DNA from: Bacilli bacterium
Lineage (GTDB): Bacteria; Bacillota_I; Bacilli_A; RF39; UBA660
Assembly (NCBI GenBank): GCA_017938725.1
Contig: JAGBAW010000006.1
Location: 1 to 38,128, forward strand
Direction of reading: 5' to 3'
Length of the DNA: 38,128 bases
The notes below the pieces were generated by a model. That model worked only from the letters and a program-made list of their open reading frames with translations. It ran no database searches and was not told where the DNA came from. Position numbers and translations under genes: made by a program. The first letter of the stretch is position 1. Every line of letters starts with the position of its first letter. Of this stretch, positions 1 to 38,128 are shown piece after piece.

Positions 1-55
1 ATTCTTCGATAACTTTTTTCTTAAATTCGTTAGTATATTTATTATTTTTTCCCAT
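1..55 (-). CDS. IS3-family transposase OrfA, N-terminal fragment
   Basis: The minus-strand ATG at 55-53 opens MGKNNKYTNEFKKKVIEE and runs off the window edge. The pattern of a short basic start followed by K-Y-T-x-E-F-K-x-K-V matches the beginning of the helix-turn-helix OrfA of IS3-family elements, which binds the element ends and, as a frameshift fusion with OrfB, catalyses transposition. A typical element terminus lies 60-80 bases upstream (116-138). Only 18 residues are visible, so the subgroup cannot be decided. Confidence 0.65.
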   Translation of the reverse strand, partial: MGKNNKYTNEFKKKVIEE

Positions 56-60
56 AAAAA

Positions 61-86
61 TAACATCTCCTTTCTTTGAGATGTTA
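61..86 (-). promoter_or_regulatory. Hairpin covering the transposase ribosome binding site
   Basis: TAACATCTC and GAGATGTTA are perfect 9-base inverted arms separated by eight bases on the minus strand. The AAAGGAG ribosome binding site of the transposase start lies in the loop and descending arm. Read-through transcripts entering the element would fold this stem and hide the ribosome binding site, a protective device known from several insertion sequences. The role here is inferred. Confidence 0.5.
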
Positions 87-115
87 TTTTACATTAAACT
101 AGTCTTTTTTTAAAG

Positions 116-138
116 TGTCCAAAAAGGGGTTCACTTCA
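116..138 (-). mobile_element. Terminal inverted repeat of an IS3-family element
   Basis: On the minus strand the sequence begins TGAAGTGAACCCC and ends TTTGGACA. This resembles the ends of IS150/IS3-type elements (TG start, then ACCCC and GGACA). The transposase start lies just inside, so 138 is the probable outer boundary. The other end is outside the window, so no target duplication can be checked. Confidence 0.6.
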
Positions 139-162
139 TTTATACTAGTTTCTATAATTAAT

Positions 163-837
163 TTATTTTTTTAAGACTAAAGATTTATTTTTTACCATCA
201 AGAAATCAAAGGTATTAGTATACATATTTGATACAAGTGTTTCATAAGAATATGTTGTATCAATTTGGCTATCTCCAGTCTTATTAGGATTTGCTACATA
301 AAATTCATTATTGAGATTATTAACACTAGTAACGGCAATATAATGCCCATAATTAGAAAATGTTCTAGGGTGTTCTATCTTTCCTTTAGGACCAACTAAT
401 ATTAGAGCCATATAATCGTGCTTAATCATCTCAATAATTTGTTCCTTTTTTAATTCAGGATGTTCATAACTATATTTTACTAATTGATATTCAAGATTAA
501 AACCTTTAGTTCTAATTAACTCTTGAAGTAAATATAAAAAACCTAATGTGGACATTCCCAATCTACCATTTTCTTTATTTGTATAAAAATCTATTGGGTT
601 TCCATACTCATCTAATAGCATTAGTTTTGCAACACTCACTGGATCTAAATCATAACCAATACTTGATAAAATGGTAGCCATTGAAGAAGGACCACATCCA
701 AAGTCCTGCAATTCCCAATTAGGAATTCCATCTTGTCCTTCTATATCGCTATACATATATTGTTTATATCGTATTGTATACTTTCTACCAAATTCATTGG
801 GTAAAATAATATCATATTTTTCATTTATTGTATTCAT
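163..837 (-). CDS. C39-like (papain-fold) cysteine peptidase
   Basis: 224 residues without signal peptide or membrane segment, so probably cytoplasmic. The catalytic layout of the peptidase C39-like family is visible: Gln44 and Cys48 in QDFGCGPSS, His165 in YGHYIAVTS, and Asn183 in VANPN. Related bacteriocin-transporter domains cut leader peptides after double glycine, but stand-alone C39-like proteins have varied and often unknown substrates. The start overlaps the stop of the upstream gene by ATGA (834-837), so the two are translationally coupled. It is the last gene of a three-gene minus-strand operon headed by a 23-residue peptide. A role in trimming that peptide is possible but unproven; a peptidoglycan or general peptide substrate is an alternative. 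Confidence 0.75.
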   Translation of the reverse strand: MNTINEKYDIILPNEFGRKYTIRYKQYMYSDIEGQDGIPNWELQDFGCGPSSMATILSSIGYDLDPVSVAKLMLLDEYGNPIDFYTNKENGRLGMSTLGFLYLLQELIRTKGFNLEYQLVKYSYEHPELKKEQIIEMIKHDYMALILVGPKGKIEHPRTFSNYGHYIAVTSVNNLNNEFYVANPNKTGDSQIDTTYSYETLVSNMYTNTFDFLMVKNKSLVLKK

Positions 838-1541
838 CTTCTATCTCTCCTTACTTTTTCTAGTTTCATAGAGTAATCGTAAGTTTCATAAATAGATTTT
901 TCCATTGAATCGATAAATGACTTTAATAAATAATAATTTTCTAATTTTAATGTTCTTATTCTTCTTTTTATCTCGATTTGAAAAGAATTAGTAATCAAAG
1001 CACATTGCCTTGTTACTTGCCCACCTAAATATTCAGTACCATTATCAATAGTTAAATCATAACAATTAAAATTATTTTCAAATATTTTAACAACCTGTGT
1101 TTCACAAGTATTATAATCATCATGCCATAAACTACAATCATATTTTTTACTATTAACACAGCCATGAATATCAATCATTAAAAATATATTATATTCTTGA
1201 ATAAATTTTTTTAGAGTTCTTAAATACTCATTTTCTATTTCTAATAATGTTGTTCCTAAAGGAAAATTAGGATCATCATTATCATTGAAAACTCTAACAA
1301 AATAAGAACAATCACACTTTTCGGCTAAATAAATTGCAAGTGCACCTGTCAAATAATCACTTGGTTTAACTTGCGATTCTCTACATTGTTTTACTGCATG
1401 TGGTGCAGATAACAAAATTGGTATTTTACCAGTCTTAAATATATAATTTTTATTGTCAACTTTCAGACCATTTTTATTATTCACTAAAAATTGATAATTT
1501 AGATTTTGTAATTCACTAATAATTGTATTTGCATTAATCAC
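834..1541 (-). CDS. N-formylglutamate amidohydrolase-like metallohydrolase
   Basis: 235 residues. The zinc-ligand pattern of the N-formylglutamate amidohydrolase fold is visible: His48 and Glu55 in APHAVKQCRE, Asp124-x-His126 in MIDIHG, and Glu190 in QIEIKRRIR near the C-terminus. Family members hydrolyse an amide on an N-acyl amino acid. No histidine-degradation genes lie nearby, so the classical role is unlikely. AAGGAG stands seven bases before the ATG. It lies 10 bases after the small peptide gene and overlaps the C39-like gene by ATGA. Fold assignment is fairly sure; the substrate is unknown. Confidence 0.7.
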   Translation of the reverse strand: MINANTIISELQNLNYQFLVNNKNGLKVDNKNYIFKTGKIPILLSAPHAVKQCRESQVKPSDYLTGALAIYLAEKCDCSYFVRVFNDNDDPNFPLGTTLLEIENEYLRTLKKFIQEYNIFLMIDIHGCVNSKKYDCSLWHDDYNTCETQVVKIFENNFNCYDLTIDNGTEYLGGQVTRQCALITNSFQIEIKRRIRTLKLENYYLLKSFIDSMEKSIYETYDYSMKLEKVRRDRR

Positions 1542-1551
1542 TCCTTATCTT

Positions 1552-1623
1552 TTATTTTATAATTAATGCATTAATACAATCGAATTTTAAATTATGATAA
1601 AGTAAAACTATACACTTTCTCAT
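1552..1623 (-). CDS. 23-residue peptide heading the amidohydrolase/C39 operon
   Basis: A short frame with ATG at 1623-1621 and TAA at 1554-1552. It is preceded by GGGGTGATTATT, a good ribosome binding site at normal spacing. It begins MRKCIVLLYHN, has Cys at positions 4 and 16, and ends with a hydrophobic INALIIK tail. It is the first gene after a strong promoter and lies 10 bases before the amidohydrolase-like gene. It may be a substrate of the two downstream hydrolases, or a leader peptide controlling them. No similarity to a known precursor family was recognised. Confidence 0.5.
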   Translation of the reverse strand: MRKCIVLLYHNLKFDCINALIIK

Positions 1624-1692
1624 AATAATCACCCCAATTATCTATAAGGAATATTGCATAAAAATACTATAATATCCCTTGACTAGTTGTTT

Positions 1693-1720
1693 ATTATACA
1701 GTTATTTTTATAAAAGTCAA
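1693..1720 (-). promoter_or_regulatory. Promoter of the peptide/amidohydrolase/C39 operon
   Basis: Minus-strand TTGACT (1720-1715), a 16-base spacer and TATAAT (1698-1693). The transcript would start near 1686, giving a leader of about 60 bases before the 23-residue peptide. Confidence 0.65.
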
Positions 1721-1744
1721 ATTGATCTAATCAATTTCACACGT

Positions 1745-1892
1745 TCATTGATTATGTCAATGTACAAGTGTGTTTTTTAAATTGACATAATTCAATTTAG
1801 AAAGTGTTATTTATCATAACATGATTTTAAACAAATTAAAACTCGAACCGCTATAAAAATTTAAAAGTTCGAGTTTCCTATCAATTTGGTGC
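1745..1892. repeat. Left copy of the tRNA-Thr 3'-end/terminator repeat (att-like)
   Basis: This stretch resembles 6915-7059, where the second copy runs directly into tRNA-Thr. The best part is 1867-1892, which matches 7034-7059 at all but one of 26 bases and contains TGGTGC, the complement of the tRNA end GCACCA. A fold-back AACTCGAAC...GTTCGAGTT followed by T-rich sequence (minus strand) is the tRNA-type terminator in both copies. The TGTCAAT / AGTCAAT blocks near ACAAGTGTG are also shared. The copies flank the recombinase region and probably mark an integration boundary. A 12-base palindrome, GTAGATATCTAC, follows at 1900-1911. Confidence 0.6.
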
Positions 1893-2050
1893 GAGTGTCG
1901 TAGATATCTACAACTTTTTGCACAAGTACGAACGAAATAAATATCACTCACTAATAAAAATATAACACATTTTTTAATATATTTGAATAGTTTTAAATAA
2001 AAAAACAAAAAAGTATAATATAATAACTCTCGCATTGGGGGAATTTAGTC

Positions 2051-3445
2051 ATGGCAAACTTAAGAATTGGTTATTTATTTAAGAAGAAATATGTAGCATA
2101 TGAAAATAAAAAATATGAAATATTTGAATTCGTTGATTATGTTGCTGGTATTGGTTTTACTAATACAGAAAATAATGATAGATGCAATGTATTAAGTGGA
2201 AATTACAATGGAACATACGCAAGTTTTATAAACGAAAATATGAATGAAGAAGAATATGTTTTTTTAGCAGACAGTTTAGATCATGCTTTAAAGGTTAATG
2301 ATAATCATGTAGACTTTGTTTCAATTAGAAAAAAACGTTTATCATCGACTGGTAAGTATTATTTAAGAGGCGATAGCGGTACTGATTTAACAAGATTGGT
2401 AAATCAAGATTTAATAAATTATTTACAAAAAGGCGATAAAAAAGAACAATCAGATTTTGATGAAGATGAATTCAAAAAAACAAGTGATATTTCATCTATG
2501 TATTCATCAATAAAGAAGACAATTATTTCTCAAGATGAACAAATAATGCAAATATTAACTGCATTATTTAAAAATCAAAAAGTTGTTAATTCTGATTTAG
2601 ATATGGACTTAATTGCAAAACTAAAAGAAAATATTTTAATTTATGGTTCTACAGGAACTGGAAAAACCGAAATTTTAAAAAGAATATCTAAACTTTATAA
2701 TATACCTATAGTTATTGAAGATGCAACTGCTCTTTCTGAAACTGGTTATCAAGGTAGAAAAATAACTGATATGCTTGAAGATTTATGTCATGCCGCAGAT
2801 AATAATATAGAACTTGCTGAAAAGGGAATCTTGGTTATTGATGAATTTGATAAACTTGCTGAAAAATCCGGAGATAGTCAATCACACGTTTCTAGATTAG
2901 GAGTTCAAAGATCGCTATTAAAATTACTTGACGGAACATTATTCTATTTTGAAGATAAAAAGTTCGATACATCAAAATTAACAGTTGTGGGATTAGGCGC
3001 TTTTACCGGAATTACTGAAGGTGATGATTATAAGCAACTTACAGCAGATGATTTTATGAAATATGGAATTATGCGAGAATTAATTGGAAGATTTTCAAAA
3101 ACGATCGCTATGAATCCATTATCAAAAGAAGATATAATAAAAATATTAAAAGAATCTGATTTTAGTCCATTAAATACATATAAAAAACTATTTGATATGT
3201 TAGAAGTAAATTTTGATTTTAGTGATGAATTTATTGAATATATAGCTGAACTAGCCATAGCAAAACAAAGTGGTGCTAGGAGTTTAAAAACTGTATTTGA
3301 TGATTGTATTAGTAGTGCTTTATTTAGAATTTTTGCTGGAGAATATTCAAGCATTTCATTAGTAAAACCTGATGATGAGAATAATAAACCTTACGTTTTA
3401 ACCAAAACAAAAGAAAGAAAACATGGTTTCTTTGGAAGAAAATAA
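2051..3445 (+). CDS. ClpX-like AAA+ ATPase with a novel N-terminal region
   Basis: 464 residues. The C-terminal two thirds follow ClpX: Walker A GSTGTGKT (199-206), pore-like GYQG (232-235), Walker B GILVIDEFDKL (259-269), RELIGRFSK near the arginine-finger region, and sensor-2 GARSL. The first 150 residues lack the ClpX zinc-binding domain and match nothing I recognise; residues 135-145 are acidic. The LGF/IGF-type loop for docking ClpP was not seen, so it may be a stand-alone unfoldase or remodelling ATPase. GGGGGA precedes the ATG by eight bases. It is divergent from the mobile-element genes and convergent with the recombinase, inside the att-like repeats. Remodelling of a recombination or replication complex is speculation. 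Confidence 0.8.
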   Translation: MANLRIGYLFKKKYVAYENKKYEIFEFVDYVAGIGFTNTENNDRCNVLSGNYNGTYASFINENMNEEEYVFLADSLDHALKVNDNHVDFVSIRKKRLSSTGKYYLRGDSGTDLTRLVNQDLINYLQKGDKKEQSDFDEDEFKKTSDISSMYSSIKKTIISQDEQIMQILTALFKNQKVVNSDLDMDLIAKLKENILIYGSTGTGKTEILKRISKLYNIPIVIEDATALSETGYQGRKITDMLEDLCHAADNNIELAEKGILVIDEFDKLAEKSGDSQSHVSRLGVQRSLLKLLDGTLFYFEDKKFDTSKLTVVGLGAFTGITEGDDYKQLTADDFMKYGIMRELIGRFSKTIAMNPLSKEDIIKILKESDFSPLNTYKKLFDMLEVNFDFSDEFIEYIAELAIAKQSGARSLKTVFDDCISSALFRIFAGEYSSISLVKPDDENNKPYVLTKTKERKHGFFGRK

Positions 3446-3485
3446 AAGACAATTACAGACTCATATATCGTAATCGTCTTTTTCT
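3441..3485 (+). terminator. Terminator after the ClpX-like gene
   Basis: AAAAGAC-A-ATTAC pairs with GTAAT-C-GTCTTTT with one internal mismatch and is followed by a T-rich run. It begins at the stop codon. Confidence 0.55.
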
Positions 3486-3570
3486 TTTTCATCACTATGT
3501 TCCTTTGAATAAATATAATCTTCTCTTATATCTTCTATTGTTTCATCACTAAATATTCCATGTTCGCATT

Positions 3571-4458
3571 TTATTCTTCTTCATAGAGTAGTTCCTTTTT
3601 TACAGGTTTAACACCGATTTCAATAGGAACAGGTTCTTTCATATAGATAACACTATCATTACTCTCATCAGATATATAATCAAATGCTGAATTAACATCT
3701 TCCATTTGAAATTCATCATTTTCTCTAATGTAGATAATTCCATATCTATATTCTTTCATTTTTATATCAGGATCTATCTTACAATAATCTTCTAAAGGGA
3801 ATACTCTAACTATAGCACGACTATCGTGTATAAAGTTGAAATAGAATATTCTATCTTCTACATAATAAGTTGCTTCTTCAAAACCTACATTATAGTATTG
3901 TCTTAATCTCATTATGTGTTTTCCAACTTCCTCTTCAGGAAGATAATTACTAAATCTTAAGTGGCCTACTAAATTACCAAATAATGCAGGACTTTTAACA
4001 TCAATATAACCAGCATCAAATAATTCATTACAAGGTTTACAAATTGACTCCCTAAAATTAACATTATCTACATAGATATAATCATTCATCATACCTAGTT
4101 TTATATCATCAACATAATTCATAATTAGGTTTGCTTTTTCTTCTCTTGTATAATCTTTCCAAGTTTTAGTTTTTTCTTTGTATTCTTTTTCTAACTTAAC
4201 TTTATTGATAAAATCAATATCTCTTTTTAGAAGAATGTCTTGTGGAGTAAAGTTTAGTTCATCACTAGTTTCAGCATCATTTAACTCACTCTTCAATTTA
4301 CTAATAGCATCTTCAACTATTTTCTTTTCAACATTATATTCTTTTAAATCAAATGCACCAGAAATATATGCTTTTCTAATTCTTTCTAATCTATCATTTT
4401 GCTTTTTAATCTCTTTTTCTAGTTCTTCTTTAGGCTCATCGAATTTTTGTTTAATCAT
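3571..4458 (-). CDS. Large serine recombinase, C-terminal part (frameshifted from the N-terminal part)
   Basis: 295 residues starting with a charged coiled-coil segment (EELEKEIKKQNDRLERIRKA) of the kind that follows the zinc ribbon in large serine recombinases. The open frame continues upstream of the ATG to about 4552, overlapping the end of the N-terminal part in another frame. Deleting a single A from the AAAGAAAAAG tract near 4540 joins the two into one protein of roughly 640 residues. The 170 residues after the coiled coil are an unusually long, acidic tail whose role I cannot name. No convincing ribosome binding site precedes the internal ATG at 4458, which supports a broken gene or a sequencing error rather than a separate gene. 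Confidence 0.75.
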   Translation of the reverse strand: MIKQKFDEPKEELEKEIKKQNDRLERIRKAYISGAFDLKEYNVEKKIVEDAISKLKSELNDAETSDELNFTPQDILLKRDIDFINKVKLEKEYKEKTKTWKDYTREEKANLIMNYVDDIKLGMMNDYIYVDNVNFRESICKPCNELFDAGYIDVKSPALFGNLVGHLRFSNYLPEEEVGKHIMRLRQYYNVGFEEATYYVEDRIFYFNFIHDSRAIVRVFPLEDYCKIDPDIKMKEYRYGIIYIRENDEFQMEDVNSAFDYISDESNDSVIYMKEPVPIEIGVKPVKKELLYEEE

Positions 4459-4528
4459 TGGTAGAAAGAATTGATTAACAACACCATCATACTCAACTAA
4501 CTCATCAATAAAATTATTAAAATATTCT

Positions 4529-5548
<1,020 letters not shown>

Positions 5549-5558
<10 letters not shown>

Positions 5559-5599
5559 CTCTTAAAGTCTAAATAAATATAAAATATCTCTTTTATCAT
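5549..5599 (-). CDS. 16-residue leader peptide of the recombinase
   Basis: ATG at 5599-5597 and TAG at 5551-5549 encode MIKEIFYIYLDFKRCQ. AAGGGGGG stands about ten bases upstream of the ATG. The TAG lies inside the upper arm of the attenuator hairpin, the classical geometry for ribosome-mediated attenuation. The peptide is rich in Ile and aromatic residues. Confidence 0.5.
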
Positions 5600-5642
5600 C
5601 TATTTAACCCCCCTTAAATAGACATAAATTCTCTTGATGAAT

Positions 5643-5670
5643 ATTCTATCACTTTTTAAAAAAATGTCAA
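5643..5670 (-). promoter_or_regulatory. Promoter of the recombinase leader
   Basis: Minus-strand TTGACA (5670-5665), a 16-base spacer with a T-run, and TAGAAT (5648-5643). A second TTGACA-like TTGACAAGAA lies about 10 bases further upstream. Confidence 0.6.
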
Positions 5671-5681
5671 TTCTTGTCAAA

Positions 5682-5954
5682 TTAAATACCTTTCAAATAA
5701 TCTTCTAACTGTGACAATTTAATCTTTTGAGAAAAATTTTTAATATAAATCTCATTGGAATAATTAAAAGCAAGAAATGTTATGCCTTTAATGATTATCT
5801 TATGTGGCTCTACATATGAAAGATTAGTTTTATCTACTTTATGAATATAACCATTTATAAAAGTAGGAGTAGCATGTGAAAACTTACAGATAAACTCTAA
5901 TCTTTGTTTTAAAGATTCATCAAATGTAATTTCTTGCTTAATAATATTAATCAT
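5682..5954 (-). CDS. Unknown small protein of the mobile element
   Basis: 90 residues if started at the ATG at 5954-5952 (MINIIKQEITF), which has AAAGGATGG at suitable spacing. A longer frame to 6005 exists, but its start has no ribosome binding site and lies against a terminator hairpin. The protein is a mix of hydrophobic and charged residues without a membrane segment or a motif I know. It sits upstream of the recombinase on the same strand and may be a recombination directionality factor or regulator, judged only from size and place. Confidence 0.55.
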   Translation of the reverse strand: MINIIKQEITFDESLKQRLEFICKFSHATPTFINGYIHKVDKTNLSYVEPHKIIIKGITFLAFNYSNEIYIKNFSQKIKLSQLEDYLKGI

Positions 5955-5995
5955 AAATACCATCCTTTCCTCGTAGGATGATTTTTCATAAAACG

Positions 5996-6025
5996 AAAAA
6001 ATCAACCCAATTTGAGTTGATTTTT
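5996..6025 (-). terminator. Bidirectional terminator
   Basis: AAAAATCAAC and GTTGATTTTT are perfect 10-base arms around a ten-base loop, with T-runs on either strand. It separates the CHC2 gene from the 90-residue gene. Confidence 0.65.
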
Positions 6026-6034
6026 ATATTTAAA

Positions 6035-6069
6035 GTTCGAATAGTTCGAACAGATTCGTCACTGGTGCC
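6035..6069. repeat. Internal att-like site resembling the tRNA 3' end
   Basis: On the minus strand GGGCACCAG is followed 10 bases later by TGTTCGAAC, and then TATTCGAAC. This is reminiscent of GGCACCAGATTG...ACTCGAAC at the tRNA-Thr end. GTTCGAA-TAG-TTCGAAC (6035-6051) is a perfect inverted repeat. It could mark the boundary between a CHC2-bearing unit (6070-7056) and the recombinase unit (1893-6063). Confidence 0.35.
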
Positions 6070-6121
6070 CGAAATAGAGAAGTGCAATAACTTTTATAAT
6101 TTGAATTGTTTTAATGTAAAA

Positions 6122-6874
6122 TCATCTATTTAAATACATAATTTTTTTGGGATTTTTATATTTAAAATTGCTATCATACTGTAGTTTTTTTATTCTTTCG
6201 ATAGTTTTATATTTTTCATCATAGATACTGTCAATATCTCTTGTAATATAAGTGCTACCATATCTTTGTTTTAATCTCTGATAACCCACTTGTAAAAGTT
6301 CTAAATATTTTTGGCTTAAAATTGATTGTTGATATTTTAAAACCAAGGGTTCCAGTTTTTTATTATAACTTTTTATGTCAATTAAAAATATTTGAGCTAA
6401 TAATTGCATCGTTTCCTTAAAACCTAAATTTTCATATTCTTCTATGTAAGAAATAGTGTTGAAACCAAGTCCACATCCAAAACAATATAATAGATTTTTT
6501 AAATCAGTTACCCTCATAGATGGTGTATTTTCGTAATGAAATTGACATAAAAACATATAATTGTTATCACCATATAATTTTATTTTATCATGTTTATTAT
6601 TAGCTAAGACTAAAGGAAGTAAAGAACAGTTTTGCAAAAAATAATCACATGTTTCTTCACTATATTTATGGATAATGCCACTACGATAAATTTTAGAAAT
6701 AAGATTATCAATTTGTTCATATAAATGATACCAAGATTCATCTTCAGCAACTAATTCTTCATCAAGTGAATTTTTCAAATTAACTAACAAGTAAAAATCC
6801 TCACCTGTTAAACCAATATTATAACCTTTATTCTCAATATCTGAAAAAAACTTGGTTGCTTTTATTAAATCCAT
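6122..6874 (-). CDS. CHC2 zinc-finger (DnaG primase-like) protein of a mobile element
   Basis: 250 residues. The middle part LCQFHYENTPSMRV...LLYCFGCG keeps the C-x2-H...C-x2-C zinc finger, the TPS core and the FGCG turn of the DnaG zinc-binding domain. Both the TOPRIM catalytic domain and a helicase-binding domain are absent. The flanks (residues 1-90 and 150-250) are helical and unknown. Such finger-only proteins occur in integrative elements and phages, where they may help start replication. AGGTGA precedes the ATG, and a promoter lies at 6901-6929. It is downstream of tRNA-Thr, between att-like sites. Confidence 0.7.
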   Translation of the reverse strand: MDLIKATKFFSDIENKGYNIGLTGEDFYLLVNLKNSLDEELVAEDESWYHLYEQIDNLISKIYRSGIIHKYSEETCDYFLQNCSLLPLVLANNKHDKIKLYGDNNYMFLCQFHYENTPSMRVTDLKNLLYCFGCGLGFNTISYIEEYENLGFKETMQLLAQIFLIDIKSYNKKLEPLVLKYQQSILSQKYLELLQVGYQRLKQRYGSTYITRDIDSIYDEKYKTIERIKKLQYDSNFKYKNPKKIMYLNR

Positions 6875-6900
6875 AGAATCACCTACTTAATTTGCTATTT

Positions 6901-6929
6901 ATATTAAAAATCTATATTGATGAAGTCAA
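6901..6929 (-). promoter_or_regulatory. Promoter of the CHC2 gene
   Basis: Minus-strand TTGACT (6929-6924), a 17-base spacer and TAATAT (6906-6901), followed by the AGGTGA ribosome binding site. The -35 lies inside the end of the tRNA-flanking repeat. Confidence 0.55.
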
Positions 6930-7059
6930 TATACAAGTGTGTTTTCTAAATTGACATTAATCAGTTTAGAAGACAATAGTATTTTACCATAAATTAAGGC
7001 ATTATAAAACTCGAATATTTATAATTTAGTAGAGTTCGAGTTTCCTATCAATCTGGTGC
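6915..7059. repeat. Right copy of the tRNA-Thr 3'-end/terminator repeat, with tRNA terminator
   Basis: Contains the last bases of tRNA-Thr (GCACCA), the shared 26-bp core (7034-7059), and the tRNA terminator: minus-strand AACTCGAA ... TTCGAGTT followed by TTAT. It pairs with 1745-1892 in the same orientation. Confidence 0.6.
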
Positions 7060-7127
7060 CTTCTACAGGAATCGAACCTGTGATTGAGCCTTACCATGGC
7101 TCCGTTATACCACTTAACTAAAAAGGC
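7054..7127 (-). tRNA. tRNA-Thr (anticodon GGT)
   Basis: The minus strand folds into a full cloverleaf: acceptor GCCTTTT/AGAAGGC with one G-T pair, D-stem GTTA/TAAC, anticodon stem GAGCC/GGCTC with loop ATGGTAA (anticodon GGT), T-stem ACAGG/CCTGT with loop TTCGATT, and an encoded CCA at 7056-7054. Its 3' end is the apparent integration target of the neighbouring element. Confidence 0.93.
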
Positions 7128-7128
7128 A

Positions 7129-7205
7129 TGGTGTCCTCAGGCAGATTTGAACTGCCGACCTATCGCTTAGGAGGCGATTGCTCTATCCAACTGAGCTATG
7201 AAGAC
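7129..7205 (-). tRNA. tRNA-Arg (anticodon CCT)
   Basis: Cloverleaf on the minus strand with acceptor GTCTTCA/TGAGGAC, anticodon stem ATCGC/GCGAT with loop CTCCTAA (anticodon CCT), T-loop TTCAAAT and encoded CCA (7131-7129). It lies one base upstream of tRNA-Thr and is co-transcribed with it. A minus-strand TATAAT at 7223-7218 is the likely -10 box. Confidence 0.93.
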
Positions 7206-7233
7206 ATTACACTATGTATTATAACAAATTTTT

Positions 7234-7262
7234 TTTACAAAATAAATACAAAATGTTATAAT
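7234..7262 (+). promoter_or_regulatory. Promoter of mscL
   Basis: TTTACA, 17-base spacer, TATAAT, then AAGGAGGATAAAGA before the ATG at 7287. Confidence 0.65.
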
Positions 7263-7286
7263 TGTTGTAGGTAAGGAGGATAAAGA

Positions 7287-7715
7287 ATGGAAAAGAAAAA
7301 ATTAGATAAAAAGGTAATTATTGAAAATGGAGGTAAAACGATTAAAGAATTTAAGGATTTTATCTCAAAAGGAAATGTTGTGGACCTAGCAGTAGGTGTA
7401 ATTATAGGCTCTGCATTTGGTAAAATAGTAACGTCTATAGTTAATGATATATTAATGCCAATAATTGGAGCTATAATAGGTGGTCATGATTTTTCTAATC
7501 TAAGTATTAGAATAGGTGATGCGACAATAAGGTATGGTGCATTTATTCAAAATGTTATTGATTTCTTCATAGTGGCATTATGTATTTTCATATTTGTGAA
7601 GATAATAAGCAAATTTAATAAAAAGGAAGAAGTAAAAGAAGAAATTAAAAAAGATGAACAAATTATCTTACTTGAGGAAATTAGAGATTTATTAAAAAAA
7701 CAAAATAAAAAATAA
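7287..7715 (+). CDS. mscL: Large-conductance mechanosensitive channel MscL
   Basis: 142 residues, the usual family length. The MscL signature is clear: [37 protein letters not shown] forms the N-terminal helix and first membrane helix with its Gly/Ala pore lining. A short periplasmic-type loop, a second membrane helix ([22 protein letters not shown]) and a charged C-terminal helix ([11 protein letters not shown]) follow. The pentameric channel opens under membrane tension to release solutes after hypo-osmotic shock. It is a single gene with its own promoter and terminator, divergent from the tRNA genes. Confidence 0.97.
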
Positions 7716-7788
7716 AATAATTTAAACCATTAAATTAATTATTTGCCTATACATTATATGGAAATCTTGTAATGATTTATGTCCAAGT

Positions 7789-7816
7789 AAACCTAGTTAT
7801 ATAAACTAGGTTTTAA
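7789..7816 (+). terminator. Terminator after mscL
   Basis: AAACCTAGTT-ATATA-AACTAGGTTT is a perfect 10-bp stem followed by TTAAATT, about 75 bases after the stop. The rest of the gap to 7950 holds no clear gene. Confidence 0.6.
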
Positions 7817-7951
7817 ATTGACAATTTATAAACTATATATTGAGTACAACATTAGGATTTGCTTTAACTAACTATAGTTATAAAGTATATGGTTATAATA
7901 AACAATTAACAAAGTTCATGGTTATGAATAAAATAAGTTAGAGGTATTAAA

Positions 7952-8056
7952 ATGTTTTTTAGTAAATACTGGTTAGATATAATCTTACCATTTATTTTAT
8001 TACTTGCATTCTTTTTTGTAGTAGCATACTTAAAAAATAAAGGTATTAGAAAATAA
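7952..8056 (+). CDS. 34-residue single-pass membrane peptide
   Basis: ATG at 7952 with AGAGGT upstream, TAA at 8054-8056. The peptide begins MFFSKYWLDIILPF, continues as one hydrophobic helix (ILLLAFFFVVAY) and ends in a basic tail, KNKGIRK, consistent with an inner-leaflet positive anchor. It lies 64 bases before the kinase-like gene. No family was recognised. Confidence 0.45.
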   Translation: MFFSKYWLDIILPFILLLAFFFVVAYLKNKGIRK

Positions 8057-8120
8057 TACTTTTATTTTTTGACATTTGTGCTAGTAAATGGTAGAATATC
8101 GCCCTAAAGAGGGGGATTTT

Positions 8121-8876
8121 ATGCCAGAAATAACTAATAGATATATAAAAGGTTCAGATTTAAATAAAATGAGCGTAATAAAAATAGATTCGAAAACAAG
8201 GAAACCAAAAATATGGTTAGATAATAATGGGATTTTTTACAAAAAAGAAGATACCAACGTTGTATTAAGAAAAAAAGAATATTTTGAGTATTTTAGTGAA
8301 TTAGATGAACTTAAAGCTTGTGAATTTCCAAGAGAATTATTATATGTTGATAACTCACTTTTTGGTTATACTGATTTTGAAATTAAGGGATATAAACCTA
8401 TGGATAAAAGATTAGAGAAGTTTAGACTTAGTTTGGATGGAAAGAAATTACTTAATTATAAGGTTATAAAGTTAGTTACTTGTTTACATAAAAATGGAAT
8501 TGTACATAATGATTTACATCCTGGGAATTTACTTACTGATAAAGAAAATATAGGACTTATTGATTTTGTACGAACTATAATAAAGGAACTAGATGGCGAT
8601 AGAGTATTTAATCAAAGATTAAAATTTGAGATGTATTATTTAAATTTATTAGTATTATCTATATTGCTTGATTATAATTTACTTTATATGTCAAACCTAA
8701 AATATGGTGAGTTAATTGCTGGACTTAAAATACCTAGTGAATATAAAGATTATTTGACTAAAGTTATGAACTATGATGATTCAGTAATGGGAATTTACCC
8801 AGATGAGTATATTAAATATTTAGGCAAAAAGACACTTAATAGTGGTAAACAGTTAATAAATTCTTTAAACAAGTAA
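8121..8876 (+). CDS. Protein kinase-like (RIO/lipopolysaccharide-kinase-type fold) protein
   Basis: 251 residues from the ATG at 8121, chosen because GAGGGGG stands seven bases upstream; an in-frame ATG at 8088 has none. The catalytic loop HNDLHPGNLL (HxDxxxxN) and the metal-binding IDF of GLIDF are present in order, as in bacterial kinase-like and aminoglycoside-phosphotransferase-like folds. An N-lobe of about 100 residues precedes them, but the glycine-rich loop is not obvious. Substrate unknown. It lies upstream of the HdeD-like gene, which has its own TATAAT. Confidence 0.7.
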   Translation: MPEITNRYIKGSDLNKMSVIKIDSKTRKPKIWLDNNGIFYKKEDTNVVLRKKEYFEYFSELDELKACEFPRELLYVDNSLFGYTDFEIKGYKPMDKRLEKFRLSLDGKKLLNYKVIKLVTCLHKNGIVHNDLHPGNLLTDKENIGLIDFVRTIIKELDGDRVFNQRLKFEMYYLNLLVLSILLDYNLLYMSNLKYGELIAGLKIPSEYKDYLTKVMNYDDSVMGIYPDEYIKYLGKKTLNSGKQLINSLNK

Positions 8877-8913
8877 AAAAATTTGTTATAATATACTTGG
8901 AAGGTAGGAAAAA

Positions 8914-9492
8914 ATGATAAAGAAGGTATATAGAATATCGATTGTTTCATCAATATTATTGTTATTATTTGGATTATTACTTGTTTTTAATGCAGAAGGA
9001 TTTATTAAATCAATATCTGCAATAATCGGAGTAATATTATTATTAATTGGAATATTTCCTGTAGTAGATTATTTTAGATATAGAAAAGAAGGTGTACTTG
9101 CAGGTATAGGACTTATATCTGGAATATTTTCTATAGTATGTGGACTTATGTTTTTATTAAATGAAAATATGCTTATGATACTTGTACCAGTATTTATTGG
9201 AGTATGGATGATTATAAATGGTATAAATAGATTTCAAATTGCATTTGAGATAAAGGATAATAATGTAAATAGCTGGGTAATTACATTTATATTTTCTATA
9301 TTAATAATAATTGGAGGGGCATATTTTATTATAAATCCTATAAGTGGTGCGACTTTTGTTACACAAACTTTAGGAATAATAATATGTATTTATGCGGTTC
9401 TTGATATTATTGATTGTATATTAATAAGAGTTAAATTTAAACGAGTTACAGAAGAAATTAAACAAATAGATAAAGTAATTGATGAGCAGTAG
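8914..9492 (+). CDS. HdeD-like/DUF308 membrane protein
   Basis: 192 residues with six predicted membrane helices in pairs, each pair joined by short loops. Repeated G-x-x-x-I/L-x-G patterns such as LLFGLLLVFNAEGF, VCGLMFLLNENM and IIGGAYFIINPISG are typical of the HdeD/DUF308 repeat. E. coli HdeD is linked to acid resistance; the role in Firmicutes is unknown. The C-terminus is a charged helix (RVTEEIKQIDKVIDEQ). AAGGTAGG precedes the ATG, and TTGTTATAATATAC just upstream supplies a -10 box. The ASCH gene follows by nine bases. Confidence 0.75.
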   Translation: MIKKVYRISIVSSILLLLFGLLLVFNAEGFIKSISAIIGVILLLIGIFPVVDYFRYRKEGVLAGIGLISGIFSIVCGLMFLLNENMLMILVPVFIGVWMIINGINRFQIAFEIKDNNVNSWVITFIFSILIIIGGAYFIINPISGATFVTQTLGIIICIYAVLDIIDCILIRVKFKRVTEEIKQIDKVIDEQ

Positions 9493-9501
9493 GAGATAAA
9501 T

Positions 9502-9897
9502 ATGAAAGTAATAACAATTAAACAACCTTGGGCAACTTTAATTGCAGAGGGCTATAAAGAATATGAGTTTAGAACATGGAAAACTAAATATAGAGGACAA
9601 ATATTAATTCATGCAGGAAAAGGAATAGATAAAAAAGCAATGGATAGATTTAAACATCTAAATTTAGAATATCCTATAGGTAAAATAATTGCAAAGGCAA
9701 CTATTACGGATTGCATTAAAGTTACTAATGAGTTTAGAAAAGTATTAAAAACTAAAAATTTACTAGTTTATAAAAACGCAATCAACAATGAAGATTGGGA
9801 TGGTTATGGATTTAAACTTGAAAATGTGGAAAAAATTGATCCTATTGAAGTAAATGGGAAATTAAGTTTATGGGAATATGATTATAAAAATAATTAG
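9502..9897 (+). CDS. ASCH-domain protein
   Basis: 131 residues. The start MKVITIKQPWATLIAEGYKE and the following EFRTWKTKYRG are the hallmark of ASCH domains, which share the PUA-like fold and are thought to bind RNA; some members hydrolyse modified nucleosides. The middle PIGKIIAKATITDC and the end GKLSLWEYD complete the beta-barrel. AGGAGA precedes the ATG. Its TAG stop (9895-9897) lies inside the CIRCE operator of clpB, so bound HrcA would sit on the end of this gene. Confidence 0.85.
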   Translation: MKVITIKQPWATLIAEGYKEYEFRTWKTKYRGQILIHAGKGIDKKAMDRFKHLNLEYPIGKIIAKATITDCIKVTNEFRKVLKTKNLLVYKNAINNEDWDGYGFKLENVEKIDPIEVNGKLSLWEYDYKNN

Positions 9898-9934
9898 CAC
9901 TCTCTATTGACAAGTGCTAAAATAATGATATAAT
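9894..9934 (+). promoter_or_regulatory. CIRCE operator and promoter of clpB
   Basis: TTAGCACTC, nine bases, AAGTGCTAA (9894-9920) is the CIRCE inverted repeat bound by HrcA, with one mismatch in the right arm. TTGACA (9907-9912) lies inside it, and TATAAT (9929-9934) follows after 16 bases, so HrcA would block RNA polymerase directly. Heat-shock control of clpB is therefore expected. Confidence 0.93.
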
Positions 9935-9991
9935 TGAAGTATGCAGTAAAAAAGCATGCTTTTTTATATGTAATATTAAGGAGGGGATATT

Positions 9992-12109
9992 ATGAATGGA
10001 CAAAATCCATATGAAGAAAATTTACAAAATCCACTTGAAAAATATGGTAGGGATATAGTAGAAGCAGTAAAAGATGGAAAAATTGATCCAGTAATTGGTC
10101 GTGATGAAGAGGTAAGAAGTATTACTAGAATTTTATCTAGAAAAACCAAAAATAATCCAGTTTTAATTGGTGAACCTGGTGTAGGTAAAACTGCAATTGT
10201 GGAAGGTTTAGCATGGAGGATAGTAAAAGGTGATGTACCTAACAGTTTAAAGGATAAAAAAATATGGGAACTAGATATGGGTGCATTAATCGCAGGAGCT
10301 AAATATAGAGGTGAATTTGAGGAAAGATTAAAAGCAGTTTTAAAAGAGATAAAAGAATCAAATGGAGAAATAATTTTATTCATTGATGAAATTCATATGA
10401 TAGTTGGCGCAGGTGCATTAGAAGGCGCAATGGATGCTGGAAATATGCTTAAACCTATGCTTGCAAGAGGCGAAATACTTTGTATAGGTGCAACAACACT
10501 TAATGAGTATAGGAAATATATTGAAAAAGATGGTGCACTCGAAAGACGTTTCCAAAAAGTAATTGTAAGTGAACCTACAGTAATTGATACTATAACTATT
10601 CTTCGTGGTTTAAAAGAGAGATTCGAAGTTCATCATGGTGTAACTATAAAGGATAGAGCGTTAGTATCTGCAGCAACTTTATCAAATAGGTACATAACAG
10701 ATAGATATCTTCCAGATAAAGCAATTGACCTTATAGATGAAGCATGTGCAACTATAAAAGTACAAATGGATTCAGTACCTACTGAACTTGATACTTTAAC
10801 AAGAAAAATAATGAGACTTGAGATAGAAAAAGAAGCACTAAAAAAAGAGAAAGATGATATAAGTAAAAAAAGGGTAGAAGAAATAAATGATAATTTATCA
10901 AAATTAAAAATAGATGAAAAAAATCTTAGAAACGATTGGGAAGAAGAAAAAAATATAAATGATAAAATAAAGAATAAAAAGGAAGAAATTGCAAATGCTA
11001 ATTTTAAATTAGAACAAGCAGAAAATACTTATGATTTAGAAAGTGCTGCTAAACTTAGACATGGAACTATTCCAAAATTAGAAAAAGAATTGGAAGAATT
11101 AAATAACAAGGCTAAAAATGAAATATTATCTGATACAGTAGATGAAGAGGATATTGCTAAGATAATATCCAATTGGACTAAAATTCCTATTAGTAAATTA
11201 GTAGGGGGTGAAAGAGAAAAAATACTTCACTTAGAAGAAAATATGAAAAAGATAGTAAAAGGGCAAGATGATGCATTAAAATTAGTAAGTGAAGCAATTA
11301 TTAGATCTCGTGCAGGTATAAAAGATCCAAATAGGCCAATAGGTTCATTTATATTTCTAGGTCCAACAGGAGTAGGTAAAACGGAAGTAGCTAAAACTTT
11401 AGCTTCAGAATTATTTGATGATGAAAGACATATTGTTAGAATTGATATGAGTGAATATATGGAGTCTCATTCTGTATCTAGACTCGTTGGAGCTCCTCCA
11501 GGATATGTAGGATATGATGAAGGAGGACAATTAACTGAAGCAGTAAGAAGAAATCCATATAGTATAGTTTTGTTTGATGAAATAGAAAAGGCACATAAAG
11601 ATGTATTTAATATACTTCTTCAAATACTTGATGATGGTAGAATAACTGATTCACAAGGTAGAACAGTTGATTTTAAAAATACAATTATAATTATGACATC
11701 AAATTTAGGTAGCGAATATATACTTGAAAATATGGAAAATAAAGATGAACTTGTAATGAGTGAATTAAGACATACTTTTAAACCAGAATTTATAAATCGT
11801 ATTGATGAAATAATTATATTTAAATCATTAGATAAAAAGGTAGTTTATGAAATACTTGATAAAATAATTAGTAATATAGAAAAAAGACTAGAAGATAAAC
11901 ATATTACATTAAAGTTAACTGATAATGCTAAAGAATTTATAATAAATAATTCATATGATGAAAAATACGGAGCAAGACCTATTAAAAGATTTGTATCAAG
12001 GAATCTAGAAACATTACTTGCAAATGCTATTATAATGGATAAAGTTAAATTTGGAGAAGAAGTAATCATTGATATAAAAGATAATTCACTTGTAATAACT
12101 AATGAGTAA
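9992..12109 (+). CDS. clpB: ClpB disaggregase lacking the N-domain
   Basis: 705 residues against about 860 for full ClpB. It begins directly at the first ATPase domain ([10 protein letters not shown]) without the N-terminal substrate domain. NBD1 has GEPGVGKT and ILFIDEIH. A long coiled-coil M domain (about residues 275-400) identifies ClpB rather than ClpC. NBD2 has [19 protein letters not shown] and GARPIKRF. No ClpP-docking loop is seen. As a hexamer with DnaK it would pull proteins out of aggregates. GGAGGGG precedes the ATG. It is alone in its transcript, with a CIRCE operator upstream and a terminator at the stop. Short ClpB forms are known as internal-start products and in some Mollicutes. 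Confidence 0.93.
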
Positions 12110-12125
12110 AATCATTAGTTTTTTA
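12097..12125 (+). terminator. Terminator of clpB
   Basis: AACTAATGA-GTAAAA-TCATTAGTT followed by TTTT. The clpB stop codon lies in the loop. Confidence 0.75.
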
Positions 12126-12176
12126 GTAATATTTAAAAAGAATATATATATTTTATTGTTCTATGATATAATAAAA

Positions 12177-12424
12177 ATGGATTTTAGATTGATATTAAAA
12201 GAGAAATAGAAAATTACGAAACAGAAAAAATATATATTGTAAAACCTAGTATTGTTATAAGTGATGAAAATTATATAATTTCATTAAAATCATAGTAAAA
12301 TTATGAAAGATTAAAAAATTTATACGAGTATATCTGGTTAAGTGTGAAAAAAGATGAAAATCTAAAAATTAGAAAACTAGAAAATATATATAATGATTTT
12401 TTTACAAAAAAATTTAAATGTTAA
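12177..12424 (+). pseudogene. Decayed small gene, identity unknown
   Basis: The stretch shows protein-like sequence broken over frames. ATG GAT TTT AGA at 12177 stops early. Another frame reads EIENYETEKIYIVKPSIVI and stops, then NYERLKNLYEYIW to NDFFTKKFKC ends at TAA (12422-12424). A TATAAT with TG extension lies just upstream. At least two frame changes are needed for a single gene of about 80 residues. I do not recognise the family. The rest of the gap to 12545 shows nothing else. Confidence 0.4.
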
Positions 12425-12546
12425 TTTTAATTTGGTATAACTTTTGTATAACCTTTTTTAAGATAGTTAATATAATATTTAGTGTGTTAAAATAAATTAA
12501 ACTATGAATTTATAAAATATAATAATTAAAAAGATTCTTAGAATAG

Positions 12547-12575
12547 AAAAAACTAGACATTACGCTAGTTATTTT
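12547..12575 (-). terminator. Terminator of the YfhO-like gene
   Basis: Minus-strand AACTAG-CGTAATGT-CTAGTT followed by TTTTTC, overlapping the end of the gene at 12565. Confidence 0.6.
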
Positions 12576-15039
12576 CATTTTTACTTAAATCTAATTGTCT
12601 TAAATTTATTTTTTCATAAATTAATATTAATGCCATAATTAGTATTCCAAGTATAGATGATATATATCCATATTTAAGTAAAGGGGACTGATATTTAATT
12701 TTTATTGAATGGTTTCCCTTTGTAATCTTGAATCCTAAAAATGCAGTGTTTACGATTTCTGTATTTACTTTTTTATCATCAACAAAAACACTAAAACCAT
12801 CATCATATGGAATACTAGTAATAACATATGACTTTTTATCTAAACTAACACTTCCAGTTATAGTACTATTTTTTTTGTCAATTTCTATATTATCAATTTC
12901 TTTAAATTTAGGCATGCTATAGTCCATTAAATACGCATTAATATTAGATATTTTATATTTACCTTTAGAAATATTAACATTTAGACTATCAATTTGCTTG
13001 TTACTAGAAATAACATAGTTAAAGTTATTGTTTTGATTGTGATAAATCCATTCTTTGCATGTTAACTTATTACTTATGCCATTTATTGTTATTTTAGAAT
13101 CTCCTACTTTACAAGATTGATTGTAATCCATATCAAATGTTATTATTAGAATTTTATTACTGATTGGCTCATCTAAATTATAAATATATGTTTTATCATC
13201 TAAAATTTCAAAATCATACGATTCATTTATATCTAAATTTAATTTTTTAATTTTAGTTTCATATAAATTATTATTTTTACTATTAGTTACAGGTTTATTT
13301 ATTAGATACTCTATATTATAGGGATATTTAAGCTTTTTGTAGATTCCATATGAACCAACATCATCAGTTGTATAAATAATAGGATTAACATTTTCATTAT
13401 AATATAAATTAAGATTATCACTAGAGTCTATTTTTTCATAGAAAGCAAGATCGTCATTACCACTTATAATGTATTTAACACCCATAAAATTACTAAATAA
13501 AATATTATTTGCTCCAGCGGTTATAAATTTATTTCTATATGGTAAGTTGTTCTTAAAATCTTTATGATAAAAATTCCAATAGTTTTTATTATAATTTGAT
13601 GAGTATATTGATGTATTAAAATAGTTATTTTGATATACTTTATTAACATTTTTATCAGAAATATTATAATTATCAGTTCTATAAAATCCACCTTTATCTA
13701 TTTTTTTTAATAATTTTATAGTATTAGGATTATTTATATTTTTATATTCTTCTATACTCACGTAGTCTTCATTTATGTTACTACTAAAGGCAGTTATTAG
13801 TAATATTGTAAATGAATATATAAGTATAATAGTTTTACTTTTGTATTTTATACAGAATTTAAATAAAATAAATGATACGACAAAATCAATAATATATATA
13901 TCAAAAGAATTTTTTTGTATTCCTAATGATAGTATTATTATAAATATGGAAATTAAAAATAGTTTTTTAAAATTTATATTATTATTTATCATATTATTAA
14001 TAAATTTAGCAAATGTATATATATATAATACTGAAAAAGGAATTAATACTTTTCCTCTTATATATAAAAATCCATTTAGTAGATACATAAATATTGGAAT
14101 TAGTGTAATAATTAATAAACTATAACCCAAAAAAATATCATTTTTCTTTTTTAATTTAGTACATAGTAAGCTAATACTTGATAGTAAGATTGGGATACAT
14201 AACCCTAGTGTATTATGATTATACAACACCCTTTTTAAATTTGGAATTAGTAAATTTAATAGTTCTATTGATTTTGAAGTTTCTCTGCCATTTGAAAATG
14301 TAATATATAATGCAGGAAACAATATTATTCCTGATAATAGTACTGGAACAATAACTCTTAAAGATGCTTTTAAAATATCTTTAATAAAAATTTTTATAAC
14401 AAAACTTTCTTGTTTTCCCAATAATTTATAAATACCATAAATAATTATTACTAACAGCGCACTAATACTATAATAATAATTTGTCATGATAATCAAAAAG
14501 ATGCTAAACATTAATAAAAATGACTTGTTTTTGTTAATATATTTATCAATACCTATTAGAGCTAATATTAAAAAGGGTATATAATAAACAAACATTATAT
14601 GATGGTGAAAATGGAAAGTAATAGGTGAAAGTGTTAAAAAGCATATTGATAATACTAATGATATTTTATTTTCAAAGTTATTGTTATTTAAAAATTTATA
14701 TAATAATATTCCAGAAGATAGATATAAAATAATACTTATGAAAATGATATAAGTGGTCATATCAATAAAAGGAAGTAGGTAAGATAAAAGAATAATAGGA
14801 CTAAGTAGTCCATAATAACAAAAATTAAATATATTTTGTCCTGCGCCTAAATTAAATGCAAAGTTAGGAAGCAGATTGCCAGTTTCATAGAATAATTTTC
14901 TAAAATAATCAGGGATAACAGTGTGTTGATTTATCCAATCAGTACATGATCCATATAAATTATTAGATCCTAATAATAATATCGTTAATATTATTCCATA
15001 TATAATAATTATTAAATAATTTTTTTTATTACTTTTCAT
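12565..15039 (-). CDS. YfhO-family multi-pass membrane protein
   Basis: 824 residues from the ATG at 15039-15037 (MKSNKKNYLI), which has TGGAG nine bases upstream; an ATG five codons earlier is part of that site. About a dozen membrane helices fill the first 420 residues, with the early motif FRKLFYETGNLLPNF (aligning with the soluble catalytic loop after helix 1 of GT-C enzymes). A soluble domain (about 430-770) and one C-terminal helix (YGYISSILGILIMALILI) follow. B. subtilis YfhO adds sugars to lipoteichoic acid; family members act on lipid-linked sugars at the outer face of the membrane. It lies between two heat-shock transcripts but on the opposite strand, so it is not part of that regulon. 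The exact acceptor is unknown. Confidence 0.85.
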   Translation of the reverse strand: MKSNKKNYLIIIIYGIILTILLLGSNNLYGSCTDWINQHTVIPDYFRKLFYETGNLLPNFAFNLGAGQNIFNFCYYGLLSPIILLSYLLPFIDMTTYIIFISIILYLSSGILLYKFLNNNNFENKISLVLSICFLTLSPITFHFHHHIMFVYYIPFLILALIGIDKYINKNKSFLLMFSIFLIIMTNYYYSISALLVIIIYGIYKLLGKQESFVIKIFIKDILKASLRVIVPVLLSGIILFPALYITFSNGRETSKSIELLNLLIPNLKRVLYNHNTLGLCIPILLSSISLLCTKLKKKNDIFLGYSLLIITLIPIFMYLLNGFLYIRGKVLIPFSVLYIYTFAKFINNMINNNINFKKLFLISIFIIILSLGIQKNSFDIYIIDFVVSFILFKFCIKYKSKTIILIYSFTILLITAFSSNINEDYVSIEEYKNINNPNTIKLLKKIDKGGFYRTDNYNISDKNVNKVYQNNYFNTSIYSSNYNKNYWNFYHKDFKNNLPYRNKFITAGANNILFSNFMGVKYIISGNDDLAFYEKIDSSDNLNLYYNENVNPIIYTTDDVGSYGIYKKLKYPYNIEYLINKPVTNSKNNNLYETKIKKLNLDINESYDFEILDDKTYIYNLDEPISNKILIITFDMDYNQSCKVGDSKITINGISNKLTCKEWIYHNQNNNFNYVISSNKQIDSLNVNISKGKYKISNINAYLMDYSMPKFKEIDNIEIDKKNSTITGSVSLDKKSYVITSIPYDDGFSVFVDDKKVNTEIVNTAFLGFKITKGNHSIKIKYQSPLLKYGYISSILGILIMALILIYEKINLRQLDLSKNENN

Positions 15040-15156
15040 ATTTAAATACTCCATATATAATTTATCTATACTAATTATAACACATAATCTATAAATAATT
15101 TTATTATAGGATAAAAATATTGTAGGTAAGTATTATTTTGTAAATTAATTAATATT

Positions 15157-15198
15157 TTAGCACTCTGTATTGACAAGTGCTAAAATAAGTGGTATTAT
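15157..15198 (+). promoter_or_regulatory. CIRCE operator and promoter of htpG-hsp20
   Basis: TTAGCACTC, nine bases, AAGTGCTAA (15157-15183), the same operator and same right-arm mismatch as at clpB. TTGACA (15170-15175), 17 bases and TATTAT (15193-15198) form the promoter. In B. subtilis htpG is not under HrcA, so this wiring differs from that model. Confidence 0.93.
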
Positions 15199-15239
15199 TA
15201 ACTTGTCAAATAAATAATTGACAGAAAGAGGGCATGTAG

Positions 15240-17117
15240 ATGAAACAGTTTAAAGCAGAATCAAAAAGATTACTTGATTTAATGATTAATTCAATTTATA
15301 CAAATAAAGAGATTTTCTTAAGAGAATTAATTTCAAATGCAAGTGATGCGATTGATAAACTTTATTATAGGTCTTTAACAGATAAGGATGTAAAGATAAA
15401 TAAAAAAGATTTATGCATTAAACTAGAACTTGATAAAGAAAATAGATTACTTAAAATTTCTGATACCGGTATTGGTATGAATAAAGATGAACTTGAAAAT
15501 AATCTTGGTATGATTGCAAAATCAGGGTCACTAAAGTTTAAGGAAGAAAATGAAGCAAAAAAAGATGTAAATATAATTGGACAATTTGGTGTAGGTTTTT
15601 ATTCTTCATTTATGGTTGCTGAATCCGTAGAAGTAGTTTCTAAAAGTTACAAAGAAGAAAAAGCATACAAATGGACTAGTAAGGGCGCTGAAGGTTATAA
15701 TATAACTGAATGTGAAAAAGATGATTATGGTACAACAATAACATTAAAGATTAAAGAAGATTCTGATGAATATAATTATAGCGATTTTCTAGATAGTTAT
15801 AATATTGAATCCTTAGTTAAAAAATATTCAGATTATGTAAGATATCCAATCAAGATGAATGTTACAAGAAGAGAATTAAAAAAGGGATCTGATAGCGAAT
15901 ATGAAGATGTATTAAAGGAAGAGACATTAAATAGTATGATTCCTTTATGGAAGAAAGATAAGAAAAAGATAAAAGAAGAGGAATACAATTCATTTTATCA
16001 AAGTAAATTTTACGATTATCAAGATCCATTAAAAGTAATTCATACTAGTGTTGAAGGTATGACAAGTTATAAATCACTTTTATTTATTCCAGCTCATGCA
16101 CCATATGATTATTATTCAAAAGAATATGAAAAAGGTTTAGCTCTTTACTCAAATGGTGTACTTATAATGGATAAATGTTCTGATTTACTTCCAGATTATT
16201 TTGGATTTGTGAAAGGTGTTGTCGACAGTGATGATTTATCCCTTAACATATCAAGAGAAATTCTTCAGCAAGATAGACAACTTAAATTAATCGCAAGTAA
16301 CATAGAAAAGAAAATAAAAAGTGAACTTGAAGGAATGCTTAAAAATGAAAGAGACAAATATGAGAAATTTTATAAAGAATTTGGAATGCAGTTAAAATTT
16401 GGTATATATAATGATTATGGTATGCATAAAGATGAATTAAAGGACTTAATATTATTTTATTCATCAAATGATAAGAAATTAGTAACACTTAAAGAATATG
16501 TTTCAAATATGAAAGAAAAAGAGGATACTATTTATTATGCATGCGGTGAAACAATTGATAAGGTTGATATGCTTCCACAAGTAGAAAAAGTAAAAGATAA
16601 AGGCTATAACATATTATATTTAACTGAGTACGTTGATGAATTTGTTATAAAGACTTTAATCGAGTACGAGGGTAAGAAATTTATTAATGTTTGTGAAAAT
16701 AACCTTGATTTAGATACTGAAGAAGAAAAAGAAGAATTAAATAAAATAAATGAAGAAAATAAAGATATGTTTAGCTTAATGAAAGAAACATTAAATAATG
16801 AAGTATCTCTTGTTAGGTTTACACATAGACTTAAAAATCATCCAGTATGTTTAGTAAGTGAAGGACCTGTATCAATTGAAATGCAAAAGGTATTTAATGC
16901 AATGCCTACAGATGAGAATATTAATGCAAAAATAATTTTGGAAGTTAATGAATCCCATCCAATTGCTGAAAAGCTAAAAGCCTTATATAATGAAGATAAA
17001 GAAAAATTTAATGAGTATACAAAGATACTTTATTCACAGGCAAGGTTAATTGAAGGGTTATCTATAGATAATCCAACTGAGATAAGTAATTTAATATGTG
17101 ACTTATTGTCAAAATAG
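15240..17117 (+). CDS. htpG: Hsp90-family chaperone HtpG
   Basis: 625 residues, normal bacterial length. The N-terminal GHKL ATPase has ELISNASDAIDKL (catalytic Glu, Asn), ISDTGIGM and GQFGVGFYSSF. The middle domain has the catalytic Arg region (LNISREILQQDRQLK), and a C-terminal dimerisation domain completes it. It clamps and remodels client proteins using ATP, with DnaK upstream. AGAGGG precedes the ATG. The hsp20 gene follows about 50 bases later without a terminator, so both answer to the CIRCE operator. Confidence 0.97.
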   Translation: MKQFKAESKRLLDLMINSIYTNKEIFLRELISNASDAIDKLYYRSLTDKDVKINKKDLCIKLELDKENRLLKISDTGIGMNKDELENNLGMIAKSGSLKFKEENEAKKDVNIIGQFGVGFYSSFMVAESVEVVSKSYKEEKAYKWTSKGAEGYNITECEKDDYGTTITLKIKEDSDEYNYSDFLDSYNIESLVKKYSDYVRYPIKMNVTRRELKKGSDSEYEDVLKEETLNSMIPLWKKDKKKIKEEEYNSFYQSKFYDYQDPLKVIHTSVEGMTSYKSLLFIPAHAPYDYYSKEYEKGLALYSNGVLIMDKCSDLLPDYFGFVKGVVDSDDLSLNISREILQQDRQLKLIASNIEKKIKSELEGMLKNERDKYEKFYKEFGMQLKFGIYNDYGMHKDELKDLILFYSSNDKKLVTLKEYVSNMKEKEDTIYYACGETIDKVDMLPQVEKVKDKGYNILYLTEYVDEFVIKTLIEYEGKKFINVCENNLDLDTEEEKEELNKINEENKDMFSLMKETLNNEVSLVRFTHRLKNHPVCLVSEGPVSIEMQKVFNAMPTDENINAKIILEVNESHPIAEKLKALYNEDKEKFNEYTKILYSQARLIEGLSIDNPTEISNLICDLLSK

Positions 17118-17168
17118 AATAATAAATTAATTATGGTACATAATAAAATAGAAAGGAATGATAAATGT

Positions 17169-17555
17169 ATGTTACCAAGTAGAATATTTTTTGATAGTTT
17201 TTTAGATGATTTTGAGGATAATAAATTTAAAAAAATGATGAAATGTGATATTTATGAAAAGGATGGAAATTATAATGTAATTATGGACATTCCAGGATTT
17301 TCAAAAGAAGATATCAATATTGAATGTGATAATGGAATTATAAAAATTTCTTGTGAGAAAAAAGAAGAAAATAATGAAGAAGATGATAAAAAATATCTAA
17401 GAAGAGAAAGAAGATATGAAAAGTGTGAACGTTCATTTAACTTTGGTGATATCAAAGAAGACGAGATTGAGGCAGAACTTGTGGATGGAACACTTACACT
17501 TATAATTCCAAAAAGGGAAAAAGTTGATACTAGAAAGAACATTGAAATTAAATAA
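17169..17555 (+). CDS. Small heat-shock protein (Hsp20/alpha-crystallin)
   Basis: 128 residues from the ATG at 17169 (MLPSRIFFDSF). The N-terminal MLPSR...FFDSFLDDF resembles that of other clostridial Hsp20 proteins, and AAAGGA stands upstream, so an earlier in-frame ATG at 17133 is not preferred. The alpha-crystallin domain runs from MKCDIYEKDGNYNVIMDIPGF to the conserved VDGTLTLIIPK (G-x-L near the end). It binds unfolding proteins without ATP and hands them to DnaK/ClpB. Second gene of the htpG transcript. Confidence 0.93.
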   Translation: MLPSRIFFDSFLDDFEDNKFKKMMKCDIYEKDGNYNVIMDIPGFSKEDINIECDNGIIKISCEKKEENNEEDDKKYLRRERRYEKCERSFNFGDIKEDEIEAELVDGTLTLIIPKREKVDTRKNIEIK

Positions 17556-17578
17556 AAGAGCAATGTTCTTTTTTTTAA
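17534..17578 (+). terminator. Terminator of htpG-hsp20
   Basis: AAAGAACATTG (inside the last codons of hsp20) pairs perfectly with CAATGTTCTTT, followed by a T-run. Confidence 0.75.
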
Positions 17579-17586
17579 TTTTATGG

Positions 17587-17592
17587 TATAAT
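17587..17592 (+). promoter_or_regulatory. Extended -10 box upstream of the glycosyltransferase
   Basis: TGG-TATAAT fits an extended -10 (TGnTATAAT), about 35 bases before the start at 17627. No good -35 is seen, partly because the previous terminator's T-run occupies that place. Confidence 0.45.
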
Positions 17593-17626
17593 TTTATTTG
17601 TATTAAGTAGTAAGGAAGTAGTTTAT

Positions 17627-18664
17627 ATGCCCAATGTTAGTATTATAGTGCCAGTTTATAATTGTGAGAGGTTTTTAAATAAATGTTTAGATAGTATTAT
17701 AAATCAAACATATAAAGATTTTGAGGTAATATTAATAGACGATTTATCTAAGGATAATAGTCTAAATATCATGTTAGATTATGAAAGCAAATATGATAAT
17801 ATTACAGTAATTGCTAGTAAGAAAAATGAGGGACCAGGATCATCCAGAAATAAAGGACTTGATATTGCAAAAGGGAAATATATTATGTTTATTGATTCAG
17901 ATGATTATATCGAACCTAATACCTTAGAGGATGCTGTTAAGTGTGCTTTAGAATATAATGCTGATATTGTTAGATACGATTTTAGCAGAAGTATATCTAA
18001 TATTGAATATGCTGATAGGAAATTATATCCAAAATTAAAGGAAAAAACAAAAAAAGTTAGTTCAAGACAGGGAGATTATTTCCTTTTAGAAACTGCAGGA
18101 CCATGTAATAAGTTATTCTCTAGAGAATTAATAGGTAATAGTAGGTTCCCCGTTGGAATATATTTTGAGGATTTGCCATTTGTAATTTCTAATATATTAA
18201 AAGCTGAAAATATAGTTCATCTAAATGAAGTATTATATAGATATAGATTTAATCCAAAAAGTATAATGGGAGCAAATTTATTTGGTAGTACTAAAATACT
18301 TGATATTTTAAAATCATGTGATATTTTAGATGAATACGTAAAAGGAATAGAGTTTGATAAGAAAAGATTAGACTCACTAAAATTAATGAATACTATATAT
18401 ATTTTTAATGATATACTGTTTTGGAGAAATTTAAATTTTAAGGGTAAGCAACAATTAATTAGTTATCTATTTAGAATTTTAGAATTAAAATATGAAGATA
18501 TATATAATAATGAATCATTTTTATCTGTTATGAAAAGAGATGGATTTTTTAGAAGAAGAATTAAATTTATGAAAAGGTATGTATTAAAAAAGAAATATAT
18601 GATATCAAGTTCACTAGATGAATTACTAAGTAAAGCATCTCAAATAATAAATTTACAAAAATAG
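17627..18664 (+). CDS. Family 2 glycosyltransferase
   Basis: 345 residues. GT-A fold start VSIIVPVYNCERFLNKCLDSI, then QTYKDFEVILIDDLSKDNS, the nucleotide-sugar segment NEGPGSSRNKGLDIAKG and the metal-binding FIDSDDYIEP. The C-terminal half (about 200-345) is helical and basic (RRRIKFMKRYVLKKKY), probably touching the membrane. It would transfer a sugar from an NDP-sugar to a surface polymer or lipid. AAGGAAG precedes the ATG. The ZIP transporter follows by nine bases. Acceptor unknown. Confidence 0.9.
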   Translation: MPNVSIIVPVYNCERFLNKCLDSIINQTYKDFEVILIDDLSKDNSLNIMLDYESKYDNITVIASKKNEGPGSSRNKGLDIAKGKYIMFIDSDDYIEPNTLEDAVKCALEYNADIVRYDFSRSISNIEYADRKLYPKLKEKTKKVSSRQGDYFLLETAGPCNKLFSRELIGNSRFPVGIYFEDLPFVISNILKAENIVHLNEVLYRYRFNPKSIMGANLFGSTKILDILKSCDILDEYVKGIEFDKKRLDSLKLMNTIYIFNDILFWRNLNFKGKQQLISYLFRILELKYEDIYNNESFLSVMKRDGFFRRRIKFMKRYVLKKKYMISSSLDELLSKASQIINLQK

Positions 18665-18673
18665 GAGGGAAAT

Positions 18674-19420
18674 ATGGGATTATTAATAACATTTATACTT
18701 GGAATATTTATATTAGTAGGGGCATTACTTGCCAAACTACCAAAAAATAGTAAATTGATAGAACAAATATCTATTTCGGTTGCTCTTGGTACTATGATAT
18801 CTTTGGTTACATTTGAATTAATTCCGGAGGTATTTGAAACATTTAAATCAGATAATATATTAAAAACAATATTTATAATACTTATATTCATTCTACTTGG
18901 AATTGTTATTTTAAAAATACTAGATATATTTATACCAGAACATGATCATGAACATGGTCTTTCTCATAATTGTACACAGGATAATTTAATACATATAGGT
19001 GTTGTATCGTCAATAGCTATTATACTTCATAATATAATTGAGGGAATGGCAGTTTATAGTATGAGTGAATCATCATTTAAACTTGGAGTGCTTGTATCAT
19101 TAGGTGTTGGACTTCATAATATTCCTATGGGAATGATACTTTATTCAACATTAAAAAAAGATAATAATAAAAAGAGGATAATTTTATTATCTCTTGCATC
19201 ATTGTCAACATTTATTGGTGGACTACTTATGATGTTAATAAGTTCATTACTTAGTGAAGTGGTTATAGGTGTATTAATACTTATTACGTTAGGCATGCTT
19301 ATTTATATAATAATTTTTGAACTTATTCCTCATTTGCTTCATTGCAAAAATAAAATATTATCTATAATAGGTGTGGTTATAGGATTTTTAATATTAATAA
19401 TAAGTACTATAATAGAATAA
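18674..19420 (+). CDS. ZIP-family divalent metal transporter
   Basis: 248 residues with about eight membrane helices. A His-rich cytoplasmic loop (EHDHEHGLSHN) precedes the metal-site helices IILHNIIEGMAVY (HN..EG) and GLHNIPMGMIL (HN.P.G), the hallmarks of ZIP transporters such as ZupT. It imports zinc or other divalent metals (or moves them down their gradient). AGGAGGG precedes the ATG. It shares a transcript with the glycosyltransferase and ends at a terminator. No Zur or Fur-type operator was recognised. Confidence 0.92.
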   Translation: MGLLITFILGIFILVGALLAKLPKNSKLIEQISISVALGTMISLVTFELIPEVFETFKSDNILKTIFIILIFILLGIVILKILDIFIPEHDHEHGLSHNCTQDNLIHIGVVSSIAIILHNIIEGMAVYSMSESSFKLGVLVSLGVGLHNIPMGMILYSTLKKDNNKKRIILLSLASLSTFIGGLLMMLISSLLSEVVIGVLILITLGMLIYIIIFELIPHLLHCKNKILSIIGVVIGFLILIISTIIE

Positions 19421-19421
19421 G

Positions 19422-19449
19422 AAATTCTTCAGGTTTGAAGAATTTTTAT
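19422..19449. terminator. Bidirectional terminator between the ZIP and UPF0316 genes
   Basis: AAATTCTTC-AGGTTT-GAAGAATTT followed by TTAT on the plus strand and A-rich on the other side. It serves two convergent genes. Confidence 0.65.
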
Positions 19450-19964
19450 TTTCCAAAATATCCATTTAATATTTCCTTACTCTCAGTTATAGTTATAAAT
19501 GCCGCCGGATCAATATCAGTAATTAACTTCTTGAAATTAGCAAGTTTATTATTTTCAATTTGGGCGTAAATCATATAATTTGTATCTTCTTCATGAACAC
19601 CCTTGCACTCAACAACAGATGCCGAATAATTTGAATTTTTTAATGCACTTATAACATTATTATTAGTATTTTTAGTAATTATTTGTACACTTACTGTACC
19701 TCTTATAAGTCTTTTAGAAAGACCGCTACCAGTAAATGTTCCAGCAGCATATCCACCTGCATATGAAAGTGCAATCCATATACTTTTCATTTGGGTATTT
19801 AATGCCTCTTTTACGACAACAAACCATATAAGTACATCAATAAAACCAATAATTGTTGCGAGTTTTCTTTTTCCTTTAACTAAATACATTGTTTGCATTG
19901 TAGATAATGTAACATCTAATAGTCTTCCAAGAAATATTTTTATACATAAATATAAAAGCTCCAT
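19446..19964 (-). CDS. UPF0316 membrane protein (YebE-like)
   Basis: 172 residues. Three membrane helices with the family motif GRLLDVTLSTMQTMYLVKGK and SYAGGYAAGTFTGS, then a cytoplasmic ferredoxin-like DUF2179-type domain (about 95-172) ending in FITITESKEILNGYF. The family is widespread in Firmicutes (B. subtilis YebE) and its function is unknown; the C-terminal domain resembles nucleotide- or metal-sensing domains. AAAGGAG precedes the ATG. The Cys-rich gene lies upstream on the same strand. Confidence 0.85.
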   Translation of the reverse strand: MELLYLCIKIFLGRLLDVTLSTMQTMYLVKGKRKLATIIGFIDVLIWFVVVKEALNTQMKSIWIALSYAGGYAAGTFTGSGLSKRLIRGTVSVQIITKNTNNNVISALKNSNYSASVVECKGVHEEDTNYMIYAQIENNKLANFKKLITDIDPAAFITITESKEILNGYFGK

Positions 19965-20033
19965 TTTTCATACTCCTTTATCCTCAAAAATTATACATTA
20001 ATATGTATTTATTGTAAATAAAAAGATTTAAAA

Positions 20034-20312
20034 TTAATCTAAATCCTCTTTATATTCTGCACATGTTATGTAAATAGTATCCTCATTACTGCCATTACAT
20101 GAACATTCTTTTAGGCATACTTCCTTTTTATTATTTTCATCATTATCAATCAAGTTACAAGACTTACATATAATAGTTTTATCATTACCATCTTCGCATT
20201 TTGTGCATGTAACTTTTAATTTATTATCATCATCATAAGTACATTCACATGAATTACAAACTATTTTTTTATCCTTATTTTTATTACTGTTATTTTTATT
20301 TTTACAAGACAT
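20034..20312 (-). CDS. Cys-rich small protein with repeated CxxC pairs
   Basis: 92 residues, of which 12 are Cys, arranged as CNSCEC, CTKC, CKSC and CLKECSC with single Cys near both ends. The rest is hydrophilic and rich in Lys, Asn, Asp and Glu; no membrane segment. AAGGAG precedes the ATG. The spacing suggests metal binding or a cross-linked structure; a spore-coat or metallothionein-like role is possible, but neither is shown. I recognise no family. It may be transcribed with the UPF0316 gene 69 bases downstream. Confidence 0.65.
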   Translation of the reverse strand: MSCKNKNNSNKNKDKKIVCNSCECTYDDDNKLKVTCTKCEDGNDKTIICKSCNLIDNDENNKKEVCLKECSCNGSNEDTIYITCAEYKEDLD

Positions 20313-20398
20313 ATTATCATTCTCCTTCTTTATTATTATGTCATAATTTTAAAAAGATATACAATTTGTGGTAAAATATATGTAAGAGGTTTGGTATT

Positions 20399-21235
20399 AT
20401 GATAAAAATAAAAAATACAGATATTAATTTAAAAGATACAATTACATGTGGACAAATATTTAGATTTAAAGAAGAAGATGATAATTCATACACAGTAATA
20501 TTATCTGATAGAGTAGTTAATATAAAACAAGATAAAAATAATTTAATAGTAAAGTCAAATAAAGAGGATGATTTAGAAAATGTTATAAGAAAATACTTAG
20601 ACTTAGATAGAGACTATAATGAATTAAATAAAAAGATAATTGAATATGATAATACTTTAGGGGATATTATATCAGTTTGCAATGGTCTTAAAATGATTAA
20701 TCAACCAAAATTTGAATGTATTATAAGTTATATAATATCCCAAAATAATAGAGTTTCTCAAATAGCTAAGACCCTTAATAACATATCTGAAAAATATGGG
20801 GAAAAAGTTAATTTTGAAGGTAAAGAATATTATTTATTTCCAAGTTTAAAAGAAATCAAAAATTGTACAAAAGATGAACTTAGAGAATTAAAAACAGGTT
20901 TTAGAGATGAATATATTTATGAGTTTATTAATAAAGTCAATAACGGTGAATTTGATATTAACCAAATTGATGATATGACTTCAGATAATGCGATGAGCTA
21001 TTTAATTGAAAATAAGGGAATAGGTGAAAAAGTAGCTTCTTGTATACTCTTATTTGGATATTCAAGATATGATGTTTTTCCGGTAGATACCTGGGTAAAA
21101 AAATATATGAAAGATATATACAATATTACTAATATAAAAGATATAAGAAAATTTACTAAAGAAAAATATAAAGATTATTCAGGCCTTGTAATCCAGTATA
21201 TGTTTCATTATAAAAGAAATGGTGAGAAAAAATAA
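20399..21235 (+). CDS. ogg: 8-oxoguanine DNA glycosylase/AP lyase, OGG1 type
   Basis: 278 residues. The N-terminal domain has TCGQIFRF, matching the CGQ(S)FRW segment of OGG1. The HhH-GPD core carries catalytic Lys211 (GIGEKVASC) and Asp230 (FPVDTWV), as in human OGG1. It removes 8-oxoguanine opposite C and nicks the backbone. This bacterial OGG1 form is known from Clostridium acetobutylicum. GAGG precedes the ATG and a TAAAAT -10 with TG extension lies about 30 bases upstream. Single gene, convergent with the gerA operon. Confidence 0.9.
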   Translation: MIKIKNTDINLKDTITCGQIFRFKEEDDNSYTVILSDRVVNIKQDKNNLIVKSNKEDDLENVIRKYLDLDRDYNELNKKIIEYDNTLGDIISVCNGLKMINQPKFECIISYIISQNNRVSQIAKTLNNISEKYGEKVNFEGKEYYLFPSLKEIKNCTKDELRELKTGFRDEYIYEFINKVNNGEFDINQIDDMTSDNAMSYLIENKGIGEKVASCILLFGYSRYDVFPVDTWVKKYMKDIYNITNIKDIRKFTKEKYKDYSGLVIQYMFHYKRNGEKK

Positions 21236-21265
21236 CAATAGTTGTATCTTTAAATTGTATGTATA

Positions 21266-21303
21266 ATAAAAAATAAGGTTATTAAGTAGCCTTATTTTTT
21301 TTA
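21266..21303. terminator. Bidirectional terminator between ogg and the gerA operon
   Basis: AAAAAATAAGG(T)TA-TTAAG-TAGCCTTATTTTTT forms a strong stem with T-runs in both directions. Confidence 0.7.
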
Positions 21304-22370
21304 AATCTCGCTATTATTATGCTAATAATTATTAGTGAAAAAATAGGTATTGTATATACAAAAATATAGTAATCTTTTACAACATTGTATGCAATAGTAG
21401 TATTTTTAAATAACATTGTAGATAAAATTAATGAAATTATTATAAAAGGATAATATATTTTCTTTCTATCAATATTTTTATGATTTAGATAACTTTTCAC
21501 GAAAAATAAACTCATAACTGCACTTATAAATAAACTAAATAACCATTGTGTAGATAAAATATTTTCAACGTGCTGAATAAAATCAAAATAATTTATTTTC
21601 TTTATAAGAGTAAATTCAGGATAATAAAATAATTTAGATAGTTCTATACCAAATATACTTATTATAAATATAAATAATAATAGAAAATTTATACATCCAA
21701 ATATATAAAATATAATTATTCTTTTATTTATTTTATCTTGATTATCAATTTGATTTTTTGGAATAGTTAACATTAATATAGTAGGAGTTAAAAAATAGGA
21801 TATAAAATATAATGAATTTTTTAATATAGTTATAAATGGAATATTAAAAAATGGTTTTAGATTATCTATTTCTATAAAACTAGTAAGCCCAAATATAGAA
21901 AGAAGAATCTCTATTATAGATATAAAAAATATTATTAATGACACCTTAGATATAGTTTTAATACCACTATTAACAGAGTAAACTACAGGTATTAGAAATA
22001 AAATTAATATTATTATACTAGGGGTTTTATCTAAATATTTATTTTGAATATATAGCTGAATACTCCATAACGTATAAATAAAATATAATACAAATAGTAA
22101 AACTAAAATAATATTTATTATGTTTCCTATTCCTTTTCCAAATAGTTTTTCAATTTTTTTAAATAGATCCAAATCTTTTTCATAATTAAATAATTTTATG
22201 AAAAAATATAAAATTATAAAACCTAATATAAACCCCAGTATTATAGATAATGGACTGCTTTGCTCACTAGAATTTAACATTTGCGTGATACCTACTCCTA
22301 AAAACATAGATTGTGATGAGAAAAATAATAGACTCGCAAACCCTTTATTACTAATTTTTGTATTCATCAT
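21282..22370 (-). CDS. Spore germinant receptor subunit B (GerAB-type permease)
   Basis: 362 residues with about ten membrane helices of the APC transporter fold. The family start ISNKGFASLLFFSSQSMFLGVG and the later LSTQWLFSLFISAVMSLFF fit GerAB/spore-germination permeases. This subunit lines the inner spore membrane and is thought to bind the amino-acid germinant. Its start overlaps the end of the C subunit by ATGA (22367-22370). Last gene of the operon. Confidence 0.88.
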   Translation of the reverse strand: MMNTKISNKGFASLLFFSSQSMFLGVGITQMLNSSEQSSPLSIILGFILGFIILYFFIKLFNYEKDLDLFKKIEKLFGKGIGNIINIILVLLFVLYFIYTLWSIQLYIQNKYLDKTPSIIILILFLIPVVYSVNSGIKTISKVSLIIFFISIIEILLSIFGLTSFIEIDNLKPFFNIPFITILKNSLYFISYFLTPTILMLTIPKNQIDNQDKINKRIIIFYIFGCINFLLLFIFIISIFGIELSKLFYYPEFTLIKKINYFDFIQHVENILSTQWLFSLFISAVMSLFFVKSYLNHKNIDRKKIYYPFIIISLILSTMLFKNTTIAYNVVKDYYIFVYTIPIFSLIIISIIIARFKKNKAT

Positions 22371-23503
22371 TTCTTAGCTCCTTTACTAGAGTTTCTTATT
22401 TCACCCTTTCTAGATAAATTTACATCTGCATTAACACTTATATCAAAATTTTCATTTTTATATTCTGGATAATCTAAATATATAGTTCTTTCAATTCCTA
22501 AAAATTTTCCTTTAGTTTCATTTTGTGCATTTATTGATTTATCTACATAGTACTTAATTTTTTTTTCAGTAGCTTTTTCTAACTTTTTAATAGTCTTTTC
22601 CTTTGTAAGGTTATCTGAACAATTATATTCTGCAATAATAGCATTCGTCTTTATATTTATATTAACTTTATATTTATTATTTATTTTGTTTACATCAGTT
22701 TTAGTTTCATTTCCAAGAATAGATATAGAAGAGTAGTTATTATCATCACATTTAACTGGTATAATCATTTCCTGAACTTGGTTTCTAACAAAATTATATC
22801 CTATAGTCTCATTTTCTGTTAGATACCTTTCAAGTTTACCATCTTTTGTAACTGCGATATTTCCAAGAACTAATTTTGATATAGGATCAGTTGTAGCTGT
22901 ATTATCTGTTGTTGTACCTTTCTTTTTGTAATCTTCTACTTCAACAACAGCAATAACGGGATCTATATATTCTTTTAAATAAAGTGATACAAATTCATCA
23001 AGTTTAGTAGAGTATGTTAGGGCACTTGCAATATCTGCAGATTTTAAAGAAGTTGTAACATATTCTGCAGGTACTGATTCAGGTGCTGTCATAACTTTAA
23101 TAACATCTGATGCATCAATTCCTTTAGAAACTGTAATAGTAAATTCATTTCTAACCTCAGTTAATCTTTGAAATACATCCAAAACATTTATAATACCTTC
23201 TTTCGCAACCTCCTCAGATAAAACAAGTTTACTTAAATGACCTCCATATAAATTATTTGGTGCTTTTAAAGTCATTTTTCTAAGTGCCTCATTAATTGTT
23301 TTACCCTTTTCAGTATAAACTATTACCTGACTATTTTCACTTTCTTCATCTTCTTTGGCATTCATAATTTGTGCACTTACTTTATATTCATCATCATCTT
23401 TATCAATTGCTATTGAGCTTATTATTGATATTTGATTTAATTCTTTATAGTTATAACATCCACTCATTAAAAGTATTAATAAAATAATAAATATCTTTTT
23501 CAT
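22367..23503 (-). CDS. Spore germinant receptor subunit C (GerAC-type lipoprotein)
   Basis: 378 residues. Lipoprotein signal with lipobox LMSGC (Cys16), then the family motif YKELNQISIISSIAIDKDD. The three-domain Ger(x)C fold follows, ending with FLGIERTIYLDYPEYK. It is anchored to the outer leaflet of the inner spore membrane as part of the receptor. AGGAGG precedes the ATG and lies just after the end of subunit A. The order A-C-B differs from the B. subtilis order A-B-C, but such order occurs in clostridia. Confidence 0.92.
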   Translation of the reverse strand: MKKIFIILLILLMSGCYNYKELNQISIISSIAIDKDDDEYKVSAQIMNAKEDEESENSQVIVYTEKGKTINEALRKMTLKAPNNLYGGHLSKLVLSEEVAKEGIINVLDVFQRLTEVRNEFTITVSKGIDASDVIKVMTAPESVPAEYVTTSLKSADIASALTYSTKLDEFVSLYLKEYIDPVIAVVEVEDYKKKGTTTDNTATTDPISKLVLGNIAVTKDGKLERYLTENETIGYNFVRNQVQEMIIPVKCDDNNYSSISILGNETKTDVNKINNKYKVNINIKTNAIIAEYNCSDNLTKEKTIKKLEKATEKKIKYYVDKSINAQNETKGKFLGIERTIYLDYPEYKNENFDISVNADVNLSRKGEIRNSSKGAKK

Positions 23504-23506
23504 TTG

Positions 23507-24901
23507 TTACCTCCTATATATATTTTTTGTTAAAAATGGGTTTCTTTTATTTAATTTATATTTTTTAGTAAGAATAAAGTTATCTTTTTGTTCTTCTTTA
23601 TTAAATGGTGCATTTGGAAGTGTATAATCAAAACCATATGATTCTATAGAACATAGTTTAACTAAGAAAATCAAACTTGCAATAAATACACCATATAGAC
23701 CTGTAAATGCTGCGAGAAGTAAGAAAATTAATTTCCATATTCTTATAGCATTAACAATATCATTATCATTAAATAATAAAGATGCAACTGATGAAACTGC
23801 AATTATTATTATCATAATAGGAGTTATCATACCAGCATCAACAGCGGCTTGTCCAACAACTAGGGCACCAACAATAGACATTGATGAACCCATTACAAAT
23901 GGTATTCTAGTATCAGCTTCTCTTAATATTTCAAATATTAACCACATAACAATAGCTTCAACAATTGTAGGAAATGGAACACCACCTCTTTGAATAGAAA
24001 AATTTATAAGTACCCCTGTCGGCAATGTTTCTTGGTTAAATGTAGCAAGTGCAACATAAACTGCAGGAGTAAATATTGCGATAATTAATGCAATTACTCT
24101 AATTATTCTTGTAACTGATACATTTTTAGAATTTTGATAATAATCATCTATGGTTTTTATATAATCATTAAAAAATGCAGGTAATACAATTACTTGTGGA
24201 GTATTTTCAACTAATATTACAACTCTTCCTTCCATAAGGTGAAAACTAGCAAAGTCTGGCCTTTCAGTCATTAGATTAGTTGGTAACATAGTATTCTTTT
24301 CTTCTAGATTTTCAAATATATAATTGCTATTTGCAACATAATCCATAGTCATATTCTTAAGTCTTTTTTCTATTTTATCAACTAGGGTCTTATTTGCAAT
24401 ACCATCTACATAAAATAAAGCTACCTTTGTTTTACTAGATGTACCAATTACATGCTCGTTTATCTTTAAGTCTTTAGATCTAATTCTTTTTCTTATTAAT
24501 CCCATATTATTTTGATAATTTTCGGTAAATGCATCTTTAGGACCCTTTATAACTTTTTCATTTGATGCTTCACTAATCCCACTATCAAGAGGATATTTAG
24601 TTTCAAATGATAAAAATTTATTTTTTACACATACTATAGTAAAACCACTATATAGATTATCGTATAATGTTTTTTCATCTGTTATATCTTTTAAATTGCC
24701 ACTTGGAATCTTATTTTTTATATCATCTATGGATGTTATAATATTCATATTTATTGGTTTTAAAATAAAGTCATTAATTTGTGATGAATCACATAGTGTT
24801 TCAAAGTATATAATAAAGATACTTGTTTTATCATTTTTAAGTTCCCTAATTTTTAAATCGGGATTATATTTTTGAAGTAATTTAATTTTTTCTATATCCA
24901 T
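23507..24901 (-). CDS. Spore germinant receptor subunit A (GerAA-type)
   Basis: 464 residues. An N-terminal soluble domain (about 1-230) holds FYVDGIANKTLVDKIEKRL and the motif LMEGRVVILVENTPQVIVLPAFF. Then come five or so membrane helices with the conserved loop LPTGVLINFSIQRGGVPFPTIVEA and FEILREADTRIPF. GerA proteins form ion-conducting oligomers that release cations when the germinant binds. AAAGGAG precedes the ATG. First gene of a three-gene operon; a forespore sigma-G promoter is expected, but I could not place one with confidence. Confidence 0.93.
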   Translation of the reverse strand: MDIEKIKLLQKYNPDLKIRELKNDKTSIFIIYFETLCDSSQINDFILKPINMNIITSIDDIKNKIPSGNLKDITDEKTLYDNLYSGFTIVCVKNKFLSFETKYPLDSGISEASNEKVIKGPKDAFTENYQNNMGLIRKRIRSKDLKINEHVIGTSSKTKVALFYVDGIANKTLVDKIEKRLKNMTMDYVANSNYIFENLEEKNTMLPTNLMTERPDFASFHLMEGRVVILVENTPQVIVLPAFFNDYIKTIDDYYQNSKNVSVTRIIRVIALIIAIFTPAVYVALATFNQETLPTGVLINFSIQRGGVPFPTIVEAIVMWLIFEILREADTRIPFVMGSSMSIVGALVVGQAAVDAGMITPIMIIIIAVSSVASLLFNDNDIVNAIRIWKLIFLLLAAFTGLYGVFIASLIFLVKLCSIESYGFDYTLPNAPFNKEEQKDNFILTKKYKLNKRNPFLTKNIYRR

Positions 24902-24977
24902 AATTTTAACTCCTTTATAAGAATAGTTTAACCAAATTTTATGAAAATATAGTATAATAATTAAAAGGTGAAAAACT

Positions 24978-26207
24978 ATGGAAGTAAATAAAATTTATGA
25001 GACTAAAATATTAAGATATAATAATGAGGGATTGGGAGTCGGAATTATTGATAATATTGTAACTTTTATAAATAATGCATTAATAGATGAAATTGTAAAA
25101 GTTAGGATAAGTAAAATTTATAAAAATTATGCTACTGGGGATTTAATAGAAATAATAGAAAAAAGTTCAAATAGGAAAACTTTAAAATGTCCATATTTTT
25201 ATGAATGTGGTGGATGTAATATAATGCATATTGACTATGAAAAACAATTAGAATTTAAAAAAGAAAAAATAGCATCAATATTTAAAAAAATATGTGGTAT
25301 AGATATAAAACTAAAAGAGGTAAATAGTTATAATAACCTAGGCTATAGAAATAAGGTAGTTTTTAAGGTAAAAAATGATAAAATAGGATTTTATAAACCT
25401 AAGACTAATCAAATTGTTGATATTAGAGAGTGTATAATTTCCGATAAAAAAATTAACGATTGTTTATTAAATCTTAGAACATTTATAAAAAAGTATAATG
25501 ATAATAAAATAAGTGAAATAATGGTAAGAGTATGTGATAATAATGTTATGCTTTCACTAGATAAAATAAATGAAAAATATAAAGATAAATTTATAGAAGA
25601 ATTTAATTATATAAATAGTATTTATATTAATGATAAATTAGTATTTGGAATGCCAAGTTTAAATCAAAGGTTAAACAATTTAGTATTTAATATCTCACCA
25701 AAGTCATTTTTTCAAGTTAACCCTAAAGCTACCGAAAATCTTTATAATAGGGTACTTGAATATGCCAACAAATCTGATATATCAGTTGATTTATATTCAG
25801 GAACAGGTACAATAACTATGCTTTTATCTAAAAAGGCAAAAAAAGTAGTAGGTGTAGAAGTAGTAAAAGAAGCAGTAGAAGATGCTAAAAACAATTTAAA
25901 ATTAAATAATATAGATAATGTAGAATTTATATGTGGTAAAGTAGAAGATAAAATAGAAAAGTTAAAAAACTTAAATGTTGATGTACTTGTTTTAGATCCA
26001 CCAAGGGGTGGAAGTGATAAAAAAAGTTTAAAATCTATACTTGAAATAAGTCCTGAAAAAATAATATATATATCATGTAATCCAGTAACCCTAGCAAGGG
26101 ATATAAATTTATTAAAGGATAAGTATGAGTTAAGTGATATAAGTGCATTTGATATGTTTCCACAGACTTACCATGTTGAATGTGTATGTTTGTTAAACAG
26201 GCGATAA
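24978..26207 (+). CDS. rlmD: 23S rRNA (uracil-C5)-methyltransferase, RlmD/RumA family
   Basis: 409 residues. An N-terminal TRAM-like RNA-binding barrel precedes the Fe-S cysteines CPYFYECGGC. The Rossmann domain has VDLYSGTGTITMLLS and LDPPRGG; the catalytic Cys lies in ISCNPVTLARD and the end is HVECVCLLNRR. It methylates a uracil of 23S rRNA with SAM. Which site (U1939 or U747) cannot be decided here. AAAGGTG precedes the ATG. The last 35 bases act as the left attachment copy of an array of integrative units. The reading frame is intact up to its TAA, which is how such insertions spare the host gene. Confidence 0.93.
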   Translation: MEVNKIYETKILRYNNEGLGVGIIDNIVTFINNALIDEIVKVRISKIYKNYATGDLIEIIEKSSNRKTLKCPYFYECGGCNIMHIDYEKQLEFKKEKIASIFKKICGIDIKLKEVNSYNNLGYRNKVVFKVKNDKIGFYKPKTNQIVDIRECIISDKKINDCLLNLRTFIKKYNDNKISEIMVRVCDNNVMLSLDKINEKYKDKFIEEFNYINSIYINDKLVFGMPSLNQRLNNLVFNISPKSFFQVNPKATENLYNRVLEYANKSDISVDLYSGTGTITMLLSKKAKKVVGVEVVKEAVEDAKNNLKLNNIDNVEFICGKVEDKIEKLKNLNVDVLVLDPPRGGSDKKSLKSILEISPEKIIYISCNPVTLARDINLLKDKYELSDISAFDMFPQTYHVECVCLLNRR

Positions 26208-26223
26208 ACCTTTATAAATAAAG
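26172..26223 (+). other. att0: rlmD 3' end used as attachment site (left junction)
   Basis: CATGTTGAATGTGTATGTTT encodes the terminal His-Val-Glu-Cys-Val-Cys of RlmD. The stretch through the stop to about 26223 reappears with high similarity at 31972-32020. Shorter versions lie at 27723, 29993, 30571 and, decayed, 31254. Confidence 0.7.
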
Positions 26224-26230
26224 GGAAAAT

Positions 26231-26350
26231 CAACTGCTCAGTGGTGGGTAAAAAAAGCATATTTTTGATAAAAAAAGGTGCATCCTTATCAAAAAAATAT
26301 AAAAATAACTAATAAGTTATCTGAGGGGAATATGTTTTTTAATACGACAT
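26231..26350 (+). repeat. Left-arm repeat, copy L1
   Basis: Starts CAACTGCTCAGTGGTG, passes AAAAAAAGGTGCAT and ATATAAAAATAACTAATAAG, and ends TATCTGAGGGGAATATG. It matches L2 (28454-28573) over about 120 bases. Shorter matches to the end part are at 30077-30100 (L3) and 31376-31410 (L4). The remaining gap to 26440 shows nothing else. Confidence 0.75.
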
Positions 26351-26456
26351 AAATATTATTAATAAAAAAAATAATAAATTTGATCCTGATAACTATTTGT
26401 CCAATCATGAACGGACTAGTACAAAGCGTAAATTAATATATTATGTTATAATATAG

Positions 26457-26462
26457 GTATCG
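26457..26462 (+). promoter_or_regulatory. Extended -10 box of the SGNH-like gene
   Basis: TGT-TATAAT fits an extended -10 (TGnTATAAT); a clear -35 is not seen. The gene starts 34 bases later with GAGGTGG as ribosome binding site, so the unit carries its own promoter. Confidence 0.5.
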
Positions 26463-26495
26463 AATTAGCAATTGACTATATGAGGTGGATTTAAT

Positions 26496-27614
26496 ATGAA
26501 ATATGATAAATTAGAAGAAAAAGAAAAATTAAATAAAACAAATGAAGAACTAATTAGGTTTATGAGAGATTATCCTAAAGAGGGTATACAATTAACAGCA
26601 ATTGGAAATTCAATCAGTGATGGTTTTTCTTTTTCAGAACCAGGGAGATTACTCTTAGATAGAAATTTAGGATTAATAGAAGTTGGCGAAAAAAATGGAA
26701 TAAAAGTTAAAAAAAATCATCTTTCTAGAAGCGAAAATAATAATTCGTTAGCGGTGGCTAATTGGATACGAAACAACTATACTGAACATGATTCATATAA
26801 TTGGAACAAAGAAGATTATAAAAGAGCAATAGAAAAAGGTAAACCTTTATTAAATGAGGAAGAAATAGATATGTATTTTTCAAATGGTAGCAACGAAAAA
26901 ATACAAGATATTATATTAAATTCTAATTCTAAGATAGCTAATATAGTTATTTTAAATTTAGGTACAGGTTCATTTTTGGATATTTTAACAAGACACGGTT
27001 CTTTAACAATACCTAATATTTTTAATTCTTTACAAAGAGATATAAGGGGAATATCGGAAATACTGGAATTAATTCAAAATAATAATAGGGAGAATAATTC
27101 ACATACACAGGTATATTTGTGTGGAGCACCAAGAATAATGAATACAATAATAACCGATTTGGCAATGAATCATTCTATTAAGAAAATAGGAAGTGAATAT
27201 GCTAATGTTACATATGTTCCATCATTTCCAAGACAGGCTTTTTATAAAACAGCAAATGGATCAATTTTACCTGATCCACATTACAATCATGCAGAATATT
27301 ATCACTTTTTAAATGATATAGAAAATCATATTATAAATAGCTATTTAGTTAGAGATTTAATGATAGATATGGATACCATATTATATAAATTAAGCGAAGA
27401 AAATGATATTAAAGGTGCAAATAATAGTAGTTCCGATGCATTGGACATAATAAAAGATATTGCAAAAAAATATGAAGATAAAGATGGCGATTATAATTAT
27501 TTTCTTGATTTGGCAAAAATGTATATTAAAAGAAGATATTCATTTGATTTTTATATGCTTTCACCAGAGGAAAATCTTGGTAATAGTGTAGATAGTTTAA
27601 AGAGAAAAAAATAA
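26496..27614 (+). CDS. SGNH/GDSL-like hydrolase cargo gene
   Basis: 372 residues, no signal peptide. Block I reads TAIGNSISDGFSF, with Ser39 in the nucleophile position and Asn in place of the usual Asp before it. A block III-like VILNLGTGSFLD and a C-terminal DPHYNHAEYYHFLN (the Asp-x-x-His-like pair) follow. Family members hydrolyse esters on lipids or polysaccharides; the cytosolic placement and the missing Asn in GxND leave the activity open. The C-terminal 80 residues are helical and unknown. GAGGTGG precedes the ATG. It is the only gene between att0/L1 and the right arm at 27628-27722. Confidence 0.65.
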   Translation: MKYDKLEEKEKLNKTNEELIRFMRDYPKEGIQLTAIGNSISDGFSFSEPGRLLLDRNLGLIEVGEKNGIKVKKNHLSRSENNNSLAVANWIRNNYTEHDSYNWNKEDYKRAIEKGKPLLNEEEIDMYFSNGSNEKIQDIILNSNSKIANIVILNLGTGSFLDILTRHGSLTIPNIFNSLQRDIRGISEILELIQNNNRENNSHTQVYLCGAPRIMNTIITDLAMNHSIKKIGSEYANVTYVPSFPRQAFYKTANGSILPDPHYNHAEYYHFLNDIENHIINSYLVRDLMIDMDTILYKLSEENDIKGANNSSSDALDIIKDIAKKYEDKDGDYNYFLDLAKMYIKRRYSFDFYMLSPEENLGNSVDSLKRKK

Positions 27615-27627
27615 AAAACAATATATA

Positions 27628-27722
27628 AATAATAAACATTCTTAATAGTAGTATGTTTATTATGTAATAGTCAGTTATACCCAAATATATAAAGAGCAAC
27701 TATTCATAATTAACGGACACGG
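27628..27722 (+). repeat. Right-arm repeat, copy R1
   Basis: Begins with hairpin AATAAACAT ... ATGTTTATT (27631-27663), then TAGTCAGTTATACCCAAATA and CAACTATTCATAATTAACGG. It matches 31879-31971 (R4) almost throughout and 29928-29992 (R2) from TAGTCAGTTATA on. It ends where the rlmD-like core begins. Confidence 0.72.
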
Positions 27723-27750
27723 CATGTTGAGTCCATTGCGATTTTAGAAA
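27723..27750 (+). other. att1: degenerate rlmD 3'-end core
   Basis: In frame, CGG ACA CGG then CATGTTGAGTCCATTGCG reads Arg-Thr-Arg-His-Val-Glu-Ser-Ile-Ala, an RlmD-like terminus. It continues ATT TTA (Ile-Leu). The following 150 bases (27751-27899) hold no gene that I can see. Confidence 0.6.
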
Positions 27751-27899
27751 AAAATAAAAAAATATTGCTTATTTGATTGTATATGATAATGATTGATGAT
27801 ATATTATAAATGTATTAATTAAGTTGCTAAAGTTAATATGACAATTTGATCGACTAGGGTTTATAAGTTTAAGCAACTAGACTTATATGCATGTATGCG

Positions 27900-27937
27900 G
27901 AGATATACCTTTTAAGGAGGTATGTCTCTTTTTTTAT
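27900..27937 (+). terminator. Terminator-like hairpin before the ORF6N remnant
   Basis: GAGATATACC pairs with GGTATGTCTC (one G-T pair), followed by eight T. It stands about 17 bases before the start of the next gene and may act as an attenuator. Confidence 0.55.
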
Positions 27938-27953
27938 ACGAGGAGGATTAAAT

Positions 27954-28398
27954 ATGAATGAAGTAATTGAAAAAGATAGTAAAGTAGAAAATATGATTTA
28001 TGAAATTAGAGGTGCAAGTGGTAATGTTAGATTTTGACTTAGCAAGATTATATGAATGTGCTAATGGAACAAAAACAATTAACCAAGCTGTAAAAAGACA
28101 TATTAATAAATTTCCTGAAAGATATAAGTTTCAATTAACTAAAGAGGAGTATTTAAATTTAAGGTTCCAATTTGGGACCTTAGAAATAAATGGTCAAGGA
28201 CAATATAGTAAATATTTACCTTATGTATTTATTAATCAAAATCCATTTCATGATAGATATATTATTTTAGGTAGAAGTATTGTATATAATAGTGGAATGT
28301 CTTTAAAGGATGTTGGAAAAAGTTATAGTTACATAAATAGAGAAAATGAGAAAATATTTATTCAGGATTTATTAAAAAGAGTTAATGATATGATATAA
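27954..28398 (+). pseudogene. ORF6N-domain protein, frameshifted and internally deleted
   Basis: AGGAGG precedes the ATG at 27954 (MNEVIEKDSKVENMIYEIRG). The frame breaks near 28010-28020. The next frame continues VMLDFDLARLYE, RHINKFPERYKFQLTKEEY and LRFQFGTLE, the ORF6N DNA-binding domain of phage and mobile-element regulators. After YLPYVF the sequence jumps to NPFHDRYIIL, which in intact proteins follows a longer region, so an internal segment is missing. The remaining frame from 28000 to 28398 encodes at most 132 residues. Probably inactive. Confidence 0.75.
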
Positions 28399-28419
28399 TG
28401 GTATTGAATAAGAATTATA

Positions 28420-28453
28420 ATTTGAACTATTCGTTCAACATACACTAATAAAA
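28420..28453 (+). repeat. Probable decayed right arm and attachment core
   Basis: GAACTATTCGTTCAACATACAC resembles CAACTATTCATAATTAACGGACAC of R1, but no HVE-like core follows; L2 starts directly after it. The core may have been lost by deletion. Confidence 0.3.
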
Positions 28454-28573
28454 CAATTGTTCAGTAGTGTTAAAAAAAGAAACTAAAATTCTTAAAAAAA
28501 GGTGCATATATATCAAAAAAATATAAAAATAACTAATAGGTTGTTTGAGGAGTGTATGTTTCCTCATACGGCT
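28454..28573 (+). repeat. Left-arm repeat, copy L2
   Basis: Close copy of L1: CAATTGTTCAGTAGTG, then AAAAAAAGGTGCAT, then ATATAAAAATAACTAATAGG, ending TTGTTTGAGGAGTGTATG. A TGAGGA/TCCTCA stem lies at its end. Confidence 0.75.
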
Positions 28574-28612
28574 TTGATTGTAAATGTAAATAATTAAGAA
28601 AGGTTAGAGTAT

Positions 28613-28903
28613 ATGGATAATAAATTAATAGGTAATGAAAACAATATAGTGTTTTATGAAGATGAGAATAATAATACAAAAGTTGAAGTAAGACTTATAG
28701 ATGAAGATGTTTGGTTAAATGTTAATGCAATAGCTAATTTGTTTAATGTACAAAGACCTGCTATTGTTAAGCATATTAGTAATATATCATGATGAAGAAC
28801 TTGAAAAAAATCAACTTGTTCCATTTTGGAACAAGTTCAACTTGAAGGTAGTAGACAAGTTGCTAGATTTCTTATACATGGTTTGGTAGTATGGGTTGTA
28901 TAA
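28613..28903 (+). pseudogene. RhuM-family protein remnant
   Basis: The ATG at 28613 opens MDNKLIGNENNIVFYEDEN, then VRLIDEDVWLNVNAIANLF and VQRPAIVKHISNI, the start of the RhuM family (found on mobile elements and pathogenicity islands). TGA follows. In another frame STCSILEQVQLEGSRQVARF continues the family sequence to a TAA at 28903. Frameshifts and loss of the C-terminal domain make it inactive. A shorter, more decayed copy lies at 30126-30230. Confidence 0.7.
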
Positions 28904-29017
28904 TTGAAATCGATCAAAGAAAGATATTAATTAATAAATGAACTAAAAGAAAGTAGTAACTTACTATATGGAAACTAATATAGGACAGTATTAAAAGATG
29001 GTAAAGATGGAGGAAAT

Positions 29018-29890
29018 ATGAACGATAATTTTAAAGTTGCAATTTTACAATTAAATGCAATTAATAATCCAGATGAATCCTTAGCTAAAGGAATAGATGC
29101 TTGTAAGAAGGCAAAAGAAATGGGAGCAGATATTGCAGTTTTCCCAGAAATGTGGAATGTAGGATATGGAATGCCAGATAATGATGAAAATATAAATGCG
29201 TGGATTCAAAAATCTATATCAGAAAATAGTGATTATATTTTAAAGTTTAAAGAATTAGCAAAACAGTTAAATATGGCTATTGCTATAACATTCCTTGAAA
29301 AGACAAAAAATTTACCAAAAAATTCTATTATTATATATGATAGATTTGGGAATGAAATTTTAAAATATTCTAAAGTTCATACAGTAGATTTTAAAATGGA
29401 AAAGTACACAAAACCAGGGACTGACTTTTATGTTGGTGAGTTAGATTATGAAAGAGGAAAAGTGAATATTGGTTCCATGATATGTTTTGATAGAGATTTT
29501 CCAGAAAGTGCAAGAATATTAATGCTTAAAGGAGCTGAAATTATATTAGTTCCAAATGCGTGTCTTATGACGAAAATTAGATTAGAACAGTTAAAAGTTC
29601 GTGCCTATGAAAATATGGTAGGTATTGTAACTGTAAACTATGCTAATTATATGGGGAAATCATCTGCATTTAGTCCCATTGTAAGAGATGATAATGATAG
29701 TCAAATTTTAGTAATGGATGAAAAAGAGGATATTCAAATAGTTAAATTTAATTTAAATGAGATAAGGGATTATAGAAAAAGGGAAACATTAGGAGATGCG
29801 TATAGGAAACCATCATTATATAAATATTTAAGCGAAGAGCATATAAAAGAACCATTTATAAGGGCAGATTCAAGACGAAACCTGAAATAA
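29018..29890 (+). CDS. Carbon-nitrogen hydrolase (nitrilase superfamily)
   Basis: 290 residues with the full catalytic triad of the family: Glu44 in VFPEMWNVGY, Lys119 in LKYSKVH and Cys156 in MICFDRDFPESAR. Intact length, normal for amidases and N-carbamoyl hydrolases of this superfamily. It cleaves a C-N bond in an amide, nitrile or carbamoyl compound; the substrate is not evident, and branch assignment needs phylogeny. GGAGG precedes the ATG. It stands alone between the RhuM remnant and right arm R2, so it is cargo of one unit of the array. It is one of three apparently intact genes here. Confidence 0.9.
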   Translation: MNDNFKVAILQLNAINNPDESLAKGIDACKKAKEMGADIAVFPEMWNVGYGMPDNDENINAWIQKSISENSDYILKFKELAKQLNMAIAITFLEKTKNLPKNSIIIYDRFGNEILKYSKVHTVDFKMEKYTKPGTDFYVGELDYERGKVNIGSMICFDRDFPESARILMLKGAEIILVPNACLMTKIRLEQLKVRAYENMVGIVTVNYANYMGKSSAFSPIVRDDNDSQILVMDEKEDIQIVKFNLNEIRDYRKRETLGDAYRKPSLYKYLSEEHIKEPFIRADSRRNLK

Positions 29891-29927
29891 TATTATTATG
29901 ATACGCATTATATATAGTTGTTTTTTA

Positions 29928-29992
29928 TATTATGACATAGTCAGTTATATCCAAACATATAAAGGTTAACTATTCATAATGTGCATTCAAGT
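29928..29992 (+). repeat. Right-arm repeat, copy R2
   Basis: TATGACATAGTCAGTTATATCC, then AACATATAAAGGTTAACTATTCATAAT. It matches R1 and R4 from AGTCAGTTATA to CTATTCATAAT. Confidence 0.7.
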
Positions 29993-30028
29993 CATGTGGA
30001 GTGTGTAGCGCTGCTTAGTTTAAAAGGA
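29993..30028 (+). other. att2: rlmD 3'-end core
   Basis: CATGTGGAGTGTGTAGCGCT and on reads His-Val-Glu-Cys-Val-Ala-Leu-Leu-Ser-Leu-Lys-Gly, the best preserved RlmD-like terminus in the array. It contains GTGGAGTGTGTAG, like cores reported for elements in rum genes. Confidence 0.7.
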
Positions 30029-30076
30029 CCGAAGAAAAAATTACAAATATTAGGTAAAATATATTAAGATGTTAAT

Positions 30077-30100
30077 GGATTGTTTGAGGAGAATATTTTT
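30077..30100 (+). repeat. Left-arm repeat, copy L3 (partial)
   Basis: GGATTGTTTGAGGAGAATAT matches the last part of L1 and L2; the upstream part has decayed. Confidence 0.55.
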
Positions 30101-30125
30101 TTCTATAACAGATTGACTGCAGTAT

Positions 30126-30341
30126 GAAAAAAATTTAACTTGTTTTATTCTGTAACAAGTTAAATTTGAAGGCATTAGACAAATAAGTTAATTAAAGAAT
30201 ATGTTGTCAAAGGATTGGTTAAATGTTGAATCTATTTCTAATTTAAGCAATGTTAAAGTTAATTGGTTAGATATCCCAAGTAATGAAATAATAAGTTGTG
30301 TTCTAGAGTTTTTTGAAGAATTTGAAAAAATATCCATATAA
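30126..30341 (+). pseudogene. Second RhuM remnant, heavily decayed
   Basis: 30126-30186 matches 28803-28863 of the first RhuM remnant base by base with scattered changes. LIKEYVVKGL just after it resembles the RhuM LKEY-x-VKGF segment, with the part in between deleted. A 46-codon frame (30201-30341, MLSKDWLNVESIS) has no ribosome binding site and is probably part of the debris. 30342-30517 shows nothing that I can name. Confidence 0.55.
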
Positions 30342-30517
30342 ATGTTAGCTATATGAAATATGGTTTTTGGAAATAGTACAAAAAGCGGAATTGAGTTTGC
30401 CTAATCTTTAAACAAAGAAATGTTTACTATATAGACTTATTAGATGAAAAATGACATATCTAATTTAACTATACATAACAACAAGACGACCTATATATTA
30501 TGATTACAATCACTATG

Positions 30518-30570
30518 CAACTGACACTAATACGAGGTTAAAAGCAACTACTCTTAATATCAATACAACA
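30518..30570 (+). repeat. Right-arm repeat, copy R3 (diverged)
   Basis: GCAACTGACACTAATACGAG and AAAGCAACTACTCTTAATAT align with the GCAACTATTCATAAT part of R1, more weakly than the other copies. Confidence 0.45.
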
Positions 30571-30606
30571 CATGTTGAGTGTTGCTCGTTGCTATGTCTG
30601 AAAGGA
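30571..30606 (+). other. att3: rlmD 3'-end core
   Basis: AAT ACA ACA then CATGTTGAGTGTTGCTCG reads Asn-Thr-Thr-His-Val-Glu-Cys-Cys-Ser-Leu-Leu-Cys-Leu-Lys-Gly, an RlmD-like terminus including the Thr-Thr-His lead-in found in clostridial RlmD proteins. Confidence 0.65.
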
Positions 30607-30689
30607 ACCTCAAAAACCCTTGGAAAATAAGGAAAAAAAGTGACATTTTAAAAAATCTTAAAATAGCATAAAAAATCAAAAAACAATAA

Positions 30690-31250
30690 AATTTTAAAAA
30701 AATTGAAAAATATAATTTTAGTATTAGAGATTACGATAAACTGACAATAATAAGGAAAAAATTAGTAAATGAAATACTAGGAACGGAGATAGATTTTAAA
30801 CCAGATGTTGTAGAGCTTATATTAAAATTAAAAAGTTTAGGATTTATTATTATTCTAGCTACTATGACTACACAGGAGCAATTAGAAGTTTATTATAAAA
30901 CTAATGAAAAAATGCTGAAACAAATGAATATTGAAAAAACTTTTGATTTGATTTTAAAAATAGATGATGTAGAAAATAAGAAACCACATCCAGAAATATT
31001 TAATAAGATTGTTCAACATTATAATGCAAAGTCTGATGAATGTTTAATATTTGAAGATTCATATACTGGAGTTTTAGCAGGTAATAATGCAGGTATTGAA
31101 GTTGTAAATATTTATGATAAATATGCTGATGTAGATAGAGATAAGATTAATGAAATAACAGATTATAGTATCATTAAATATAAAGAATTTATAGACTTAG
31201 TAAAAACTTTATATCTCACTAAACAAAAAATATATAATGAAAGAATATAA
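30690..31250 (+). pseudogene. HAD-superfamily phosphatase, truncated at the 5' end
   Basis: An open frame follows an in-frame TAA at 30687. It reads DFKPDVVELILKLKSLGF, IIILATMTTQEQ, KKPHPEIF and CLIFEDSYTGVLAGNNAGIEVV. These are the cap/core segments, motif II (Thr after ILAT), motif III (Lys in KKPHPE) and motif IV (EDS) of beta-phosphoglucomutase-type HAD enzymes. The N-terminal DxDG nucleophile motif is missing, and the sequence before 30730 is only A-rich spacer next to att3. The longest ATG-started frame is 30864-31250, 128 residues. It cannot be an active phosphatase as it stands. Confidence 0.7.
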
Positions 31251-31253
31251 AAA

Positions 31254-31280
31254 GAGTGTGCGTTGAATTAGTCTAAAAGA
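31254..31280 (+). other. att4: strongly decayed attachment core
   Basis: GAGTGTGCGTTGAATTAGTC followed by TAAAAGA aligns with att2 GAGTGTGTAGCGCTGCTTAG followed by TTTAAAAGG. The CAT(GTT/GTG) part is gone. Confidence 0.4.
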
Positions 31281-31375
31281 AAAATAGAAGTCCCAATAAA
31301 ATAAAGGATTTTACAAAATTTTAAAAAAATACAAAAATGATGGAATTTTATAAAAGTTAGTGAAAAAATTAAGAA

Positions 31376-31410
31376 GGTTATTTGAGAAAAATATGTTTCG
31401 TTATACTACC
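31376..31410 (+). repeat. Left-arm repeat, copy L4
   Basis: AGGTTATTTGAGAAAAATAT followed by GTTTCGTTATAC matches the end of L1 and L2. The preceding AAAATACAAAAATGA stretch is a looser match to the A-rich middle. Confidence 0.55.
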
Positions 31411-31458
31411 CTAACTGGTATGGGGTGTATAATTAAATAATAGGAAGGAAGTAGTAAT

Positions 31459-31869
31459 ATGAAATTTTATTTTGCAGGAGCAATAAGAGGGGGAAGAGAA
31501 AAACTTGATATATATATAAAAATAAATGAATTGTTAGAAAAATATGGAGAAATTCTTGATAAACATGTGGCCAAACCTAATGTTAATAAAATTGAGAATA
31601 ACAAATCATTAGAAGAAATCTATAGCAGAGATATAACTTGGATTAAAGAGTGCGATGTGTTAGTAGCAGAAGTTTCAACGCCATCATTAGGTGTTGGTTA
31701 TGAAGTATCTTATGCTGAAAATTTAGGGAAGAGAATTATTTGTATATATGATGATAGTATTGATATAAGTGCAATGATAGGTGGAAATAAATATCTTGAA
31801 TTAATAAAATATAAAGATTCCGATGATTTAATATCTAAACTTGAAATAAAATTGAAATCAATAAATTGA
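31459..31869 (+). CDS. DNPH1/Rcl-like 2'-deoxynucleoside 5'-phosphate N-hydrolase
   Basis: 136 residues, a single nucleoside 2-deoxyribosyltransferase-like domain. FAGAIRGGRE, LDKHVAKP, RDITWIKECDVLVAEVS and PSLGVGYEVSYAE follow the animal DNPH1 (Rcl) protein block by block, including the catalytic Glu of GVGYE (Glu82) and the Asp of RDITW (Asp58). DNPH1 splits deoxynucleoside monophosphates into base and deoxyribose phosphate; it cleans up modified nucleotides such as hydroxymethyl-dUMP. AAGGAAG precedes the ATG and TGTATAAT lies 25 bases upstream. It is the cargo of the last unit, next to right arm R4. Confidence 0.85.
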   Translation: MKFYFAGAIRGGREKLDIYIKINELLEKYGEILDKHVAKPNVNKIENNKSLEEIYSRDITWIKECDVLVAEVSTPSLGVGYEVSYAENLGKRIICIYDDSIDISAMIGGNKYLELIKYKDSDDLISKLEIKLKSIN

Positions 31870-31878
31870 TATATATAT

Positions 31879-31971
31879 ATATAATAAACATTTGTAATAG
31901 TAGTATATTTATTATATAACAGTCAGTTATACTAAAATATAAAAATAACTATTGATAATTAACGAACATTG
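31879..31971 (+). repeat. Right-arm repeat, copy R4
   Basis: Close copy of R1: ATAATAAACATTTGTAATAG, AGTCAGTTATAC and AACTATTGATAATTAACG. Ends at the core att5. Confidence 0.72.
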
Positions 31972-32020
31972 CACCTTGAATGTGTTTGTGTGTTAAATAG
32001 AAGTTAACCTTATAAAAAAA
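31972..32020 (+). other. att5: displaced original rlmD 3' end (right junction)
   Basis: CACCTTGAATGTGTTTGTGTG TTAAATAG... reads His-Leu-Glu-Cys-Val-Cys-Val-Leu-Asn-Arg, nearly the native RlmD end. Similarity to 26172-26223 continues past the stop (GTTAACCTTATAAA against GATAAACCTTTATAAA). The terminator at 32022 then follows, as expected if this was the rlmD tail before insertion. Confidence 0.65.
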
Positions 32021-32021
32021 T

Positions 32022-32057
32022 AAGAGAGAATATTTTATAATTTAATATTCTCTTTTA
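32022..32057. terminator. Bidirectional terminator at the right end of the array
   Basis: AGAGAATATT and AATATTCTCT are perfect arms, with TTTT after it on the plus strand. It probably served rlmD before the insertions and serves the BclA-like gene on the minus strand. Confidence 0.7.
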
Positions 32058-32066
32058 TAATATTAT

Positions 32067-32876
32067 TTATGCAATTTGAATTATTACAAGGTGTGCAGAG
32101 ACAGGATTGGTACCTCCCGCTAAAGGTGTTATTGTAAGAGCAGCAGCATTCCCAGCAGGATTTCTTACAGTTAGTACGGAATTGATTGTAGTTGTATCAA
32201 CCAAAAACATACCTGAAATATTGCTAGTTCCTGTCGCTCTACCTACTACTGTATATTCTAAAGGAGCTCCGTTTAAGGTTAACTCTAATTGTCCTGCTTC
32301 AGAAACCGGAACATTAAAATATATTTGATAAGTTCCAATTTCTGATAAGTTAAATGAACTTGCTCCTGTTCTTGTAATAGATGCACCACTATTTGGTCCA
32401 TCCTGTGGAAAACTTACATCTGTTCCTGGAGCAACTGTCGCTGCATTATCAGGTGGCATTAATGCATAAAAATCTGCATAATTAAGTGCTGTTCCTGAGG
32501 GACCAGCAGGACCTGTTGCTCCTGTTGGACCTACTTCACCTTGTATACCTTGAAGTCCCTGAGGACCTGTTGGACCTGTTGGACCTATTTCACCTTGAAT
32601 ACCTTGAAGTCCCTGAGGACCTGTTGCTCCTGTTGGACCTATTTCACCTTGTATACCTTGAAGTCCCTGAGGGCCTGTTGGGCCTGTTGGACCACCAGGA
32701 GTTCCCGAAGGCCCAGTTGGACCCATTGGACCTGTTGGACCTATAACATAACAGTTTCTATGACAAGGATTACATTTTGTATCATGACATTTGTATTTAT
32801 TAATATTATTTTTATCTATTTCATTATTATAATTTTTAACATTTTCGTTCGTTGTTGAAAAAAATCTCTGATTCAT
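32067..32876 (-). CDS. BclA-like collagen-repeat spore-surface protein
   Basis: 269 residues. A short N-terminal region with four Cys (about 30-42) is followed by a Gly-x-y collagen-like stretch rich in GPT (about 46-130). It holds three tandem copies of an 18-residue QGLQGIQGE(I/V)GPTG block, with one register break at GTPGGPT. A C-terminal beta-sandwich (about 132-269) resembles the trimeric C1q/TNF-like head of BclA. Such proteins form hair-like trimers on the exosporium. GGGAGG precedes the ATG. The gerA operon elsewhere in the window supports a spore former. The tandem codons make it prone to length changes. Confidence 0.85.
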
Positions 32877-33009
32877 ATTAACCTCCCTCGTATATAGTTA
32901 TTTATAAATTATCTATAGTATTATATTGAAAAATAATTATTAAAAATAATAAAAAGGTACAAATTGTTATAAAAAATATAAAAAAGGTTTAACATATATA
33001 GTTCATTTG

Positions 33010-33038
33010 TTGACAAAATAGGATTATTAACATATAAT
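33010..33038 (+). promoter_or_regulatory. Promoter of the TetR-CPBP operon
   Basis: TTGACA, 17-base spacer, TATAAT. The -10 overlaps the palindromic operator. Confidence 0.75.
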
Positions 33039-33066
33039 AACAATTGTTATATAACAATTGTTATTA
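33035..33066 (+). promoter_or_regulatory. 32-bp perfect palindromic operator
   Basis: Two AACAATTGTT elements in tandem form a perfect palindrome TAATAACAATTGTTAT/ATAACAATTGTTATTA. It overlaps the -10 box and ends just before the AAGGAGG ribosome binding site of the TetR gene, the usual place of a TetR autoregulation site. Two dimers could bind. Confidence 0.75.
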
Positions 33067-33077
33067 AGGAGGAAATT

Positions 33078-33650
33078 ATGCCGCCAATACAAAAAATATC
33101 TAAAGAAATGATATTAAATAGTGGAATAGAAATTGTACGAGGTGAGGGAATAGAAAACTTAAATGTAAGGAATATTGCGAAAAAATTAAATTGTTCAACT
33201 CAACCAATAATGTATCATTATAAAAACATGGATTTACTGAAAGAAGAATTATATAGTTTAACTGATAACTATCATTCAGAGTTTCTTAAAAAAGGAAATA
33301 ATCAAAATAATCCATTATTAAATATTGGTTTACAATATATAAAATTTGCATCAGAAGAAAGTAATTTGTTTAAGTTTCTTTTCCAAAGTAATAAGTTTGC
33401 CAATTCTAACTTTGAACAGTTAACTAATTGTGATGGGGTTGAATTTATTTTAAATGAAATACAAAGGGAAGCAAATATAACAAAAGTAAAAGCAAAAGAG
33501 CTATTTGAAAATATATTTATTTCGGCACACGGTATAGCTAGTTTAATTGCAAACAACTCAATGAAATATGATGAAATATATTGTATTAAAATACTTAAAA
33601 GTGCATTTTTGGGAAGTTTAATAAAAATAAAAGATATTAAGGAGGAATAA
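33078..33650 (+). CDS. TetR-family transcriptional regulator
   Basis: 190 residues. The helix-turn-helix is at about 10-55: ILNSGIEIVRGEGIENLNVRNIAKKLNCSTQPIMYHYKNMD, with the QPIMYHYKN recognition helix. The remainder is the ligand-binding and dimerisation domain. The ligand is unknown. AAGGAGG precedes the ATG, which lies 12 bases after the palindromic operator, so it likely represses itself and the CPBP gene four bases downstream. Confidence 0.9.
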   Translation: MPPIQKISKEMILNSGIEIVRGEGIENLNVRNIAKKLNCSTQPIMYHYKNMDLLKEELYSLTDNYHSEFLKKGNNQNNPLLNIGLQYIKFASEESNLFKFLFQSNKFANSNFEQLTNCDGVEFILNEIQREANITKVKAKELFENIFISAHGIASLIANNSMKYDEIYCIKILKSAFLGSLIKIKDIKEE

Positions 33651-33653
33651 AAT

Positions 33654-34301
33654 ATGAAAAAAATAAATAAATTTGTACTTATCTCAATTATACTTATGGT
33701 TATTTTTTCCTTAACAAATCTAGTTAAAATAGAATTTGAAGGAGAAATAATAAAATTAGCATCTCTTACACTAATTATAGGAATTGTGGCATTCTTTGTT
33801 ACAGGAAAGTCAAATAAGAATAAAGAATTAAATATTAAAACTGTTCCTACTTTATTAAAAGATAAAAGAGTTATTATGCTAGTTTTAATGCCAGTAGTAA
33901 TGAATATACTTTGCTTTTTAATTGCTAAATTATTTGTGCCAGAGTTTATTGAGCATCTTAAGGTTAGAACAGATTTTCTTACTTTAAATAAAGTACCTAT
34001 ATTGATTGTTGAACTTATTATATCTGCGTTAGGTGAAGAAATTGCATGGAGGGGTTTTTTTCAAAAACAAGTTTCAAAAGTAATTTCCTTTTTACCATCA
34101 CTTATTATTTCAGCAGTATTATTTTCAATATGTCATTATACAGAAGGAAGTTTAATTGTTGTATTATATGATTTATTATTTATTTTTATAAATGCGATAT
34201 TTTATGGAGCTGTTTTTCACAAAACAGATAATGCATACGTAAGTACATTAGCACATTTTCTTGCTAATCTACTAGGAACAATAGCAATAATATTTTTATA
34301 G
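33654..34301 (+). CDS. CPBP-family intramembrane metalloprotease (CAAX/Abi type)
   Basis: 215 residues, six or so membrane helices. The three metal and catalytic motifs of the family are present: GEEIAWRGFFQKQ (EExxxR), FSICHYTEG and LAHFLANLLG. These enzymes cut peptides inside the membrane; some give immunity to bacteriocins. AAGGAGG precedes the ATG. Co-transcribed with the TetR gene, so expression is probably induced by whatever releases that repressor. Confidence 0.9.
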   Translation: MKKINKFVLISIILMVIFSLTNLVKIEFEGEIIKLASLTLIIGIVAFFVTGKSNKNKELNIKTVPTLLKDKRVIMLVLMPVVMNILCFLIAKLFVPEFIEHLKVRTDFLTLNKVPILIVELIISALGEEIAWRGFFQKQVSKVISFLPSLIISAVLFSICHYTEGSLIVVLYDLLFIFINAIFYGAVFHKTDNAYVSTLAHFLANLLGTIAIIFL

Positions 34302-34420
34302 TAACGTATAGTATAGGTAATAAATTTAACTTACAATAATATATATTAAAATTGGGGGAGTTTTTATATATTTGTAAAGTATTTATTTCTGTGGTATATT
34401 TATTACAAGAGTGATAAATT

Positions 34421-35119
34421 ATGATAGAAGAATTATATAATGATTATTATAAGTATGCGGATTTTTATGATATATTTAATAAGTATCGTAATTATGAAAG
34501 GGAAACTAGATTTCTTTTGAATATGTTAAAGAATAAAAAGAGAATTTTAGATTTAGGTTGTGGGACAGGTACACATTTAAATATTTTAGAAAATTTAGGT
34601 TATATTGTTGAGGGTATTGATTTAAGCGAAAAAATGGTTTTACTTGCTAAAGAAAAGGTAAAGGGGCCTATACATAAGGCTAATATATTGGATTATAAAA
34701 TAGATGAAAAATATGATGGAATAATTGCCATGCACTTTGTATTTAATCACTTAAAGGGTTATGATGAATTTGAAAAGGCACTCCAAAATTCACTTGATCA
34801 TTTAAATAGTAAAGGTATAATGATCATAGATTTAGATAATAGAAGAGTAAGCGGTGATGTATACGATAAAGTAGATGGAAATAAGAGACATTTAGAATGT
34901 TTTTATAGTGATAACTATAGCATTCAGATAAGAACTAGTTTTTTTACTATTGGTTTAAAAGAATTTATATTTGAACATGAATATTTTATATATGAAAAAG
35001 AAAAGTTGGAAGAAATATTAGATAAATATGATATTACATATGTAATGTTAACAAATTTTTTAAAAATGAGAGCAAATAAAAATTCAGAAAGGATACATAT
35101 AGTAATAAAGAAGAATTAA
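34421..35119 (+). CDS. SAM-dependent methyltransferase
   Basis: 232 residues, class I Rossmann fold: motif I RILDLGCGTGTHL, acidic loop VEGIDLSEKM, YDGIIAMHFVFNHL and SKGIMIIDLDN. The small-molecule methyltransferase type; the acceptor cannot be read from sequence. TGTGGTATATT before it gives a possible extended -10; no strong ribosome binding site. Two bases separate it from the pseudouridine synthase gene. Confidence 0.88.
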   Translation: MIEELYNDYYKYADFYDIFNKYRNYERETRFLLNMLKNKKRILDLGCGTGTHLNILENLGYIVEGIDLSEKMVLLAKEKVKGPIHKANILDYKIDEKYDGIIAMHFVFNHLKGYDEFEKALQNSLDHLNSKGIMIIDLDNRRVSGDVYDKVDGNKRHLECFYSDNYSIQIRTSFFTIGLKEFIFEHEYFIYEKEKLEEILDKYDITYVMLTNFLKMRANKNSERIHIVIKKN

Positions 35120-35120
35120 T

Positions 35121-35969
35121 ATGAAAAAATATATAGTAAAAGAAAATACAATATTATTTGAATTTTTAAAATCAAATCTTAGTAACTTGTCTAAAAATAG
35201 TATTAAAAATTTACTACATAATAATCTAGTTTATGTAAATGATAAGTGTATAACAAAGTATGATTATTTATTAAAACTTAATGATAGAGTGGTTATTAAA
35301 AAATCAAATGATATAGATATAATTTACGAAGACAAAAATATCATAGTAATTAATAAACCGTGTGGGCTTTTAACGATATCAACTGATAAAGAAAAAGTAA
35401 AAACCTTATATCATTTAGTTTATGAATATGTAAAGAAAATAAATAAAAATAATAAAATATTTATTGTTCATAGGCTTGATAAAGATACATCAGGGATTGT
35501 AATGTTTGCCAAAAGTGAAAAGATTAAGAATATGTATCAAGATAATTGGAATGAAATAGTTAAAGAAAGAAGATACTATGCAATTATAAACGGAAAAATG
35601 AATAAAAAAGAGGGTACTATTAAAAGTTATCTAAAAGAAAATAATAATCATATTGTTTATTCAGTTAAAAATAAAAATGAAGGCAAACTAGCTATTACCG
35701 ATTATAAGGTATTAAAAGAAAACCATAATCAATCACTTTTAGATATTAATATTAAAACAGGAAGAAAGAACCAAATAAGGGTACATATGAGAGAAAATAA
35801 TACACCCATATTAGGTGATTCGAAATATGGTATAAAGGAAAAAAGTACAAAAAGAATGTATTTACATGCATATAAGTTAGAGCTAATGGATCCAATAACA
35901 AAAAAGATTATTATATTTGAAACTGGAATACCAAATGAATTTAACATTTTATATAAAGATCTAAATTAG
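35121..35969 (+). CDS. RluA-family pseudouridine synthase
   Basis: 282 residues. An N-terminal S4 RNA-binding domain (about 12-60, KNSIKNLLHNNLVYVN) is followed by the catalytic domain with INKPCGLLT, the signature HRLDKDTSGIVMFAKS (catalytic Asp120) and GRKNQIRVHM. It converts a uridine in rRNA or tRNA to pseudouridine; which one cannot be decided. No clear ribosome binding site of its own, consistent with coupling to the methyltransferase upstream. A terminator follows. Confidence 0.92.
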   Translation: MKKYIVKENTILFEFLKSNLSNLSKNSIKNLLHNNLVYVNDKCITKYDYLLKLNDRVVIKKSNDIDIIYEDKNIIVINKPCGLLTISTDKEKVKTLYHLVYEYVKKINKNNKIFIVHRLDKDTSGIVMFAKSEKIKNMYQDNWNEIVKERRYYAIINGKMNKKEGTIKSYLKENNNHIVYSVKNKNEGKLAITDYKVLKENHNQSLLDINIKTGRKNQIRVHMRENNTPILGDSKYGIKEKSTKRMYLHAYKLELMDPITKKIIIFETGIPNEFNILYKDLN

Positions 35970-35992
35970 ATATAAAAAATCTAATTTTTTTT
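35963..35992 (+). terminator. Terminator of the methyltransferase/RluA operon
   Basis: AAATTAGAT-ATAAAAA-ATCTAATTT followed by a T-run, overlapping the stop of the gene. Confidence 0.75.
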
Positions 35993-36049
35993 ATTTGATA
36001 TAGGGGAAGATTAAAATAAAAAGAGAATAATTATAAAGAAAGGTGAAAT

Positions 36050-36235
36050 ATGCCTAGGACATATTTACAAGAAGAAAAACAAAAGTAGTAACAGAACATA
36101 TATTTTAGTATTTAAAGCAGTAATGGTAAGTGAAAGAGAATATTTAGCGGATATAGTAAGTGGAATATCAGGAATAGATAAAAATTTGATAAAAATATAT
36201 GCAAGTATAAAAATAGATGAAATTATAAATAATTA
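36050..36235 (+). pseudogene. Decayed small gene, identity unknown
   Basis: AAAGGTGAAAT is a strong ribosome binding site before an ATG that reads MPRTYLQEEKQK and then stops. A second frame from about 36124 reads MVSEREYLADIVSGISGID to an end at TAA near 36235. Together they look like one broken gene of about 60 residues with a deletion or frameshift. Family not recognised. The rest of the gap to 36319 holds a weak hairpin with T-run (36250-36273). Confidence 0.4.
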
Positions 36236-36319
36236 ATATAAATAAAATTAAGTGTTAAATTAATGCTTTTTTTGTATTTTATTATAATTTATGTAAATAA
36301 TAATTACTAGGTGATGATA

Positions 36320-37090
36320 ATGAATGTATTAATAACAGGTGCAGCTTCTGGAATAGGTTATAATGTGGGTTTAAGACTTGCAAAAATGGGGTATCATGTA
36401 TTTCTAACTACTGAAGATGATAAACAACTTGAAGTATTAAGGGAGAAAATAGATGAACTAGATAATATAGGCACATTTAGATTAAACGTTGAGAAAAAGG
36501 AAGATATTGAATTACTTAGAGATTTTGATGTAGATGTACTTATATCTAATGCAGCAATAGGACAAGGTGGAAGTTTGATTGACGTTGAAATGGAAAAGAT
36601 AAAGGAGTGCTTTAATGTAAATGTATTTTCTAACATTTCTATTATGAAAATAGTACTTGAAAATATGATAAAAAAAGGTAGTGGAAAAGTAATAATAATG
36701 TCCTCTATGATTTCAAATATTGCTATTCCTTTCTTTGGAATATATGCATCAACTAAAGCAAGTTTATCAATGCTTGGAGGGTGTTTAAGAAAAGAACTAA
36801 AATATATTAATAATAATATAAAATTAGCAATTATAGAACCTGGAATATATAAGACAGGGTTTAATAGAGTTATGATTGAAAATGGTTACACATCTAAGTA
36901 TTATAAATTCAATGAATCTGTAGAAAATTTGGAAAAAGAAATATTAAATTTTGTCGGTTCTAATAATCTAAATTCGATATCTAATAAAATAATAGAGGCA
37001 GTAGAAAGTGATAATCCAAAATGTATTTATAGAGCTCCATTTATACAAAATTTACTTATAAAATTGTATATTAAGTTTATAAAAAAATAA
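36320..37090 (+). CDS. Short-chain dehydrogenase/reductase (SDR)
   Basis: 257 residues from the ATG at 36320 (MNVLITGAASGIG), which has AGGTGA seven bases upstream; earlier starts at 36311 and 36314 lie on that site. Cofactor motif TGAASGIGY, the structural LISNAAIG, catalytic Ser in IIMSSMIS and Tyr-x-x-x-Lys in YASTK are all present. NAD(P)-dependent oxidation or reduction of an unknown alcohol or ketone. The C-terminal IKLYIKFIKK is hydrophobic and basic and may touch the membrane. Single gene with a terminator downstream. Confidence 0.9.
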   Translation: MNVLITGAASGIGYNVGLRLAKMGYHVFLTTEDDKQLEVLREKIDELDNIGTFRLNVEKKEDIELLRDFDVDVLISNAAIGQGGSLIDVEMEKIKECFNVNVFSNISIMKIVLENMIKKGSGKVIIMSSMISNIAIPFFGIYASTKASLSMLGGCLRKELKYINNNIKLAIIEPGIYKTGFNRVMIENGYTSKYYKFNESVENLEKEILNFVGSNNLNSISNKIIEAVESDNPKCIYRAPFIQNLLIKLYIKFIKK

Positions 37091-37127
37091 AAATAACAGG
37101 TAATTAATTTTAAATGTCAACAAAATG

Positions 37128-37157
37128 TAAAAAGTTACTTATTAGGTAACTTTTTTT
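37128..37157 (+). terminator. Terminator of the SDR gene
   Basis: AAAGTTAC-TTATTAG-GTAACTTT followed by TTTT. Confidence 0.7.
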
Positions 37158-37167
37158 CTCCCTTTTA

Positions 37168-37198
37168 TTGACAAATAACCCTGGGGGGGGGGTATTCT
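37168..37198 (+). promoter_or_regulatory. Promoter with a G10 tract in the spacer (candidate phase-variable switch)
   Basis: TTGACA (37168-37173) and TATTCT (37193-37198) are separated by 19 bases, ten of which are an unbroken run of G (37183-37192). Loss of one to three G would give the optimal 16-18 spacing. In so AT-rich a sequence a run of ten G is striking, and such runs change length by slippage during replication. Confidence 0.6.
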
Positions 37199-37226
37199 CT
37201 AGATAATAGATAGGAGAAAATTAAAT

Positions 37227-38128
37227 ATGAGAAGAAAAAGGTACATGACTAAAAAAAGAAAATTAAAAAGAAAAAGACTAGCACTATTATCAGTATTAAG
37301 TATATCAATGATAGGATTAGGTGCAGGGGTATTATTTTTAGATAATAATAGTAACTTAATAGGGAGATTAGGGGCAAATGCTTCTTGTTCGGGATTAACG
37401 GGGAATGCATTAACACAATGTCAAAGGAATCAATCATCATCAAGCAGTTCATCAAATACAAATGCTGTAAATGTATATTTATCCCAATCATCTGTAACAT
37501 TGGGAGTATCGGATTCAAAAACGATATCTGTAAAGGCCTCAAAAAATAATATTATTTTAAATTATGTTAATTGTAAAAAAACAAGTGGAAGTGCAAGAAT
37601 TCATGTAGAAAATGGGACAGGTTCTGTTAGGTTATATACTGAACCAGTAGTTGGCGACTCAAAAATAAACGAAACAGCAAATTTTACCTGTACAATTGGT
37701 TATTATCCAGATAATGGTAATGGAGCATATTCAAGTAAAAGTGTCAATTTAAGTGCCAGAATAAAAAATTATAATGATTCATCAAACAAAAATAATGTAG
37801 ATGGAACTAATTCAGCCAAGTTAGAATGCGAAAAAAAAGGAGGAACATACAAAAGAAATAGTGCAGGAAAATATCAATGTGTAAAACAATCAACAACAAC
37901 AAAACCATCAACAAACAACAAAAATAATGTAGATGGAACTGATTCAGCAAGGACAGAATGCATAAAATTAGGTGGAACATACAAAAGAAATAGTGCAGGA
38001 AAATACCAATGTGTAAAAACATCAACAAACAACAATAATAACAACGTAAATAAAAATTCAAGTAATACAAATAATAGTAGCTCATCATCAAATAGTAGCG
38101 CTAATAACAATACAACAATAAAAGAAAA
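37227..38128 (+). CDS. Secreted repeat protein, 3' end beyond the window
   Basis: The frame runs 300 codons to the window edge without a stop. AGGAG precedes the ATG. A very basic start (MRRKRYMTKKRKLKRKR) and hydrophobic helix (LALLSVLSISMIGLGAGVLF) form a long signal peptide or anchor. A Ser/Asn-rich linker and a beta-rich domain (about 90-185; NVYLSQSSVTLGVSDSKTIS, similar to bacterial Ig-like pieces) follow. Two copies of a ~36-residue repeat come next (37785-37895 and 37917-38027) with Cys near either end (SAKLECEKKGGTYKRNSAGK), then low-complexity Asn/Ser. Likely on the cell or spore surface; function unknown. Its promoter carries the G10 tract. Confidence 0.75.
   Translation, partial: MRRKRYMTKKRKLKRKRLALLSVLSISMIGLGAGVLFLDNNSNLIGRLGANASCSGLTGNALTQCQRNQSSSSSSSNTNAVNVYLSQSSVTLGVSDSKTISVKASKNNIILNYVNCKKTSGSARIHVENGTGSVRLYTEPVVGDSKINETANFTCTIGYYPDNGNGAYSSKSVNLSARIKNYNDSSNKNNVDGTNSAKLECEKKGGTYKRNSAGKYQCVKQSTTTKPSTNNKNNVDGTDSARTECIKLGGTYKRNSAGKYQCVKTSTNNNNNNVNKNSSNTNNSSSSSNSSANNNTTIKE
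37785..38027 (+). repeat. Two tandem coding repeats of about 132 bases
   Basis: Units starting AACAAAAATAATGTAGATGG recur at 37785 and 37917. Each codes for NNVDGT-x-SA-x-x-EC and GGTYKRNSAGKYQCVK. The copies differ at scattered bases, so the duplication is not brand new. Confidence 0.75.

Follow-up and report, generated by a model that had tools for sequence, protein, structure and literature searches.

A homopolymeric G tract in the promoter spacer of a predicted surface-protein gene: a probable phase-variation switch in a lineage of gut Bacilli

Poly-G promoters described so far

Most of what is known about phase variation through promoter spacers comes from a small number of loci in Gram-negative pathogens and spirochaetes. 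In Neisseria meningitidis, the porA promoter has a poly-G of 9 to 11 residues in its spacer, the length of which sets expression (PMC3639595). In Treponema pallidum, the promoter of tp0126 carries a poly-G between the -35 and -10 elements and gives the best expression with a 17-nt spacer, the promoter poly-G of tprE/G/J permits transcription at 8 G's or fewer, and tprL is also among the poly-G promoters of this organism (PMC7864442). In a Firmicute, Streptococcus pyogenes, indels in a T tract between Spy1336/R28 and Spy1337 alter the transcript level (PMC7098570).

The promoter analyzed here shares with porA the location of the poly-G between -35 and -10 and the type of gene that it precedes, which codes for a surface protein (a predicted one in our case), and with tp0126 the poly-G in the -35/-10 spacer. 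However, porA is graded rather than ON/OFF and is a single promoter of a Gram-negative pathogen, while our promoter belongs to a lineage of low-GC Bacilli in which some relatives have dozens of such promoters per genome. The tp0126 and tpr systems comprise few loci in a spirochaete, whereas the family studied here has a modal spacer of 19 nt and unrelated client proteins. The S. pyogenes case is likewise a Firmicute homopolymer upstream of a surface-protein gene, but it is a poly-T at a single locus, located in a divergent intergenic region beside a regulator gene, and has been described as altering the spacing of two direct repeats, not the -35/-10 spacer. The class of mechanism is already known (Neisseria porA, Treponema tp0126), and the apparent novelty lies in its scale within a lineage of uncultured gut Bacilli and in its recurrence in other phyla. 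In a limited set of open-access papers, we found no report of promoters with a poly-G spacer among Firmicutes that are uncultured or from the gut.

Promoter and client gene in the window

The window (the whole stretch of DNA analyzed, 38,128 nucleotides) is an entire contig, C29, of an AT-rich draft genome of 1,070,465 bases in 38 contigs that is 90% complete. Close to its end, the order TTGACA, spacer, TATTCT, AGGAG, and ATG can be read directly from the letters of the plus strand. The -35 element TTGACA (37168 to 37173) matches the consensus at 6/6 positions and is kept in a paralogue (see below) and in the family. The 19-nt spacer (37174 to 37192) consists of AATAACCCT followed by a homopolymer of ten G's (GGGGGGGGGG, 37183 to 37192), the proposed slippage tract, which forms the 3' end of the spacer and accounts for about half of it. 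Next come the -10 element TATTCT (37193 to 37198), with 4/6 matches to TATAAT (TATNCT/TATNAT in relatives), and a ribosome-binding site, AGGAG (37212 to 37216), 10 nt 5' of the ATG at 37227. The original prediction of TTGACA and TATTCT with a 19-base gap that includes ten G's was correct to the base. As in porA and tp0126, the G tract lies between -35 and -10, and tract lengths of G8, G9, and G10 give spacers of 17, 18, and 19 nt, all inside the 16- to 19-nt range.

The client gene (37227 to 38126, plus strand) is open at the contig end and codes for 300 amino acids of a predicted exported or membrane-anchored surface protein. Its N terminus (MRRKRYMTKKRKLKRKRLALLSVLSISMIGLGAGVLFL) is basic and then hydrophobic, as is typical of a signal or anchor, with the hydrophobic segment predicted from the translation at residues 18 to 38 (37278 to 37340). 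Beyond it, there are Ser/Asn/Thr-rich stretches and two repeats of ca. 30 residues with paired cysteines (VDGTNSAKLECEKKGGTYKRNSAGKYQCVK, 37797 to 37886, and VDGTDSARTECIKLGGTYKRNSAGKYQCVK, 37929 to 38018, both on the plus strand). None of the Pfam domains matched these 300 amino acids.

Such a tract is exceptional in its own genome. Besides the G10 described above, we found no run of 8 or more G's on either strand of the 1.07-Mb draft. In 655 kb sampled from it, there were 50 G runs of length 5, 4 of length 6, none of lengths 7 to 9, and one of length 10. Under a first-order Markov model of the window, the number of G10 runs expected was 0.001 per window strand and 0.03 per genome strand, and the chance of finding one in a given spacer was about 3e-7, in agreement with the earlier view that a G10 is extremely unlikely to arise here by chance.

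Recurrence in the family, in the phylum, and beyond

We searched 386 genomes of the same family with the pattern TTGAC-N4..14-G8+-TA, using the reversed pattern as a control. The pattern was found at 460 sites in 95 of these genomes, with 0 control matches, and the highest counts per genome were 42 (G161), 33 (G402), 20 (G148), and 19 (G101 and G385, each). In a wider sample of the phylum, it was present in 28 of 295 genomes (2 matches for the reversed control). The check suggested at the outset, a search for further poly-G runs placed likewise within promoters, was negative for the genome of the window and strongly positive for its family. Since a second run of at least 8 G's was not found in the former, we do not claim a genome-wide set of switches for this particular species.

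A strict form of the promoter (N9, G10, TATNCT) was found in 67 stretches of named genomes, a scan made without a chance control, so that matches outside the Bacillota are to be taken as leads. Many of the matches came from uncultured members of the Bacilli and Clostridia from the gut of rabbits and ruminants. The others included Treponema, Saccharibacteria, Parcubacteria, Moranbacteria, Phycisphaerales, an Elusimicrobia bacterium, and [Ruminococcus] torques ATCC 27756. Among viral contigs, there was one match to the promoter, in a GC-rich context, and none to the window's own flank.

In [Ruminococcus] torques ATCC 27756, a cultivable gut species, TTGACA-N9-G10-TATACT lies upstream of a predicted secreted protein (L109). 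Poly-G spacer promoters were also seen at nine loci of candidate phyla radiation (CPR) genomes, assigned to Parcubacteria, Saccharibacteria, Moranbacteria, and Magasanikbacteria (L099, L123, L091, L098, L105, L128, L101, L121, and L107). One Parcubacteria genome has the related flanks TTGACACGCGCATGA-G8 and TTGACATGCGCATGA-G10, and phase variation in CPR bacteria is possible.

G tracts in other arrangements were observed too. At two loci, L015 of G003 (same genus) and L028 of G021, a poly-G is found just after the start codon, and the long downstream open reading frame (ORF) (361 and 503 amino acids, respectively) is out of frame in the assembled allele, so that translational poly-G switches seem to coexist with promoter switches. 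Genome G028 (L006, L018, L136, L142, and L160) has 69 tracts of at least 8 G's upstream of genes, nearly all G8 or G9, in a box of about TTGAAAAAAATGCAACT-G8/9-TGCRATACAWT, a different and less variable element than the TTGACA-type tract promoter. In G007, of the same genus (L135, L141, L147, L153, and L159), there are 14 G tracts, and those read had no TTGACA. They share a downstream repeat (ATGAGTCTTAAACATTTT...), many are located 150 to 400 bases from contig ends, and each copy of a multicopy gene family has a tract.

Promoter spacing and tract length

Spacing was measured with the best -10 element of each promoter in an unselected set of family tract promoters (n = 70). The spacer was 14 nt in 1 promoter, 16 in 4, 17 in 6, 18 in 12, 19 in 31, 20 in 11, and 21 in 5, while promoter-like pairs without a G tract, taken from the window's own genome and the family loci, peaked at 17 nt. 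The common state of the family tract promoters, and the assembled state in the window, is therefore ca. 2 nt above the ordinary optimum. This mode was not created by the threshold of at least 8 G's because the commonest tract was G10 and G8 was rare. The lengths of the tract and of the remaining spacer were anticorrelated (r = -0.59), and the standard deviation of the total spacing was 1.16 versus 1.81 if both parts were independent, with the observed value of 1.16 reached in 0 of 10,000 permutations. Such compensation indicates that spacing matters. The position of the tract varies, since it may adjoin the -35 element (TTGAC-G10-TATTATATAATATAAT) or the -10 element (as in the window), with the total spacing kept.

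The peak at 17 nt in ordinary promoters, as against 19 in tract promoters, makes it probable that the allele assembled here, G10, represents the weak (low or OFF) state, with G8 as the strong one. The 17-nt optimum of tp0126 would lead to the same assignment if it holds here. A rival reading of the 19-nt mode is that G-rich spacers move the optimum itself to 19.

Tract length also varied among near-identical promoters of a single genome (compared using one genome per species, in draft assemblies that may add some length error). In G019 (TTGACAAATATGC), we found tracts of 9, 10, 11, 13, and 14 G's; in G017, 11, 12, and 13; in G342, 9, 10, and 11; and in G125, 11 and 13. Such differences would be expected if the tract mutates more quickly than the sequence around it. 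In some relatives, tract lengths were nearly constant (mostly G8 and G9 in G028 and mostly G10 in G402).

Taken together, we consider it very probable that the window promoter is a contingency promoter, in which slippage at the G10 shifts the spacer and, with it, the transcription of the client gene. RNA polymerase with the housekeeping sigma factor would read TTGACA/TATTCT, and slipped-strand mispairing during replication would add G's to the tract or remove them, so that -35 and -10 come to lie about 17 to 20 nt apart. Individual cells would then reversibly raise or lower transcription of the gene for the exported protein, the assembled allele (19-nt spacer) probably being low or OFF and alleles with G8 or G9 (17 to 18 nt) high. 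The slippage-driven phase variation of the original prediction is supported by the recurrence, the held spacing, the within-genome length differences, and the mostly exported clients (see below), from which we infer switching within the population and its effect on expression. Points that weigh against it are a -10 element with only 4/6 matches, a spacer mode displaced from the usual optimum, the nearly constant tract lengths of some relatives, and the clients that are not obviously surface proteins.

The sharp mode at 19 nt (31 of 70, compared to 17 nt in ordinary promoters) and the 69 nearly constant G8-G9 tracts within the one conserved box of G028 would also suit a fixed functional element, either the site of a long-spacer (MerR-like) regulator or a stiff, A-form-like DNA in which 19 nt acts as 17. 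We regard this as unlikely, since the flanks across genera have no common operator or dyad, the tract adjoins -35 in some genera and -10 in others, and a range from G9 to G14 among near-identical promoters of one genome is unlike a fixed site. MerR-type regulators act on promoters with 19- to 20-nt spacers, recognizable by a dyad in the spacer and a regulator gene nearby. Here, no dyad was seen by eye across the AATAACCCT-G10 spacer, and no MerR domain was found in ten neighbouring ORFs. A role for a G-quadruplex was set aside as well because the intramolecular four-run structure needs a longer G content than a single G10.

Upstream terminator and a second copy of the gene

The gene upstream of the tract promoter codes for a short-chain dehydrogenase (36311 to 37090) and is followed on the plus strand by its probable intrinsic terminator (37129 to 37155), a hairpin (AAAAAGTTAC..GTAACTTTTTTT) with a T run (-9.1 kcal/mol; z, -3.45). 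The terminator scanner, which requires three G-C pairs, missed this hairpin, and it was revealed by folding. The hairpin and T run should end the dehydrogenase transcript, so that the client gene needs its own promoter, and the terminator probably shields the tract promoter from read-through.

A second copy of the client gene is located at the end of contig C6 of the same genome (L008). The terminator, -35, -10, ribosome-binding site, and first ca. 45 codons of both copies are almost identical, while the proteins have unrelated middle parts. Most of the difference between the promoters is in the spacer, which in the paralogue is AATAACTCC-GGGGGAGGG, 18 nt long and with an interrupted tract. 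An interrupted tract should slip far less, and thus, the pair looks like a switchable (window) and a locked (paralogue) form of one promoter. The contig ends (37990 to 38128 in the window), 3' sequence of the gene, are identical over the last ca. 115 bases, the probable cause of the break in both contigs. Copies that share their ends but have exchanged middles suggest recombination between them. The matching 3' ends and unrelated middles also suggest additional copies and cassette exchange.

The weak -10 element, the long spacing, and a transcription start that is unmapped could be reconciled with an inactive promoter, the gene being transcribed from elsewhere and the length of the tract being irrelevant. 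This is very improbable given that a terminator hairpin precedes the promoter, that the paralogue keeps all the signals from terminator to ribosome-binding site while its spacer differs, and that the promoter scan listed no other site between the terminator and the ATG.

It is scarcely credible that the G run arose as an artefact of sequencing or assembly (two-colour Illumina poly-G or a homopolymer length error). This is a draft genome with a contig ending inside a gene, and elsewhere one contig end (L091) carries an artefact-like G30/G22, but unique sequence flanks the tract on either side, the same promoter position is occupied in many genomes from different projects, and the genome of [Ruminococcus] torques ATCC 27756 has the same design. 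The true length may differ from 10 by one, or 10 may be that of the majority allele. Chance or neutral expansion without a regulatory role is just as hard to credit: slippage can lengthen homopolymers anywhere, but the genome strand is expected to hold only 0.03 such runs, 655 kb had none of 7 to 9 G's, the 460 family sites stand against 0 control matches, and compensating lengths preserve the total spacing.

Genes behind the tract promoters

To characterize the clients, we used loci of the family and of other gut Bacilli, with the other ORFs of at least 150 codons at the same loci as background. A strongly hydrophobic N terminus was predicted for 57 of the 66 ORFs behind tract promoters versus 81 of 227 background ORFs (Fisher p ~ 1e-13), a contrast somewhat exaggerated by the spurious ORFs that the background includes. 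Pfam matches among the clients, counted in a convenience sample, comprised SpaA, Big_2, VWA, Listeria-Bacteroides repeats, DUF285, camelysin M73, and pilin-type N-methylation (N_methyl), as well as the baseplate Gp10 C-terminal domain, UDP-galactopyranose mutase, TupA ATP-grasp, and glycosyltransferase family 2. Some clients were not obviously surface proteins and matched cytoplasmic types, such as a DUF1292 protein (G001) and a GNAT acetyltransferase (L074). By prediction, the clients are mostly exported or surface related, and surface proteins, pilins, and surface-glycan enzymes make up the usual list of phase-variable functions.

Mismatch repair and sporulation genes

MutS and Spo0A are both present in all 7 sister species. 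In the family, MutS is present in most members and Spo0A in nearly all of those sampled, while neither was found in the 90% complete genome of the window. Missing contigs are the simplest reason for both absences. In the meningococcus, the phase-variation rate rose 1,000-fold in a mutS mutant (PMC3639595), and loss of MutS would increase slippage rates. We do not claim such a loss, and MutS deficiency as the cause of tract instability is not established given the completeness of the genome and the presence of the gene in all 7 sister species. The description of this organism as sporulating, part of the original prediction, is plausible from its sister species and unproven for its own genome.

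Implications for gut Bacilli

By the gain or loss of single G's, these gut bacteria probably turn many of their surface genes on and off at random. A broader proposal, to which we give slightly less than even credence, is that this family of small-genome, mostly uncultured gut Bacilli uses stochastic poly-G spacer switches genome wide (up to ca. 40 promoters per ca. 1.4 Mb), with a common state ca. 2 nt over the optimum and hence mostly OFF, and that switches of a similar kind have evolved several times in other phyla, Saccharibacteria, Parcubacteria, and Planctomycetes among them. The offset between 19 nt in tract promoters and 17 nt in ordinary ones provides a specific, testable clue to how the switches are set. 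Counts of tract length in metagenome reads already available would allow switching and selection in the gut to be measured without culture. Phase variation at hundreds of promoters in uncultured gut Bacilli would mean that commensals known only from metagenomes vary their surfaces by the same random switch as the pathogens, probably against phages, host immunity, or competitors.
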